A DNA stretch of 64,000 bases from Rosistilla ulvae (GTDB taxonomy: Bacteria; Planctomycetota; Planctomycetia; Pirellulales; Pirellulaceae), in NCBI RefSeq assembly GCF_007741475.1, contig NZ_CP036261.1, forward strand, positions 3,100,001-3,164,000, read 5' to 3'. Of the stretch, positions 1-64,000 are shown piece after piece. The translations under genes and the position numbers were made by a program. Under the pieces are notes generated by a model. That model did no database searches, was not told where the DNA came from, and saw nothing but the letters and a program-made list of their open reading frames with translations. Each line of letters starts with the position of its first letter. Within the stretch, counting starts at the first letter, position 1.

Positions 1-3000
1 AAGTCGTGATCTGTGATGCCTCGTCAAAAATCACGACATCAAACAAGGCTTGATCCGCAGGCAAGTATTGCGCGATGGAAAGCGGTGACATCAATAAGCA
101 CGGTGCCAGCTTTCCAAAGGCTTCCGGCATCGAACCGATGACTTCGCGAATCGACTTGCTGGGACGAGTCAGTCCGATTTGGTGACGTAGCAGACCGAGT
201 TCGCTTTTCTTGGGGATGCCCTCCACAGGCAGATTATGTGCAATCGATTGCTTGGCTCGCGATGCGGCCGCCGCCCGGGCTTGTTCGTCCAACGCTCGGA
301 AGTCGGCGATGACGTCCTCATGTTTGAAACGTTGAAATGATCGAAGCACCTCGTCACGATCGATGACGCCACGAATCCACCATTGCGAGTAGGCGAGACG
401 AAAACGGTCCACCAAATCATGTGCATCGAGTTCGCCATTCTCCAAAGCCTTCACGAACGGATTCAGGCCCGCAGTCTTTGCCGCCTTCTTCACTTCGCAC
501 CAAGACGTCCACCGTTGAAGACTGCTTCGATTCGTTTCAATCTGCTGTGCGGCGGCAAGCGAGGTTTCGACACAATCCCGCGTTTCTTTTGCCAAGGGCA
601 TCCCACCGGACACTTTCGCAAACGCATTGACACCCACCAAGAACGCTTGGGTCGCTTTGAGAAAGTGGGCGGCGGAAAGGAAGAGCGGCGAATCGATGTT
701 CTTTCCGTTGATGTGAGGATGAACGGCTTTCGAGATCTCGTTTGTTGTCCCCAGCAACTTGCCGGCTGCGACGATTGCACTGCGCAGTTTCCCTGCCTTT
801 GTCAATTGTACGTCGACCTTCGCCGTGTCTGTCTTCGTCGCATCCCAGTGAAGTGTTTGGTTCGCAAGCGGACTGGCGGCAATGATTGCCAGTTGACGGC
901 GAACGTTGCGAATCGCTGCAATATCCGTCTCCGGATTCGCAACGCCGCTGGACGCGTATGTCTGCAACAGGCGAGCGAATTTTCGCTTCGCGAACCATGA
1001 CATTGGATAGAACGCCGAAACTGCCTGACGCCAACCATGGTCAATTTCATCCAACGGAATTGCGTCAAGTGAATCTGCGTAGTCGGCGTTCATGGATTGC
1101 ACCGCGCCCTGGTAAGCGTCGATGGCTTGATTCAACTCCGCTTTGGCAGTGGGAAATTTGGCGAATTGCTTGTGGAACAGAATCCGAACATCCTCGTCAG
1201 CACAATTGATCAGCGACTTCGCTAGCAGATTCAGCGCATCCATTTCGGCAAGCGAACAATCCAGCCGCTGACCGATACCGATTTCCTTTGCAAATGAGGC
1301 CAATGTATCCCGCAAGTTCGTCGCAACACTCTGCAGTTGTTTGCACTGAGCAAGAAGCGATTGTTCCCACGAAGCCGACCATTGTGTGTGCTTGATCATC
1401 GGCAACGTCGACGACCGATCAATCGCGTCGTAGTTAAGCGAAAGTGATTCAATGGTGCGAGCGAGGTGTTGATATGCATCACGGTCATGCTTGACAGTAT
1501 CAGCCCATTCAAATTTGGGCGTTGGTTGATCGCCTCCCTTGACGCAGGTCCCCATCGCTTCGAAGGCTGACCATCCGTTGGGATGAGTTAGGTGGATCGA
1601 AGCGACGTAGGCATTCAATTCGTCACGGCGAATCTTCAAGCGTTCGCTGATGCTGAGCCAATCGTTCTGGCTGACTCGACGATTGTTTTGCCAAGCAGAG
1701 TCCAACTGCCCAAGAAACTTGCGTCGCTCGGCCTTGTTGCTGTGCAATTCGAGACAGCAATCACCAAGACCGTGTTCCTTCAGTCGCCTGTAAACAACGT
1801 CCAACGCAGCCGTCTTTTCCGCCACAAACAAAATTGTTTTTCCCACGGCCAAACACTGCGAAATAATGTTGGCAATCGTTTGACTTTTGCCCGTCCCTGG
1901 CGGCCCGACCAGAACAAAATCTTGCCCTTCTGATGCGGCCATGACGGCGGCCAGCTGAGATGAGTCGGCGGGCAGCGGATGATAGATATCCTTGGGGGCG
2001 AATCGAACGTCGATCTGTTGCGGGTTCGGAATCGAACCACCGCCCGATTCAAACGCCTTCTCCGGATTGTCAACCAAGTGGCGGACAACACGGTTTTGTT
2101 TTAAGGTTCCGATGCGATCAACGAGATCTTTCCACATCAGATATTTTGCGAACGAAAATGTTCCAATCGCCGACTCGTCGACGACTTCAAAGCCAGGGAT
2201 GTCGCGGACTTCTCGCCGCATCCTCTCCAGAATTTGCGGTACATCCACGCCACTCTCGTCGCACGGAAGATCGGACTCAAAGAACGACAAGTCACGAGCA
2301 AAATCCTTCTTGAGCAATTGGATCAGCGTCGCGTTGAACCGAACGTCGTCCTCATGCAGCGTCAGGTGAAATGGCGACAACGCACTCTTGCGAGTCAGCT
2401 TGACCGGGACCAACAGCAACGGCGCTCGATAGGATTTGGCGTCATCTGGCTTTTGCTTCCAACGTAAGAAGCCAACCGCCAGAAACAGCGTGTTCGATCC
2501 GCCTTCGGAGAGGTCGTTCCTGACGTTGCGATAGATTGTGGTTAAACGGCCAGACAGTTCGTGCTCTGATAGCGAGCATGAAACTTCATCACGATCCAAA
2601 GCACCGCGAGCAAATTCGGTGTTGAGATCTTGATTGGTTCGTTGCCGGTGGGTTTCCGCATCTCGCTCACCAAGCGGATTCTGCTGCGGCAATGAAATCA
2701 ATCGTAGCTTCCTGCCCGCCGCCAAACGGTCTTCGAGCAGAGAAATATCGGGACAAACAATGGGAACGGATTGTTTGTTGGGTTTGAAGTTCAACAGGCG
2801 ATTGCGAAGCGACAAATCCAATAACTTTCGTTGCCAGCGGTCGATGCGACCTTCTGGCGTCGCAGGCTTGTCATCGGATTCGTCTATTGCGATGTCGTTG
2901 ATGGCTGGCGCGGCCGGCAACGGAAGCGGTCCACGCTCTACTTGTGGCTCATCGGTGGATTGTGATGCGGCTTGGTGCGAGGCTAGTGGTCGGATCTGAG

Positions 3001-4003
3001 CCGTTCGCGCGCGTCCAATATCGATCGTTGCCTGATACTCATTCTCTTTGGCTTCGCTGGTCGATGCGGCGGCGGTTCTCACCGCGTCTTCAAACCGGGC
3101 CGGCGGCCGTCCAGTAACGAGTGTTGTCTCAAAGGTGATGAGCTCTCTAGCCGCGATCGCCTTGCGAATTTCGCTGCAATCTCGTTCGATCACATGCCCG
3201 AGAGTCTTTTCAACTAGCCACGCACCGACGAAACAGTGACCTTCAACCATCACCACGACGGGGTTGAGACCAACAGCTTCGATCGCAGCGGCGAACAACA
3301 ACGTGCTGTCGAGACACGTCGCTAACCCATCCGCCATCACGGTGGCCGGCCTACGCGTCTTCTGTCCAACTAATTCAAAACTTCGTGGCGGGTTCGCGTA
3401 GGTCAATGAACGAGATGCAACCGCTGACCAAAGTGCTGCAACCAGCATGTAAGCACGGCGAGGGTCACGGCTTTGGTAACCATCCAATGCCGCGTCATGC
3501 CCATGCTTCGCCAACACATCACTCGCGATTTTCAATACCTTGGCGATCGCCGGATCGTTTGGCATCACAAAAGCAGCCAACAACTCCCCACCTGAATTCA
3601 AACCACCCCACTCGTCTCTCGCCAGCACGCGTAGTTCTTTCTCTGTCGTCGCAACAACCACATCACCGCGCGTGAGCGTGAACGTCAGGATTCCACGCTC
3701 GGCTTCGTTCAAACCATTCAGATATTCAGCATCCAATTGAACATCACGATCGCGGAGCACATTATCCGAATTCGCATCCACGCGATCCAAGACCCAGTGC
3801 TTGGGCCGAATGAAACGAGGCGATGATGTGACCGACAAACGCAAGTATTGCATCGCTTCAGCGGTATCATTATGGACTTGTAATGCCCTCAGCAACGGGA
3901 CAGAATTTTGCCATGAGGCGAAGTTCAAGGTGGACGCCACGTCCGCCTCGATTTCAACGCATCGGTTTCCGGACGGTTCAAGCGATTCATCATTGTTTTG
4001 CAT
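1..4003 (-). CDS. DUF4011 / superfamily 1 helicase, Hhe-like (3' end outside window)
   Basis: An open reading frame of 1,334 codons reads leftwards and leaves the window still open. The ATG at 4003 directly follows an in-frame TAG, so it is the first possible start. Order of parts seen: an N-terminal region with a transglutaminase-like segment (TCLDSTLLFAA with Cys230, and EGHCFVGAWL with His256); the DUF4011 hallmark WQRKLLDLSLRNRLLNF from residue 390; Walker A GPPGTGKS at 700-707; a long helical insert; Walker B FDEASQ around residue 1327, almost at the edge. Motifs Ia to VI and any C-terminal nuclease lie outside. The family is a UPF1/DNA2-like SF1 helicase, often ending in a Vsr/REase-type nuclease, and Gao and colleagues (2020) described a DUF4011-helicase-Vsr protein as the antiviral system Hhe. 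Family assignment is firm; a defence role is inference. The gene stands alone with no visible partner. Confidence 0.93.
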   Translation of the reverse strand, partial: MQNNDESLEPSGNRCVEIEADVASTLNFASWQNSVPLLRALQVHNDTAEAMQYLRLSVTSSPRFIRPKHWVLDRVDANSDNVLRDRDVQLDAEYLNGLNEAERGILTFTLTRGDVVVATTEKELRVLARDEWGGLNSGGELLAAFVMPNDPAIAKVLKIASDVLAKHGHDAALDGYQSRDPRRAYMLVAALWSAVASRSLTYANPPRSFELVGQKTRRPATVMADGLATCLDSTLLFAAAIEAVGLNPVVVMVEGHCFVGAWLVEKTLGHVIERDCSEIRKAIAARELITFETTLVTGRPPARFEDAVRTAAASTSEAKENEYQATIDIGRARTAQIRPLASHQAASQSTDEPQVERGPLPLPAAPAINDIAIDESDDKPATPEGRIDRWQRKLLDLSLRNRLLNFKPNKQSVPIVCPDISLLEDRLAAGRKLRLISLPQQNPLGERDAETHRQRTNQDLNTEFARGALDRDEVSCSLSEHELSGRLTTIYRNVRNDLSEGGSNTLFLAVGFLRWKQKPDDAKSYRAPLLLVPVKLTRKSALSPFHLTLHEDDVRFNATLIQLLKKDFARDLSFFESDLPCDESGVDVPQILERMRREVRDIPGFEVVDESAIGTFSFAKYLMWKDLVDRIGTLKQNRVVRHLVDNPEKAFESGGGSIPNPQQIDVRFAPKDIYHPLPADSSQLAAVMAASEGQDFVLVGPPGTGKSQTIANIISQCLAVGKTILFVAEKTAALDVVYRRLKEHGLGDCCLELHSNKAERRKFLGQLDSAWQNNRRVSQNDWLSISERLKIRRDELNAYVASIHLTHPNGWSAFEAMGTCVKGGDQPTPKFEWADTVKHDRDAYQHLARTIESLSLNYDAIDRSSTLPMIKHTQWSASWEQSLLAQCKQLQSVATNLRDTLASFAKEIGIGQRLDCSLAEMDALNLLAKSLINCADEDVRILFHKQFAKFPTAKAELNQAIDAYQGAVQSMNADYADSLDAIPLDEIDHGWRQAVSAFYPMSWFAKRKFARLLQTYASSGVANPETDIAAIRNVRRQLAIIAASPLANQTLHWDATKTDTAKVDVQLTKAGKLRSAIVAAGKLLGTTNEISKAVHPHINGKNIDSPLFLSAAHFLKATQAFLVGVNAFAKVSGGMPLAKETRDCVETSLAAAQQIETNRSSLQRWTSWCEVKKAAKTAGLNPFVKALENGELDAHDLVDRFRLAYSQWWIRGVIDRDEVLRSFQRFKHEDVIADFRALDEQARAAAASRAKQSIAHNLPVEGIPKKSELGLLRHQIGLTRPSKSIREVIGSMPEAFGKLAPCLLMSPLSIAQYLPADQALFDVVIFDEASQITT

Positions 4004-4402
4004 CTACTGCCACATCCTCGCTACTGACAAGTTTTCAAACGGGATTATAGTCAGACTCCTGCATAGAATCACCCAGAAGTGGCAATCCATGAGCCCGTTT
4101 TGCGGCTGCTTTCGCTGAAGACACCGGTTAGCGCAACTGCGCCGATTTGACAAATCTTCCCGATTATTCGTTGCCGTATCGAATCACGACTCAGCCGGTT
4201 CGTTTGCTGTAGCCTGCACCTACAGCAGGCTTGTGCGTTTCAAGCCGATGCCGATTTCATTTACCAGGGCAGAGGTTAGCTGCTGTGTTTGCGGCGTTTT
4301 TTCAAACCCGATCGGGCACCGCTCGGAAATGCTTTCAATCCAGCATAGATTCTCGGTTCAAGATTTGGTTTGCTGGTCTCTTCTACCGAAAACAGGGACG
4401 TT
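4004..4402. other. Intergenic, divergent promoter region
   Basis: This 399-base stretch separates the divergent DUF4011 gene and the 4403 gene and should hold both promoters. I see no gene and no convincing -35/-10 pair. A small imperfect hairpin (GCTGTAG and CTACAGC arms near 4207-4227) is the only structure noticed. Confidence 0.5.
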
Positions 4403-5569
4403 ATGAGCGAATATCAATACGTGGTCTTTCGTGCCATCGACCGGCCACTGGACGACAAGCAACTCGCGTTCGCCGAAAAACAATCGTCGCATTCCGAACT
4501 TTCGCGATGGGAGATGTCGGTCGAGTACCACTACAGTTCGTTTCGTGGTGATGTCGATGGTTTGCTGCGTCGCGGGTTTGATCTTCACCTTGCCTATACC
4601 AATTATGGCGACCGCGAGATCCGATTGCGATTGCCCAGCGGTCTTCCGTTCCCTCAATCGACAATCACGCCGTTTCTTACGTGCGGAAGTTTCGAGTGGG
4701 AGCAAGACGCCAAGGGGATCGGCGGTATCCTTTCGGTGGCCCCCTTTCATGAATCAGGCGATATCGAAGAGGTTTGGGATTTCGATGACTACTTGGATTC
4801 GCTTGCGAAAGTGCGTGAGCAATTAATCGTCGGCGATCTGCGTGCGTTGTACCTTTTGTGGCTGTGCGCGGCCTACGAGGACAATGAAGACCCGGCGGAG
4901 ATGATCGAGCCACCGGTACCGCATGGTCTCGACAATCTGCCTGCGCTGAGCACCAGCTTGCTTCCCTTCTTCGGACTCGATCCGTTGATCCTGAAGGCAG
5001 CAGCGAAAGGTGTTCCCGGATTCGACTCAAACGCCAACGGCGAAGATCCGATTCAAGACTGGTCGCAATCGATCCCCGAGGCGCGTTCACGCGTATTGCT
5101 ACAGCGGTTCTTGAAAGAGGATCCCGTTTCGGTCAAAGCCGAACTGTTAGCCGAAATTCGCGCGTCGGGATCGGTCGTTGATTGGCCCACGACGGTGCGA
5201 GGGGGGACGCTTGATGAATTGCTCGATGCCACAGTGGAACTGCGAGAAGAGGCAAACAGAATCCAGGAACAGAAGCAGCAGGCGAAAGCGAAGCGAGAGG
5301 CAGCCAAGGCAGAGAAAGAACGCCTGGCCAGAATGGAAAAGATGAAGGCCGCTCCGAAAACCTGGTTAGCCGAAGCCGAGAAAACTGTTAACGCCAGAGG
5401 CACCGCCAATTACAAAGCCGCTGCCGACATCCTCGCCGACCTTCGCGAGGCGGTTGGTGGTGAGAAGGGGAATCAGCTTGCTCGCGATTGCGCCACCAAG
5501 CTTGCCAAAGCCCACCCAACACTCAACATGCTCAAGTCGGCGCTGAGAAAACGAGGACTGTTTGAATGA
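4403..5569 (+). CDS. Conserved hypothetical protein with C-terminal charged coiled coil
   Basis: 388 residues. I chose the ATG at 4403 (MSEYQYVVFRAIDRPL), because this opening resembles a recurrent family of uncharacterised bacterial proteins that begin MSEYQYYEF.AIDRPL; an upstream in-frame start at 4370 would add eleven unrelated residues. The N-terminal ~270 residues look globular. They are followed by a Lys/Glu/Ala-rich coiled coil (about residues 285-320) and a basic helical tail. No signal peptide and no membrane segment are seen, so it is probably cytoplasmic. It is divergent from the DUF4011 helicase, but nothing ties the two together. Function unknown. Confidence 0.8.
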   Translation: MSEYQYVVFRAIDRPLDDKQLAFAEKQSSHSELSRWEMSVEYHYSSFRGDVDGLLRRGFDLHLAYTNYGDREIRLRLPSGLPFPQSTITPFLTCGSFEWEQDAKGIGGILSVAPFHESGDIEEVWDFDDYLDSLAKVREQLIVGDLRALYLLWLCAAYEDNEDPAEMIEPPVPHGLDNLPALSTSLLPFFGLDPLILKAAAKGVPGFDSNANGEDPIQDWSQSIPEARSRVLLQRFLKEDPVSVKAELLAEIRASGSVVDWPTTVRGGTLDELLDATVELREEANRIQEQKQQAKAKREAAKAEKERLARMEKMKAAPKTWLAEAEKTVNARGTANYKAAADILADLREAVGGEKGNQLARDCATKLAKAHPTLNMLKSALRKRGLFE

Positions 5570-5792
5570 GCGAGTGACGTCGTTTGTTTCGTCACTCCAT
5601 TGGAGCGACCGCTCCGTCACGCAACCTGCTTGGGCTGGTGCTGGATTCCGGCAACCCGCCCACCAGCCCCAAGCCTACGACAAGCAGGGCAGTCAAACAG
5701 CATTACAAACACCGCCTTTGTAGTGAACCTGTTGCTTGTTTTTTCCGTAATGTCTCCGAAGCAAACTCTCATCTTCGGATTCTGGCATTTTC

Positions 5793-6503
5793 ATGCATCA
5801 ACACACGCACGAATTGACGCTCGGCGTTGCGTTCTTCCTCGGCGCGCTGCACGCACTGGAACCTGGGCATGGCAAGACCGCAATGTTGGTCTACCTGTCG
5901 GGCGAGCGACGTAGCTATTGGCATCCGCTGGTGATGGGCCTCTCCAGCGGTCTGGCCCATTCGGTCTCCTTGATTGCCATCGCGATGGCCGTCCATCTGA
6001 CGCATCATTTAATCACCGGCGATCATCATCATGACAACGAGGCGATGACGGCGACGTTGCAGTGGATCAGTGCCGGTTTGGTTCTCTGTGTAGGAACTTG
6101 GATGTTGTGGGGCGCTTACCGCGCCAAACCGGCAAAGAAGTGCGGCTGCCGACACCATCGCGATGAAGATTGCGATGCAAAACCACGCTCGGCAAAATCA
6201 AGCTACTCGATGAGTGCCCTGCTTGGTGTCGCGTTCGGCTTGCTCCCCTGCCCTTCGGCGCTGGCGGCCTACTTCACCAGCATGTCCACCGGTTCGCCCG
6301 TGGCCGCCTATGCCGTGATCGGTCTGTTCGCCGCCGGTATCGCCAGTTCACTAACCTGCGTCGGCATGTTACTGCAACGATTCGGTGGCAGCTTGATTCG
6401 CGAAGAGAGCCGACTGGCCAAACTGCCATGGAGCTACATTCGCGCCATCCTGATCTTGGGCGTTGGCCTCTTCTACGCCGCGCGAGTCGCTATGGCGGGC
6501 TGA
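5793..6503 (+). CDS. NicO/RcnA-type nickel-cobalt or divalent-metal transporter
   Basis: 236 residues with about six hydrophobic segments. The NicO-family signature HALEPGHGKT is at residues 20-29, just inside the first membrane segment. A His/Asp-rich loop (GDHHHDNE) follows TM2, then a Cys/His cytoplasmic stretch (KKCGCRHHRDEDC) and the second conserved motif GLLPCPSAL. Members export or import Ni2+/Co2+ (RcnA, UreH-like). The His-rich loops suggest metal binding, but substrate and direction cannot be read from sequence. The gene runs towards the minus-strand zinc-type operon that ends at 6632 and so is convergent with it, not part of it. The first Met (MHQHTHELTLG) is used; no strong ribosome-binding site is visible. 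Confidence 0.85.
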   Translation: MHQHTHELTLGVAFFLGALHALEPGHGKTAMLVYLSGERRSYWHPLVMGLSSGLAHSVSLIAIAMAVHLTHHLITGDHHHDNEAMTATLQWISAGLVLCVGTWMLWGAYRAKPAKKCGCRHHRDEDCDAKPRSAKSSYSMSALLGVAFGLLPCPSALAAYFTSMSTGSPVAAYAVIGLFAAGIASSLTCVGMLLQRFGGSLIREESRLAKLPWSYIRAILILGVGLFYAARVAMAG

Positions 6504-6631
6504 GTTCACTTTCCCTTTCAATCCTTTCTACGCAATGCTCTCGCTGGAACTTCTCGACAGAGTCATTCCAGTGAGGAATCCCGGCTACGACCCTGACTGG
6601 AAGTTTGGCGGTAGTGCGACTACTGCTCACT

Positions 6632-7237
6632 TCATTCTTCCGCACGGTTGCCCGCCGAAATGGGTTGGTCCGCGTTCAAAGAGATCCATGCATCCGGATT
6701 GGCTGCGATTGCGATGGTTAGTTCTCGCCAAGACGACGCCATTTGTTCCGCCGGCATGAAGGGACGCTTGCCGTTGTTCCATTGGATCAACGTGTTGCGG
6801 CGGTAATCGATGCCCAGTCGCTTGACGACATCCAGCTCGTACTGCCGAATCCAATCCAATAAATCGAGCAACAGCATCGCAGTTGGATCGCGTTGTTGGG
6901 CGTCCGGAAATTGAAAGTCGGGCAGATCGTTAGTAGACCACGGCGGGCAATCCAAGCGAGACTTTGACGAATACTTCGGCGTGAAACCGTAGCGTCCGAT
7001 AAACATTCCGCCCCGCAGGTCGTCACCAATGTAGATGCCGAACCCACGGAGCGTGATTCTCGTGCGATCGTTGATTGCCAACGTATAGACGCTGGAACAT
7101 TCCTTGCGGTGTTCCGGAGGTGTGGTGCGCTCGAATCCGATCTCGAGCAACCAGTTTCCCTCGGGCCGCTTCACGTCTTGTCCCCAGCACCAGATCTGTT
7201 GACTCAACAAACCAGTTGCCCAAGCGCGGTCGATCAT
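6632..7237 (-). CDS. Hypothetical protein, last gene of the metal operon
   Basis: 201 residues with no signal peptide, no membrane helix and no motif I recognise. It is rich in Trp and Arg (SQQIWCWGQDV; GFGIYIGDDLRGGMF) and looks like a soluble folded protein. Its ATG overlaps the stop of the preceding 50-codon ORF by four bases (ATGA), which points to translational coupling and places it at the 3' end of the 11533-6632 operon. Whether it shares the metal function is unknown. Confidence 0.7.
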   Translation of the reverse strand: MIDRAWATGLLSQQIWCWGQDVKRPEGNWLLEIGFERTTPPEHRKECSSVYTLAINDRTRITLRGFGIYIGDDLRGGMFIGRYGFTPKYSSKSRLDCPPWSTNDLPDFQFPDAQQRDPTAMLLLDLLDWIRQYELDVVKRLGIDYRRNTLIQWNNGKRPFMPAEQMASSWRELTIAIAANPDAWISLNADQPISAGNRAEE

Positions 7238-7386
7238 GGCGACGTCTCATACAGGGGGACCCAATCGGGAATACTTTGCCGTCGCGATGCGTGCTGCTCC
7301 CCTGGCGCAGCTGCAATGGCGAACAGCCTACCGACCGCATCGGCACCGATGACAACGAGATCGAATGTACCCGGTGGTGTAGGCAT
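7234..7386 (-). CDS. Small ORF (50 aa) coupled to both neighbours
   Basis: A 50-codon frame that fills the gap between the MerC gene and the 7237 gene exactly. Its ATG shares one base with the MerC stop (TAATG at 7384-7388) and its TGA overlaps the next ATG (ATGA at 7234-7237). The product starts MPTPPGTFDLVVIGADAVG and ends PDWVPLYETSP. The first half reads like a short beta-alpha element with a Gly-x-x-x-x-Gly turn, but it is far too small for a Rossmann domain. Evidence for reality is the perfect fit of both junctions and the absence of any other explanation for the gap. No family recognised; it could also be a translational bridge whose peptide does not matter. Confidence 0.6.
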   Translation of the reverse strand: MPTPPGTFDLVVIGADAVGRLFAIAAAPGEQHASRRQSIPDWVPLYETSP

Positions 7387-8030
7387 TACTCAGCTACCTT
7401 TGTGGCCGGCTTCGCCTCACAACATCCGCATAGACATCCGTACCTTCGGTTCAACAGGTGAGCGGAGACCAGCAGGATGCCGCCCAGTGGTGTGATCCAA
7501 GGGACGATTGCCGTCAGGAAGTTCGGTGAGACAACCGATGCGGTGACAATGCTCGGATTGGATTGGTTGTTGCTTTCAGTCTCTGCGGTCGCGTTCACGG
7601 CGCAGTGTTCACAGCAGGCATCCGCGCACGCCGTGGCAGCGACTTCGGTTCCTGCGGGGGACTCGCAAGCCGCACAGCAATCCCCGGCGAATCCGAACGC
7701 GGCGAAGGTGATCAGCGAAAGGCCGACGATCGCGATCGCGCCGGGCGTCCAGCGACGATGTTTGCGAAAACCGGGCACAAACGCCGCCAGTGCGATCACG
7801 AAACAGGCCAACGCCATCCAGCGATGGAAACCTTCATCGGCGAGGAAACTGAGTCCCAAAGCCGGCAGGAACGCAATCACGAAAGGCATAGCGGCGCAGT
7901 GGATCGCGCAGCCGATCGAGGCGACGATCCCGATCCAATCCTGCCATCCGAAGTTGGCTGACGAGCTGTCCGTGAGCCGTGATTCCGATCCGCGCGGGCC
8001 GATCGATGTTGTTTGCATTGCATCATCCAT
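7386..8030 (-). CDS. MerC-domain membrane protein
   Basis: 214 residues. The ATG at 8030 has a strong GAGGAGG seven bases upstream; a TTG at 8036 is in frame but sits right against that site, so ATG is preferred. MerC-type features: GIVASIGCAIHCAAMPFV (Cys-x3-Cys in the first membrane segment, about residues 40-48), two further membrane helices and a last helix near residue 190. Distinctive Cys-rich parts lie between helices 3 and 4 (CCAACES..., CADACCEHC) and at the C-terminus (YGCLCGCCEAK). MerC proteins bring Hg(II) or other thiophilic metals across the inner membrane. Beside a CobW GTPase and a Fur-family regulator, a zinc-related job is more likely than mercury resistance, since no merA or merP is present. 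Confidence 0.85.
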   Translation of the reverse strand: MDDAMQTTSIGPRGSESRLTDSSSANFGWQDWIGIVASIGCAIHCAAMPFVIAFLPALGLSFLADEGFHRWMALACFVIALAAFVPGFRKHRRWTPGAIAIVGLSLITFAAFGFAGDCCAACESPAGTEVAATACADACCEHCAVNATAETESNNQSNPSIVTASVVSPNFLTAIVPWITPLGGILLVSAHLLNRRYGCLCGCCEAKPATKVAE

Positions 8031-8032
8031 GT

Positions 8033-9289
8033 TCAAACCTCCTCTTCCATCAGTTCTTCACCGGGCTGCAGTTCGATCCCCGGCAACGGGTCTTCAAAAT
8101 TGGCCCAAAGTTCAGGGCCTTGTGTAAATTCCAGATCAGTCAGCAAGCAGGCGTCCAGAATGTTGGCGATTCGCTGTGGGGCCATCGCGTTGCCGATAAA
8201 CACCAGTTCTTGATGCCGATCGCCATGTTCGCCGACGAATTTGGAACGAATATCTGCGACCAACGCTTCGTCATCGGGCCATGCGTCGTCCGGCGCGGCG
8301 GCCCACCAGAAACCTGCGGGGTTCATGCGAATCGAGCATCCCGCCTGCGACCAGTCGTAGGCCCAGTCGTGACGCGAAGCGATCCACATCAAACCTTTGC
8401 TGCGAAGCACGCCGCTGAACAGACCGTCGTCCATGTCCCCGTCGAGCGCCTCGGTCAGTCGCTTAGGGTGAAACGGTCGCTCGCTGCGGTAGACAAAACT
8501 CGAAATGCCGTACTCTTCCGTTTCGGTCTCCTCCTGGCCACGCGGAACAGCGAGCCATTCCGGTTGCGCTTCGGCTTCGTCCAGCGAAAATAAGCCGGTC
8601 CCCATGATCTCCGCCAGTTCGCATCGGCTTTCGGTCGTGTTCAGAATCTTGGCTTTGGCGTTGAGTTTGCGGAGGATACGGTTGAGTTGTTCGAGATCGT
8701 ACGGCGATACCAGATCGGTCTTGTTGACGATAATCACGTTGGCGAATTCGACTTGGTCGACCAGCAGGTCCACGATGTTCCGCGTGTCACCTTCGCTCAG
8801 TCCCATCCGCCGGTCGGCCAGATCGTCCCACGAACCAAAATCCTTCATGAAGTTGCCCGCATCGACGACGGTGACCATCGTGTCGAGTTCGGCGAGCATC
8901 GAAAGACTTTCACCCTCCTCGTCCTCGAAGGTGAACGTCTCGGCGACCGGCAGCGGTTCGCTGATGCCCGTCGATTCGATCAGCAGGTAGTCGAAGCGGC
9001 CGTCGCGAGCCAATCGCCGGACTTCGACAAGCAGATCTTCACGAAGCGTGCAGCAGATGCATCCGTTGGACATCTCGACCAGTTGTTCTTCGGTTCGAGA
9101 CAGGTTCGCGTCGCCCGATTTGACAAGAGCTGCGTCGATGTTGACTTCGCTCATGTCATTGACGATCACCGCGACTTTAAGGTTGTCGCGGTTGGTCAAA
9201 ATATGATTCAGCAGCGTCGTCTTGCCAGCCCCGAGAAAGCCGGAAAGAACCGTGACGGGAAGACGTTTGGTAGAAACCGAGGGATTCAT
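8033..9289 (-). CDS. CobW/YjiA/ZNG1-type metal chaperone GTPase
   Basis: 418 residues of the COG0523 family. P-loop [14 protein letters not shown] at 17-30, switch-region acidic residues, the metal-binding CICC motif at residues 77-80 (the CxCC hallmark of this family), Walker B-like [17 protein letters not shown] for base recognition, and a full CobW C-terminal domain. Several COG0523 proteins hand Zn2+ to client enzymes under zinc limitation and are controlled by Zur. The gene starts within the stop of the upstream gene (ATGA at 9286-9289) and ends two bases before the MerC ATG, so it is the core of this operon. The client is not evident from the neighbourhood. Confidence 0.93.
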
Positions 9290-9696
9290 TGTTTTGGCCC
9301 TGTAAAAAAGTTGGCGAAGGTGGATTGGGTTGAAGCGTCAGCGATTGAGGTTTCGAGCCCAAGAGGTTGTGTCCATCGCTCGCGAAGCTCGACCGGCATC
9401 GCGCCTCGTCTTGTCAAGCGTTCTCGGAACATCTGGATGAGCGGCGATTGATCGGCGCGATCAAAGACGATGTGCGTCGCATCGCGCGCCATCAGGGCCC
9501 TCGCGTTGACCGTGGCGTAGTCGTCTTCGCTTTCCTGAATCAAGACAACGACCCGCGAACCGTGAGGTAGTGGCGGCAGCGATGAAGCAGTCCGCTGGTG
9601 CGACGTGGCGATCAGCAATGCGGACGGATCATCGCCGCGAAGCTGGGCACCCAACAGGCAGACGAACACGGCAGTTAAAAGCGAGAGGCGAAACAC
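9286..9696 (-). CDS. Small secreted hypothetical protein of the metal operon
   Basis: 136 residues from a GTG at 9696, chosen because GGAGAAG lies just upstream and a clear signal peptide follows ([20 protein letters not shown] then DDPS). Longer in-frame starts exist but give a non-signal, Arg-rich lead that looks non-coding. The mature part has one short stretch suggesting a compact alpha/beta domain ([19 protein letters not shown]) and ends FFTGPKQ. Its stop overlaps the CobW start (ATGA). No family recognised; a periplasmic partner in metal handling is inference from context only. Confidence 0.7.
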
Positions 9697-9853
9697 GAGA
9701 CTTCTCCAAGGATCGAGGCGGGGGTAACATCGCTGCAGACGCAATGCGGTTACATGGGCGACTGCGTTTGCATGAGGGCGAAACTTTCCCAAAACTGTCG
9801 TTGGTTGTTGGCGACATGGATATCGCTCCATTGCCACCCGAACGCGAATAGGA

Positions 9854-11533
9854 TCAATGATCGTGGGCGACAACGTACAAGCGTGTGCCGGTGCGGATCG
9901 CGATCCGACCATCGGCGGCAGCGACACCGTAGACGATCGGGTCTCGGGCCGACGCGGCGGAATGCTTGCGACGCTCGGCAAAGCTTTTGGCCATCGCTTC
10001 GAGTTCATCGGCATCGATGCAGCCGTCACCATCGGTGTCGATTCGACCGATCATCGCGCGGAACATCTCGGGCACTTCCTCACCCTCCAGGACGCCGTCG
10101 CCATTGGCATCGCCAGCCATCATGCGAGCTACCATTCCACCGCCGGGAGCTTTCATTGGTCCCTCGCCACCGTGACCGCCGACTGGGCTCTCTTTTGTAG
10201 GAATGGCTTCCTTTGCATGCGCACCGGGGCCGCCGCGGCCTTTATGCCCGCCAGATTCGCCCTGCCCGCCATGACCACCTTGCGATTCCCGGTAGTGCAG
10301 CGGAGCCGGCGGATTGTTTACGTCCCACAGGGCGTTTACCGCCACCTCTTCGTAGGTGGCACCAGCGCGGACGACTTTCGTTTCGCCGCTCTTGGCAAAA
10401 AAGTAAACCAGATCGCCGGCGACGATCGGCGTTGCCCAGCAAGCCAGCGACAATCGTTTTCGATATGCGATCTCCCCGGTGGCGATATCGATGCAGTGCA
10501 GCACGTTCGCTTTGTTCATAAAGTAGACGAAGTCACCGCATACCACCGGGCTGGCGTATTCACTGATCGCCTTTTCAGCTCGCCAAAGGACTTCGGGGTT
10601 GCCGTCCTTTAATCGCGAGAGATCCACGGCGCAATTGGCTCGGACTTGCCCGTCGCTCGAAAATTCGGGCAACCGCGCCGCGACGATTAATCGCTCGCCG
10701 TCGACAACCGGCGAGGGAACCGAGTTGCCTTCGATACCATCTAGCTGCCAGACTTCGCTTCCATCGACGGTGTCGTAGCCGGTCACCGTGCCGCCGCTGC
10801 TGACGATGACTTGCGATCGGCCATCGATCGTCGCGATCACTGGCGAAGCCCACGATTTGGTTGAATCCCGCTCGATGGACCATCGCACCGAACCGTCAGT
10901 TTTGTTAATCGCGGAAAGCGATGACGGTCCGCCGTGTTCAATCAGTAGGTAGAGCGACGTGGCATCCGAAGCGGGAGAAGCTCCGATGCCATGACTGTTA
11001 TCAAACTTTCCGGACGCTTCCGTTTCGTCCCGGTGCCAAATCATTTCCCCCTCCCAATTGAGCGCGACAAAGTCGCCGGTTTCGAAGAAGGCGTAAACCC
11101 CCGCGTCGTCGACGATCGGTGTCGGTGCGGCACGAGCGTTCATGTAGTTTGAAGGATGCTCGTTCGAAGAGGCTCGCCGGTACGACCAAGCCACTTGCCC
11201 CGTCGCGAGGTCCAAACAGTCCACCGTGATCTGGTGACAATTTGGGCCGATGACCGAAGTCACGATCACTTTGCCCGCATGGATCACTGGTGCCGATTGC
11301 CCGTAACCCTCCAGCTCCTTCTGCCACGCGATCCCTTCGCTGGCCGACCACCGCGTTGGTAGTGGCGATGACGCTCGCGAGGCTCCTCCGTCGCGGAAGC
11401 TGGACCAGGAACCGACCGCATCGTCGGCCCCCAGGAAACCGGTCGAGCTGAACATCAGACCAATGGACAAGACCGCAAGCCCCCGCAGAAGAGAGACGGC
11501 TCGCGAAAAACCATGAAAAGGAGCAGGAATCAT
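9854..11533 (-). CDS. Secreted PQQ-like beta-propeller with His/Gly-rich insert and EF-hands
   Basis: 559 residues. ATG at 11533 starts a basic, hydrophobic leader (LLRGLAVLSIGLMFSSTGFLG, cut near ADD). Residues ~45-410 show WD/PQQ-type repeats typical of BamB-like propellers (SWSSFRDGG, HAGKVIVTSV, DLATGQVAWSYR, NKTDGSVRWS). Before the last strand, residues ~415-467 form a Gly/His-rich loop (GGHGGQGESGGHKGRG...), followed by two EF-hand calcium loops at about 475-486 (DANGDGVLEGEE) and 499-510 (DTDGDGCIDADE). The propeller then closes with IVYGVAAADGRIAIRTG. It is the first gene of the operon under the candidate operator at 11664. A 157-base gap follows before the next gene. A metal-binding extracytoplasmic role is inference from the His-rich loop and the neighbours. 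Confidence 0.85.
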   Translation of the reverse strand: MIPAPFHGFSRAVSLLRGLAVLSIGLMFSSTGFLGADDAVGSWSSFRDGGASRASSPLPTRWSASEGIAWQKELEGYGQSAPVIHAGKVIVTSVIGPNCHQITVDCLDLATGQVAWSYRRASSNEHPSNYMNARAAPTPIVDDAGVYAFFETGDFVALNWEGEMIWHRDETEASGKFDNSHGIGASPASDATSLYLLIEHGGPSSLSAINKTDGSVRWSIERDSTKSWASPVIATIDGRSQVIVSSGGTVTGYDTVDGSEVWQLDGIEGNSVPSPVVDGERLIVAARLPEFSSDGQVRANCAVDLSRLKDGNPEVLWRAEKAISEYASPVVCGDFVYFMNKANVLHCIDIATGEIAYRKRLSLACWATPIVAGDLVYFFAKSGETKVVRAGATYEEVAVNALWDVNNPPAPLHYRESQGGHGGQGESGGHKGRGGPGAHAKEAIPTKESPVGGHGGEGPMKAPGGGMVARMMAGDANGDGVLEGEEVPEMFRAMIGRIDTDGDGCIDADELEAMAKSFAERRKHSAASARDPIVYGVAAADGRIAIRTGTRLYVVAHDH

Positions 11534-11663
11534 GACTGTGGACTTTCTGGATGGCAACGGGAAATCAACAAGACCTGGCATCGGACTGCAGGTGCACTGC
11601 GTGTGCATGTGCGGCGTCATTGCGGTAAATCATGACGACATCGCGTCGCTTGTCAACTCCCAG

Positions 11664-11680
11664 ATGCAAATGCATTGCAA
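11664..11680. promoter_or_regulatory. Candidate Fur/Zur-type operator, operon side
   Basis: A 17-base site containing TGCAA - 5 bases - TTGCA (perfect 5-bp arms), 131 bases upstream of the 11533 start. It matches the site at 11854 in the pattern TGCAAA-N4-TTGCRA (11 of 17 identical). Such near-palindromes on both sides of a divergent regulator/operon pair are the usual arrangement for Fur-family control. Inferred, not proven. Confidence 0.5.
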
Positions 11681-11746
11681 GAGTCGGCTCGGTTGCTTGA
11701 ACCGTCATCGCCAGGGCTAATCAGTGTTTGTGCTTAGGGAAATTAG

Positions 11747-11804
11747 CAGCCACGCGTTAGCGTCCGGTTCTCCAGGTAAACCGGACGCTAACGCGTGGCG
11801 GCTG
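11747..11804. repeat. REP-like long hairpin between divergent genes
   Basis: Left arm 11747-11769 (core CGCGTTAGCGTCCGGTT) and right arm 11779-11804 are inverted copies with a loop of about nine bases, giving a stem of more than 20 bp. No T-tract follows and it sits upstream of two divergent genes, so it is not a terminator. The same core (GCGTTAGC...CCGGTT) recurs in the hairpin at 42224-42285, which suggests a dispersed REP family. Confidence 0.75.
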
Positions 11805-11853
11805 ATACCTCAATTGGAAACACTCAATAGCCCTGCCGTCATCGCTTTCGCAC

Positions 11854-11870
11854 TTGCAAAACGGTTGCGA
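11854..11870. promoter_or_regulatory. Candidate Fur/Zur-type operator, regulator side
   Basis: TTGCAAAACGGTTGCGA, 33 bases upstream of the regulator's ATG. It shares the TGCAAA-N4-TTGCRA pattern with 11664-11680. Its position close to the start suits autoregulation. Half-sites are less symmetric than in the partner site. Confidence 0.45.
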
Positions 11871-11902
11871 ACACATATGATGAAGGACTCTAAGGAGTTT
11901 TC

Positions 11903-12334
11903 ATGAGCCAACACGATGAATCGCTTGACCTGGTCAAGCAAGCGATTCGCGACGCGGGGCTGCGAGCCACGCCGGCGCGGATTGCCACTTTGCAACTGCT
12001 TCGCCGGTCCTCTCAACCGCTGACCCATTCCGCTGTCGTCGAGGGGTTGGCGGACGTGAACGTCGACAAAGCGACAGTCTTTCGCAGCCTGAACGACATG
12101 GCTGAGGTGAGGTTGGTGCGTCGTACCCAGGTCGGTGATCACGTGTGGCGATTTGAAGCCATCGATCCCAATGACGAACACGACACCGGGCACCCCCATT
12201 TCTTGTGCGTCGACTGCGGCACCGTCTCTTGCCTGTCGGACGTCAAGTTGACCGCCGGGAGCCAGCGTGCCAGCGAGGCGGTTGGGGAAGTCACCCAGAT
12301 TCTGTTGCAAGGTCACTGCAACGACTGCAAGTAG
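11903..12334 (+). CDS. Fur-family metal regulator, probably Zur
   Basis: 143 residues, the normal length for the family. AAGGAG lies five bases before the ATG. The N-terminal winged helix (LVKQAIRDAGLRATPARIATLQLL; DKATVFRSLNDMAE) covers residues ~8-80. The dimerisation part holds HDTGHPHFLCVDCG (residues ~88-101, metal ligands and first CxxC) and the C-terminal CNDC, so the structural Cys4 zinc site is complete. Fur, Zur, Mur and PerR cannot be told apart by eye. The divergent CobW/MerC operon and the shared operator-like sequence make Zur the best guess. Confidence 0.85.
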   Translation: MSQHDESLDLVKQAIRDAGLRATPARIATLQLLRRSSQPLTHSAVVEGLADVNVDKATVFRSLNDMAEVRLVRRTQVGDHVWRFEAIDPNDEHDTGHPHFLCVDCGTVSCLSDVKLTAGSQRASEAVGEVTQILLQGHCNDCK

Positions 12335-12649
12335 GTGGGAACCCCATCGGTGTCATTGGTTGTCGACGCAAACGCATGTCGTTGCCGTTGAACGTTTGCT
12401 CGCTACGGCCAGCCACGGTTCGCGAACTGCCCCGCAGAACGCTCTGGTTGAGATCGGTGTGATAACCGAATCACGCTTCGCCCACCGGGGCGAACGTCGC
12501 GTCTGTCCATGCCGCGCGGGCTTTCGGCTCGGCGATGTTCGGCGAATATGGAAGCGTTTCACGAGCCCGACAAACAGGTTCGCGCATGTTCCAAGCGGCG
12601 GAGCAATTGTCGGGTGGATCGAGCCGCTGCGTTGTGGCCGCCTTCCAGA
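12335..12649. other. Intergenic with possible degenerate coding remnant
   Basis: No confident gene. A 60-codon minus-strand frame (12471-12653) begins MIWKAATTQ at an ATGA overlap with the HxlR fragment's stop and ends WTDATFAPVGEA. Its composition is protein-like but I recognise no family. Together with the truncated HxlR gene beside it, this stretch looks like decayed DNA. Confidence 0.35.
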
Positions 12650-12889
12650 TCATTCGGTTGCTTGGCCATCGACCGCTGATTTTTGACGTTCAGAAATTAG
12701 TTCCATTGCGTGCTCTTCACCCCATTTCTTCAGCAATTCCAAGACGGGTTGCAACGACTTCCGTTCTTCGGTCAGTTCGTATTCAACTCGTGGCGGCACT
12801 TCAGCATAGACCATTCGGTTAACCAAACCGCTGGCTTCGAGTTCGCGAAGTTGCTTGGTCAACATCCGCTGGGTGACGCAACCGAACAT
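12650..12889 (-). pseudogene. 5'-truncated HxlR-family regulator
   Basis: The 79 codons read as the C-terminal two thirds of an HxlR winged helix ([49 protein letters not shown]). HxlR proteins are normally 100-130 residues and begin with a conserved Cys and the first helices (C.....L.VIGGKW), all of which are missing here. Translating upstream in all frames gives no match to that part; the homology starts abruptly at the FGCVTQ codons. Most likely a deletion remnant. The ATG at 12889 may be accidental. Confidence 0.7.
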
Positions 12890-13042
12890 CGCTCACTCCG
12901 GCCCTCAACCACTCGTGTGAGGGGGGCGTTCGAGCGGGTAAACACCGCGAGCAATCTCAGGTCGTTTTCCTTCCCGCTCACGTAATATCACGGTTTCGCC
13001 GTTTTTCGCGGTGCGAAACGTTGAGGGCAAACAAACGGGCAG

Positions 13043-13069
13043 TTGACTTTTGTTGCACGCGTGCAACAA
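13043..13069 (+). promoter_or_regulatory. Promoter -35 and perfect 20-bp palindromic operator for the XRE/Fic pair
   Basis: TTGACT at 13043-13048 fits a -35 box. It is followed directly by a perfect 20-bp palindrome at 13050-13069 (TTGTTGCACGCGTGCAACAA), which would cover the spacer and -10 region. The antitoxin ATG is 78 bases further on. This is the expected layout for autorepression by an HTH antitoxin. Confidence 0.7.
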
Positions 13070-13146
13070 TTAAAGAGCGGCCAATGAGCTGCGGGTTTCT
13101 GCCCGATGTCCGAATCAGCCCCTCCATATAACCCGGACGTGTCGTC

Positions 13147-13524
13147 ATGCCCCTTCACGAAATCGTTGCCCGCATCCAAGAACGAAAACGAGAGCTCGAT
13201 ATCTCTGTCTCGGATCTCGCGCGTCGCAGCGGGGTTTCACGGGCCACGGTCATTCGGATTCTCGGCGGTGAGGACCGCGAATTCTCGTTCGCAAACTTGC
13301 AGGCGATTCTGCTCGCCTTGGGGATCTCTCTCGATTTAACAGAGATTCCCGCCGAGCAATTCCGAGATCAGATTGCCACCGCAAAAGCAAAACGTCTGAT
13401 CGCACTCACGCAAGGCAATGTGGCTCTCGAGTCTCAAGCTGTCTCGCGGGCTTCGGCTCAATCACATCTCGAAGAAGCGAAAGCTCGTATCGAATCGTCA
13501 AGTCGAAAACTGTGGGCCTCATGA
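13147..13524 (+). CDS. XRE-type HTH antitoxin, partner of Fic
   Basis: 125 residues. A Cro/CI-type HTH spans about residues 16-62 (ISVSDLARRSGVSRATVIRIL is the two-helix core), followed by a helical tail rich in Ala, Glu and Lys likely to contact the toxin. Its stop overlaps the Fic start by four bases (ATGA at 13521-13524). The pairing of an HTH protein with a small Fic protein matches the mobile mystery protein A/B type of module. Likely represses its own promoter through the palindrome at 13050-13069. Confidence 0.85.
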   Translation: MPLHEIVARIQERKRELDISVSDLARRSGVSRATVIRILGGEDREFSFANLQAILLALGISLDLTEIPAEQFRDQIATAKAKRLIALTQGNVALESQAVSRASAQSHLEEAKARIESSSRKLWAS

Positions 13525-14156
13525 ACACGGGGCGTGGCAAGACCACTGGGCTTGGTTCGAGCGGGAAAGATGCCGACACGCCGTTTGATGGATCGGGGCT
13601 CAAACTCAAAACGATCAAAACGCGGCGCGAGCTCAACGAGGTTGAGTTTTCGTCGATCCTTCGCGTAACAGAAAAATACCTGCTCTCGAAACCATCCCGG
13701 AAGATTGCACCGTTCAGTTTTGATTGGCTTCTCGGACTCCACCGTGAGATGCTTGGTTCGATCTGGAGTTGGGCTGGCGAGATTCGATCAACTGAAAAGA
13801 ACATCGGAGTGAGTCCCAACATCATCGCGACGGAGCTCGGAGTCATTGCGATGGAGGCTGACAAGCGACAGAAAGAAACGGGCGCTCTCGTGATTGCAAC
13901 CGCCGCTGAGTTTCATCACCGCGCGGTTTGGGTTCATCCCTTTGAAGATGGCAATGGCCGGTGGGCTCGACTATTGGCGAATGTGTGGCTGATGCAACAC
14001 GACCAGCCAGCCACGCTTTGGCCATCGACCGACTTGCGAAACACCGAAAGTCCGATCCGCGATGAGTACATTGCTGCGATCAAAGAGGCCGATGCACGAA
14101 ACTATGGACCATTGATTGACTTACACCAAAGGTTCAGCGAAGACACGCAACTCTGA
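13521..14156 (+). CDS. Fic-domain toxin (mobile mystery protein B type)
   Basis: 211 residues. The full Fic motif HPFEDGNGRWAR is present at residues 139-150, with the catalytic His and both Arg intact, so AMP transfer (or another NMP transfer) to a hydroxyl side chain is chemically possible. SFDWLLGLHREMLGSIWSWAGEIR (65-89) is the typical N-terminal helix pair of this subfamily, given here only as a position guide. I do not see a clear inhibitory S/TxxxE(G/N) motif in either partner. ATG at 13521 is preferred over the in-frame GTG at 13512 because of the ATGA overlap. Target unknown. Confidence 0.88.
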   Translation: MNTGRGKTTGLGSSGKDADTPFDGSGLKLKTIKTRRELNEVEFSSILRVTEKYLLSKPSRKIAPFSFDWLLGLHREMLGSIWSWAGEIRSTEKNIGVSPNIIATELGVIAMEADKRQKETGALVIATAAEFHHRAVWVHPFEDGNGRWARLLANVWLMQHDQPATLWPSTDLRNTESPIRDEYIAAIKEADARNYGPLIDLHQRFSEDTQL

Positions 14157-14188
14157 GAGCCAGAAAACAATTGAGCGGGGACAGTGGC

Positions 14189-14348
14189 ATGAGCGAGTTT
14201 CATGGAAAAGCCCTTGAGTACACACTTGAATTGGAGCTGCATCTGTTCTTTATCCCGCTGATGCAAGACTGGGGTGACGGGATCGTGATGACTCGCACGC
14301 TCCAACTTCCCCTACGACGAGACCGATCGCGACGTGTTTGCCACCTGA
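14189..14348 (+). pseudogene. Frameshifted and truncated gene remnant
   Basis: Starts with a good-looking ATG (MSEFHGKALEYTLELELHLF) and continues as protein-like sequence to TRTLQLP at about 14311. There a run of four C shifts the frame: in the +1 frame the sequence goes on PYDETDRDVFAT and then stops at TGA 14346-14348. The zero frame instead turns into an Arg-rich tail. The two frames together read as one protein that has been broken and cut short. Family not recognised. Confidence 0.6.
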
Positions 14349-14858
14349 AGCGAGAGTGAGGTCGCACCGTGATGAAGGATGATTTGTCCGCATCGCCGAG
14401 GGTCCCGACCTGCAGGCTTTTTCGCCTGTCGAAACAGAGATCCGATCGGTCGCAGCCTCTCGCTCAAATGTAACGAGCTCCGCAAACGGCTCAGCGGTAT
14501 CAGCTAGTGGATGCGCTTGTGTTGCCACCTGACGAGGCACCATCATTGCTCAGACGTTTGAGACTAAACACTTAGAGATGTTACGAACTGCCCTACGATT
14601 TCGCCCGGCTATTTTGCTTGGTCGCGGGGCGCCCCGAACGGTGCACGAATAGTCGGGGCGGGCTATGGGCAACCAGAAACTGAGCGATAGGACTTTTGAG
14701 CATGTAACCCGAAGATTTTTTAGAACGGAGGCACCTGTATAAGACAGCGACCACGTCCGTTTAGGTGAATGTCGTCGAGAGCTTTTGAGGAGAAAGTTAC
14801 CCATAGTTATGCCGTCCCGCTCTCGCGTAAATCCCTCGTAGGGCTGCGGTAAAGCACG
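14349..14858. other. No gene seen
   Basis: About 510 bases between the gene remnant and the tRNA terminator. Frames open in this stretch (for example on the minus strand, 14550-14936) run through the terminator and have no protein-like character. I see no repeat or site. Confidence 0.4.
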
Positions 14859-14896
14859 AAAAAAGCCGGCGTCAGTCATGAAGACCAACGTCGGCT
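14859..14896 (-). terminator. Rho-independent terminator of the tRNA gene
   Basis: Read on the minus strand: AAGCCGACGT, a loop of about 14 bases, ACGCCGGCTT, then TTTT. The stem has one A/C mismatch. It starts 47 bases after the tRNA 3' end, which suits a monocistronic tRNA transcript. Confidence 0.8.
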
Positions 14897-14942
14897 TGTT
14901 CGATAACCTGTCGAATTGTTTCCAACCGACGGGCATTTGGAG

Positions 14943-15016
<74 letters not shown>

Positions 15017-15682
15017 CAGGTATCTTCGGCATTCAGCGTGCCAAAGTCAAGGGCCGATCGGAATTTAAATCAGATCGCTACGCAATTTTCATGATTGAGC
15101 CACCGATTTGGGGTGCTTCAATCGTCGGAGAGCACGGGATTTCCTGTGTTAGCGTTGACGGTGGAGCGTTTGTTCTCTTGTTTCCAAAACGGAAAATGAT
15201 TCGTTCGATTCCGGTTCTCCGCGGCGGACGCGGGGAGTCGGTGGCTGCGATGGGGGCGTGGGGCAAGAAAAGTGTGAGGGGGGAATCGCCGCGAATCGAA
15301 ACAACAACGCGGCATGTCGACGGACGTTCGCTCGTGGGCTTGCCAACCGCGAGGCCCAAGCCCGCTATTGGTGGGGGGCGTCCGCGAGTCAATCACGATT
15401 CGAGCCGCGCCAGAGCAATCGTTCCAGCCTGCTTCAGACTGGCCAACGGTTGACATTAATTGGAAATTCCGCTCCGTTGGGGATCGATTGTTTTGTCTTC
15501 CATTCGCCGCGGATGCTATCTTGCGTAGAATGTAAGAGTTCCGCACAGCGAGGCCGTTTCCTTTCGCGATGCTGGCAGCCCTCCCTCGAATTCGAGGCGG
15601 CCGCGGCAGGATGCTGCTGCGGTCTGGTGTTTGAAGCGGCCCGATAGGATTCCCTTATCTATTGGTCAATCGAGGTTTTTTC
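15017..15682. other. No gene seen; leader of the 15683 gene
   Basis: 666 bases without a supported gene. Open frames on both strands are Arg/Pro/Ser-rich and have no start with a ribosome-binding site. The promoters of the tRNA (left part) and of the 15683 gene (right part) should lie here, but I cannot name boxes with confidence. Confidence 0.4.
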
Positions 15683-17323
15683 GTGGCTCAGTCCAGCGCA
15701 TCCAGCGATCCACCGTCGTCTGCGACTCCACCGCCACCGCCCCCGTTGCCCAAACCTGTCCCTGTGAGGCAGCCGCCGACGCCCAAGCAGCCCGCGCCGG
15801 TCGCAGCTGCAGTTCCAGTGCCTCCATCGGGTGGCCAGCGCTGGCGACGCGAAGCTGTCGATCCGACGGCGACAACGGTCCCAGCTAACAACGGAAAACC
15901 GCGTCCGGCTGGCGTGTCGGCGTTGCCCGCCGAAAGCGAAGCGGACGAAGGGACCGATTTTCTGGAAGTGGAAAAGTCCGCTCCGGCATGGTTGATCAGC
16001 CTGGTGGTCCATCTGGTGGTGCTGTTGCTGTTGGCGCTGTTGACTTTTCCGGGGACGTCGGGAGTCGGTCGGTTGATGATCGAGTTGGGGATATCGGAAA
16101 AGGAGGAGGAGGTCGATCTGGCGATGTTCGAACTCGATAGCTCCGAAGCTCCGGAAATGCTCGAAGCGACCGAGATGTCGGAACTGGCCGATGTTCAGGT
16201 CGACGATTCGTTTTCCCCGATGGAGATGTCTGATTTGATCGTTCCCGTCGAAATGGGATCGATGCAGGCGGAGTTCAAAGTCAGTTCGGCCCTGGCGGGG
16301 CGTTCGGGTGGGATGAAGCAGGCGTTGTTGGCGACCTACGGCGGCACCCAAGCGACACAAGACGCCGTAAAGTTGGGGCTGGAATGGCTGAAACGAAATC
16401 AGCAACGGGGCGGGTTCTGGAGCCTTTCGGGGCGCTATTCCGATGGTTCCAGCACCGAGAACAAACCGGCCGCTACGGCGATGGCGCTGTTAGCACTGCA
16501 AGGCGATGGCAACACGCATCTCTCGGGCGAATACAAGGATCAGGTCGCCGGTGGAATCAAGTGGCTAGTCGGTCACCAAGATCGCGAGGGGAGTTTTGTC
16601 ACCAAGTCGCAAGTTCCCAGCCACCAGGCGTTGTACGCTCAAGGGCAATGCATGATCGCGATCTGCGAACTGTATGCGATGTCGAAGGATTCTTGGCTTC
16701 GCGAGCCGGCACAACGGGCTGTTAATTACGCCGTCGAAATCCAGTCGAAGGAGGGTGGTTGGCGCTATTATCCACGCCGCGAATCGGACACCTCCGTCAC
16801 CGGATGGTTTTTGATGGGACTGAAGAGCGCTCAGATGGCCGGCTTGGAGGTTCCCGGTTCGGCGTTTGCGAACATCGGTTATTATCTGGACACGGTCGCT
16901 CACTACGACGGTTCGGCCTATTCCTACCAACCCAATTCCGCTCCTTCGCCAGCGATGACGGCCGAGGGATTGTTGTGCCGACAGTATTTGGGCTGGCAAG
17001 AGGATCACCCCGCATTAAAAGAAGCGGTGTTGACGATCGACGCCAAATATCCGTTTGTCTTAGACGACCGCGACTTCTATTACTGGTACTACGCAACGCA
17101 GGTGCTGCACCATTATGGCGGCCAACCGTGGCGGAACTGGAACGGTGTGATGCGAGAGGCATTGCCCAAAGCGCAAGTTCAATCGGGACGTGAGGCAGGC
17201 AGCTGGGCACCGCAAGGTTCGCGTTGGGGAAGCACCGGCGGGCGGTTGTACACGACCTGTCTGTCGCTGTTTTGTCTGGAAGTCTATTACCGCCACATGC
17301 CGCTGTACAAAAACGAGAACTAA
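15683..17323 (+). CDS. Single-pass membrane protein with prenyltransferase/squalene-cyclase-like repeats
   Basis: 546 residues from a GTG at 15683 with GAGG seven bases before it. Residues 1-95 are Pro-rich and cytoplasmic-looking; one membrane helix (LISLVVHLVVLLLLALLTF) lies near 110-130; an acidic Met/Glu linker follows; then from about 215 to the end come alpha/alpha-barrel repeats of the terpenoid-cyclase/prenyltransferase fold (VKLGLEWLKRNQQRGGFW; GGIKWLVGHQDREGSF; AVNYAVEIQSKEGGWRYYP; ATQVLHHYGGQPWRNWN). Such proteins are common in planctomycetes and their function is unknown. The cyclase DxDD motif is not seen, so a binding role in the periplasm is more likely than catalysis. Confidence 0.8.
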   Translation: MAQSSASSDPPSSATPPPPPPLPKPVPVRQPPTPKQPAPVAAAVPVPPSGGQRWRREAVDPTATTVPANNGKPRPAGVSALPAESEADEGTDFLEVEKSAPAWLISLVVHLVVLLLLALLTFPGTSGVGRLMIELGISEKEEEVDLAMFELDSSEAPEMLEATEMSELADVQVDDSFSPMEMSDLIVPVEMGSMQAEFKVSSALAGRSGGMKQALLATYGGTQATQDAVKLGLEWLKRNQQRGGFWSLSGRYSDGSSTENKPAATAMALLALQGDGNTHLSGEYKDQVAGGIKWLVGHQDREGSFVTKSQVPSHQALYAQGQCMIAICELYAMSKDSWLREPAQRAVNYAVEIQSKEGGWRYYPRRESDTSVTGWFLMGLKSAQMAGLEVPGSAFANIGYYLDTVAHYDGSAYSYQPNSAPSPAMTAEGLLCRQYLGWQEDHPALKEAVLTIDAKYPFVLDDRDFYYWYYATQVLHHYGGQPWRNWNGVMREALPKAQVQSGREAGSWAPQGSRWGSTGGRLYTTCLSLFCLEVYYRHMPLYKNEN

Positions 17324-17349
17324 AGGTTCGCCGATTTGCGTACCGCGCA

Positions 17350-17391
17350 TAAAAAAAGCGGCCGGATGCCTTAGCATCGAGCCGCTTTTTT
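17350..17391. terminator. Bidirectional terminator
   Basis: A7, then GCGGC, a 18-base middle with its own short complementarity (GATGC/GCATC), GCCGC, then T6. The symmetry serves the plus-strand 15683 gene and the convergent minus-strand BBP7 gene ending at 17456. Confidence 0.85.
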
Positions 17392-17455
17392 GATTTGTGC
17401 AACGATCGCAATCGTTGTTTTACGTTGCTCGCTTCACTTGGAAACCGTTCACGGT

Positions 17456-18925
17456 TTAGTAGGTGAAGGTCAGGCCTAGATCGAGGCCGTGCATGAAGAA
17501 GCTGTCGGTGTTGAATTCGAAGTTGGGCACTTCGGTTCGCGTCGCGGTGTTCAAGTTCGCTTCGGTGCGGGTGCTATCGATCCGGTTGTCGATGTGATTG
17601 CCCGCCAGAGCAACGTCCGACCACATCATCAGGCTGTAGCCGACGTTGACGGTCGCACATTTGCAGACGCGGTAACCGAGCTTGACGTTCGCTTCGGGAG
17701 CGAATGTGAATTGATCTCGTTCGTAGAGCCCGTTGTTGCCTTGAACCAACAGGCCGCGGTTGTTCGAGGAGATGGTTGTCGCCATGTCGTTGTATTGCGA
17801 ATTGCCCGACAAGCGAACGCGTTGGTTCATGTTACCCAAGTGAACTTTGGTCAGCGAGCTGAACATGAAGCGTCCCTTGGCAACTTGCGTCTCGAAACCG
17901 ATCTGCCCACCGTGGAACGTGTTTTCCGCTTCGAAGGCGTCGCGGAAATCGTAGATGTTCTGTGGCGTCAGGTTGCCCGCCACGGTGTTGTTCAGAGTCG
18001 AACGCCCTTGCAGGATGATCGAATCGTCCAACGAGTGGAAGGTGTAACCACCGATCAGGTCGACGCGGAAGTCAGCCGTGCGAGCCAACAGAGCCCGAGC
18101 GTAGACTTCCGATCCGATGAAGTCGAGTTCGCTGGTCGCCGAAACGTTGCCGGTGACAACTTGTCCGCCGCCAAGATCCTGTCCGATCGGCAACAGGCCA
18201 AACGTTCCGATCGCAACACCCAATCCAGGGCCAACCGGTGGAACCGCAGCGACATCGAAGAATGGAACGCCATAAGATGGTCCACTGCCGTTGGACGAAA
18301 CGCTGACCGTGTCGGCACCATTCCAAAGGCCATAGATTCGGCCACCGATGCCGAAGCTGTGGTCGTCGTCCAGATAGCTACCAAAATCGATGCGGTTGCC
18401 GACCATCATGTCCGATTGAATGCCATCTTGGCCGCCAAACAGAACCGAGGTGCCGGCGTTGCTGACGTCGGGAACGACCGGGCGAGTGGCGAAGTTGGCG
18501 TTGCTGCTGATCAGTGCTGGGCTATCGCGATCTTCGGCCCACCACAGCAATGCTTCGACACGGCCCCAAGTGCGGCCGGAACCACCACGGTTGAGTTTGC
18601 GTCCAAAGAGTCCAGTCAGACATCCGCTGTTTCCAGAAATGCTGTCACATCCGTCGTCGTATAATTCATCGCAGGCCGAATCACAACTGGTTGTGCAGCC
18701 TTGTGGTCCACAAGCCGGCGCGGTTGCAAAGCTTGGCTGTGCGGCCGGTTGTTTGACGACCGAGGTGCCGTGGTGGTGGTGAGGTGTGTTGGAAAGGTCG
18801 CCAACGTGGGCTGTGTAACCAAGGGAGTTCTTGTAACCTTGAGACTGGCCGGGTTCCCCCGCCCATGCTGAAACTGTTCCGGCGAGAACAGCCACAACGG
18901 TCAGCCAGATGTTTGTACGTTTCAT
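17456..18925 (-). CDS. BBP7-family outer-membrane beta-barrel protein
   Basis: 489 residues with a signal peptide (MKRTNIWLTVVAVLAGTVSAWA). The early mature part is His/Pro-rich with a Cys cluster (CGPQGCTTSCDSACDELYDDGC). The barrel begins with WGRVEALLWWAEDRDSPALI, the typical BBP7 opening, and ends with FFMHGLDLGLTFTY, an aromatic C-terminus as expected for BAM insertion. Family of planctomycete-specific barrels (former DUF1551). A second member is at 27515. Substrate unknown. ATG at 18925 is the only sensible start. Confidence 0.88.
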   Translation of the reverse strand: MKRTNIWLTVVAVLAGTVSAWAGEPGQSQGYKNSLGYTAHVGDLSNTPHHHHGTSVVKQPAAQPSFATAPACGPQGCTTSCDSACDELYDDGCDSISGNSGCLTGLFGRKLNRGGSGRTWGRVEALLWWAEDRDSPALISSNANFATRPVVPDVSNAGTSVLFGGQDGIQSDMMVGNRIDFGSYLDDDHSFGIGGRIYGLWNGADTVSVSSNGSGPSYGVPFFDVAAVPPVGPGLGVAIGTFGLLPIGQDLGGGQVVTGNVSATSELDFIGSEVYARALLARTADFRVDLIGGYTFHSLDDSIILQGRSTLNNTVAGNLTPQNIYDFRDAFEAENTFHGGQIGFETQVAKGRFMFSSLTKVHLGNMNQRVRLSGNSQYNDMATTISSNNRGLLVQGNNGLYERDQFTFAPEANVKLGYRVCKCATVNVGYSLMMWSDVALAGNHIDNRIDSTRTEANLNTATRTEVPNFEFNTDSFFMHGLDLGLTFTY

Positions 18926-19136
18926 TTTCTTTCGGCTCGCATTTGCGGGATATTTGCCACGACTGGTACCATTGAATCGACACGTATAGCCAGGAATTCC
19001 AGATCAATCCGAACGCGAAGAATAGACAACCCAAATAACCCACATTACGCGTCGCAGACACCTCAGCTTGTCCAGGTTGCCGCCTGCCCGCCGGTTATGA
19101 TTGCGATTGATATCAGCTAGCTCATGGAAAACGGTA

Positions 19137-21173
19137 ATGTCTACCAGCGAAACAGCCCCAAACGAAGCGAACGACTCCATCGAATCGGTCCCCGCGCCAG
19201 TTGCCCAAGATGCCCAGGCTCCGGAGTCGCGCGCCGATAAGGACGTGCCACTGAAAAGCTGGCTCGGGATGGGAGCGTCGACGCGAATCCGTCGTTGGCA
19301 GCGGAATCTGCAAAAGATCGCCGCCTGGGAACCGCTGTTGATCAAAGAGAACAACGAGGAGATCCGCAAGCGGAGTCTGGCGCTGCGGTACCGCGCCAAA
19401 TCGGGGGAATCGCTCGCGTCGTTGATGCCCGAAGCGTATGCCCTGGTCCGTGAAGCGGGTCGGCGCACGTTGGGGATGCGGCATTATCAGGTGCAGATGA
19501 TCGGCGGCATGGCGCTGCACGAAGGCTGTATCTCCGAGATGCAGACGGGAGAAGGGAAGACGTTGACGGCGACCCTGCCGCTCTATCTACATTCCTTGTT
19601 GGGCAAGGGCTCGCATCTGGCGACGGTTAACGATTATCTGGCCAAGCGCGATGCGGAGTGGATGACGCCGCTTTTTCGCACGTTGGGTGTCAGCGTGGGA
19701 ATCGTGCAAACCGAATGTGATCAAGGCCAGCGCCGCGAAGCGTACAACAGCGACATCACGTATGGCACGGCCAAAGAGTTCGGATTTGACTTCCTTCGCG
19801 ATCGCTTGCTGCTGCGGGCGCAAAACCGCGTCCAGTCCGACTTCCTGGGCGATGGCGAATCGAACTTCAGCGGTGGCGGTGGCGACAAACCGGTGATGCG
19901 TGGCGTCCATTTCTGTTTAGTCGATGAGGCCGACAGCATCTTGATCGATGAAGCGAGAACGCCGTTGATCATCGGTTCGATCGAGGATCAGGTGCGCGAA
20001 CAGATCGTGCAGACGTACCTTTGGGCGGCGCGGCACGCACCGGAATTTGTCGAGAACGAACACTTCGAAATCAATCCCGACACCAAACAAATTGAACTGA
20101 TCGGCCGCGGTCGCCAACAAGTCCGATCGCTGCCACGTCCCGACCTGATTCGAACCGTGGGGCTGGTCGATCTGTACGAGTTCATGGAGCGTGGCATCAA
20201 AGTCCATCAAGAGTTCTTTCTGGACCGGCACTACGTCGTCCGCGACGATGAGATCGTGATCGTCGACGAATTCACGGGCCGTTTGGCCGAGGGACGTAAA
20301 TGGCGCGACGGGATCCATCAAGCGATCGAGGCCAAGGAGGGGATGGAGATCTCGGTCCCGACCGGTCAGGCCGCGCGGATCACGATCCAAGATCTGTTCC
20401 TGCGTTACAAATATCTTGCCGGGATGACCGGTACCGCCGCCACGTCGGCACCGGAACTGAAGAAGATCTACCGCACACCGGTCGTACGTGTCCCAACCAA
20501 TCGCCCGCCGCAACGGATCCCGCTGAAGGATCTCGTCTTCGGCGACATGCACTCAAAGTTTGTGGCGATTGTCGACGAAGTGGTTGAGATGAACCGATTG
20601 GGACGCCCGGTGCTGATCGGTACCCGATCGATCGACAAATCGGAACTGTTGTCGCAAATGCTCGAGGACAAAGGGATCAAACACGAAGTCCTCAACGCCA
20701 ACAAAGTGGCCGAAGAGGCGGCGATCGTCGAAGAGGCGGGCAAGCGTGGCCGCGTCACGGTGGCGACCAACATGGCTGGCCGCGGTACCGATATCAAGGT
20801 TCCCAAAGATGTCGAAGCCGAGGGTGGGATCCACGTGATCTGCACCGAATTGCACGATTCGGCGCGGGTCGATCGTCAGTTGATCGGCCGCTGCGGTCGG
20901 CAGGGCGACCAGGGATCCTACCGCCAGTATCTGTCGCTGGACGACGATATCCTCAAGAACGGCTACGGCCCGGTCAAAGCCGCACGATGGAAACAGTTAG
21001 GCGCCGATAGCGGCTCCAGCTTTCAGAGCTATGCTGCGATGTTCCGCAAGGCTCAGCAGAAGGTCGAAAGGAAACACTTCCGCGACCGGATGGTGCTGTT
21101 GCATCACGAGCGCGAACGCAAAAAGATGCAGCGTGAATTAGGGCAAGACCCCTATCTCGACACGCCCGATTGA
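19137..21173 (+). CDS. Short SecA-like ATPase lacking the C-terminal domains
   Basis: 678 residues from ATG 19137 (MSTSETAPNE); a start at 19101 would add twelve residues. QTGEGKT (Walker A) at 136-142, LVDEADSILIDEARTPLI (DEAD box) near 262-279, the preprotein cross-linking region, VDEFTGRLAEGRKW, GMTGTA, TNMAGRGTDIKV and GRCGRQGDQG of the second motor domain are all intact. After the start of the long scaffold helix (FRKAQQKVERKHFRDRM) the protein ends, so the rest of the scaffold, the wing domain and the zinc/SecB tail found in ~900-residue SecA are missing. It should be a second, specialised SecA and not the housekeeping one. Substrates unknown. Confidence 0.88.
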   Translation: MSTSETAPNEANDSIESVPAPVAQDAQAPESRADKDVPLKSWLGMGASTRIRRWQRNLQKIAAWEPLLIKENNEEIRKRSLALRYRAKSGESLASLMPEAYALVREAGRRTLGMRHYQVQMIGGMALHEGCISEMQTGEGKTLTATLPLYLHSLLGKGSHLATVNDYLAKRDAEWMTPLFRTLGVSVGIVQTECDQGQRREAYNSDITYGTAKEFGFDFLRDRLLLRAQNRVQSDFLGDGESNFSGGGGDKPVMRGVHFCLVDEADSILIDEARTPLIIGSIEDQVREQIVQTYLWAARHAPEFVENEHFEINPDTKQIELIGRGRQQVRSLPRPDLIRTVGLVDLYEFMERGIKVHQEFFLDRHYVVRDDEIVIVDEFTGRLAEGRKWRDGIHQAIEAKEGMEISVPTGQAARITIQDLFLRYKYLAGMTGTAATSAPELKKIYRTPVVRVPTNRPPQRIPLKDLVFGDMHSKFVAIVDEVVEMNRLGRPVLIGTRSIDKSELLSQMLEDKGIKHEVLNANKVAEEAAIVEEAGKRGRVTVATNMAGRGTDIKVPKDVEAEGGIHVICTELHDSARVDRQLIGRCGRQGDQGSYRQYLSLDDDILKNGYGPVKAARWKQLGADSGSSFQSYAAMFRKAQQKVERKHFRDRMVLLHHERERKKMQRELGQDPYLDTPD

Positions 21174-21539
21174 TCTGCTGCTGGGGACGCCCTTCGCGCT
21201 CCCCCATCGGCTCCGTTTGCGAGATCGGATTGCGGCGGTCCCGTGGTCGGTCGCCGACGGATATCGCTGCGCTGTCGCGGGCTTCACCGGAGGCACCGTG
21301 CGGCGTGGCAACGCGTTGAAAAAGCCAAATCGACAAATTCCGGCGCTGCTGCCAACAGGTTATGGATTCTCCCTCGTCCGGCAGGTTACAATCGGTCTCC
21401 GTATCAGGGCAGTTTGCGGCCCCTTTCGCAGCCGAGAACGGCTGTATCCCATCCACCAAACGCCCGCCCACCATTCGACACCACGCAAAATCACAAGCGT
21501 TCGAAACACATTCACTCTCACCCCAAGAAGACTGCTGGT
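21174..21539. other. No gene seen; leader of the DUF1080 gene
   Basis: 366 bases after the SecA-like gene. The frame of the next gene is open through part of it, but the Arg-rich translation and the clear signal peptide at 21540 argue against coding. No terminator or repeat recognised. Confidence 0.4.
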
Positions 21540-22283
21540 ATGCGTACACTCAGCCTGCTTTGCCTGTTCGCCCTGACACTGCTTCCGCTCGCGGCAGCAC
21601 ACGCCGAAGAGGATGGTTTCATTTCCCTCTTCGATGGCAAGACCCTCGACAACTGGGACGGAAATCCCGTCTTTTGGAGCGTCGAAGATGGAATGATCAC
21701 CGGTCAAACGACCGCGGATAATCCAACCAAGGGAAACACGTTTCTGATCTATCGCGGCGGGGAAGTTGGCGATTTTGAACTGCAGCTGGAATACAAGCTG
21801 ATCGGTGGCAATTCGGGGATCCAGTACCGCAGTTTTGAAGTCGATCCCGAGAAGAAAAAGTGGGTCGTCGGCGGTTACCAAGGTGACTTCGAATCCGGCG
21901 ACACCTACTCGGGAATTTTGTACGGCGAAAAGTTCCGCGGCATCCTGGCCAATCGCGGCCAGAAAACCGAACTGGTCCGCAACGATGGCAAGTTCAAGGT
22001 GAACGTCGTCGGATCGGTGGGCGATTCGAAGACGATCCAGTCGAAGATCAAAAAGGAAGACTGGAACACCTACACGATCACCGCCAAGGGCTTTGAGTTC
22101 GCTCACAAGATCAACGGCGTTCCCACCGCCGAATGTACCGACAACGACACCAAGGAACGTCGCGCCAGCGGCATCCTGGCGTTGCAACTGCACGCCGGTC
22201 CGCCGATGAAGGTCCAGTTCCGCAACATTCGCTTGAAGCGACTGCCAGCAGCCACCGACGACGCAGCTAAAAAAAAAAGATAG
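21540..22283 (+). CDS. Secreted DUF1080 (3-keto-disaccharide hydrolase-like) protein, ends at an A10 tract
   Basis: 247 residues: signal peptide (MRTLSLLCLFALTLLPLAAAHA), then a DUF1080 / LamG-like fold (FISLFDGKTLDNWDGNP; FWSVEDGMITGQTT; FELQLEYKLIGGNSGIQYRS; ASGILALQLHAGPPMKVQFRNIRLK). DUF1080 proteins act on or bind carbohydrates; some cleave 3-keto-glucosides. The frame ends AAKKKR-TAG in ten A residues (22269-22278). The next gene starts in the -1 frame at the same tract and has no normal start codon, so the two look like one polypeptide split by a frameshift (see finding). In many planctomycetes these domains occur fused. Confidence 0.88.
   Translation: MRTLSLLCLFALTLLPLAAAHAEEDGFISLFDGKTLDNWDGNPVFWSVEDGMITGQTTADNPTKGNTFLIYRGGEVGDFELQLEYKLIGGNSGIQYRSFEVDPEKKKWVVGGYQGDFESGDTYSGILYGEKFRGILANRGQKTELVRNDGKFKVNVVGSVGDSKTIQSKIKKEDWNTYTITAKGFEFAHKINGVPTAECTDNDTKERRASGILALQLHAGPPMKVQFRNIRLKRLPAATDDAAKKKR
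22269..22279 (+). promoter_or_regulatory. A10-G slippery tract, possible -1 frameshift or transcriptional slippage site
   Basis: Ten A followed by G. In the DUF1080 frame it reads AAA AAA AAA AGA TAG. A -1 slip gives AAA AAG ATA GTC TTC, which is the first beta-strand of the ThuA domain. A AAA AAA / A AAA AAG are efficient slippery heptamers in bacteria, and A9-10 tracts also cause polymerase slippage. A sequencing error of one A is the alternative. Confidence 0.55.
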
Positions 22284-25200
22284 TCTTCATCGCGGGTAAG
22301 CCGAGCCACGGCTATGGTTCGCACGAACACTATGCCGGCTGTCGCTTGTTGGCCAACGCTTTGACCGAAGCGATGCCAGACTACACCGCCGAAGTGATCC
22401 AAAACGGCTGGCCCGAAGCGGGAACCGAAGCGCTTCAAGATGCCGACACGATCGTCGTCTATTGCGACGGTGGCGGTCGGCATCTGCTGAATCCTCACAT
22501 CGACGAACTGGCACCGCTGATGAAAGCCGGTGCCGGTTTGGTCTGTATCCACTACGGCGTGGAGACCTTGGCGGGCAAGCCAGGCGATGCTTTCTTGGAT
22601 TGGATCGGCGGTTATTTCGAAGCCAATTGGTCGGTCAATCCACACTGGGTTGCGAAATACGAAATCTTCCCCGACCATCCGATCAGCCGCGGCGTGCAGC
22701 CGTTTGAAATCAACGATGAGTGGTACTTCCACATGCGGTTTCGCGACGGCATGGATGGCGTAACGCCGATCCTCTCCGCACATCCCCCCGAAGACACGAT
22801 GCGTCGTCCCGATGGTCCGCACAGCGGCAACCCGGCGGTTCGCAAAGCTGTCGCCAACGGCGAGATTCAACACATGGCTTGGGCGGCCCAGCGCGATGGC
22901 GGCGGACGCGGTTTTGGCTTCACCGGCGGGCATTTCCACTGGAACTGGGCTGATCCCAATTTCCGCAAAGTGATGCTCAACGCCATCGTCTGGACCGCGC
23001 ACGGCGAGGTCCCGGCGGCGGGTGTTTCGACCGAGGATCCGACTCAAGAACAGCTGGAAGCCAATCAGGACGAGCCCAATCCGTCGATTGCCAAAAAGGA
23101 AAAGAAGGGGAAGAAGATCATGCGAACGGTCGTCGACCGCGAGGTGGCGACCAAGCCGAAGTCCGACGCAAAGCGTCTGTTCCTAAGTGATCCGGTGAAC
23201 AAGAAAACGCCGGGAATTTCGGTCGCGATCGATGTGCCGTTGGGAGATGCAAAGCAGCTCTTCTTGGCAGTCACCGACGGCGGCAACGGCTACAGTTGCG
23301 ATTGGGCCGATTGGGCGGAGCCGCGATTGGTGGGCCCCGCCGGGGAAATGAAATTGACCGATCTGAAGTGGAAGCACGCTTCGTCGGGCTTTGGCCAGGT
23401 TCGCGTCGGTAAAAACGCTGGCGGTGGACCGCTGCGAATCGATGGCAAAGCGGTTCCCTACGGAATCGGCACCCACGCGCCGTCGGTGATCGGATTTGAT
23501 CTGCCCGCCGGCTACGACCGGTTTGTCGCTCGCGGCGGTCTGGACAACGGCGGAACCGATCAGGGATCGTGCGGCGGCAGCGCCGAAGTCCGTTTTGCGG
23601 TCTACGACAAAATGCCGACGCTGGAAGTTTCCGGTGGCGGATCGCGGGAAGCGCGCGAAGCGTTAGATGGTTTGGATGTCGGAGGCGATTTGGCAGCCAG
23701 TGTATTTGCCGCCGAACCGCAACTGTTGAGCCCTTCGAATATCGATATCGATCACCGGGGCCGTGTTTGGGTTTGCGAAATCGTCAACTACCGCAAACAC
23801 AAAGGCAAGCGACCCGAAGGGGATCGGATCCTGATCCTGGAAGATACCGATGGCGACGGGATGGCCGACACCGAGAAGGTCTTCTATCAAGGGGACGACA
23901 TCGATTCGCCGCACGGCGTCTGCGTGTTGGGCAACAAAGCAATCGTCTCGGCCGGCGACAAGGTGTTCCTGCTCACCGATTCGGATGGCGACGACAAGGC
24001 GGATCAAAAAGAGGTGCTGTTCAGCGGCATCTCCGGGTCGCAACACGATCATGGAATCCACGCCTTCACCTTTGGCCCCGATGGCAAGCTCTACTTCAAC
24101 TTTGGCAACGCCGGTGGGCAGCTGAAGGATAAGGATGGTAAACCGATCGTCGACGCGGCGGGGAACGAAGTCGCGGCGCGACGCAAACCGTACCAGGAAG
24201 GAATGGTCTTCCGTTGCAATCTCGACGGCAGCGAGCTGGAAACCCTCGGCTGGAACTTCCGCAACAATTGGATGGTCACTGTCGATTCTTACGGCGGGAT
24301 CTGGCAATCGGACAACGACGACGATGGCAACAAAGCGGTCCGCATCAATTATGTGATGGAGTACGGCAACTATGGCTACAAAGACGAAAAGACCGGTGCG
24401 GGTTGGAAAGCCGACCGAACCGGGATGCACACCGACGTGCCGCTTCGCCACTGGCATCTGAACGATCCGGGCGTCGTCCCCAACCTGCTTCAAACGGGAG
24501 CCGGTTCGCCGACGGGGATCACCGTTTACGAAGGGGATCTGTTGCCGATGTTCACCGGACATCTGCTGCACTGCGATGCCGGCCCCAACGTTTGCCGAGC
24601 TTATATCGTCAGCGACGACAAAGCTGGCTACACGGCGAAGATTCGCGAGATCTTGACCGGATCGCAGGACAAGTGGTTCCGCCCCTCCGACGTGAAAGTC
24701 GCTCCCGACGGGTCGCTTGTCATCGCCGACTGGTACGATCCAGGCGTCGGCGGACACGGCATGGGCGATCTCGATCGCGGGCGTTTGTTCCGCATCACTC
24801 CGATCAAACACGATGCGTCTTATAAGGTTCCGACGTTCGATTTCGATACGGCGCCGGGAGCTGTCGAAGCTTTAAAGAACCCCAACTACGCGGTCCGCTA
24901 CATGGCGTGGCAGTCGCTGCACGCGATGGGAACCGACGCGAACAGCGAGCTGCAAAAGTTGGCAGCTTCGAAAAATCCGATCTATCGCGCTCGCGCCCTC
25001 TGGTTGTTGGGCAAGACCGACGGTCAAGGGAAGCAGACGGTTGCCCAAGCGATCGAAGATTCCGATCCCAACGTTCGCATGATGGGCGTTCGCTTGGCCC
25101 GCCAATTGGATCTGGAGCTCGAAGATTTTGTCGCTCCTCTGCTACGCGATCCCTCGCCACAGGTCCGCCGCGAATTGGCAGTCGCGCTGCGGGAGAGCAA

Positions 25201-25531
25201 CTCGGAAAAGGTGCCTTCGATGTGGGCCGAATTGGCGACTCAACACGATGGCAAGGACCGCTGGTACCTGGAAGCATTGGGAGTCGGTTCGGATCTGCAA
25301 GCCGATGCCTGTTTCGACGCGTGGATCAAGGCGGTTGGCGACGATTGGAACACGCCCGCCGGACGCGACATCATCTGGCGTTCGCGAGCTCCCGCGGCAA
25401 CCGCTTATCTGGTCAAGATCTTGCAAGATCCAGAGCTCAGCGAAGCCGATCAAGCCCGCTACATGCGCGCCTTCGACTTCCACGAGGGACCAGAAAAAGA
25501 AGCGGCTCTGTTGAAGCTGCTAGGACTGTAA
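22271..25531 (+). CDS. ThuA-like / NPCBM-like / PVC membrane-bound dehydrogenase-type protein without own start
   Basis: The frame is open from 22271 (after an in-frame TAA at 22268) for 1,086 codons. It begins KKKIVFIAGKPSHGYGSHEH, the first strand and catalytic-loop start of a ThuA (trehalose-utilisation, glutamine-amidotransferase-like) domain (to about residue 245). The first ATG/GTG/TTG-type codon is TTG 22346, which would delete that strand. Then follow a basic linker, an NPCBM-like jelly roll (~290-450), the PVC dehydrogenase six-blade propeller (LLSPSNIDIDHRGRVWVCEI; DTDGDGMADTEKVF) and HEAT repeats ending ALLKLLGL. No haem CxxCH motif is present; that domain is in the next gene. Expected to be exported through fusion to the DUF1080 signal peptide. 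Confidence 0.75.
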   Translation, partial: KKKIVFIAGKPSHGYGSHEHYAGCRLLANALTEAMPDYTAEVIQNGWPEAGTEALQDADTIVVYCDGGGRHLLNPHIDELAPLMKAGAGLVCIHYGVETLAGKPGDAFLDWIGGYFEANWSVNPHWVAKYEIFPDHPISRGVQPFEINDEWYFHMRFRDGMDGVTPILSAHPPEDTMRRPDGPHSGNPAVRKAVANGEIQHMAWAAQRDGGGRGFGFTGGHFHWNWADPNFRKVMLNAIVWTAHGEVPAAGVSTEDPTQEQLEANQDEPNPSIAKKEKKGKKIMRTVVDREVATKPKSDAKRLFLSDPVNKKTPGISVAIDVPLGDAKQLFLAVTDGGNGYSCDWADWAEPRLVGPAGEMKLTDLKWKHASSGFGQVRVGKNAGGGPLRIDGKAVPYGIGTHAPSVIGFDLPAGYDRFVARGGLDNGGTDQGSCGGSAEVRFAVYDKMPTLEVSGGGSREAREALDGLDVGGDLAASVFAAEPQLLSPSNIDIDHRGRVWVCEIVNYRKHKGKRPEGDRILILEDTDGDGMADTEKVFYQGDDIDSPHGVCVLGNKAIVSAGDKVFLLTDSDGDDKADQKEVLFSGISGSQHDHGIHAFTFGPDGKLYFNFGNAGGQLKDKDGKPIVDAAGNEVAARRKPYQEGMVFRCNLDGSELETLGWNFRNNWMVTVDSYGGIWQSDNDDDGNKAVRINYVMEYGNYGYKDEKTGAGWKADRTGMHTDVPLRHWHLNDPGVVPNLLQTGAGSPTGITVYEGDLLPMFTGHLLHCDAGPNVCRAYIVSDDKAGYTAKIREILTGSQDKWFRPSDVKVAPDGSLVIADWYDPGVGGHGMGDLDRGRLFRITPIKHDASYKVPTFDFDTAPGAVEALKNPNYAVRYMAWQSLHAMGTDANSELQKLAASKNPIYRARALWLLGKTDGQGKQTVAQAIEDSDPNVRMMGVRLARQLDLELEDFVAPLLRDPSPQVRRELAVALRESNSEKVPSMWAELATQHDGKDRWYLEALGVGSDLQADACFDAWIKAVGDDWNTPAGRDIIWRSRAPAATAYLVKILQDPELSEADQARYMRAFDFHEGPEKEAALLKLLGL

Positions 25532-25600
25532 GCGGAACCTGCCCCCATCTGCGCTCGGCAGCACGTAAGTTCAAAGCCGCGGAGCTGGCGATCGCATAAA

Positions 25601-25746
25601 GCCTGCGGCGCGAGCCGCAGGATCACATCGCGCGATCGATTGCTCAAAGCCCCGGCTGGGGGCGACAGCAAATTTGGATCTGTCGCCCCTGCCCGGGGCT
25701 CGCGCGGGTACGGCTTCATCACGGACCTGCGGCTCGCGCCGCAGGC
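25601..25746. repeat. Nested inverted repeats (GC-rich palindromes)
   Basis: 25601-25621 is itself a hairpin (CCTGCGGC-GCGA-GCCGCAGG) and is repeated as an exact reverse complement at 25726-25746. Between them, 25648-25668 and 25680-25700 form another inverted pair (19 of 21 matching, AGCCCCGG... and ...CCGGGGCT). The whole could fold as a long stem. It lies in the 656-base gap 25532-26187, which otherwise shows no gene; the upstream gene has no other terminator. Confidence 0.75.
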
Positions 25747-26187
25747 TCTACGCGGCCGCCGCTCCCGCGGCTTCGTTTTGGGAAGTCGCGCGTGCTACTC
25801 GGCGACGGAGCGATTCCGATCGACAACGACGATACCAAGCGCGAGCTGCGCAGCTTCACGATTGGCACGTTTGAAGCAACAGATCATCCTTCGATATCGG
25901 GACCCTGGCATCCCTCAAACCATGTTCAATTGGACTAGCGACACAGACTTGCGGGCAAACAACAAAAAGCAAGGCTCAACAGACATTAAGATCTTTCGTT
26001 GTGTCGGCTGCCGCTTTGGGATGAACGATTCCAGTTGTTCGTTTATCGTGCGACGCATTTGTTGTACACTTGCATCCGTAAACTTCCTAAACCGCCAACA
26101 TTCTTATCGCGCATCGGATTTATTGTCGCGTTAGCGCCGTTGCCGGCTCCGACCCCTTGTTTTCCCGCGTTCCCACACGGTCTGTTT

Positions 26188-27303
26188 ATGTTTCGTATTC
26201 CGCTGTCGATCGTCGTTTGTTTCGCTATCGGGGCGATTGCGTTTGGGCAAGAGGGAAATTCACTCAGCCCCCGCGACAAATTGATTGTTGAAACGGTGCT
26301 GCGTATCAAAGACTTTAAGATCGAATCCTCCGCACCGGCCAAAGCAGCGCTGCTTCGCTATTTGCGATCCCAACCGGGGACGGAGCAATATTTTGAACTG
26401 ATCGAACGCTTCGGGTTAACCGACGTCGCGGGTGAGCTGACCGAGTTTGCGATCGCTCACGCCGACGAAACCGCTGGCGTGCGGGCGGCGGAACTGCTGT
26501 TCAAGCTGGACCGTCAGAAGCTGTTGATCGATGCGATCTCGGCGGAAGCGAGTGAGCACGCGGTCGCTGCGGTCGCGTTGATTGGTCGCGTTGGAGGAAC
26601 CAAGACGCAGGAAATTCTGATGCCCCTGATCGCGGCGTCGGACAAGTCGGCCGAGCTGCGCGCCGCGGCGGTCGCCGGAATCGCGCGTCGCAGCGATGGC
26701 CAGCGGGCGTTGCTGAAGATCGTTGCCGATGGCAAACTGCCGGCCGACCTGAACTTCGCCGCTGCCAACGCGTTGCTCTCCTCGGACGACAAAACGATTG
26801 TCGCTGAGGCGGCCAAATACCTTCAGTTGCCGGCGACGGCTGACAGCCAACCGCTGCCACCGATTTCGGAACTGATCCAAAAGCGTGGCGATCCCGTGGC
26901 CGGAGCGATCGTGTTTCGCAAATCGGGAACCTGTATCAACTGTCATAAGGTCAAGGGCGAGGGGAAAGAGGTTGGCCCCGATTTGTCGGAGATCGGCAGC
27001 AAGCTGTCGCGCGAAGCGATGTATGTCGCTGTCTTAAACCCCAGCGCGGCGGTCAGCCACAATTTTGAGACCTATTCGCTGCTGACGATCGACGGCGATG
27101 CGACGACGGGGCTGTTGGTCAGCGAAACCGATGCCGCGGTGACGCTGCGAAACGCCGAAGGGATCGACAAGACGGTGGCTCGCGATGATATCGAGCTGTT
27201 CCAAAAGCAAGCAAAGTCGCTGATGCCTCAGGATTTGCAGCGATTGATGACGGTTCCCCAATTGATCGACCTGATCGAATACACGCTGACGCTGACCAAA
27301 TAG
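26188..27303 (+). CDS. Secreted HEAT-repeat protein with PVC-type haem-binding domain
   Basis: 371 residues with a signal peptide (MFRIPLSIVVCFAIGAIAFG). HEAT-like helices run over ~40-225. The PVC-type c-type haem domain follows: GDPVAGAIVFRKSGTCINCHKV carries the CxxCH motif (about residues 238-259, CINCH), and VGPDLSEIGSKLSREAMYVAVLNPSAAVSHNFETY the downstream conserved part. In typical PVC dehydrogenases this HEAT-haem part is the C-terminus of the propeller protein; here it is a separate gene 656 bases after it. Likely electron acceptor for the propeller dehydrogenase at 22271-25531 (inference). A longer in-frame start at 25999 lacks a signal peptide. Confidence 0.88.
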   Translation: MFRIPLSIVVCFAIGAIAFGQEGNSLSPRDKLIVETVLRIKDFKIESSAPAKAALLRYLRSQPGTEQYFELIERFGLTDVAGELTEFAIAHADETAGVRAAELLFKLDRQKLLIDAISAEASEHAVAAVALIGRVGGTKTQEILMPLIAASDKSAELRAAAVAGIARRSDGQRALLKIVADGKLPADLNFAAANALLSSDDKTIVAEAAKYLQLPATADSQPLPPISELIQKRGDPVAGAIVFRKSGTCINCHKVKGEGKEVGPDLSEIGSKLSREAMYVAVLNPSAAVSHNFETYSLLTIDGDATTGLLVSETDAAVTLRNAEGIDKTVARDDIELFQKQAKSLMPQDLQRLMTVPQLIDLIEYTLTLTK

Positions 27304-27514
27304 ACAAGCGTTTTGCTTGCCGATCGCCGCCGCAGTGGTCGATCGCTAGCAGCCCCAGGTTCGCGTGGCCAGCGGCGTTAGACACGTCGTAACCGGCAAA
27401 TTCTACCAGGTTTGCTTAACCTGCATTATCGGCACTACCGATACTTCTCCATACAGACGACATGCGCTCCGTGTGCTGTCGTCGCGAGAATATCAGTCTT
27501 TCAGCCAATGCAGA

Positions 27515-29002
27515 ATGATCATGCCGATGGCCAACATCCAAACCAGCTCTCCTCGGAATCTCGCCTTCGCATCGCTGACCTGGGTGATGTGCGTTGCGAT
27601 CCTGTTCTCCGCCGCTGCGACCGCTCAAACGCGGCAACGCGAAGTGACTCGCGGGACCTACAACCCGCCGGTTTTGGAATCGGGAACCGCGGCACCGACC
27701 AAGGTGCTCAGCAGCCCCAACCGCAACGCGGGCGACAGCCAACCAATGGTTCGCCCTGAACCGCAACCGGAAGTCGTTCGCCAAGTCGATTATGAAGTGA
27801 TCGAGATGTCCGAAGGCCCCGCCGCGTTTGAGATGGGTTCGGGCTACTGCGATTCGGCCGGCTACTGCGATTCGATGGGTGGCGGTTGTGGTTGCGGTTC
27901 GCCAGCCTGTGGCGGCTGCGGTCCGGCGGCATGCAATCCCTGCTTCGGCTACGGAATGCCTTGCCAACGCTTGTTCGGATCGCTCGAGTATTCAATGTAC
28001 TGGCGTCGCGGTCAAACTCTGCCGCCATTGATCACAACCAGTCCCGCCGGCACCGCAACGGGTATCGCTGGCGAACTGGGGCAAAGCTCGACAACGACAT
28101 TGGTTGGCGGACTGACGCGTGGCGAAATGACCTCCGGTGGCCGCGCTCAACTGGGCCTATGGATGGACGATTTCCAATGCCGATCGATTCTGGTTCGTTT
28201 CTGGGCTGTTGGCGACGAGACGTTCAACTATTCAGCCGACCAAACGACAGCCGCCTTTGTTGCCGTACCGTTTAACAACGCGGGATTGAACGACCAAGCC
28301 GATGCGTTTTTGATTGTCGAACCGGGCGAAACGATAGGTAGCGTGAACATCCAAACCCGATCCGAAGCTTATGGTGGCGACGCGTTGTTGCGACAGAAAT
28401 GGCGTACCGGACTAGGCGGACGTGTCGACGCATTCTGGGGTTACCAAACTGCTCGCATCAACGAACAACTGACCCTCTCGATCGATTCCGAAGGGCTCGA
28501 TGGGGGCACTCGTGCCGGACAACGCTTGCAGATCACCGATTCGTTCCAAGCGAAGAACGAGTTCCATGGAGCGACCTTTGGATTCGATAGCTTCTATCGC
28601 GAGGGTTGTTGGTCATGGACGATGCTGACCAAAATTGGCTTCGGTTCGATGCATCGCGAAGCAGCGATCCGTGGCAACACGATTCGCAGCAGCGGCGGCC
28701 TCGCAGTCCCATCGGACGAAGGATTTTTCGCTCGCAATTCGAACATCGGCGACACCAGCAGCAGCAAGTTCTCGGTCGCTCCCGAGTTCGACCTGAAGCT
28801 GGGATATGCCCTACGTCCGGGACTCGATATGACGATCGGCTACAGTTTCCAGTTATTCACCAACGTGGTTCAGCCGTCGGGCATCCTGGACACCACGACA
28901 ACGGATCTGAGCACGGTACCGACCACCCATCCGACGGTGCAGTTTGACGACACGTCGTATTGGATCCAAGCTTTGAACTTCGGTCTCGCATGGCACTACT
29001 AA
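27515..29002 (+). CDS. BBP7-family outer-membrane beta-barrel protein, second copy
   Basis: 495 residues from ATG 27515; ATGs at 27521 and 27527 are equally possible, as no ribosome-binding site is clear. Signal peptide FASLTWVMCVAILFSAAATAQ. A Gly/Cys-rich segment (CDSAGYCDSMGGGCGCG...) precedes the barrel, which opens LFGSLEYSMYWRRGQTLPPL and closes with WIQALNFGLAWHY. Layout equals the BBP7 protein at 17456-18925 (Cys cluster, barrel, aromatic end), but the sequences differ clearly. Follows the haem protein at a distance of about 210 bases and is likely transcribed separately. Confidence 0.87.
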   Translation: MIMPMANIQTSSPRNLAFASLTWVMCVAILFSAAATAQTRQREVTRGTYNPPVLESGTAAPTKVLSSPNRNAGDSQPMVRPEPQPEVVRQVDYEVIEMSEGPAAFEMGSGYCDSAGYCDSMGGGCGCGSPACGGCGPAACNPCFGYGMPCQRLFGSLEYSMYWRRGQTLPPLITTSPAGTATGIAGELGQSSTTTLVGGLTRGEMTSGGRAQLGLWMDDFQCRSILVRFWAVGDETFNYSADQTTAAFVAVPFNNAGLNDQADAFLIVEPGETIGSVNIQTRSEAYGGDALLRQKWRTGLGGRVDAFWGYQTARINEQLTLSIDSEGLDGGTRAGQRLQITDSFQAKNEFHGATFGFDSFYREGCWSWTMLTKIGFGSMHREAAIRGNTIRSSGGLAVPSDEGFFARNSNIGDTSSSKFSVAPEFDLKLGYALRPGLDMTIGYSFQLFTNVVQPSGILDTTTTDLSTVPTTHPTVQFDDTSYWIQALNFGLAWHY

Positions 29003-29009
29003 GGTTGGG

Positions 29010-29678
29010 GACAACAGCCGTCATGCGTCGGTCTTCAACGATGCCGGCGGCCGCTGCTATCGCTGCCTCTTCCCCGAACCGCTCCCGGCTGGCTTGTCGC
29101 CGAACTGTGCCGCGGCAGGCGTGTTGGGCGTGCTGCCAGGATTGGTGAGGACGATCCAGGCGACCGAAGCGATCAAGGTGATCTTGAAAAGCGAGTCAAC
29201 GCTTTCAGGGCGGCTGTTGATGATCGATGCGATGGAGATGCGGTTTCGAGAGCTTTCCAGCCGGCGAAACACAAGTTGTCCCGCGTGTGGATTGGAACCA
29301 TCGATTCGCGGTCTATCGGGAGAGTACTCCGACGCGTGTCAGTCGCCCGCCTCGGATTCATCGGTTCCATTGCTGACCGTCGAAGCACTGCAGCAGCGGC
29401 TGGCAGCGGGAGAGTCGATCTTCTTGCTCGACGTCCGAGAACCCAACGAATAACAAATTTGTCACCTCGGCGGGCACCAGATGCCACTTGGCCAGTTGGC
29501 CGATCGACTGGATGAACTGCCGCGAGACAAACCGTTAATCGTCCACTGCAAGCTGGGAGGTCGCAGCGTCACCGCCGTGGAACTGTTGCAGCGAAGCGGA
29601 TTTGAGAATGTCGTCAGCCTCGACGGCGGCATCCTCGCCTGGGCCCAGAGGATCGATTCATCGATGCCAACGTATTAG
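29010..29678 (+). pseudogene. Decayed moeB/thiF-rhodanese gene
   Basis: Right after the BBP7 stop, the frame from 29010 reads as the C-terminal part of a MoeB-type adenylyltransferase: SVFNDAGGRCYRCLFPEPLP, NCAAAGVLGVLPGLVRTIQATEAIKVIL, with both zinc CxxC pairs (CYRC, CPAC). A rhodanese domain follows (LLDVREPNE). There, TAA at 29451-29453 replaces the usual Tyr/Phe codon and the same frame continues QICHLGGHQMPLGQLADRL to the active-site loop VHCKLGGRS and a stop at 29678. The ATP-binding N-terminal ~150 residues are missing. Two lesions (truncation and nonsense) make it non-functional as an adenylyltransferase. The intact gene would serve sulfur transfer for molybdopterin or thiamine. Confidence 0.85.
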
Positions 29679-29704
29679 CCCCCTTACCCTCGCAGCCAAC
29701 ATAC

Positions 29705-30033
29705 CACCATACCAGCACGAAGCGCCAGCGAGTGATCTCTCGCAGGGCAAGAGTCGGCGATACTCGTATCCCCGTCGTTCTCGTAAGTACCACTCGCTTG
29801 CGCGTCGTGCTGGTATGGTTCGCTAAGCTGGTGAGGTCACCATACCAGAACGAAGCGCCAGCGAGTGATCTTTACTGCAAGATGAGTGTCGTCGAATCAC
29901 TCGCTTGCGCTTCGTGCTTGTAAGCACCACTCGCTCGCCGTGCTCGTAAGTACCACTCGCTTGCGCGTCGTGCTGGTATGGTTCGCTAAGCTGGTGACGT
30001 CACCATACCAGCACGAAGCGCCAGCGAGTGATC
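29705..30033. repeat. Cluster of palindromic repeats (33-base unit, both orientations)
   Basis: The unit CACCATACCAGCACGAAGCG... (33 bases) occurs in direct orientation at 29705-29737, 29838-29870 (one mismatch) and 30001-30033. Inverted forms (CACTCGCTTGCGCGTCGTGC...) occur around 29791-29818 and 29953-29980, with partial ones between. The 162-base block including GTAAGTACCACTCGC...GGTTCGCTAAGCTGG is duplicated. Irregular spacing and both orientations exclude a CRISPR. It fills the space between the pseudogene and the convergent gene ending at 30038, so it could also end transcription. Confidence 0.85.
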
Positions 30034-30037
30034 GCTC

Positions 30038-31366
30038 CTAACGGCTCGGTTGAGGCAAGCGCCGTCGGATCACCAGGTAGACGCAAAGGGACCCGCTGAG
30101 GATTGCAATCCACAGCCGCCATGTCCTTTGTCCCACCGCGGATTTCTTGTCTGACGAGGTCTCATCGCCGGCGGCCGCCGAGCTTTTACCTGTCTCGGAG
30201 GAAGAGACGTTCGCGTCGGCTACCCCTTGGTTCGCTGCACGCCCCATTGGGATCGGAACCAACTTTGGCTCGTGCCTTATCGGATCCTTGGCATCGGTTT
30301 CTGGCGTGTCAAAATCCCAGCCTCCTCCTTGGATCACGGTGGCACTCAGCTCGCCCGGATCTTTGCCGCTGCCCAATGAGAGCGTCGATCGGACTACATC
30401 GGAAACATCGTCTCGACCGTTGGGAAGGGTGACAGGTCCACGCTGGATGATTCGTTTCACCTCTTCGATGACCTGGGAACTGGAGGGATCGAAACCCAAA
30501 GCGTGCGGTAGATCGTTTAACGCGTCGCTCGACCAAGCGATCGGCAGCTGAGGATATTGGACCCAGTTTCTGCGGGTACCACATTCGCATGACTGTCCCA
30601 CCAAGACCAGCTGAGGCAACAGCGTTTGAACCTCGAGCGTCTCTCCCTGCAACGTTGGGCCGGCTAGGCGACCGAGACCGTAGAGCGTGCAAACGATCGG
30701 TTCATCGGGATGAGATTCCGGGCTGTGCAACGTCCACATTAGCGTCTCGTATTCATCGCGTTGGTTCGCTTCGACGCGGATCACTTGGATCGGATTTGCG
30801 ATCGGCCGCGGCAGCAGGCTCGCCGCTTTGTCCAATGCTGCGGTCGCTTCAGCGATCACCCCTTCGGCAATTTGGTTCGCCTGGTCGCTTGTCGATTCGA
30901 ACAACACGATGTTGGCGAACGAACGCAAAGCGCGCTCTCGATAGGTCGACGCGAGCGAAAACTGAAGATGATCGGCGAGCAACCGCTCCCATTTGGGCAG
31001 CAGATCCAACGACGCTTCGCTCAACATGCGATCGGCGCCGTCATTGCGAACCAACCAGCAGGACCAATCCAAATCGGTGTTGTTGGACCATGCCCGCTGT
31101 TCATCGCTGGGAGCGGTCAGATTGGCGACCGTCCCCGACTGAAGTTGCAGATTCCACGCTCGGCAATTCGGTTCACCCGCCTGACGATTTAGGTCGCGTT
31201 GCATCTGCCGCAGCTGCGATTCTTCGACATGTTCAGCAAACAGCACCACCAGCCGCATTCGCGGTTCTTCGAACTCGACGAACCCGATATCGCGAACCGT
31301 GTAATTACATGCGGCGGCAACCGGCGCGAGCAGCATGATCGTGATGAGGGGGAGCAGATGTTTCAC
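30038..31366 (-). CDS. Secreted, C-terminally anchored hypothetical protein
   Basis: 442 residues from a GTG at 31366 that overlaps the stop of the large upstream gene (GTGA), a coupled start. Signal peptide KHLLPLITIMLLAPVAAA, then CNYTVRDIGFVEF; the Cys after the AAA suggests either a lipoprotein or a free Cys. The mature part is an alpha/beta protein without recognised motifs, with an Ser/Asp/Lys-rich linker near 395-410 and one C-terminal helix (RLWIAILSGSLCVYLVI) plus a basic tail (RRRLPQPSR). That suggests an extracytoplasmic domain anchored in the inner membrane. Works with the PQQ protein, judging by the overlap. Confidence 0.75.
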   Translation of the reverse strand: MKHLLPLITIMLLAPVAAACNYTVRDIGFVEFEEPRMRLVVLFAEHVEESQLRQMQRDLNRQAGEPNCRAWNLQLQSGTVANLTAPSDEQRAWSNNTDLDWSCWLVRNDGADRMLSEASLDLLPKWERLLADHLQFSLASTYRERALRSFANIVLFESTSDQANQIAEGVIAEATAALDKAASLLPRPIANPIQVIRVEANQRDEYETLMWTLHSPESHPDEPIVCTLYGLGRLAGPTLQGETLEVQTLLPQLVLVGQSCECGTRRNWVQYPQLPIAWSSDALNDLPHALGFDPSSSQVIEEVKRIIQRGPVTLPNGRDDVSDVVRSTLSLGSGKDPGELSATVIQGGGWDFDTPETDAKDPIRHEPKLVPIPMGRAANQGVADANVSSSETGKSSAAAGDETSSDKKSAVGQRTWRLWIAILSGSLCVYLVIRRRLPQPSR

Positions 31367-34300
31367 GGTGTCATCCTTGGTCCAAAGCCGACGGAGGTTT
31401 CGATCCAGCCGCCGCACGAGCAGCCGCCGCCTCCTTCGGGCGACAACAGCATCCCTTCGGCTGGAATCGTGCTAATCCAACAATCGGGGCGCAGACGATC
31501 CCATCGCGTCGCGGCGCTCGATTCGCCATCCCACATCGCGAGATTACCAGCCCGCAGGAACAACGAATTGCTGGAACAAGTATAGGTGCCGCACTGGTGC
31601 CCCGCAGGAAACTCCTTCGCGAGCACCTTGCCGCTGGTCCGATCGAGTGTCAGCGGCCGCAGGAAGATTTTGTCTCCCAATACCGCGGGACGCGAAAGAT
31701 GTTTTCCGTGGTGATCGGCCTCCCAGCCATACTTTCCACGCCACTGCATTCCCCCCGTTTCCAGATCGAGCGAATACATCGCAAACTCGCCGGCGTTGCT
31801 TGTCTGCAACAGATACTGATCCTCGGTCGACACACCATACATTGCCGAGACGCCCGGAAGTGGTTTGGCGGGCGATTCCCATAGCTTTTCGCCGGTATGC
31901 AAATCGAGAGCCACGACAAACAGATTCTCCCAAAGCTCTGGCCCATCCAATCGGCGACTGCTCTGTTGTCGCAGCGTTTGAGACCGGCATTCGGTAAAGA
32001 TGATCCGTCCGGCGGAAATCGAAATCGTCGGGTTGACGACTAACGCGTCGTCGTAACGCCACCGCCGCTTGCCGGTTTCGCTGTCGATGGCAAACAAAAT
32101 GTCCGACGCCACCTTCTTGGCATGTTCGCCCTCTTTGGCGTCATACCAATATTCACCTCCCCAGTACCCGGTGAACGAGGTGTTGGGAGCGACGCTGCTG
32201 CCGACCAGCAGATCATCGTGCCGAGCCACAAAACCCCAGTCGAATTTGCGAGCCTTCCCCTGCTCCGCCGTGAACTCAGCCAAGGTTTTTCCGGTGGCTC
32301 CATCGAGCTTGAGGCAGACATCCTCCGTCGCAACGTAGATCGATTGGGCATCGCAGCACCAATTGGAACAGTCGCGTGGAACGTTAAAACGCACCATCTT
32401 GGACAACTCCTTCGCCCACAAGATCGTTCCGTTGTGAGAGTCCAACGTGATCAGCCGGTGGTGCCCCTGCAGATACAGCCGCCCGCCAGCTGCCAGCGGC
32501 GATGGTTTGCGATTTCCGCGATCGGATTGGTATCGCGGCCCGGGACGCCCTGCCCATGTAACCTCCAGTTGTTCCACCTGCGAAGCGCCGGAAAGTGTCT
32601 CGCCAGCAAACGCGGTGTTGTTTGCCAAACCATACATGTGCGTCCAGCCGGCGGCACCTTCCGCCCGAGGTTTGTGATAGGCGGTCAGTCCCCGAGCGTC
32701 GTCATTGCTAGCGATAGCTGCCGGCGCGGAGGCACCTGTATTGGGCTGCCCCTTCGTGAAACGACGGTCGCCGACAATGAACCCTTGCGGTGTCACCACG
32801 CGTTGCAGATCGGAAAAGCTCTCGCTCCGCCAGTCATCCCCTTGCGTTGTCGCCCCGTTTTCTTCGCTTCCGGCCACCCAAGCGATGTTGATGCAGTCGT
32901 TTGGAACTTGGCTCAAGTCCGATAGCAGGCGAACGCTGATCGGCCGACCGTAGAACTGGCGGGCGATCCATTTTTCGCGGAGCGGTTCGATCAGGCTCGG
33001 GGCGGTGACAAAGACGACCACGTCCAGTCCACCCCCGATGCACAACGCTTCCGCGGTTTGCAGGTCCGTGTCGTCTTGCACGACGGCGGCGATTCCCCGC
33101 GGATTCGCCCACGGTAATGTCGCCAAGAAGTCGAGCGTTTCGGTATACGTCTCGCCGATCTCGAGTTCGCGAAGCTGGGGCCGGGTGTAGTCGAAGTGCC
33201 CGTCGCATTGATAGTTCGCCGACTGCAGCCACTCGGCTCCCTGCTGCTGTTCGATGCAGAACCGGACAACTTCTCGTTGGTCCACATCGTGGATCAAACA
33301 GCGATGGCGATGTTTGGCTGGTGTCGCGTCCGCGGCGTTGGGGGCGTCCAACTCAGCAACCGCCGAACCGGCGAGAATCTTCACCCGACAAGCCGCATCC
33401 GAATCGGTAGTCCACTGGACCGCGGCGGTTCGCGGGGCGATGAATTCGATTTGGAGACCGTCCAGCTGAAAAGCGTCTTCTCCCTGGATTGGCGCTTGGT
33501 GTTGCTGCGTCTTCGGCAGTTGGAATTGTTGTTGGAAGATATCGTCTAGCTGATCGCATTCGAGCTTATACAGCTGCTTCACCTGGTCGGCATCGAGGGC
33601 GCGCTTCCCCATCGCGAGTTCATGCAGCCGGCCTTGGCTGTAGTAATGTTCATCGTCGTCGCGATACGAAGCCAACTGAAACGCAGCCTTCTCCGGATAA
33701 GCAATCGGCCCCGATTGATTTTTGTGCTCCGCCACCAACTCGCCATTCACGTACAGACATGTCTTGTTGCCATCATAGGTTCCTACCAAGTGGTACCATT
33801 GGCCCGGATGGAACGGTTTGCTGTTGATCGCCCAGCTCAATTTGTCTTCGCCCCCTTCGGCGCTGACGGCAAAGCCAAACTTGTCGTCGCGATAACCGAG
33901 AATCCAACCGCGTTCATAAGAACCGTTGTCTTGAGCGATGGAGATCAGCCCGCCCCAAGGTTGTCCCGTGTCGATACGGACCGTTGCGGTCGCCGTCAAT
34001 GCATCGCGTGGAGGCTGAATTTCCCGAAAGTCTTTGACGACCTGAGCGTCGATCGTTTGCTCCAACACAAGTGCATGTTGCTCACCCAATTCGATGAACC
34101 GGCTGCCCGCGGGCAATTCGAAATCATGTCCACCAGGAAGCAGCGAAGGAATCGTGGTGGGGGAATCTGTCTCTTGTTGGAGGTTGGTGTTTTGCAAGGT
34201 CCAGCGTTCCAACAGGTCATATTCCGCCGGCCAAGGCTGAGGTGCTGCAGCGTTTGTCGCGGCGGGTGGCTCGTTGGAAATAGGCAATTGGTCGTAGCCG

Positions 34301-35571
34301 CTGAGTGCGATCCAGCTATCGAGATCGCCCGTCGGTTCCGATTCGACGTCTCGAAAAACGGAGATCTCCCCGCGGTCGGTGCTCACCACCAGGTGGCCAT
34401 TAGCAACCGCTAGACCGCGCCCTCGGCCAGCGATCGCGCTTGCCCACAACAGGTGACCGTCGGTTGCAGAAAGAGCCGCCACATATCCGTCGCTTCCGAC
34501 CAGCACGGTGGAACCGGCAAGGATCAACTCCTCTCCCGCTCGCAACGCCACCTTCCAGATTGGACGATTCCGCACTCGGTCGAGCGCCGTGACTCCGGTT
34601 GGATCGAGCAGAAAAGCTGTTTCGCGATCGACGACCATCGAAATCCCATTTTCAAAACTGGCGAACTTCTCGCGTGATTCGGCGTGCGACGCGGTCAACC
34701 AACCCGCCTTATTGCCCGGTCCGTGCAACACCTCCCCCTGCTCGGTCAACAGCGCAAACGTTCCTCCGCCACCGCCGAGTTCACCCGCCGGAGCGCCATC
34801 GGCGCGAGTGAACAACCGCGGTTGGGCTCGGCCCTGAGGCGAGATTATGTGCTTCTCGCCCAACAGCATTGGTCCCTCGATCGTCCATCCCTTTCCCAAC
34901 TTTTGATGCGATACGATCTCTCCAGTTTCAAGTTTTAGCGAAAACAGATGCGAAGGCTGCCAAGGAAACAGCCCCGATCCGGCGAGCAACGTCGACGCCG
35001 CAGCGTCGTACAGCACCCCCGTCCGAACCGGTTGGAATGAACATAGTCGGCCATCGTTGACAAAATATTCGGTATCCACCAACCGACGCTTCCAGGCGAT
35101 CGTTCCGGTTTCGATCTCGACAGCGTAGACGGATCCGTCGTCGGATCCGAAACATGCGAGCCCGTCGACAATGGTCGGTGCGACGCGAATTGGGCCTCCC
35201 ACCGTCACGATCCACTGCATTTCACCGGTCGATAGATCGAAGCAACGCAAGCTGTCGTCGGCGTTGCTTCCGACAAGCAACTTTCCAGCAGCGATGACCG
35301 GTTGAAACGCGGAATCGTAGTCGCGCATCGATCGCAGCCCTTCGACCTTTGAATAGGCGTCCCAACGCGCCGCGTCGGGCCAGGCGGATGCCGGAGGCAA
35401 CGGCGACTGCCACTGCCAAACCATCGACAACCGATCCACCTGCAACGCTTCGCTCGTCACGCCGCTGCGGCGTTGGTCGTGGCGGTAGGTTGTCCAGTCG
35501 TCGGCACGAACTTGCGACACCGCACAAAGGGTCAGCTGGACGAGAACGGCCAGGAGTGAAGCTTTTATCAC
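31363..35571 (-). CDS. Very large secreted PQQ-propeller / LamG / methyltransferase-like protein
   Basis: 1,402 residues from GTG 35571, which has GGAG seven bases upstream and opens a signal peptide (IKASLLAVLVQLTLCAVSQVRA). An ATG at 35622 is the alternative. Order: first PQQ-type propeller (WTTYRHDQRRSGVT; LSTGEMQWIVTVGG) ~25-420; LamG/concanavalin-like domain ~520-670 (WYHLVGTYDGNKTCLYVNGELV); a linker; a Rossmann-like segment that resembles a degenerate class I methyltransferase ~820-960 (ALCIGGGLDVVVFVTAP, VVTPQGFIVG); second propeller ~1010-1370 (GRLYLQGHHRLITLDSHNGTI); Gly/Cys-rich end GGGGCSCGG. Role unknown; envelope location likely. Coupled to the 31366 gene. Confidence 0.82.
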   Translation of the reverse strand: MIKASLLAVLVQLTLCAVSQVRADDWTTYRHDQRRSGVTSEALQVDRLSMVWQWQSPLPPASAWPDAARWDAYSKVEGLRSMRDYDSAFQPVIAAGKLLVGSNADDSLRCFDLSTGEMQWIVTVGGPIRVAPTIVDGLACFGSDDGSVYAVEIETGTIAWKRRLVDTEYFVNDGRLCSFQPVRTGVLYDAAASTLLAGSGLFPWQPSHLFSLKLETGEIVSHQKLGKGWTIEGPMLLGEKHIISPQGRAQPRLFTRADGAPAGELGGGGGTFALLTEQGEVLHGPGNKAGWLTASHAESREKFASFENGISMVVDRETAFLLDPTGVTALDRVRNRPIWKVALRAGEELILAGSTVLVGSDGYVAALSATDGHLLWASAIAGRGRGLAVANGHLVVSTDRGEISVFRDVESEPTGDLDSWIALSGYDQLPISNEPPAATNAAAPQPWPAEYDLLERWTLQNTNLQQETDSPTTIPSLLPGGHDFELPAGSRFIELGEQHALVLEQTIDAQVVKDFREIQPPRDALTATATVRIDTGQPWGGLISIAQDNGSYERGWILGYRDDKFGFAVSAEGGEDKLSWAINSKPFHPGQWYHLVGTYDGNKTCLYVNGELVAEHKNQSGPIAYPEKAAFQLASYRDDDEHYYSQGRLHELAMGKRALDADQVKQLYKLECDQLDDIFQQQFQLPKTQQHQAPIQGEDAFQLDGLQIEFIAPRTAAVQWTTDSDAACRVKILAGSAVAELDAPNAADATPAKHRHRCLIHDVDQREVVRFCIEQQQGAEWLQSANYQCDGHFDYTRPQLRELEIGETYTETLDFLATLPWANPRGIAAVVQDDTDLQTAEALCIGGGLDVVVFVTAPSLIEPLREKWIARQFYGRPISVRLLSDLSQVPNDCINIAWVAGSEENGATTQGDDWRSESFSDLQRVVTPQGFIVGDRRFTKGQPNTGASAPAAIASNDDARGLTAYHKPRAEGAAGWTHMYGLANNTAFAGETLSGASQVEQLEVTWAGRPGPRYQSDRGNRKPSPLAAGGRLYLQGHHRLITLDSHNGTILWAKELSKMVRFNVPRDCSNWCCDAQSIYVATEDVCLKLDGATGKTLAEFTAEQGKARKFDWGFVARHDDLLVGSSVAPNTSFTGYWGGEYWYDAKEGEHAKKVASDILFAIDSETGKRRWRYDDALVVNPTISISAGRIIFTECRSQTLRQQSSRRLDGPELWENLFVVALDLHTGEKLWESPAKPLPGVSAMYGVSTEDQYLLQTSNAGEFAMYSLDLETGGMQWRGKYGWEADHHGKHLSRPAVLGDKIFLRPLTLDRTSGKVLAKEFPAGHQCGTYTCSSNSLFLRAGNLAMWDGESSAATRWDRLRPDCWISTIPAEGMLLSPEGGGGCSCGGWIETSVGFGPRMTP

Positions 35572-35632
35572 GAACGGGCTCCAGTAAATCGGGAAACGCG
35601 ATGAATCGGTCAACGCAACCATCAAGCGACCA

Positions 35633-35657
35633 CCCGCCAAAAAACAAGTTTGGCGGG
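35633..35657. repeat. Short hairpin upstream of the PQQ gene
   Basis: CCCGCCAAA, a seven-base loop, TTTGGCGGG: perfect 9-bp arms. It lies 62 bases before the GTG start of the large gene, within its leader. It could be an operator, an RNA hairpin or a terminator-like remnant; no T-tract follows on either strand. Confidence 0.5.
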
Positions 35658-35855
35658 CTGCCGGTTCAACCACAGCGGAAGGTCGATTGGAAGTTGTCAG
35701 GGGAGGATACAAGTCAATTTTTTTAACATCTGTAAACCACTTGTTGGTTGTCGCCATCGAGAGGAACGGAGGAAGTTTCGTCGTCCAATGGGGTGCCCTT
35801 CAGTTTGGCAAGTCTCGCCATTGGGAACACAAGGCCAGCGGAGCACACATCGGCT

Positions 35856-36509
35856 TCACGTACTCACCTGCACGTTTGCCGCTCCGGCGTCGTTTGCGAT
35901 ACAAAACCACCGGTCGGCCAGCGACTGCGCCTCGGCTTGGCTGTGCGTTACATGCAACACGGTGACACCGGTTTGACGGTTGATCTCTCGCAACATCGAT
36001 TGCGCGGCAAGTCGCGTATCGGCATCGAGGGCGCTGAGTGGTTCGTCGAGCAGCAGGACCGAGGGGCCATACGTGAGCGCCCGTCCGAGCGCCACGCGTT
36101 GAGCTTCGCCGCCGCTGAGGCCTCGAACGCTACGGTCCAACAGCGACGCGATCTGCAAAAGTCCTGCGATCTCGGTGACGCGTTGCTCCATTTTTGTGGT
36201 GTCGGTTTTGCGCAGCCACATCGCAAATTGCAAGTGCTGGCGGACGGTCATCGTGGGGAACAGGGCGAGATCTTGCGGCACGTATCCGACGTTGCGATCC
36301 GCGGCGGACCATCGGGTTACATCGACGTCGGCGATCTTGATCGTCCCCCTGCGCAGCTTTCTCAAACCGCAGATCGATTCAAGGATCGTCGTCTTGCCGA
36401 TCCCCGTCTTGCCCATCACCACGGCGTATTCGCCCCTCTCTACGTGAAGGTTGAGCCCACGCAGTGAAAACGATCCGGCCGCGATGGTTGCGTCTTCGAT
36501 CTTGATCAT
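35856..36509 (-). CDS. ABC transporter ATPase, ModC-like
   Basis: 217 residues from ATG 36509, which overlaps the permease stop (ATGA). Walker A GKTGIGKTT at 33-41, Q-loop YVPQDLALFPTMTV, signature LSGGEAQRVALGRAL, Walker B VLLLDEPLSALD, H-loop HVTHSQAEA. It lacks the C-terminal regulatory (mobene/TOBE) domain of full ModC, so it is the short type. Third gene of the operon. Molybdate or tungstate (or sulfate-type oxyanion) is inferred from the binding protein. A longer in-frame start to 36791 only overlaps the permease and is rejected. Confidence 0.88.
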   Translation of the reverse strand: MIKIEDATIAAGSFSLRGLNLHVERGEYAVVMGKTGIGKTTILESICGLRKLRRGTIKIADVDVTRWSAADRNVGYVPQDLALFPTMTVRQHLQFAMWLRKTDTTKMEQRVTEIAGLLQIASLLDRSVRGLSGGEAQRVALGRALTYGPSVLLLDEPLSALDADTRLAAQSMLREINRQTGVTVLHVTHSQAEAQSLADRWFCIANDAGAANVQVST

Positions 36510-37363
36510 GTCGACAGCCCCGCACCGATCCAACGCAGCGTCACCAAGACGATGATCGCCATCGCGACCATCAACAACGACACGGCAACGGCGGCATCCA
36601 ATTGCCCGACGCTCAATTCCAAAAAGACGGTTGTCGAAAGGACCTCGGTTCGGAACCGCGTCGACCCCGCGAAGACAAGGATCGGGCCAAATTCGCCAAG
36701 CGCCCGAGCCCAGGCGATTGTTCCGGCGGCGATCATTCCCCGCCAAGCTTGTGGCAGCGCGACATACACAAACGCTTGGCCGCGCGTGCAACCGAGAGTC
36801 CTGGCGACGTCTTCGGCTCGCGGGTCGATCTGGTCAAACGTCACGCGCATCGTTCGGACGGCAAACGCACACGCGACGGCAAACTGAGCCAAGATCACCG
36901 CCGGCCAGCGAAACGTCACCTGAAAACCAAGCGATTCCTGCAACCAGTTTTCCAGCCGCCAAGCCGATCCGGGGAAGAGCCACTGCGAAAATGGAAACGG
37001 CTGGTGGAACAGAATCAATAGACTCAGTCCCAGAACCAACGGCGGCAGCACGATCGGAATATCGACGATCGTGTCGATCACCGCGCGGCCAGGAAATCGG
37101 TAGCGCGCAAGGGCGTATCCAAGGGGCGTTGCGATCCACAGCGACAGCACCGCCGCAATCGAGCAGCTGGTCATCGTCAAGCGAAAGGCGGATTGAATCT
37201 CCGGCTTCTTTAACGCTGCGACAAATTCGGCCGGGGACGTAAACATCAGGTCGGCGACCAACAGCAACACGATCAGCAGAATGAAATTCGCCGACAGTCC
37301 CGCGACGACAAAATAGAAGACGACATCTCTCAACCGGCGAAAGCGAGTACGTTGGAGAGTCAT
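36506..37363 (-). CDS. ABC permease, ModB/CysT-type
   Basis: 285 residues, about six membrane helices, with the permease EAA-type loop RTMRVTFDQIDPRAEDVARTLGC followed by FVYVALPQAWRGMIAAGTIAWARALGEFGP, which resembles ModB and TupB. ATG 37363 is used; a GTG six bases upstream is possible. Lies between the binding protein (43 bases upstream) and the ATPase (overlap), so a standard ABC importer operon. Confidence 0.9.
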   Translation of the reverse strand: MTLQRTRFRRLRDVVFYFVVAGLSANFILLIVLLLVADLMFTSPAEFVAALKKPEIQSAFRLTMTSCSIAAVLSLWIATPLGYALARYRFPGRAVIDTIVDIPIVLPPLVLGLSLLILFHQPFPFSQWLFPGSAWRLENWLQESLGFQVTFRWPAVILAQFAVACAFAVRTMRVTFDQIDPRAEDVARTLGCTRGQAFVYVALPQAWRGMIAAGTIAWARALGEFGPILVFAGSTRFRTEVLSTTVFLELSVGQLDAAVAVSLLMVAMAIIVLVTLRWIGAGLST

Positions 37364-37406
37364 GGGCACAAATCAACCTAATGCAGACGCTATCGTGGGA
37401 GCTCTG

Positions 37407-38933
37407 TTAGAGACCCTTTTTCCAACGGAAGCCTTCCGCCGTAAATATGGCTTGGCTGTCGGACGAAATCAACATTTCAAACAGCCGGCTGGCGAGCTGC
37501 GGGTAGTGGGAACCTTTTGCGACAGCCCAAGGTTGCGTCGCCGTCGAACAGGGAATGCCTTGAATCTGCACCGCATCAAAATGTTCCGCCGATCCGGCGG
37601 CGTTGCTCAAATAGACGACCGCCGCGTCGAGCGATCCGGTCCGCAGCTGGTTGACCAACATATCGCCGGTGGGAGTCTGGACCGTGACGTTCGACATCAG
37701 TTCGCGTTGCATCCCCGATTCGCGAAAGACGTTCTGCGTAATCCAGCCCATCGCACATTGCTTTTCGTGCCCGATCCCAACCCGCAAATCGGGTTGCCGC
37801 AGATCGGCGAGCGTCGCGATTTTTCGAGGGTTCCCCTTGGGGACAAGAATTACAAGTTCGTTCTGCGACACGTCGACCGGATCGGGAAAGATGTCTTGCA
37901 CTTGATTCATGAATTCGACATCGCAGGCGAAATATGCGTCGGGTTGTTGACCGGCTTGCATCTGGGCAACCAAGATCCCACATCCGTTGTAGACTCGCGA
38001 GACGAGGACTCCTTCGCGCTCTTCAAACGCAACGATCGTCTCTTCGATCGCCGGGCGAAGCATCGACCCTGCAAAGATCGAAAGTTCGGGGACCTCTGCC
38101 CATGGATCCCCCGCTGCCACGCGGAAGCCATGTTCGGCGTAGACCTTTAAACCCTGGTCCCTCGCTGCGACAAAACGTGCAAAGTGTAGCGACTTGGCTG
38201 GTTCTTGCGACGACTGCAACACTCCAAGCGATACCTTGGATGTCGCCTCGCGGAGCGCCTCGATCTCGACAAATTCGAGATCGGGGTAGGGATGGAGGAC
38301 CGCATCGTAGACGATCCCAGCATCGGCAGCCCCCACCTGAACATCGTTGGTCACCTCGGTGACCGTTCCGCGGAACGCAGTGGTTGCCGCGGCGACCGCT
38401 TCCCAGGTGCCAGCTTGCGTCAACAGTTCACGCGTGATCTTGCCAACCGCCGCGGCATCGGGATTCGCTTGCACCAGACGAACGTCATCGGCAAGAAGTG
38501 CTTGCAGGTCATCGATCCCCTTGGGATTTCCTCGCTTTACGACAAGTCCGGCTTGCATCGTCGCAAGAGGCAGGATCTCGGCAACCAGGCCGCGCTCGCT
38601 TGCCGTCGCTAGATAACTCTCGTCGGCGGGCAGATACAGGTCACCTCTGCCGGTCAGTTCCGATTGGGCGAGCAAGGTTTGCGAGGGACCGTATTGAACG
38701 CTGATCGCAATGCCGGTCAGTTGTTCGTATGCGTGCCGGATCGGTTCGAGCACCGCTTGGTTGCTGGCCGCACAATAGATGTGCAAACCGTCCGACGCGG
38801 ACGACGCAGGGTCAGCCGAAGTGGATGCGGAAGCGGGCGCGTTGCGATTCGAAGCTCCGTCGGCAACCATCAGCCAGACCAGAACAGCGACCAAGGCAAC
38901 CGATCCCAACATCGCAAAGGCGGTTTTCGACAT
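37407..38933 (-). CDS. Tandem double ModA-type oxyanion-binding protein
   Basis: 508 residues, twice the normal ~250. An uncleaved or lipoprotein-free leader (FAMLGSVALVAVLVWLMVADG) precedes two complete type-2 binding domains: ~46-275 (LHIYCAASNQAVLEPIRHAYEQL; GDLYLPADESYL; NDVQVGAADAGIVYDAVL) and ~283-508 (LSIFAGSMLRPAIEETIVAFEER; PDAYFACDVEFM; NQLRTGSLDAAVVYLSNA). Both show the ModA-style opening AA/G-S-x-x-x-P and the late GxxDAxxVY motif. Covalent pairing of two such domains is unusual. The leader probably anchors it to the inner membrane. Ligand (molybdate, tungstate or other) cannot be fixed from sequence. Confidence 0.85.
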   Translation of the reverse strand: MSKTAFAMLGSVALVAVLVWLMVADGASNRNAPASASTSADPASSASDGLHIYCAASNQAVLEPIRHAYEQLTGIAISVQYGPSQTLLAQSELTGRGDLYLPADESYLATASERGLVAEILPLATMQAGLVVKRGNPKGIDDLQALLADDVRLVQANPDAAAVGKITRELLTQAGTWEAVAAATTAFRGTVTEVTNDVQVGAADAGIVYDAVLHPYPDLEFVEIEALREATSKVSLGVLQSSQEPAKSLHFARFVAARDQGLKVYAEHGFRVAAGDPWAEVPELSIFAGSMLRPAIEETIVAFEEREGVLVSRVYNGCGILVAQMQAGQQPDAYFACDVEFMNQVQDIFPDPVDVSQNELVILVPKGNPRKIATLADLRQPDLRVGIGHEKQCAMGWITQNVFRESGMQRELMSNVTVQTPTGDMLVNQLRTGSLDAAVVYLSNAAGSAEHFDAVQIQGIPCSTATQPWAVAKGSHYPQLASRLFEMLISSDSQAIFTAEGFRWKKGL

Positions 38934-39164
38934 ACACGGAGCCTTCCTCTTCAGGGGCGTCGTTGTTGAACCGGGGGATGATGACTATATCGATCCAGCG
39001 ATAGGGCATCAACGTACCGCAATCCAATCCTAACAAATCAGATCTACCGTGAACGAATCAGCGGTTGAGCGTCGGCTTGCGGTGCGTTGAACCGTCGAGT
39101 CAGCAACGCCTCCCAAAACAGCGTCGAACTGCTCGAAAGACAAACGGTTGCGAAATGTTCGCTG

Positions 39165-39596
39165 CTATGGGACCAATTCGAATTGGAACTGATTTTCTGC
39201 ATCGACGCTGACATGCTCTCGCATCGTGCTCTGTTCGTTGTACTTCGCTGGGACTGTTTCCGCGGAATCGGCGATGTTTTCCCGCGGATCGCCGCGACGA
39301 TAGGTCGAGATCGATACCTGGTATTCACCGGGCATTACCCCGTGGGTTCCATCGGCCGAAACAAGCTCAAATGTCCCCTGCGCGTCGGTGGTTCCCTGGG
39401 CAGCGATTCCACCACCAATGGGCGAGAAGACAACATTGGCGTTTGCCAACGGGGACGAACTCATCGTGACCTGTCCTCCCGCTTCCACGGGACCGACCTC
39501 TCCGCTGCAACCGATTGCAGCGAGCAACAATCCGCAGAGCGCAGCTGACCAGGACACGCCGGTAAGCTGAGTGTTAAGTTTAGAAGTACTTTGCAT
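39165..39596 (-). CDS. Transthyretin-like / carboxypeptidase-regulatory-fold lipoprotein
   Basis: 143 residues from ATG 39596. Lipoprotein signal with lipobox LAAIGC (Cys about residue 32), then one Ig/transthyretin-like domain (VEAGGQVTMSSSPLANANVVF; QGTTDAQGTFELVSADG; MPGEYQVSISTYRRGDP). In planctomycetes such proteins nearly always follow a DUF1559 gene, as here (41 bases downstream of it). Probably an envelope protein; partner and function unknown. Confidence 0.85.
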   Translation of the reverse strand: MQSTSKLNTQLTGVSWSAALCGLLLAAIGCSGEVGPVEAGGQVTMSSSPLANANVVFSPIGGGIAAQGTTDAQGTFELVSADGTHGVMPGEYQVSISTYRRGDPRENIADSAETVPAKYNEQSTMREHVSVDAENQFQFELVP

Positions 39597-39636
39597 GATG
39601 GATCCTTCGGTTGTGGTAAGTGCCCGAACTGTTTGA

Positions 39637-40617
39637 TTAGAATTCGCCAACGGGTCGACCGTCTGCGATGTCCAATAGTTCCTCGAAGGTGCTGTCGATT
39701 GCCGACGTCGAAGGCAGGTGTTCGATCGTATGCGAAATGCCGCGGACCGAACCGTCGCACAGAGTTGCCAGCATCGTGCCTGGATGTTGGCTCGAGAAGC
39801 TGTTGCGAGGATAGCCGGTTCCATTGATCACGGTTTCGCCAACGGCCAAGACGTCTGCCATTCCGTAATACGTGTTGGATGCGGATTGGGCTCCACCAAA
39901 GACCAACGCTGCGTGCGGATGCGTCGTGCCATTGACAACCAGTGCTGTCGACACTTGCGGCAGCTTCCAGATCCGTTCACCGAACATCAGGGTGCTGGAG
40001 GTGCCGTCGAGAATATCGCGGAACTTTGTTCGGCTGTTTGCCGAAAACACTCCGTTGACACAACCGACGTTTCGACCCGCAGAGGCGGCGGCAGCTTTGG
40101 TACTGTAGAGTCGCCATGAGCCTCCATTGCCGACATAGGTGCTGACGTTCATGTAGATGTTGCCACCGGAAATCTTGTCGACATCGCGATCGGAGATTTC
40201 GGGAGCGGGAACCGATGGGCAGAGGAACGCCGAGAGCGGCTGGCGGGTTAACTCAACGATCGTTGGATCTTCCAACGCAACCGCGAGAGGTTGTTGGGAT
40301 ACGCCAAGCCGATCATGCAGACTTTGTTGTTCGATAAATGGCAAGATCAACGCTCCCCAGGCAAGGTTCGCGTGGTCGGCCGATGTGTAGTGGTTGATCA
40401 TGCCCGAGGGGAGGCATTGATAGGTGTCGTGGTAGTTGTGAGCTGCAAGACCCAACTGTTTCAAATTGTTGGAGCATTGCATTCGGCGCGCTGCTTCGCG
40501 AGCGGCCTGGACCGCGGGCAACAATAATCCGACGAGAATTCCGATGATCGCGATCACCACCAGAAGTTCGACCAACGTAAATCCCAACCGCGTTTCGCCG
40601 CGACGTTGCGTGATCAT
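39637..40617 (-). CDS. DUF1559 protein with type IV pilin-like N-terminus
   Basis: 326 residues from ATG 40617. The prepilin signal GFTLVELLVVIAIIGILVGLLLPAVQAAREAARR (positions ~12-45, cut after the Gly before FTLVE) is followed by the DUF1559 head (NNLKQLGLAAHNYHDTYQCLPSG; FLCPSVP; ILDGTSSTLMFGERIW) and the family's C-terminal H-x-G-x10-DGSV motif (SSQHPGTMLATLCDGSVRGI). Planctomycetes carry very many paralogues. Presumed pseudopilin-like, exported through a type II/IV pilus-type machinery. In an operon with the lipoprotein at 39165. Confidence 0.92.
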   Translation of the reverse strand: MITQRRGETRLGFTLVELLVVIAIIGILVGLLLPAVQAAREAARRMQCSNNLKQLGLAAHNYHDTYQCLPSGMINHYTSADHANLAWGALILPFIEQQSLHDRLGVSQQPLAVALEDPTIVELTRQPLSAFLCPSVPAPEISDRDVDKISGGNIYMNVSTYVGNGGSWRLYSTKAAAASAGRNVGCVNGVFSANSRTKFRDILDGTSSTLMFGERIWKLPQVSTALVVNGTTHPHAALVFGGAQSASNTYYGMADVLAVGETVINGTGYPRNSFSSQHPGTMLATLCDGSVRGISHTIEHLPSTSAIDSTFEELLDIADGRPVGEF

Positions 40618-40779
40618 ATTGGATGCCTTTATTGGAAGAGTTTGAGGACTAGTGTTTTCATGGTTAAACAATCACACATGCCGTTTGCATGCTGCTTCAA
40701 AGATGTGCTTATGGTAAGAAGCGGAGGTGGTTTTCGATAATGACAAATCGCCCCCTTCGCATTGACAGTTTTGGCCTGT

Positions 40780-40801
40780 TTCGATCACCAGTGTGATCGA
40801 A
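40780..40801. promoter_or_regulatory. 22-bp palindrome in the divergent promoter region
   Basis: TTCGATCAC, CAGT, GTGATCGAA: perfect 9-bp arms around four bases. It lies between the DUF1559 start (40617) and the AraC-type regulator start (40941), 139 bases before the latter. The rest of this 323-base gap (40618-40940) shows nothing else. It may be an operator for the regulator or its neighbour; a hairpin without T-tract is less likely. Confidence 0.55.
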
Positions 40802-40940
40802 TCTTCACATTCGTGGCCCGCTCGGGCCGCCGGCGGTTTCTACGGTTCAACGCCGAAGCTTGCTGTTGGGGCGATCGTTCCCTTGACGATGGCATTGTGT
40901 GCCGTTGTTTTTCATTCCGACTCTCTCTTGGATCCATTGA

Positions 40941-42104
40941 ATGTCCGATCAACCGTTTGCATCTGCACGGCGTCGCGTTGCCTTGCTGGTTCACACGTCG
41001 ACGGCGTGGTGCCGCGAGATCCTCGCGGGGGTCGCAGAGGAAGCGTCGCACACCGGAGGCTGGGACTGCTGGATCGAACAGCGCGGCGCGTTGGAGAATC
41101 TCGTGTTGCCAGAATCGTGGCAGGGAGAGGGGACGATCTGCCGATTGAATAACGAAGAGCTCTATCGACAGATCGAACGACGAGGCTTACCAGCTGTGAA
41201 TACGTCGTGGCTTGCAGAACATTCCACCACCGTCTGCAATGTGGTTTCCGATGAAACGGCCACCGGTCGGGTCGCTGCCGAATATTTCATCGCTCGTGGT
41301 TGGAAAAATTTTGCCTATATCGGCAAGCCTCAATCGATGCCCTATCTCGACCGATGTTGTCCGACATACGTGGAGACGATTCAACGAGCGGGATTCACAA
41401 CCCATCAGCGATCGATTCAGTCCGGATCCGGGGCCGTGCTGAATCAAGCGGAGATGCGCGACATCATCGATTGGTTGATTGAAATTCCCAAACCGATCGC
41501 GACGCTAGTCTGGACAACTACGATGGGATACGAGTTAACCAAACTGTGCCATCAAATTGGGCTTCGTGTTCCAGAAGACCTTGCCATTTTGGCGATCGAA
41601 TTGGAACCACTTGTTTCGGCGTTGGCGCCAGTCCCAATCGCTTACATCGATCAAGCGCCGCGACGCATTGGCATCGAAGCCGCGAAACTGCTGAACCGAT
41701 TAATGGATGGCAATCCTCCGCCCAGCGAACCTACGCTTGTCAGCCCTCGCGGAATCGCCGAGCGGATGTCGGTCAATGCGATGCTTGTCGAAGACGATTT
41801 GATTCAGGCCGCGTTGGCGTTCATTCGCGAATTGGTCAATCAACCGATCACCGCCAACGATGTCGCTGCGGCAACCAAGGTGCCGCGGAAGACACTGGAA
41901 CGGCAGTTTACAACTCAAGTCGGAAAATCGGTTACCGCGGTCATCCGACAAACAAAATTGGAGTACGCACAGCACCTGCTTCGCGAAACGCGACTGGCCA
42001 CGCAAGAGATCGCTGAGCGAACGGGCTTCCATCACGTCGAAACGTTCTTCCGTTTCTTTAAACGCGAAGTGGGGCTGACTCCCAATGAATACCGGCATGG
42101 CTAG
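40941..42104 (+). CDS. XylR-like AraC-family regulator with LacI-type sensor
   Basis: 387 residues. Residues ~10-280 form a periplasmic-binding-protein-like sensor as in LacI/XylR (RRVALLVHTSTAWCREILAGV; VVSDETATGRVAAEYFIARGW; PEDLAILAIE; ISPRG-type motif near 270). Residues ~285-387 carry two AraC HTH motifs (ANDVAAATKVPRKTLERQF; TQEIAERTGFHHVETFFRFFKREVG, then TPNEYR). Such planctomycete regulators sense sugars and control catabolic genes. The target is not obvious; no sugar operon is next to it. The palindrome at 40780 may be its site. Confidence 0.9.
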   Translation: MSDQPFASARRRVALLVHTSTAWCREILAGVAEEASHTGGWDCWIEQRGALENLVLPESWQGEGTICRLNNEELYRQIERRGLPAVNTSWLAEHSTTVCNVVSDETATGRVAAEYFIARGWKNFAYIGKPQSMPYLDRCCPTYVETIQRAGFTTHQRSIQSGSGAVLNQAEMRDIIDWLIEIPKPIATLVWTTTMGYELTKLCHQIGLRVPEDLAILAIELEPLVSALAPVPIAYIDQAPRRIGIEAAKLLNRLMDGNPPPSEPTLVSPRGIAERMSVNAMLVEDDLIQAALAFIRELVNQPITANDVAAATKVPRKTLERQFTTQVGKSVTAVIRQTKLEYAQHLLRETRLATQEIAERTGFHHVETFFRFFKREVGLTPNEYRHG

Positions 42105-42188
42105 CCGCGCGACCTTCCCCCGACGTTCGGTGACCGCCGGGGCAAATCGCGGTTTCAATTTGAGCTATCAGCCGGCACGCGCTGGCAG

Positions 42189-42300
42189 CTTGTCGGTTTA
42201 GTCACAACGAACTTCCTTCCATTAGCCGATTGGGCGTTAGCCCCGGTTTGGTGGCGTCGGAACCGAGGCTAACGCCCAAACGGCTGACTAAATCGACAAG
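42189..42300. repeat. REP-like double hairpin
   Basis: Outer arms 42189-42203 and 42286-42300 match at 14 of 15 positions (CTTGTCGGTTTAGTC). Inner arms 42224-42248 and 42261-42285 match at 23 of 25 and hold the core GGGCGTTAGCCCCGGTT, related to the hairpin at 11747-11804. It sits between convergent genes and could act as a transcription barrier as well. Confidence 0.8.
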
Positions 42301-42355
42301 CGCTGGCGTCGATGAGTGAAGCCAGCGTGAAGTCGCGATCAAAACCCTCGCCGGT

Positions 42356-42754
42356 TCAGGCCATTCGCGCAAGCAGAACCAAGATACAGCTGCCGTCATC
42401 GATCACGTTCAGCCCCGCTTCGCGAGCCGCTTGGCTAGCTTGTTCGTCTTCGGCTCCGGGCTGCATCCAAACATGTTTCACACCCGCTGCGATCGCATCG
42501 TCGATGATCCGCCGCGTCACCTGAGGAGGCGTGATGATCGAAACCGCATCGGGGACCTCGGGCAGATCCGCGATCGTGGCAAACGCCGGTTGCCCTTCGA
42601 TCTCATCGGCAGCCGGGTTCAACGGGAAGACCTCTCGTCCGCTTTCCAAGAGTGCACGGAAGACCTTGTTTCCGTATTTCTCACGCTTGGGGGACGCACC
42701 GGCGACCGCAAACGTCTTGGCGGCCAAAAAGCTTTTCAGCGAGTCTTCGTTCAT
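42356..42754 (-). CDS. CoA-binding-domain protein (YccU/YneT type)
   Basis: 132 residues from ATG 42754 (MNEDSLKSFL). Single Rossmann CoA-binding domain: FAVAGASPKREKYGNKVFRAL (GxS nucleotide loop), VFPLNPAADEIEGQPAFAT, DAVSIITPPQVTRRIIDDAI, HVWMQPGAED. Matches the small stand-alone family of succinyl-CoA-synthetase-like CoA binders, whose role is not settled. No operon partner. Confidence 0.88.
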   Translation of the reverse strand: MNEDSLKSFLAAKTFAVAGASPKREKYGNKVFRALLESGREVFPLNPAADEIEGQPAFATIADLPEVPDAVSIITPPQVTRRIIDDAIAAGVKHVWMQPGAEDEQASQAAREAGLNVIDDGSCILVLLARMA

Positions 42755-43050
42755 CGGATCGATCCTATCAGTGCGGCGTTGAGGGAAATCGCAGCAAAAC
42801 ATTGCCATCGCTTCATTATCGCGAGTTGCTCGCATTAAGAAAAGTGATCGCACGATGGATATGTCTCGGGGGGCCGGTTGCTTCTTTTGCTCGCGCAAAG
42901 TCGTCCTCGACGACGCGTTACAGTCCGGTACCTCAACGGCTATATTGAGGTTAGGCCTGCCTCGGTTTGTGTTGCCACCGGCGATCCTAACGCCGGGGCG
43001 ACGAGGTCGCCTATTTACCCTTCTACCTGTCGTTTGAAACGGAAACTATC

Positions 43051-43914
43051 GTGCAAAACCTTTCTCCTGCAGGTATCGAACTTGTTCAACGCCTATCCCA
43101 ACAACATGGCCTGTCGACCGATGCGGTCACGCATATGTTGATCGCTGTGCAGAACGGCAACGGCTCGATGGCTCAATTCAATCACCCGGCGTTTGGTGGA
43201 GCGGGCCAGTGGATGCGCGGCGGGATGACGATGGTCAGCGATCTGTTTAATCACCAATTGAAAAATTGCGTGAACAATTTGTGTGCGGAGATATCCGACG
43301 CGCTCAACAACCATCAATTGGTTCCCTTCAGCGGATCGTTCCAGTCGCAATCCCAAGGAGGCAGCGGCGGGCAAACTCAAGCCGCCGGCCAGATCGGTTC
43401 GGCCAACAGCCTGTTTGTTCCCGACCCATCAAAAAATTGGTGGCCCCAAGAAATGGGATCGCCCAACGCCATCGGATCGCAGAACAACGTCCGCTACGCC
43501 TACTTCGCCAACATCCATCGGCTGGCTGTGAACACCGGCGGCGGGACCTGGATCTACGACACCTTGAACCATCAGATCGGCGGATTCAGCCAGCAGCAAG
43601 GGAGCGGCGGATCGATCACGTTCACCAGCCAGTTTGGGGTCGTCGATCTTTCGACGCTGCCGGTGATCTCGCGCGATGGCGTCCCCGCGGCACCGCAGCA
43701 AGCGCCGCCCGTTTCGCCGCCGCCAAGCCATACTGACCATTCGTCTTCCCAACCATCCAATCCCGCTCCGATGCCGGCGGCCCATCTGAGCTCCAGTGCG
43801 ACAGGGAACGACATCATCGAAACCCTGGATCGGTTGGGTGGACTGCTGGAAAAAGGCTATATCAGCGAGCAGGAGTTTGCGACGAAGAAGGCGGATCTGC
43901 TGAGCCGTCTGTAG
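43051..43914 (+). CDS. SHOCT-domain protein
   Basis: 287 residues from a GTG at 43051. N-terminal helical part (LSPAGIELVQRLSQQHGLSTDAV), a Gln/Ser/Gly-rich linker (SQSQGGSGGQTQAAGQ), a beta-rich middle with VRYAYFANIHRLAVNTGGGTW and WIYDTLNHQIGGFSQQQ, a Pro/Ser-rich spacer, and a C-terminal SHOCT motif (IIETLDRLGGLLEKGYISEQEFATKKADLL). Cytoplasmic, no signal. SHOCT is a short oligomerisation motif; overall role unknown. Confidence 0.82.
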   Translation: MQNLSPAGIELVQRLSQQHGLSTDAVTHMLIAVQNGNGSMAQFNHPAFGGAGQWMRGGMTMVSDLFNHQLKNCVNNLCAEISDALNNHQLVPFSGSFQSQSQGGSGGQTQAAGQIGSANSLFVPDPSKNWWPQEMGSPNAIGSQNNVRYAYFANIHRLAVNTGGGTWIYDTLNHQIGGFSQQQGSGGSITFTSQFGVVDLSTLPVISRDGVPAAPQQAPPVSPPPSHTDHSSSQPSNPAPMPAAHLSSSATGNDIIETLDRLGGLLEKGYISEQEFATKKADLLSRL

Positions 43915-44017
43915 TGGCGTCGGCGGTGCAATCCACCTAGCTCGATGCGATCCCGACGGGTAAGTTGACGTGAGCCGATCGTTCCGATCTGACTCGCCAA
44001 AACTCAAGGAGCCCGCT

Positions 44018-45016
44018 GTGCGGATCGCTTTATTTGCATCGAAGCCTTACGACCGCCAATTTTTTGACCAGGCGAATCGCGAAGGCGAACACGAAATCGT
44101 ATACATAGAAGCTCGCCTGTCGCAGCAGACGGTCCAATTAGCCGAAGGTTTTCCGGCGGTCTGCGTCTTTGTCAACGATCTCGTCGACGCCGAGGTCCTG
44201 CAGCAATTGCATGCCGGTGGAACGTCGATCGTGGCGCTGCGATCGGCCGGATTCAACAACGTCGATCTCAAGACGGCGGATGCGTTGGGAATCAAAGTCG
44301 TCCGCGTCCCCGCCTACTCGCCGTACTCCGTGGCCGAACATACGGTTGCGATGATCCTGGGGCTGAACCGCCAGATTCCACGAGCGTACAACCGCGTTCG
44401 CGATTGCAACTTCAGCCTCGAAGGACTGCTTGGCTTCGACTTGCACGGCAAGACGTTTGGCCTGATCGGAACCGGCGAGATCGGTCGCGTCGTCGCCAAG
44501 ATCATGAGCGGATTCGGCTGCCGAATTGTCGCCTATGATCCGTATCCAAACCAGCAGTGGGCCGAAGATTCCGACGTCCAGTACGTCGAACTCGACGCGT
44601 TGTTGGAACAATCCGATGTGATCTCGCTGCATTGCCCGTTGACTCCCGATACGCATCACATGATCGATGCGGCGGCGGTGCAGAAGATGAAGCCGGGCGT
44701 GATGTTGATCAACACCAGCCGCGGCGCGATCGTCGAAACGCAGGCTGTCATCGACGCGTTAAAATCTTCGAAAATCGGTTCGCTAGGGATCGACGTCTAC
44801 GAGGAGGAGGACAAACTGTTCTTCGAAAACCTGTCGGGACAAGTGGTCCAAGACGATGTTTTCGCGCGGCTGCTAACCTTCCCAAACGTTTTAATCACGG
44901 GACACCAAGCCTTCTTTACCAAGGAGGCGTTGCAGCAGATCGCGGCGACGACGCTACAAAATCTGAACGACATCCTGAAGGAAGGGAGCTGCAAGAATCA
45001 ATTGCACGCCAGTTGA
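44018..45016 (+). CDS. D-2-hydroxyacid dehydrogenase, D-lactate dehydrogenase type
   Basis: 332 residues from GTG 44018 with AAGGAG seven bases upstream. Catalytic residues as in LdhA: RSAGFNNVD (substrate Arg is in the later part), NAD loop GLIGTGEIGRVVAKI, DPYPN, MLINTSRGAIVET (Arg), IGSLGIDVYEEEDKLFF (Glu) and NVLITGHQAFFTKEA (His). The DVYEEE..LFFE segment is the signature of fermentative D-lactate dehydrogenases and sets it apart from SerA or glyoxylate reductases. Would reduce pyruvate to D-lactate with NADH. Confidence 0.9.
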   Translation: MRIALFASKPYDRQFFDQANREGEHEIVYIEARLSQQTVQLAEGFPAVCVFVNDLVDAEVLQQLHAGGTSIVALRSAGFNNVDLKTADALGIKVVRVPAYSPYSVAEHTVAMILGLNRQIPRAYNRVRDCNFSLEGLLGFDLHGKTFGLIGTGEIGRVVAKIMSGFGCRIVAYDPYPNQQWAEDSDVQYVELDALLEQSDVISLHCPLTPDTHHMIDAAAVQKMKPGVMLINTSRGAIVETQAVIDALKSSKIGSLGIDVYEEEDKLFFENLSGQVVQDDVFARLLTFPNVLITGHQAFFTKEALQQIAATTLQNLNDILKEGSCKNQLHAS

Positions 45017-45033
45017 ACGCTGCGGTCGAGCAA

Positions 45034-45438
45034 CTATTGTGCGAACGGATTCGCTTGGATTCGCGGTGCGTGATTCCGCCGCGCCGAGTTAGCTGACGGA
45101 ACGGATCGGCCGATAAAGACATCTCCTGGGGTGAAGAAGACGTCGTGGACCTGCGACAGCGGAACACTAGGAACCTGTTGGATTGCCGCCGCAACGGCGC
45201 GGGGTGCGTCGGGGAGCGGATTCAGATCGGGATAGCCAGCCTGTAGTTCCGAGGGGGACTGGTGTTCGAAAGGTTCAACGTCGCGATCGGCTTTTAGAGA
45301 AACAGCCCGCGGCAGGCTGGCCGCTTCGACTGTGGAGAACTCCATGTCGGCGTTTTGATCCGTTGGCTGGCGCAGCATCAGCATCGCTACCGCAGATGAA
45401 AGGAGCAGGATCGCAAGAGGTGGTAATATGCGGATCAT
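45034..45438 (-). CDS. Small membrane-anchored hypothetical protein
   Basis: 134 residues with an N-terminal hydrophobic stretch (MIRILPPLAILLLSSAVAMLML) and a Pro/Ala/Ser-rich remainder without recognised domain (SLPRAVSLKADRD; VFFTPGDVFIGRS). No Cys for lipidation. The signal-anchor character supports a real gene; convergent to the dehydrogenase, only 17 bases apart. Confidence 0.6.
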   Translation of the reverse strand: MIRILPPLAILLLSSAVAMLMLRQPTDQNADMEFSTVEAASLPRAVSLKADRDVEPFEHQSPSELQAGYPDLNPLPDAPRAVAAAIQQVPSVPLSQVHDVFFTPGDVFIGRSVPSANSARRNHAPRIQANPFAQ

Positions 45439-45863
45439 ACGGGGCGTCGCGGGCTGGAAACGGGCTTGCGGCGGAAATACGAGACCGACAGGACCGGTGC
45501 CAGCGGGCTCGCAGATGCTCAGGTAAATGTCGTCTGCAATGGAAACCTTAGATCACCGCAGCGGGTTGTCCAATTTTTCCTGTCCGATCGACTTTGATCG
45601 CCAGATAGCCGCGAGCCAGCTGGGCTGAGAATTTCGGAAAGACCGGTTTTGATCGTTAGCGCGATCGACTTCTTGCCTCAACCCCGTGTAGATTCAAAAT
45701 TCGCGGATGCCCACACCCGTTGCGATAAGCTAAGGTCTTGTTATTGCGGATCGGTCGTCGAGGGAACGGGCAGCGGTCGATCGACGCTTCCCTGCGGTCG
45801 GATACAATCGATCGGGGCCTTCCGTTTTTCCGACTCATACGCGCCCCGGCGTGCTGGAATGCA
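45439..45863. other. No gene seen; divergent leader region
   Basis: 425 bases between the divergent 45438 and 45864 genes. The frame of the ABC ATPase is open from 45738 but the lead is Arg-rich and non-homologous. I see no repeat or clear promoter boxes. Confidence 0.4.
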
Positions 45864-46640
45864 ATGATCGAAGTCAGCGAGCTCACCAAGGCATACGACG
45901 ACCTGCAAAAGGGAAAGTTTATTGCTGTCGATTCGGTCTCGTTTTCGGTCGGCCCCGGTGAGATCTTCGGTCTGTTGGGGCCCAACGGTGCCGGCAAGAC
46001 AACCGTCCTGCGGATCCTGAGTACCGTTCTGCAAGCCACCTCCGGAATCGCTCGCGTCCAGGGTTATGACGTCTCGGCCGATCCAGCCGCTGTGCGTCGG
46101 CGGATCGGTTTTGTCAGCAACAATACAGCCGTCTACGACCGGATGACAGCGTGGGAGATGGTCGAATACTTCGGCCAATTGCACGGCATGCCGCGCGATG
46201 CGTTGGACGCTCGACTGGTGGAACTGTTCGCTCAACTGCGAATGGACGACTTTCGCCACGTCCCCGGAGCCAAGCTTTCGACGGGCATGAAGCAGAAGGT
46301 TTCGATCGCCCGGGCATTGGTTCACGACCCGCCGGTTTTGATCTTTGATGAAGCGACGCTGGGGCTGGACGTTCTGGTGGCACGTAATCTATTGCAGGTG
46401 ATCCGTTCACTGAAAGATGCCGGCAAGTGTCTGATCTTTTCGACGCACATCATGCGCGAGGTCGAACGGTTATGCGACCGGATCGCTGTGATGCATCGCG
46501 GCCGGATCCTCGATACCGGAACCTTGGCGGAACTTCGCGAGCGCCACAGCCAACACGATTTTGAAGAACTCTTCTTCGATCTGCTGAGCCAACACGAAGC
46601 GGAGCACGACGACCCCGAATACGATTTGAAAGCGACATAA
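45864..46640 (+). CDS. ABC exporter ATPase, NatA-like
   Basis: 258 residues from ATG 45864. Walker [10 protein letters not shown] at about 42-50, [19 protein letters not shown] signature (the NatA-type STGMKQK variant), Walker [12 protein letters not shown], and [20 protein letters not shown]-terminus [25 protein letters not shown] fits NatA. Ends two bases before the permease start at 46643. The NatAB type exports Na+ or other small cations or compounds. Confidence 0.92.
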
Positions 46641-46642
46641 CG

Positions 46643-48943
46643 GTGCAGCAAGACTCGCAAACACCACGATTCTCCACCATCCGGCTGATCTATCTGCGCG
46701 AGATGCGAGATCAGCTGCGCGATCGCCGGACGATCTTCACCATCGCCATCCTGCCGATGCTGGTCTATCCCTTGGTCGGGATGTTGATGCTGCAGATGGC
46801 TCAGTTCACGCAGCAGCAACCGATTTCGATCTGCATCGTCGGCGAAGAGAACTTGCCCGGCGAACCGAGCCTTGTAATCGACGATGGCATCAATCCGGCG
46901 CTGCTGCAAAAACCGGAAACTGTTCGGATCGAATCGCGAACCCCAGTCGACGTCGCTCCCGCTCAGATCGATGAAACATGCCAGTCTTGGATTCGCGACG
47001 GCCTGTTCGATGCGGTCGTCTTGGTTCCCGCCGGCTTCGACAAGCATGCCAACTCAGCATCCGAGTCCACATCAAATGCGACGAATGATTCCGCATCAAA
47101 CAACGATGAATCCTCGGTTGCCGACGCCTCGGCCGACGACGATTCTGAAACCGTTCCGCAGATCGAACTGCTGTACAGCGTCGCTTCGGATCAATCGCGA
47201 GTCGCGGGCGATCGGATGCAGATGGTGTTGGATCGCTGGCGCAGCCTGTGGGTGAAAGAGCGATTGATCCGCGAGGGAATCGACGCCAGTGCGCTACGTC
47301 CCTTCGAGATCGAATCGCGCGACATCGCTCCGGAATCGACACGGCGAGCGGCCTTTTGGTCCAAACTGCTGCCGTTTGTGATGCTTGTCTGGGCGATGAC
47401 CGGCGCATTTTATCCGGCGATCGATTTGGTCGCCGGGGAAAAGGAACGGGGAACGTTGGAGACGCTGTTGTGCAGCCCAGCGCTGCGCGGCGAGATCGTG
47501 TGGGGCAAATTGGCCGCGGTCACGACGTTCAGCATTATGACGTCGCTGTTGAATGTGGTCAGCATGCAACTGACAGCGACTTTCGCCTTTCATCAACTGG
47601 GACTCTCTCAAGGGAATGCCGCGATGGGATCGCCGCCGATCGGCGCGATGCTGTGGCTGCTGCTAGCACTCTTCCCACTGTCGGCCCTCTTCAGTTCGCT
47701 CGCCCTCGCTGTCGCCGCGATGGCCCGCAGCAGCAAAGAGGGACAATATTATCTGATGCCGCTGATGATGGTCACGCTGCCGTTGGTCTTGGTGCCGCTG
47801 TTGCCCGGGACGACGCTCAGCCTCGGAACCAGCTTGATCCCCGTGACCGGGATGTTCCTGTTGGTGCGTGCCTTGGTCGAAGGGCAATACAGCGAAGCCT
47901 TGCTTCATCTGCCGGTCGTGGCGTTGGTCACCTTTGGTTGCTTGTCGTTGGCCGTCCGTTGGGCGCAGCGACAATTCGAAAACGAAGACGTCCTGTTCCG
48001 CGATGGCGAACAATGGGACTTGGGAATGTGGATGCGGCATCTGTGGCGCGATCGCCAACCTGTCGCAAGCGTTGGCCAAGCCTTGATGTGCGGTGTGATC
48101 GTCTTGATGGGACTATTTTTCGGCCGGCTGATGGCTTCTCAGCCGCACAGTTGGAACGATCTCGCGATCGCTATCCTGCTGCCGCAGATCGGTATGATTC
48201 TGGCTCCTGCCCTACTGATGTCGATCGTGTTGACGACCAGCATCCGGACCAGCCTGCGGATCCGATTTCCACAGCGCGGCGCGATGGCGGCGGCATTACT
48301 GCTGGGCTTCACGCTACATCCAACCTACAGCCAATTAGGCTACTGGATCGGCGAGATTTATCCGATGTCCGACGCCGCCAAAGAGGCGCTCATGCCGATC
48401 ATGGAAATGTTAAACGCGCAACCGCTGTGGGCGGTGATCTTCATGATGGCGTTTGTTCCCGCGATTTGCGAAGAGTTCACGTTCCGCGGTTTTATCTTCG
48501 GCGGACTCGCTCGAGATCGTGGCGGCTTGCGAGCGATCCTGGTGACCGCACTGATGTTTGGATTCTCCCACGCGATCTTCCAACAAAGCCTAGCCGCGAC
48601 CGTGATGGGATGCGTGCTGGGGTGGATCGCACTGCGAACCGGCAGCGTTTTGCCAGGGATCGTGCTGCACGTCACCAATAACGCGCTGTCGTTGTCGGTT
48701 GCCAGAACCAGCGAACATCCCGAGCTGTTCGATTCGTGGCTCGGATTTTTCTTGCGTCAGAGTGCCGATGGGACTCCATCGTACCAACCGATCTGGATCG
48801 TGATCTCGGCCAGTCTCGCCGTCGCCTGTTTGATCTACTACTCGCTGTTCAACGACCAGCACGCCGACGATGAAGAGATCCAAAAGAGCGAACGGGAATG
48901 GATCAAGTCGCAAGAACTGCAGGCGTCGCAAACCGCGAGCTAA
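46643..48943 (+). CDS. NatB-type ABC permease fused to CPBP intramembrane protease
   Basis: 766 residues from GTG 46643. N-terminal half is an ABC-2 permease: TM1 near 32-52, a long extracytoplasmic loop with a Ser/Asn/Asp-rich low-complexity stretch (~135-170), then six helices with the NatB motif AGEKERGTLETLLCSPALRGEIVWGKL. From about 480 to 730 a CPBP/Abi domain follows, with EEFTFRGFIFGGL, FGFSHAIFQQS and HVTNNALSLS, i.e. the glutamate-glutamate/His/His set for a glutamic intramembrane protease. ABC permease-CPBP fusions recur in planctomycetes. The C-terminal end is charged and cytoplasmic. Confidence 0.9.
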   Translation: MQQDSQTPRFSTIRLIYLREMRDQLRDRRTIFTIAILPMLVYPLVGMLMLQMAQFTQQQPISICIVGEENLPGEPSLVIDDGINPALLQKPETVRIESRTPVDVAPAQIDETCQSWIRDGLFDAVVLVPAGFDKHANSASESTSNATNDSASNNDESSVADASADDDSETVPQIELLYSVASDQSRVAGDRMQMVLDRWRSLWVKERLIREGIDASALRPFEIESRDIAPESTRRAAFWSKLLPFVMLVWAMTGAFYPAIDLVAGEKERGTLETLLCSPALRGEIVWGKLAAVTTFSIMTSLLNVVSMQLTATFAFHQLGLSQGNAAMGSPPIGAMLWLLLALFPLSALFSSLALAVAAMARSSKEGQYYLMPLMMVTLPLVLVPLLPGTTLSLGTSLIPVTGMFLLVRALVEGQYSEALLHLPVVALVTFGCLSLAVRWAQRQFENEDVLFRDGEQWDLGMWMRHLWRDRQPVASVGQALMCGVIVLMGLFFGRLMASQPHSWNDLAIAILLPQIGMILAPALLMSIVLTTSIRTSLRIRFPQRGAMAAALLLGFTLHPTYSQLGYWIGEIYPMSDAAKEALMPIMEMLNAQPLWAVIFMMAFVPAICEEFTFRGFIFGGLARDRGGLRAILVTALMFGFSHAIFQQSLAATVMGCVLGWIALRTGSVLPGIVLHVTNNALSLSVARTSEHPELFDSWLGFFLRQSADGTPSYQPIWIVISASLAVACLIYYSLFNDQHADDEEIQKSEREWIKSQELQASQTAS

Positions 48944-49069
48944 GCGATCGCCCGAACGAGAGTTTCAGCCGTTCGGTTTCAACGCATCGAGCGATTCAAC
49001 GCTGCACCGACCGCGGCGACGTCCCGCCGCGGTTGAAAGAGCTGGCCAGGCAAAATCGCTGGAGCTGGA

Positions 49070-50485
49070 TTATTCGTAATCCCACTTCATGATCCACGGG
49101 TCGCCCGTCTTCTGTTGGAACTGCTTCAGTTCCGCTTGCATCTGTGCCAACCGATCTGCGTATTTCGGATCGTCGGCCAAGTTGGTCGTCTCATGCGGAT
49201 CGGCCTTCAAGTCGAACAGTTCAAACTCGGGACGTTGGATATAACGCCCGACGGTTCGCTTTCCGTACATCGCCTGCATTCCTTGTTCGTATTGCGCCTG
49301 CCAAGTCGGTGCGGCCCACAGGTCCGAAGCAAACGGATAGGGGAGTGGATGGGCGATGTTCCAGATCAGCTTGTATTGCCGTTGGCGAACGGTTCGCATC
49401 GGATAATACATCTGGATCTCGTGGAACGTGTGCGATCCATAGACGACGTCCCAACCGGATGGATCCTGTTCGCCAAGGATCGGCAGGAAGCTGCGGCCAT
49501 GGAATTCCTTCTTCGGAGCTTTGACGCCCGCCATGTCGAGGATCGTTGGCGTCATATCGACCAGACTGACCATCGCCGGATTGACGGTCCCACGCTCGGG
49601 CATCCGCGGATCGCGGACCAGCATCGGGATCGAAAGCCCCGGTTCATATTGAGTCGTCTTGCCACCGGGAAACGCGATCCCATGATCGCTGGTGAAGATC
49701 ACGATCGTGTTGTCCCAGGCGCCAGCTTGCTTTAAGACTTCGGCCAACCGGCCCACGCCTTGATCGATCCGGGAGACGCTCTGGTAGTACTGGGCCAGTT
49801 CGGCGCGACAGACCGGAGTGTCGGGCAAGTAGGATGGCACGATCACATCGTCGGGAGAATACAACACTTCGTCGACGCCGGCATAACCTTCGGGCTTGTT
49901 TCCGAAGGCGTTGGGAGTCAGCGGCAGATCGGGGCGCGAACCGCCGCGATGGGGATCGGAGGTGCAAAAGTAGAGGAAGAACGGCTTATCGTCCTGCTTC
50001 ACAAACGACTGCACCCGGTCGGCCATCTGGACCGCATTGCGGCTGTTTCCCGTCAACACTTCGTCGAAGTGATAGACCGATTCGGGAGCGACATGGTATT
50101 TGCCGATCCGCCCCGTTCGATAGCCGGCAGCGTTCAAGCGGACCGGCAGACTTTTCGTCTTCGCAAACGAGGTGAAGTGATGGTAGGCGTGTTCGTGACC
50201 GTAGTGTCCGTTCTTGTGGTTGTGAAGGCCGGTCAAGATCACCGAACGCGACGCGCTGCAACTGGCGGTGGTGCAAAAGGCGTTGGTGAAACGGACGCCA
50301 TCGCTAGCCAAGGCATCGAGGTTCGGTGTTTTGATCGCGTCGTTGCCGTAACACCCCATGTCGGGGCTGAGGTCGTCGGTCACAAACAGAATGATGTTCG
50401 GACGTGATTCCGCGGCATTGGTGGCCGCGGAGAAACAAGCGACCGCCGCGAGTGCGAGCAGAAAAATTCCAGTGCGATGCTTCAT
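49070..50485 (-). CDS. Secreted sulfatase, N-sulfoglucosamine sulfohydrolase-like
   Basis: 471 residues with signal peptide (MKHRTGIFLLALAAVACFSAATNA). NIILFVTDDLSPDMGCYGN gives the calcium-binding Asp pair (37-38). The formylglycine site is CSASRSVILTG (C76-R80), with Ala instead of the usual Pro; Cys is the residue converted. GRIGKYHV, TSDPHRGG and FTSDHGIAFPGGKTTQYEPG supply the remaining active-site His, Asp and Lys. Length and sequence type fit heparan N-sulfatase-like enzymes (family S1). Planctomycetes use many such enzymes on marine sulfated polysaccharides. No maturase is next to it. Confidence 0.9.
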   Translation of the reverse strand: MKHRTGIFLLALAAVACFSAATNAAESRPNIILFVTDDLSPDMGCYGNDAIKTPNLDALASDGVRFTNAFCTTASCSASRSVILTGLHNHKNGHYGHEHAYHHFTSFAKTKSLPVRLNAAGYRTGRIGKYHVAPESVYHFDEVLTGNSRNAVQMADRVQSFVKQDDKPFFLYFCTSDPHRGGSRPDLPLTPNAFGNKPEGYAGVDEVLYSPDDVIVPSYLPDTPVCRAELAQYYQSVSRIDQGVGRLAEVLKQAGAWDNTIVIFTSDHGIAFPGGKTTQYEPGLSIPMLVRDPRMPERGTVNPAMVSLVDMTPTILDMAGVKAPKKEFHGRSFLPILGEQDPSGWDVVYGSHTFHEIQMYYPMRTVRQRQYKLIWNIAHPLPYPFASDLWAAPTWQAQYEQGMQAMYGKRTVGRYIQRPEFELFDLKADPHETTNLADDPKYADRLAQMQAELKQFQQKTGDPWIMKWDYE

Positions 50486-50736
50486 GATGAACTCTTGTTG
50501 GGGAAACGGAGTGGGGTTCGTAAGCAGGTCTGCAAACTGAATTATTGTAATTCAAATCCGAGGGGGGACGCGACTGCCGCGTTTCAATCAACCCGATCCC
50601 ACGTTCCGCTCGACAGAATCGCCGCGTGTCGTGAAAGGAGGAACTTTAACGCAGAGCCGCAGAGAGGAGAGTTCTTAAAGAAGCGGACAGATCGCGGGTT
50701 GCCATGGCAGCGCGAGTGAAGCAAGCGCCCGAGCGT

Positions 50737-52590
50737 TTACTTTTGTGTCAGCGAATCGACGGGCGAAAAGTTTTCCGACGGATGCCGAAGCTGTTCAACC
50801 GAGAGCCCCAGCAAGCGCATGCTCGGTTCATCGCTGGGGTCGTTCCGCAAGACTTGACCAAGCTTTTGGATCGCGTCGGCGAAACGCATCGCTTGGTAAT
50901 CATCGAGCGCCGCTTCGTAGAGCGATCGCAGTCGCTGCCAATTGTCCGACGATTCGGTGACCAATTGGTGAACGATGATATCTTCGGGAATTCCCACGAC
51001 CGAGATCGTGGCCAGGTTACGGGTGTGGAAGTTGTCGCCGGTTTGTCCGGCGGTGTTCGAAGAAACCAGGCAATCGACGCCAAATTGCTTGGTCGCGCTT
51101 TGCAAACGGCTGGCAACATTGACGACGTTGCCAAACACACCGTATTGGAATTTGATCCGCGACCCGGTATTCCCCACCGCCGCCGTTCCTGAATTGACTC
51201 CGATCCCAATCCGTATCGGCTCGCAGACCTTGTCTTTCCAGCGGTCGCGAATTTCTTCGATCCCGGCGAACATCGACACGGCGGTCGAGAGGCTGCGAAA
51301 GGCGTGATCGGGTTGCGAATCGGGAGCGCCCCACATCGCGATCAATTCGTCGCCGATGTAATTGATCAACACGCCGTCGGTCCGTTCGACACATTCGCTG
51401 AGGACGGTGAAGACATCCTGCATGAAGGAGACGGTCCCGGTTGGCCCCAGCGACTTGGAGATCGAACTAAATTTGCGGACATCGCAAAACATCACACTGA
51501 CATCGGTCTCCTTGGCGTCCAGCAGCGATTCATTGTCGACGATATATTTGGCGACACGATCGGAGAAATAGACCTGCATCGACGACCGCTGTCGTTCTTC
51601 GCTTTGCCGAGCCATCCCCGCGGCGACCGCTCCGGCGAGGATCTCGACCAATTTGGCTTCGATGTCCGAAAACGGACGCATCGAAAGATCGGTCCATCGG
51701 TCGCCGTAAAGGACGCCAACGACGCGGCGGTCTTTGTCCAAGATCGGCGCGGCGACCGCTTGCGATAGATTCGCCAACGATGCCCCTTCGAGTGCGCCGG
51801 GACTGGCGGTATCAAAGATCTGCGTCAGGCCGCGTTTGCGGACCCGGTTGATCATCGTGTCGCTGACCTCCGGAGCCGATTGCCGCAATCGGCTCATCGC
51901 TTCCCCGGAAGTCGAATCCTCAAAGACCTCGGCGCGGTCGTCGAATTCGCCGCCGTGGAACAGCCGCACGATGCAGCGGTTCAGTTTCGCGATCCTGACC
52001 GCAGCAAAGGCCGCAGCTCGAAAAAACGAATCGGTCGTGACGCTTTCGCGAATCACCGGCAGCACTTGTTGCAACAGGTGCACGATCTCCTGGCCCTGTC
52101 CCGGTCCCTGCCCCAAATCGGGAGCGTGAGTCGCCAGATCGTCGCCGATCTGCATCGAGATCGTCATCGGGTCGAGTGGTTGGCTGTTGAGCGTGCGATA
52201 CAGTTGCGAGGAATCGGAGGTCGGCTGGCTGTTGGAAATCCGCAACGTCGTCCGCTCGCGAATCATCAGTTCGACCGAACCGACAAAACGTCGCGATCCA
52301 TTGCACGAAATCGGTCCGCCCAAGGTGGGGACCAGTTCGCACTGGGGATGCTGGTTGCGGACCACGATCCCCCCCTCGTCATCGTCGTCGACGCTGAAAA
52401 AATAGCGTGGTACGTCGCGGTTGATCGCTGCGGCGACGATTAAACGATGGCCGCGCGGGTTTTGTTCGAACGGACCGCTCGCCGGTTCGCTGCAGGATGG
52501 ATCTTGACGTCCCACATGCACCGGCGTTGCGATGGTCCAGACATCGCTGGTCCCGTCGGCGCGAAACAACTCAAATTTCAACGACATCAT
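50737..52590 (-). CDS. Class III adenylate cyclase with FHA-like and GAF domains
   Basis: 617 residues; start at one of two adjacent ATGs (52590/52587, MMSLKFELFR). Residues 1-120 look like an FHA-type domain (VHVGRQDPSCSEP; VELMIRERTTLRI). A GAF domain spans ~165-345 (VLPVIRESVTTDSFFRAAAFAAVRI; VAAPILDKDRRVVGVLYGDR). The class III cyclase domain is at ~375-550: VSVMFCDVRKFSSISK (first metal Asp), NYIGDELIAMWGAP (second metal Asp), GIGVNSGTAAVGNTG, and FGNVVNVASRLQ (transition-state Asn/Arg). A TPR-like helical end follows. No membrane helix; a soluble sensor cyclase. Confidence 0.88.
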   Translation of the reverse strand: MMSLKFELFRADGTSDVWTIATPVHVGRQDPSCSEPASGPFEQNPRGHRLIVAAAINRDVPRYFFSVDDDDEGGIVVRNQHPQCELVPTLGGPISCNGSRRFVGSVELMIRERTTLRISNSQPTSDSSQLYRTLNSQPLDPMTISMQIGDDLATHAPDLGQGPGQGQEIVHLLQQVLPVIRESVTTDSFFRAAAFAAVRIAKLNRCIVRLFHGGEFDDRAEVFEDSTSGEAMSRLRQSAPEVSDTMINRVRKRGLTQIFDTASPGALEGASLANLSQAVAAPILDKDRRVVGVLYGDRWTDLSMRPFSDIEAKLVEILAGAVAAGMARQSEERQRSSMQVYFSDRVAKYIVDNESLLDAKETDVSVMFCDVRKFSSISKSLGPTGTVSFMQDVFTVLSECVERTDGVLINYIGDELIAMWGAPDSQPDHAFRSLSTAVSMFAGIEEIRDRWKDKVCEPIRIGIGVNSGTAAVGNTGSRIKFQYGVFGNVVNVASRLQSATKQFGVDCLVSSNTAGQTGDNFHTRNLATISVVGIPEDIIVHQLVTESSDNWQRLRSLYEAALDDYQAMRFADAIQKLGQVLRNDPSDEPSMRLLGLSVEQLRHPSENFSPVDSLTQK

Positions 52591-52835
52591 CGGTGAACCT
52601 AATGTTCGAAAACCATTCCTGTACAGAACCGAAAGTATCCTCGACCTGTACGCGAAAGTAAACCTTGCCACCCCCGGAACGATCCGTTACCTACCGCCGC
52701 GGCTCCACTTTCGCTATACATTTATTGCCCCGCAGGAACCCTCTCTGAGAACCTGCGATGCCGCGGGAGGTGAGAAATCCGACGAGGGATGCCCCACAGA
52801 AAACCGCTAAACCATCCAAGTTTGCAGGAGAATCG

Positions 52836-53849
52836 ATGAAAGTTCGGGTCGGGATTATCGGCGCCACTGGCTACACCGCTTACGAAGCGATCCGGTTGCT
52901 GTTGCGGCATCCGCATGTCGAGATCACCGCCGTGACGAGCCGCCAGGACGAGGGGCTGCCGATCGCGTCGGTGCATCCGCAATTGACCAGTCGCTTGGAT
53001 TTGAAGCTGTCGGTGTTCGATGTCGATCAATTTGCCAAGCAGTGCGACGTAGCGTTTTGTTGTCTGCCGCATGGTGCGTCGGCCGAAACTGTCAAACTGT
53101 TGCGCGACGCAGACTGCACGGTAATCGATTTTAGCGCCGATTTTCGGTTGAGCTGCGTTGCCGAGTACGAGAACTGGTACGGCGTCAAACATCCATGGCC
53201 CGAACAGATTGGCCGCGTCGCGTATGGCCTGCCCGAACTGTTTGCCGATCAAATCCGCGACGCCGATCTGATCGCCAATCCGGGCTGTTATCCGACCTCA
53301 GCGATCATGCCGTTGGCCCCGTTGATCAAAGCTGGTGCGATCCAGACCAGCGATATTATCGTCGATTCGAAAAGTGGAGTCAGCGGTGCGGGGCGGACGC
53401 CGAAATTGGGAACGCTGTATTGCGAGACCAATGAATCGATTGCACCCTACGCGATCGGTTCGCATCGACATCAGCCCGAGATGGATGACATCATCGATCG
53501 ATTCAGCGGTTCGCGAACGAACGTGTTGTTCACGCCTCACCTGACGCCGATGGATCGCGGCATCCTGTCGACGATCTACGTCCGCCCACAAGAGGCCGAC
53601 GCCGATCGCGTTCGAGAAATTTGGCAGGCGATGTATGGCGATTCGCCGTTCGTGCGGATCGTCGATCATATCCCCAGCACCAAACATGTCTCGGGAACTA
53701 ATTTTGTCGACCTCACCGTGCGGCCGGCCGGCGACCGATTGGTGCTGGTCGCGGCGATCGACAATCTGATCAAAGGTGCTTCGGGAGCTGCGGTGCAGAA
53801 TCTGAATTGTATCTACGGTTGGGACCAAACCCTTGGCCTGATGAACTGA
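52836..53849 (+). CDS. argC: N-acetyl-gamma-glutamyl-phosphate reductase
   Basis: 337 residues from ATG 52836 with GCAGGAG upstream. NADP loop GIIGATGYTAYEAIRLL at 7-23, catalytic ANPGCYPTSA with Cys151, and HRHQPEMDD with the active-site His; ends GWDQTLGLMN. Catalyses the third step of arginine synthesis. Usual family length (~340). Other arg genes are not next to it; the downstream CPBP gene starts nine bases after its stop, so the two are co-transcribed. Confidence 0.96.
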   Translation: MKVRVGIIGATGYTAYEAIRLLLRHPHVEITAVTSRQDEGLPIASVHPQLTSRLDLKLSVFDVDQFAKQCDVAFCCLPHGASAETVKLLRDADCTVIDFSADFRLSCVAEYENWYGVKHPWPEQIGRVAYGLPELFADQIRDADLIANPGCYPTSAIMPLAPLIKAGAIQTSDIIVDSKSGVSGAGRTPKLGTLYCETNESIAPYAIGSHRHQPEMDDIIDRFSGSRTNVLFTPHLTPMDRGILSTIYVRPQEADADRVREIWQAMYGDSPFVRIVDHIPSTKHVSGTNFVDLTVRPAGDRLVLVAAIDNLIKGASGAAVQNLNCIYGWDQTLGLMN

Positions 53850-53857
53850 AAGAAGCG

Positions 53858-54808
53858 ATGAACGATCCCCACCACGCATTCGAATCGGTGCCGCAAGAAT
53901 CCACGCAAGCGCCGATCGTTGCGGAGATCGTTCCGCCCCCGGCCGACGCGGGCCCGCTGCGGATCTGGCCCGTCTGGATGATGGTGGTCGTGGTGATCGC
54001 GTTCAGTTTGCAGGTCAATTTGGTCAGTGTCGTGTTGGCCCAATTGGCCGTCTTCGGCAGCGTCCGTGCTCCCGACGACGCGATGATCCTGCAGTTGATG
54101 GAATCGCGGATCGGGTTCTGCCTGATGTTGATTCCTTCGCAATTGGCGATTTTGATTCCGCCCTTGGTCGCCGCGTTTGCTTCCCCAACGCCGTGGAAAC
54201 AGCGGCTGGGATTGGTCCGCGGTCATTGGCCGTTGTGGGCCTGGATCGCTGGCGGGGTGGCGACGCCATTGATCGGTCTGGTCACGACGCTGGTCCTGTC
54301 GCCGTTTATCGAATCGAGCGAGCATCTGAACCAGATGACCGATGTGTTTCGGGCTCAAGCTAACGGTGGTTTCTTATTCGCTACCTTGTTGATGGTCGGC
54401 GGGCTGCCAGCGATCTGTGAAGAAGTGATGTTCCGCGGCTACATTCAAACTCGTCTGGCCCAGCGGTTGCCGGCCGTCGCGGCGGTGATGATCGCGTCGG
54501 TCCTGTTTGCCGTCTTCCATTTCGACCCGGTCCATGTCCTGGCGGTGCTGCCGATCGGTCTGTGGTTGGGATATCTGCGGAATGCCAGTGGTTCGATCTT
54601 CCCGGCGATGCTGGCCCATGCAATCAACAATACTCTGTCGGTGATCAGCGTGATGCCCGAACAGACCGATGCTTTCGACGCACCTAGCGCCCTGCTGTCG
54701 GCCGGGCTTCTGGGACTGGGACTCCCCTGCTTACTGCTTGCTGTCGTCGCTGGCATTTTCTATGCGGCCCCAAAAGCTGTCGCTGCGGACGAAACGGCTC
54801 AATGCTAG
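53858..54808 (+). CDS. CPBP-family intramembrane glutamic protease
   Basis: 316 residues from ATG 53858. Eight or so hydrophobic helices. Catalytic motifs of the CPBP/Abi family: EEVMFRGYIQTRL (EExxxR), FAVFHFDPVHV (FxxxH) and HAINNT (HxxxN). N-terminal ~45 residues are polar and Pro-rich. Relatives include Rce1-like prenyl-protein proteases and bacteriocin-immunity proteins. Second CPBP domain in the window besides 46643. Function in this organism unknown; co-transcribed with argC. Confidence 0.9.
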   Translation: MNDPHHAFESVPQESTQAPIVAEIVPPPADAGPLRIWPVWMMVVVVIAFSLQVNLVSVVLAQLAVFGSVRAPDDAMILQLMESRIGFCLMLIPSQLAILIPPLVAAFASPTPWKQRLGLVRGHWPLWAWIAGGVATPLIGLVTTLVLSPFIESSEHLNQMTDVFRAQANGGFLFATLLMVGGLPAICEEVMFRGYIQTRLAQRLPAVAAVMIASVLFAVFHFDPVHVLAVLPIGLWLGYLRNASGSIFPAMLAHAINNTLSVISVMPEQTDAFDAPSALLSAGLLGLGLPCLLLAVVAGIFYAAPKAVAADETAQC

Positions 54809-54961
54809 CGAGCTCTGCGATGCCTTGGTTTGCTGGATGTTCCGGTTGTTGCGGATCGGAGTGACGAACCCCACAAACGGCCTGTGGTTTGATGGTTTAA
54901 GAGGAGTGGTGTTGTCGATTCAAGAGCGTGTTCCGATGTCTCAAAATCGACAGGATTTGAA

Positions 54962-56236
54962 ATGGCGCGTTACGCCCTCAAGCTTCCTACCGCAGCGATC
55001 GTCTTCATCACTCTGCTCGCTCTTTGGCAATCGCAGGGGCGCGCCTCGTGTGGTCTGGATTCGCTTTGGGATTGCCAACCGACCTCGGATTGTGCGGCTT
55101 CCGCCGAACCGACAACCGGCGGATGTGACGACGCGGCGTCCGAAGAGGCCAGCGATTGGTTGGGGGACGAGAAGAACGCGTGCGGAGTTGCGTTGGGGGG
55201 CTGGATCTCGGCGGGATTAACGCTCAATGGCGACGGCAACCGCAGCGGAACTGGGAACGCACCGTATGGATACAACAACGTCTCCGATGGTGTCGTCGTC
55301 AATCAAATGTGGCTGTTTGCCGAACGGCAGATCGCCGACGATGGGGTCGATTGGGGATTTCGAATCGACGCGATGTTCGGGACCGACGGCCCGGACAACC
55401 AAGCCTTTGCCGATGAGACTTGGGACTTTGGTTGGGACAGCGGACGCGATTATGGCGCGGCGATCCCGCAGGTCTATGGCGACTTGCGAATCAACGATCT
55501 GACGATTCGAGCGGGTTATTTTTTGACGCCGATCGGCTGGGAGAGTGTCCCGGCGCCGCTGAATTTCTTCTATTCGCACAGCTACACGTTTTATTATTCG
55601 GAGCCAAATACGCACAGCGGATTTTTGGCGTCGTACGCGGTCAACGATCGATTGACGATTAGCGGTGGTTGGACGTTGGGGATGGACAGCAGTTTTGCCA
55701 ACGATTTGGATGCATCGACGTTTCTTGGTGGAGCGACGTTGGCGCTTGGCGAACAGACGACGCTCACCTGGTCGGTGCTGGCTGGCGACTGGGGCGACGG
55801 GACCGGGCACGACGGCGTCCCGAGTCATGAAGGGGATATCTACATCCACAGCTTGATCTTGGAACATCAGCTCTCCGACCGCTTCAGCTACGTGCTGCAC
55901 AACGATCTCGGAGCGAACACCGATCAAGCGGCCGCCCCCGACGCGCGATGGTACGCGATCGTTCAATACCTAACGTATGAGATTAACGACGCGTTGCAGG
56001 CGGGGACGCGTGTCGAGTGGTTTCGCGACGATGAAGGAGTGCGGGTCGGATCGGGACCGGTCGACGCCACCGACTACTACGCCGCAACGCTTGGCCTGCA
56101 TTGGCAGCCGAACGCAAAATGGACCGTCCGGTCTGAACTGCGATGGGATGCCGCCGGTGGCAACAGCCTCCCCTTCGACGACGGCAGCGACGACGATTTC
56201 TTCACCTACGCGATCAACGCCATCCTCGCTTTCTAA
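54962..56236 (+). CDS. BBP2-type outer-membrane porin
   Basis: 424 residues with signal peptide (ALKLPTAAIVFITLLALWQSQGRA), a Cys-containing N-terminal segment, then a barrel of alternating strands opening GVALGGWISAGLTLNGDGN and including FYYSEPNTHSGFLASYAVNDRL, closing with FFTYAINAILAF (aromatic C-terminal residue). This is the putative beta-barrel porin-2 (OmpL-like) type. Substrate unknown. Own transcription unit, 153 bases after the CPBP gene. Confidence 0.87.
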   Translation: MARYALKLPTAAIVFITLLALWQSQGRASCGLDSLWDCQPTSDCAASAEPTTGGCDDAASEEASDWLGDEKNACGVALGGWISAGLTLNGDGNRSGTGNAPYGYNNVSDGVVVNQMWLFAERQIADDGVDWGFRIDAMFGTDGPDNQAFADETWDFGWDSGRDYGAAIPQVYGDLRINDLTIRAGYFLTPIGWESVPAPLNFFYSHSYTFYYSEPNTHSGFLASYAVNDRLTISGGWTLGMDSSFANDLDASTFLGGATLALGEQTTLTWSVLAGDWGDGTGHDGVPSHEGDIYIHSLILEHQLSDRFSYVLHNDLGANTDQAAAPDARWYAIVQYLTYEINDALQAGTRVEWFRDDEGVRVGSGPVDATDYYAATLGLHWQPNAKWTVRSELRWDAAGGNSLPFDDGSDDDFFTYAINAILAF

Positions 56237-56327
56237 ACGTTCCTGCTTTGATGCCGAATCGAACGCCGCTGGGTTGGGATCGCGGATCGGGGGCTTTCCA
56301 GGCGGTTGAAATATTGCGGCAGCACGA

Positions 56328-58796
56328 TCAAGCCATGGGGTCGGCGGAGATCTTCGATGCGAATTGGGCGATTGTTTCGTCCAGTTGTTGGGCTTCGATC
56401 GGTTTGGATAGGTAGGCGTCCATGCCGGCGTCCAGGCATCGCTCGCGGTCCCCTTTCATCGCCGATGCGGTCATGGCAATGATCGGGATCCTCGCCGGTT
56501 CTTGTTCGTGCGCTCGAATCGCCACGGTCGCTTCGATCCCATCCATCGTCGGCATCTGGACATCCATCAAGATCAAATCGAATGGCTCGCGTCGAAACGC
56601 GTCGACCGCCTCCTGGCCATCCTGAGCTAGGACGATTCGATGCCGCCCCTTCTTGAGCATCGCCAAGGCAACTTTTTGGTTCACGATCCCGTCTTCGACC
56701 AACAAGATTTTTAGCGGTCGTGTCGGCTCGACAGCTTCCACCGCACCGTCACGATCCGGCGCGTCCATTCCCGCGATCCTCGAGTTTTCCGCGCCGTCCG
56801 AATTCATCTGGCCGGTCGCTTCATCGGCGGATTGGATGTCGGGCGAATGGTCGACCATCAGGTCGAGGATCGTTGCGACCAATTGCGATTGAATCACCGG
56901 TTTGGTCATATAGCGGGCGATGCCTGTTTCGCGACACTTCGCATGATCGCCCTGACCGGCGGCCGACGAAATCATCACCAAGTGGCATGCATTAAATCGG
57001 GCTTCACCGCGGATGATCTGGGCAAGTTCGAATCCATCCATCTCGGGCATCATGCAATCGATCAGGGCCAGGGGAAACGGTTCACCGGCGTCCGAGGCAC
57101 GTCGCATTTCGGTGAGCGCCGTCGGCCCGCTGTCGACGCAGATCGGGTTCAGACGCCAGCCTTTTAAGATCTCATCGAGGATAAAGCGATTGGTTTGATT
57201 GTCGTCGACGACCAGCACCCGCAACCCCGACAAGGCCTCGATGTTGGGCAGGCTGCGCAGCTTGGTCGTCGAAATTGCGAAGCGCGAGGTAAAATGAAAC
57301 GTCGTGCCGCTCCCTTTTTGGCTGTCGGCCCAGATCCGCCCATTCATCAATTGGACCAATTGAGCACTGATCGCCAGCCCCAGGCCGGTGCCGCCAAAAC
57401 GCCTTGTCGTCGATGTATCCTCTTGGCTGAAGGCGGCAAAAATCGAATCGAGTTTGTCCGGCGCGATGCCGATTCCCGAATCGCGCACCGAGCAGCGCAA
57501 GACCAATTGATCGGCCGTCTGCATCTCCCGTTCGATGTTGATCAAGATCTCGCCCTGTTCGGTAAACTTGATCGCGTTACCGGCGAGATTGATCAGGACT
57601 TGGGACAATCGGATGGGATCACCGATCAAGGTGTCGGGGAGCGTGGGATCGATCCGACAACAGATTTCCAGTTGCTTTTCGCTGGCGCGGAAGGTCATCG
57701 TTTGGAGTGTCTTTTCAACACAGTCGCGCAGCTCAAAGCGAATCGATTCGAGTTCTAGTTTCCCGGCTTCGATTTTTGAGAAGTCCAAGATGTCGTTGAG
57801 CAGGCTGAGCAACGAGTCGGCCGATTGTTTGACGATCCGCAGGTATTCGTGCTGTTGGTTGTCCAAGTGCGTCCCCGCCAGGAGATCGGTCATGCCGATG
57901 ATGCCATTCATCGGCGTGCGGATCTCATGACTCATGTTCGCCAGAAATTCGCTTTTTGAAACCGTCGCCGCCTCGGCGAGATCTTTAGCGACCAACAGTT
58001 CGTTTGCCGCCTGTTGGCGTTCCCGCAGGTTGGTTGCCAAGACGCTGATGATCGCGGTCCAGGCCAGCCCAATCGTGACGATCACCGCCAGGAAACCAAT
58101 TGCAAATCTTCGCGCCCGCGCGATCGCAGCGGACCAATCTTCCGCGGCAAAGTCGATTCCCAAGACAGCGTCCAGGTTTCCATCGTCATCGAAAATTGGG
58201 GCATAAGCGCTGACCCAATCCCCCCAGCGATCGCTGTAGATCTCATCGTCGAAGGCCGCCGCGCCGGCATACGCTCTGCGAATCGATTCATCCTCTTCCT
58301 CCCAGACCTCTCCGATCACGGTTCGCCGTTCGCGGGGGCCCGAATATCTCCCATCTTGGTTGTAATCGGTTTCCGAATCGACGATCAATTGATTGCCATG
58401 GGGGGACTTGCGAAACGTATAGATGTCGGCGACCGCAGGATTGATTTTCAACCAACGGATCTGTTTTTTCAGCATCGCCAAGTAGAGCGGGTCGTCGGGC
58501 TTCGTCGCGGTGGTGATTCGCCAATGCCCCAAAGCTCGCATTTCTTCAGCATAGGTGGGGGCTAATCCTTCGATCCTCTTTTGCAGTCGGAATTTCTCGC
58601 GCTCTCCCGCCCCGTCGACAAGAAACCAACCGGCAACCAAAACGATCGGCAACACCGTCCAGGCGGTCAGTAGCATCCGATTGGAACGGGCGGTTTTCCA
58701 TAACCACACCGTGAGCGTTCCAAAGATCAGCAGGCACAACGAGACAAAAATGAAATAGTCGAGTTGGCCGATGAGTGGTTGGTTGATCGCGATCAT
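56328..58796 (-). CDS. Hybrid sensor histidine kinase with two receiver domains
   Basis: 822 residues from ATG 58796. Two N-terminal membrane helices (~10-30, ~45-65), an extracytoplasmic sensor (~70-230) containing [15 protein letters not shown] and [13 protein letters not shown] of a CACHE-like fold, a third helix (~235-258), HisKA ([14 protein letters not shown]), HATPase ([33 protein letters not shown]), REC1 ([21 protein letters not shown]) and REC2 ([22 protein letters not shown]). BarA-type layout without an Hpt domain, so the phosphorelay must go to a separate Hpt. No output gene next to it. Confidence 0.93.
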
Positions 58797-59113
58797 GGGC
58801 CGCCCATTTCGCTGCATCGGAAAGGCTCAATCGTTCCAAAACTCGAAACGATCCGCATTCATTGTATCGCAAGCCCCTCCGCACATGCTGGGAACTCGGG
58901 ACGCGACGGTGCCGTCATTGTAACACCGCCCGACGGCGAGAGCCGAAAATTCTGCGCCGTGGAAATGGGCTGTTGTTGAGAGGAGAGCGTCTCGGTTCAA
59001 CGGCCGACGGGCGTTGTGGAAACGCCCCGAAAGAGAGGGTCGAAGAAAATCTAATCCTTACACGACTCGCTTGTTTCGGTGCTTGTTCGCACCGTACCAA
59101 TCGGCGAGGCGAA
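58797..59113. other. No gene; possible terminator hairpin of purB
   Basis: 317 bases. Near 59078-59095 CGGTGC-TTGTTC-GCACCG forms a hairpin that would lie downstream of purB on the minus strand. Its context (ACTCGCTTG...GGTGCTTG) resembles the repeat cluster at 29705. Nothing else seen. Confidence 0.4.
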
Positions 59114-60565
<1,452 letters not shown>

Positions 60566-60616
60566 TCACGCCGGCGGCATCGGACCGATTGCCCGATGCG
60601 GTCGGCAGCGTTTGCG

Positions 60617-62524
60617 TTAGGGAGTCAGGTAGGTGTATCCGGCCAGTCGTTGTTCGTAGAACTTCAGGAATTGGCCCGATTCACGTTCGTCGATCCGTCC
60701 GTTGCGGACAGCCACTTCGATCGCCGATTGCAGACGATCGATCAACGCGTCCTCGTTGTATTGAACATAACTGAGGACTTCGCGAACGGTATCGCCCTTG
60801 ACGATCGATTCGATTTCGATCGCATTGTCGTCGCCCAGATGAACGTGAACGGCATGCGTGTCGCCAAACAGATTGTGCAGGTCGCCGAGAATCTCTTGAT
60901 AAGCACCGATCAGGAACGCCCCTAGATAATAGGGTTTGTCGTTGTGAGCATGCAGCGGCAACGTCCGTTTGGTATCGCGGCGATCGACAAACGAATCGAT
61001 CTTCCCATCCGAATCGCAGGTGATGTCGCACAGCACCGCTTCGTGTACCGGTCGTTGGTCCAAACGATGGATCGGCATGATCGGGAACAATTGCTTGATC
61101 GCCCAGCTGTCGGGCATCGATTGGAACAACGAGAAGTTGCAGAAGTAGGACTCGGCCAGCATCCGGGGCAACCCTTGGAGATCGTCGGGGACGTATTCCA
61201 TCTCCGAAGTTAGCTTCAGGATCCGGTGGGCGATTGCGAAAAACATGTTCTCGGCGAGGACGCGTTGTTCCAATGGCAGATAGCCGGTGCTGAACAGATT
61301 CATTGCCATGTCCAACGATTGTTGGGCATCGTGGAACGTTTCCAGGACGTTCCGTGCCGTCAGATCGTTGTTGGACATCACCAGGTCGTGCAATGGTTGT
61401 TCGTAGTCATCGGGGACCGACGAAGGGATGTCCATCGAATTGCCCTGCGCTGTCACCCCCAGCGTGTTGAAGACCAACACGCTGTGATAGGCCGCCACGG
61501 CGCGGCCGCTTTCGGACATGATCGTCGGATGTGGAACTTCCGCTTCGTCGCACACCGTTTGGATTTGGTAGACGACGTCGTTGGCGTACTCTTGCAGCGT
61601 GTAGTTGATGCTCGATTCAAAGTTGGTTTGCGAGCCGTCGTAATCGACTCCTAGACCTCCACCGACATCCAAATATTCCAACCCCATGCCGCGGCGATGC
61701 AGGTCGACATAGACGCGGACCGCTTCGTTGATCGCCCCTTTGACCTGACGAATGTTTGTGATCTGGCTGCCCAAATGGAAATGCAGCAACTTGAAGCAGT
61801 CGGACATGTCGCGGCTTTCGAGTTCCGCGACCAACCGCAAGACTTCGCTGACGGTCAGACCAAACTTCGACCGATAGCCGCCGGAGGACTGCCATCGCCC
61901 GGCGCCGCGCGATGCCAGTTTCACTCGCACGCCCAATTGCGGTCGGACGCCCAGTTCCTCGCTGAGGCGGAGGATCAATTCCAGTTCGGAATACTTCTCG
62001 ATGATCGGGATCACGGTTCGACCCAGCTTCTGCGCCATCAACGCCATCTGGATGAATTCATCATCCTTGAAACCGTTGCAGACGATCGGCATCGATTCGT
62101 CACCCATCGCCACGACGGCTAACAACTCCGGTTTGCTGCCCGCTTCGAGTCCAAAACCGAATTCGCGACCGTATTCGACGACCTTGCGGATCACGTCGCG
62201 CTGTTGGTTGACTTTGACAGGGTAGACCAACCGGTAGTCCCCCTTGTAATCACACGACTCGATCGCCGATGCGAAACAATCATGGATCTCTCGCAAGCGA
62301 TCGCGGATGATGCCGTTGAAACGGAGCAAGACAGGCAGTTCGAGGCCGCGGTGTTCGATCCGTTCGATCAAAGACTTCAGGTCGATCGAGCGCTCCGGAT
62401 CTCGGTCGGGATGGACCGCCAGCGTTCCTTCGGGGCTGACCGAGAAATATCCCGCTCCCCAACGCGGAACGTCGTACAGTTCGCTCGCGTCGTCGATGGT
62501 CCAGGGTGCCGGAGGCTCGTTCAT
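60617..62524 (-). CDS. speA: Biosynthetic arginine decarboxylase
   Basis: 635 residues, usual length for the PLP fold III enzyme. The PLP-binding Lys is in LVYPVKVNQQRDV (~residue 100), with the opening WTIDDASELYDVPRWGAGYF of SpeA. Other conserved parts: GFGLEAGSKPELLA, LHFHLGSQITNIR, EYLDVGGGLGVDYDGS, GRAVAAYHSVLVFN. Converts arginine to agmatine for putrescine/spermidine synthesis. Same strand as purB, 138 bases upstream of it; co-transcription is possible but no functional link is seen. Confidence 0.95.
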   Translation of the reverse strand: MNEPPAPWTIDDASELYDVPRWGAGYFSVSPEGTLAVHPDRDPERSIDLKSLIERIEHRGLELPVLLRFNGIIRDRLREIHDCFASAIESCDYKGDYRLVYPVKVNQQRDVIRKVVEYGREFGFGLEAGSKPELLAVVAMGDESMPIVCNGFKDDEFIQMALMAQKLGRTVIPIIEKYSELELILRLSEELGVRPQLGVRVKLASRGAGRWQSSGGYRSKFGLTVSEVLRLVAELESRDMSDCFKLLHFHLGSQITNIRQVKGAINEAVRVYVDLHRRGMGLEYLDVGGGLGVDYDGSQTNFESSINYTLQEYANDVVYQIQTVCDEAEVPHPTIMSESGRAVAAYHSVLVFNTLGVTAQGNSMDIPSSVPDDYEQPLHDLVMSNNDLTARNVLETFHDAQQSLDMAMNLFSTGYLPLEQRVLAENMFFAIAHRILKLTSEMEYVPDDLQGLPRMLAESYFCNFSLFQSMPDSWAIKQLFPIMPIHRLDQRPVHEAVLCDITCDSDGKIDSFVDRRDTKRTLPLHAHNDKPYYLGAFLIGAYQEILGDLHNLFGDTHAVHVHLGDDNAIEIESIVKGDTVREVLSYVQYNEDALIDRLQSAIEVAVRNGRIDERESGQFLKFYEQRLAGYTYLTP

Positions 62525-62850
62525 TGGCTGCTCTAATGTTGAAGGGGAAGGTGGATGGTGGGCAGCTGGGAACAGCCGCGTGCCTAGATCGATCTGGTCT
62601 GCAAACGGCGGATGTAATTCGCCCCGTCGCCCCGTATCGTCATGCGTTTTGACGAGGGAGAAAAGGGGGCAATGCGTGGTTGCCCAAGATTTCTGGCCCG
62701 CGGACCGCTACAAGGCCTATTTCGTGCCCCGTCATTCGGCAAACCGAGCCGCGGGAAGCTGTCAAAAGATTGCTTTCTGGCTGCCGGTTCTTTACGCTGG
62801 AACCGATTCGGCGAACCGACAGGTCGCTCGACAGCTATTCACTTATCGAT
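62525..62850. other. No gene seen; divergent promoter region
   Basis: 326 bases between speA (minus) and the DUF1501 gene (plus). No repeat, terminator or operator recognised. Confidence 0.4.
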
Positions 62851-64000
62851 ATGAAGGCTCCTCTGATGAACTGGTACAAGGATGCGGTTTCACGCCGGGC
62901 GATGATGCAGTTGGCCGCCTGGCAGTCGTTTGGCGTCAGTGTGCTCTCGTTTGCCGGAGGACGATTAAAGGCTGACGACCCGTTTGCTGAGTACTCCGAC
63001 GCAGCGATCGCGGCCAAACAGGCGGGCGCGCAACCGCCGGGATCCAAATCGTCGGGGAAACGCCGCTTGATCTATCTTTTCAACGCCGGTGCGATGAGCC
63101 ATGTCGACACGTTCGACCCCAAGCCAGGGACCGATTCGCAGGGGCCTTTGGGAGCGATCGCGACCAATATCCCTGGCGTTCAGTTTGGGGAATCGTTGCC
63201 GAAGCTGGCGAGCATGGCCGACAAGCTGGCGGTGATTCGTTCGATGTCGACCGAAACTGGGGCTCACGGTCCCGGCAGCTATCTGATGCGAACCGGTTAC
63301 AAGGAGATCGCCAGCACGCGGCATCCGGGAATCGGTGCGTGGATGCAGCGGTTCAACGGCCGGATCCATCCCGCCCTGCCGCCGAGTGTCAATATCGGCG
63401 GGGGGATCGGCCCCGGTTACCTGGGCGCCAAATTTGCTCCGGTGCCGATTGGCGATCCCAATCGCGGTTTGCAGAACACCAGCGGCCCCGATTATTTGGC
63501 CGACGATCAATTCATGCGTCGGATGTATTTGAGCGCGGCGTTGGATCGCGAATTCCGCGGCAGGGTTCGGCGGAAAGAGGTCGACGGTTACGACGATCTG
63601 TATCGCGAAGCGATTCGTTTGCTCAAGAGCGACGATCTGAAGGCTTTCGATTTGGGGCTCGAATCGGACGAAGCCAAAGCGCGATATGGCAATTCGAAGA
63701 TCGGACGCGGATGTTTGTTGGCGCGGCGGTTGGTCGAAAGCGACGTTCAGTATGTGGAAGTGCAGTCCGGCGGCTGGGACATGCACAACGATATCGCCGA
63801 CGCGATGTCAACTCGCGGTGCCGAACTGGATCAAGCGTTGAGTGCGTTGATCGAAGACCTGACCGCCAGCGGATTGATTCAGGAGACGACGATCGTCGTT
63901 GCGACCGAGTTTGGCCGCAATCCATCGATCAACCAAAACGCCGGCCGCGATCATCATCCGGCCGTCTTTTCGTGTGCCATGGCGGGGGCGGGCGTGCGGC
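62851..64000 (+). CDS. DUF1501 protein, Tat-exported (3' end outside window)
   Basis: Open from ATG 62851 to the right edge (383 codons). N-terminus carries a twin-arginine-like signal (SRRAMMQLAAWQSFGVSVLSF). The DUF1501 body follows: RRLIYLFNAGAMSHVDTFDPKPG, IRSMSTETGAHGPGSYLMRTG, HPGIGAWMQRFNG, VQSGGWDMHNDIADAM, VVATEFGRNPSINQNAGRDHH. DUF1501 proteins are alkaline-phosphatase/sulfatase-fold relatives, very common in planctomycetes and usually paired with DUF1549/DUF1553 proteins. The partner would be outside the window. About 80-100 residues are missing at the end. Confidence 0.92.
   Translation, partial: MKAPLMNWYKDAVSRRAMMQLAAWQSFGVSVLSFAGGRLKADDPFAEYSDAAIAAKQAGAQPPGSKSSGKRRLIYLFNAGAMSHVDTFDPKPGTDSQGPLGAIATNIPGVQFGESLPKLASMADKLAVIRSMSTETGAHGPGSYLMRTGYKEIASTRHPGIGAWMQRFNGRIHPALPPSVNIGGGIGPGYLGAKFAPVPIGDPNRGLQNTSGPDYLADDQFMRRMYLSAALDREFRGRVRRKEVDGYDDLYREAIRLLKSDDLKAFDLGLESDEAKARYGNSKIGRGCLLARRLVESDVQYVEVQSGGWDMHNDIADAMSTRGAELDQALSALIEDLTASGLIQETTIVVATEFGRNPSINQNAGRDHHPAVFSCAMAGAGVR

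Follow-up and report, generated by a model that had tools for sequence, protein, structure and literature searches.

A run of ten A between the DUF1080 and ThuA frames of a Rosistilla ulvae gene, probably a programmed slippage site

The window, which is the whole stretch of 64,000 nucleotides of Rosistilla ulvae DNA that we have analyzed, contains two open reading frames which meet at a run of ten A. The features of this junction are the following, in window coordinates:

21540..22283, + strand: ORF1, a secreted DUF1080 / 3-keto-disaccharide hydrolase-family protein (247 aa; PF06439, E=2.1e-38).
22268..22270, + strand: TAA closing the ThuA frame immediately upstream, which confines the shift.
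22269..22278, + strand: the A10 tract, putatively slippery, with G at 22279; gapless in two congeners and recurrent in relatives.
22271..25531, + strand: ORF2, ThuA - NPCBM - PVC-type dehydrogenase (DUF7133/Piru_Ver_Nterm) - HEAT, in the -1 frame.
22280..22283, + strand: ATAG, in which a rare ATA Ile codon (ThuA frame) overlaps the TAG stop (DUF1080 frame).

ORF1 starts at ATG 21540 with an N-terminus, MRTLSLLCLFALTLLPLAAAHA, which by eye looks like a signal peptide. It ends GAC GCA GCT AAA AAA AAA AGA TAG, with the stop at 22281-22283; the tract and this ending were given exactly in a preliminary description of the region. The same description had ThuA-PVC continuing in the -1 frame, and ORF2 is indeed open from 22271, where it reads KKKIVFIAGKPSHGYGSHEH..., through 1,086 codons to TAA 25529-25531. 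Its remarks on the upstream TAA and on the lack of a start also hold: The earliest ATG, GTG or TTG in the ThuA frame is TTG 22346, at residue 26, beyond ThuA residues G9, S12, H13, G14, Y15, H18, E19, H20 and G23, all of them invariant in an alignment of nine sequences. ORF2 has neither a usual start before these residues nor a signal peptide of its own. Since one frame is closed by TAA 22268-22270 and the other by TAG 22281, a single shift must occur between 22271 and 22280, that is, within the ten A or in the two positions that follow. An extra A, or a -1 ribosomal shift, gives by arithmetic a product of 1,330 residues. ATA represents 1 of the 45 Ile codons in the ThuA frame of the window. 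The 7.48-Mb genome has only 7 A10 runs and no exact A11 was found in it; with this scarcity and the recurrence of the run at the linker in relatives, A10 at this place is beyond chance.

Two congeners, G001 and G002, share this A10 and have the gene in a single frame, which answers a check proposed in the preliminary description. The run is thus kept in all three genomes of the genus. When the linker of the window is aligned with theirs there are no gaps inside the run, while a net 19 bases have been lost outside it. dN/dS behind the break is 0.089 and 0.109, compared with 0.112 between the two in-frame congeners. To judge from these values, the coding sequence behind the break is under purifying selection. 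The relaxed constraint of a pseudogene or an error is not found: dN/dS is about 0.1, and the breaks are patterned across relatives. Shared Lys columns within the genus (134 of 164 unchanged) show too little divergence to be informative.

The family census covered 146 loci, from 146 of at least 211 genomes with a match. Eleven sequence-distinct breaks between DUF1080 and ThuA were found among the matches listed in our scans, and they come from ten assemblies. All of them have exactly A10 and all are -1 breaks; those other than the window's are found in draft or metagenome assemblies. In two of the breaks there are 27 and 201 nt between the run and the ThuA core further downstream. A tree of the break states has 9 changes, at least 6 of them forced, and the broken state clusters weakly on it (34 of 500 shuffles were as low). 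Across genera A10 is recurrent, not unbroken. The pattern A10-N{0,1}-RTAG was matched 17 times across 241 genomes of the family, nine of them at the DUF1080|ThuA linker, and 12 genomes chosen for this A10 contain 39 A10 and 3 A11, with 12 of the 39 A10 at this linker. A degenerate pattern searched through the order (396 genomes) gave, among the matches listed, mostly two-mismatch cases, and added G007 and G513. We have also compared in-frame runs with a codon-resampling expectation in 62 genomes. In-frame A10 are not clearly commoner (5 seen, 1.93 expected), and the comparison was dropped as evidence of selection; for in-frame A9 the values are 0 and 1.53.

A striking feature is that stops accompany the run. 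RTAG, an ATA or GTA codon which forms TAG in the shifted frame, is present in 11 of 12 A10-adjacent loci and in 3 of 79 fusions without A9/A10 (Fisher 9e-11), while 12 of 12 and 1 of 79, respectively, have both other frames closed within 11 codons (4e-14). These P values take no account of kinship: there are about 8 genera among the 12 loci, and G007, L307 and L309 are 93-98% identical. Three of the 12 loci have an in-frame A10. The codon beside the junction stop is ATA, GTA or ATC. If all 17 A10 tracts read are considered (11 broken, 6 in frame), both other frames stop within 3-11 codons in every case. The RTAG comparison does not include eight loci in which the A10 is distant or the run is A9. 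Next to ThuA, none of the eight has RTAG and one has both frames closed. Three of the eight are A9 loci; in the others, with a distant A10, the stops are near the run rather than near ThuA. Three other loci were left out: L069, whose break is within DUF1080 without an A run; L352, whose ThuA has its own signal-like start; and L356, with the stop in the same frame. Duplicates were merged across collections (L302 = L068, L306 = L066). Since the shifted-frame stop is also present in the in-frame congeners, the short DUF1080 product looks selected.

The sister linker, between ThuA and PVC, has runs of the same type. Our scan covered 189 distinct loci: 126 are in frame, 14 show a frame difference and 49 have no PVC match. 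Ten of the 14 frame differences have A9/A10. The other four have no run (L041, L343, L366 and L369; 253-778 nt) and are taken as separate genes. Loci with A9-A11 at this linker are broken in 10 of 19 cases, eight at A10 and two at A9, eight by -1 and two by +1. In genus g18 the linker is in frame twice, -1 once and +1 once, which covers all three frames, and L118 has an in-frame A11. The run is kept while the frame moves, which fits polymerase slippage. In dnaX, the classic slippage gene, an in-frame A9/A10 is found in 26 of the 30 genomes read (40 searched); the window's own genome and two congeners are among them.

We consider it likely that this A10 is a programmed RNA-polymerase slippage site, from which the cell would obtain a secreted DUF1080 protein in short form as well as a fusion of 1,330 residues. 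Their masses, estimated from length, would be about 27 and 145 kDa. The preliminary description had hesitated between programmed slippage and sequencing error, and the relatives favour slippage: A10 is kept, there are 11 breaks, the shifted frames have stops and dN/dS is low. RNA polymerase would slip on A10 in the DUF1080-ThuA linker, giving mRNAs with a varied number of A. An mRNA with the templated ten A would code for the 247-residue secreted DUF1080, stopping at the TAG over the ATA codon, and one with an extra A (or equivalent) for the secreted DUF1080-ThuA-NPCBM-PVC fusion. In congeners with an in-frame run, slippage would yield the short form instead. The locus has what is found in slippage genes: a run of at least 9 A/T at the frame junction (A10 in the window and in 11 of 11 breaks), and close stops in the other frames behind the run, with both the run and the downstream coding sequence conserved, at genus level and recurrently across genera. 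The sequences themselves show the anatomy, the conservation and recurrence of the run, the accompanying stops and purifying selection downstream; from them we infer the slippage itself, its level, the role of the polymerase rather than the ribosome, and the use of two products, both of which the cell would make.

In E. coli dnaX, -1 frameshifting is stimulated by an upstream Shine-Dalgarno sequence and a downstream hairpin. Programmed -1 ribosomal frameshifting of this type, at A_AAA_AAA or A_AAA_AAG in the run with a stop close behind, is an unlikely explanation of our junction, although several features agree with it. All 11 DUF1080|ThuA breaks are -1, one of these heptamers lies in the zero frame within the run in every register, the stop is close, and E. 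coli dnaX, with its A-rich heptamer and two products, is a precedent (PMC3711429). Nevertheless, neither stimulator was found in the window, where the preliminary description had proposed to look for a Shine-Dalgarno-like site or a stem-loop. A Shine-Dalgarno-like motif is found in 1 of 11 breaks (G513), and none of the 11 has a downstream fold (70 nt) with z below -2 (range -1.64 to 1.06). Among six in-frame loci, a fold with z -3.38 occurs in L367 and Shine-Dalgarno-like motifs in G060 and G061. Moreover, the run begins at codon position 1, 2 or 3 depending on the locus, and the sister linker shows +1 breaks as well. Of 94 in-frame fusions with a run of at most A8, none is broken at it, and a heptamer does not need exactly ten A. 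The preliminary description left the choice between ribosome and polymerase open; with few stimulators, three registers and +1 breaks, the ribosome is the less likely of the two.

An assembly or sequencing error, the real run being A11 (or A8) in a single frame, is very improbable. It is true that A10 is a homopolymer in a genome without an exact A11, that A10 outnumbers A11 by 39 to 3 in the genomes picked for A10, and that one more A would mend every DUF1080|ThuA break. But an identical miscall would be needed at eleven loci in ten assemblies, whereas from codon use one would expect 0.3 in-frame A11 over 62 genomes, and the in-frame A11 of L118 has been read as such. The RTAG codons involve substitutions rather than calls of run length, and they also appear at in-frame A10 loci. 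The frame change of the window maps to the linker, outside the run, and with an off-by-one count the run would still be the slippery site which the congeners have.

We give hardly any credit to a decaying or phase-variable gene, whose fusion would be toggled by replication slippage: A10 is hypermutable in principle and the frame differs among congeners, but the run length is 10 at 11 of 11 DUF1080|ThuA breaks, the downstream frame is intact and apparently under purifying selection, and stops in the other frames accompany the run. That ThuA-PVC is translated on its own, through coupled reinitiation at the ATA/GTA next to the stop, can practically be discarded: The stop and the ThuA frame share a few bases, but the junction codon (ATA, GTA or ATC) is no usual start, two breaks have the run 27 and 201 nt from the ThuA core, and the product would have no signal peptide, which unfused relatives seem by eye to have.

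Polymerase slippage of the kind we propose has precedents. In Thermus thermophilus dnaX it takes place at A9 (PMC1088944, PMC5009743). As in our gene, there is an interdomain A9/A10, with close stops in both other frames and a short and a long product per gene; on the other hand, that gene is a single ORF, whereas the long product of the window needs the slip and belongs to a secreted catabolic enzyme. Two-ORF dnaX genes combine A10 (nine of the 17 genes described) with a -1 break in the DNA, and slippage has been proposed for them (PMC3711429), but they are replication genes. In Citrobacter rodentium tssM1, A11 precedes a premature stop, an added A restores the frame at about 20%, and the two lengths are both required (PMC4256274). 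An added A would likewise restore the frame of the window; tssM1, however, belongs to a secretion system, with another case named in Yersinia, while our break recurs across genera and at two linkers. Neither DUF1080 nor ThuA appears in the main text of PMC3711429, and planctomycetes are present there in a genome-count table. The literature searched gave no report of slippage or programmed frameshifting in planctomycete DUF1080-ThuA genes, and a search for PVC-type heme-binding with ThuA gave unrelated papers only. The gene family would be new for slippage, the mechanism is known.

It is quite conceivable, though we do not yet lean to it, that slippery A9/A10 linkers serve planctomycetes as a general device for modular proteins, which would give a ladder of products: DUF1080, DUF1080-ThuA and DUF1080-ThuA-PVC. 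As part of the same tentative reading, slippage would fill the three frames, so the frame in the DNA would be nearly free to drift while the run and stops are kept, and the device would re-emerge at two linkers and also in dnaX, polyketide-synthase-like and aminotransferase-like genes of the genus.

Gene callers would split such genes or flag them as errors. The rare ATA or GTA after the run may serve as a testable code-level signature for finding further cases. The question is then why a cell would need free DUF1080 plus the full fusion. Secreted sugar-catabolic enzymes of this family would carry a slippage cassette, made of A10 and a chosen shifted-frame stop, which has been repeatedly gained, and in which the run and the stops are kept while the frame is not.

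The frame change lies at a run of ten A (A10), where the DUF1080 frame ends and the ThuA-NPCBM-PVC-HEAT frame continues at -1. We have recovered the one-base break described in the preliminary description, with the same coordinates, frames and DUF1080 length:

G000:C1:3100001-3164000, the window within its own genome (G000), which is one contig of 7,475,804 bases
21540 (ATG) to 22281-22283 (TAG), + strand, DUF1080 open reading frame, 247 aa, whose start resembles a signal peptide by eye
22268-22270, + strand, TAA shutting the ThuA frame on the upstream side
22269-22278, + strand, A10 run
22271 to 25529-25531 (TAA), + strand, ThuA-NPCBM-PVC-HEAT frame, -1 and open for 1,086 codons

The upstream TAA at 22268-22270 and the TAG at 22281 downstream confine a single shift to the stretch formed by the A10 run and the next two bases. 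The absence of an early start in the ThuA frame, also claimed previously, holds: The earliest ATG, GTG or TTG is residue 26, beyond residues invariant across nine aligned sequences. DUF1080 corresponds to PF06439, the 3-keto-disaccharide hydrolase family. By eye, the open reading frame upstream of the DUF1080 gene (19101-21173, + strand) is SecA-like. A separate one downstream (25999-27303, + strand) carries a CINCH heme motif together with HEAT-like repeats; by eye it resembles the C-terminal portion of PVC-type dehydrogenases, in this case as a gene of its own.

Two further genomes represent the genus: G001 (96% identical) and G002 (91% identical). When the junction is aligned, as had been proposed, both have the gene in one frame and also a run of exactly A10 (GAA AAA AAA AAG ATA G). 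Relative to theirs, the window linker lacks a net 19 bases, all outside the run, which aligns without gaps. Between the window and its congeners the frame shifted position while the A10 run was retained. The ThuA side behind the break is constrained (dN/dS 0.089 for G000-G001 and 0.109 for G000-G002, with 0.112 for the in-frame congener pair).

A family census gave 146 loci, from 146 of the 211 genomes that had a match: 62 are fused in frame, six are frame-shifted, one (in genome G008) is cut by a contig end, and 77 have no upstream DUF1080 by the chosen cut-off, some being truncated at contig ends. This genome group includes Stieleria tagensis (locus L041 of genome G243 is identical to the S. 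tagensis record L293), a species which we take to belong, and hence the group searched, to Pirellulaceae. Adding 80 named loci gave 117 rows with DUF1080: 103 in frame, 13 frame-shifted and one stopped in the same frame. The longest A run in the in-frame rows is A10 in six, A9 in three, A8 in one, A7 in eight and shorter in 85. Eleven of the frame-shifted rows (nine distinct) break at A10; the other two are L069, where the break falls within DUF1080, and L352, which seems to hold separate genes. Two further A10 breaks, in genomes G007 and G513 (the latter from another family of the order), lie outside this set. The DUF1080|ThuA breaks are 11 sequence-distinct cases from ten assemblies, every one at A10 and every one -1. 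They represent some nine lineages, because G007 and loci L307 and L309 are mutually 93-98% identical over about 1 kb. On a tree built from 99 ThuA rows, the broken state takes nine changes, at least six forced by well-supported branches, and has therefore been gained or lost repeatedly; it is only weakly clustered (34 of 500 shuffles equally low). Two of the broken loci have the run 27 nt and 201 nt ahead of the ThuA core, so the shared element is the run, not a single ThuA motif.

At ThuA-adjacent A10 loci, ATA or GTA is the first ThuA codon past the run and a G comes next (RTAG), which gives a TAG in the shifted frame. RTAG is found in 11 of 12 distinct loci of this kind against 3 of 79 DUF1080-ThuA fusions without an A9 or A10 run (Fisher 9e-11), and both other frames are shut within 11 codons in 12/12 against 1/79 (4e-14; 1/94 with duplicates unmerged), P values whose weight is reduced by kinship, since the 12 loci span about eight genera. 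They take in three in-frame genes (G001, G002 and G096), where ending a slipped product would seem the sole reason for such a codon. In the window, ATA accounts for just one of the 45 isoleucine codons of the ThuA-PVC frame, precisely the one behind the run. Local A+T bias was rejected as the cause of RTAG: ATT or GTT occupies this codon in 0/12 A10-adjacent loci against 20/79 others. This comparison leaves out eight loci whose run is either an A9 or an A10 lying far from ThuA; scored beside ThuA, none of the eight has RTAG and one has both frames shut. Measured from the run, both other frames are shut within 3-11 codons in each of the 17 A10 tracts read (11 broken, six in frame; five lie far from ThuA). 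Random upstream codons of run-less fusions have this within nine codons in 140 of 1,854 cases.

Judging from these sequences, it is most likely that RNA polymerase slips on the A10 run, producing a free secreted DUF1080 protein and a 1,330-residue fusion; slippage and frameshift systems are described in PMC3711429, PMC1088944, PMC4256274 and PMC5009743. The second linker, ThuA|PVC, was read in 19 loci with A9-A11 between ThuA and NPCBM-PVC: nine are in frame (one A11) and ten are broken, eight by -1 and two by +1, eight at A10 and two at A9.

Broken ThuA|PVC loci, with A9 or A10 runs: L042, L044, L045, L053, L057, L062, L063, L099, L103, L123

Genus g18 covers all three frames in its four genomes: an A10 and an A9 run are in frame in one genome each, and A10 goes with a -1 break in the third and a +1 break in the fourth. 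This retention of the run while the frame moves both ways fits polymerase slippage, a process that sends messages into all frames, better than a -1 ribosomal shift.

A -1 ribosomal shift at the run is improbable. The search for a Shine-Dalgarno-like site or stem-loop, suggested in the preliminary description, gave a Shine-Dalgarno-like motif at 1/11 breaks (G513) and no fold of z < -2 over the 70 nt downstream in any of the 11. Among six in-frame loci, one has a fold below this value (L367, -3.38), and Shine-Dalgarno-like motifs are found in G060 and G061. The run may start at codon position 1, 2 or 3: The common feature is run length, not a codon-phased heptamer. As for the two options originally offered, slippage is favoured by the retained and recurrent A10 and the stops beside it, while an error hiding a true A11 is unlikely, since codon use in 62 genomes predicts 0.30 in-frame A11 runs (none seen; A10 1.93, five seen), which makes eleven miscalled A11 unexpected, RTAG codons are substitutions, and an off-by-one in the G000 assembly would leave the run as the congeners' slippery site.

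The whole G000 genome contains seven A10 runs. Twelve genomes chosen for having A10 at DUF1080|ThuA contain 39 A10 and three A11 runs in total, 12 of these A10 being at that linker. Four A10 runs are conserved in the three genus genomes, at DUF1080|ThuA and at:

G000:C1:7173455-7173464 (L205; also L239, L241), polyketide-synthase-like gene, 3/3 genus genomes, domains by eye
G000:C1:3173512-3173521 (L202), dnaX, in frame, 9.5 kb beyond the window end, directly behind the conserved core (gamma/tau position)
G000:C1:1877153-1877162 (L201; also L236, L240, L247), in frame between aminotransferase-like and thioesterase-like domains, 3/3 genus genomes and G113, by eye

In the first, an ACP-containing frame ending KKKVTS or KKKVKS breaks -1 into a KR-containing frame in all three genomes (domains by eye); remoter homologues, in five other genomes of 241, have open frames of 1,061-2,649 codons. 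For dnaX, 26 of the 30 genomes read, own genus included, have an in-frame run behind the core (A10 15, A9 11, none four). Genome G113 has A10 at a position similar to the aminotransferase-thioesterase junction (by eye). A search of 241 genomes for the pattern A10-N{0,1}-RTAG, with the reversed pattern as control (five matches), gave 17 matches: nine at DUF1080|ThuA, two at ThuA|PVC, two in dnaX (by eye), one in a G206 gene and three without an evident gene, two of which sit in longer runs. The G206 case (L387, G206:C54:11741) is an in-frame A10-GTAG in the middle of a long open reading frame (315 + 400 open codons), with stops nearby in both other frames.

Polymerase slippage on A10 would place a free secreted DUF1080 protein alongside the 1,330-residue fusion. 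The two forms might perhaps act as a diffusible hydrolase beside a complex oxidising and processing the same sugars.
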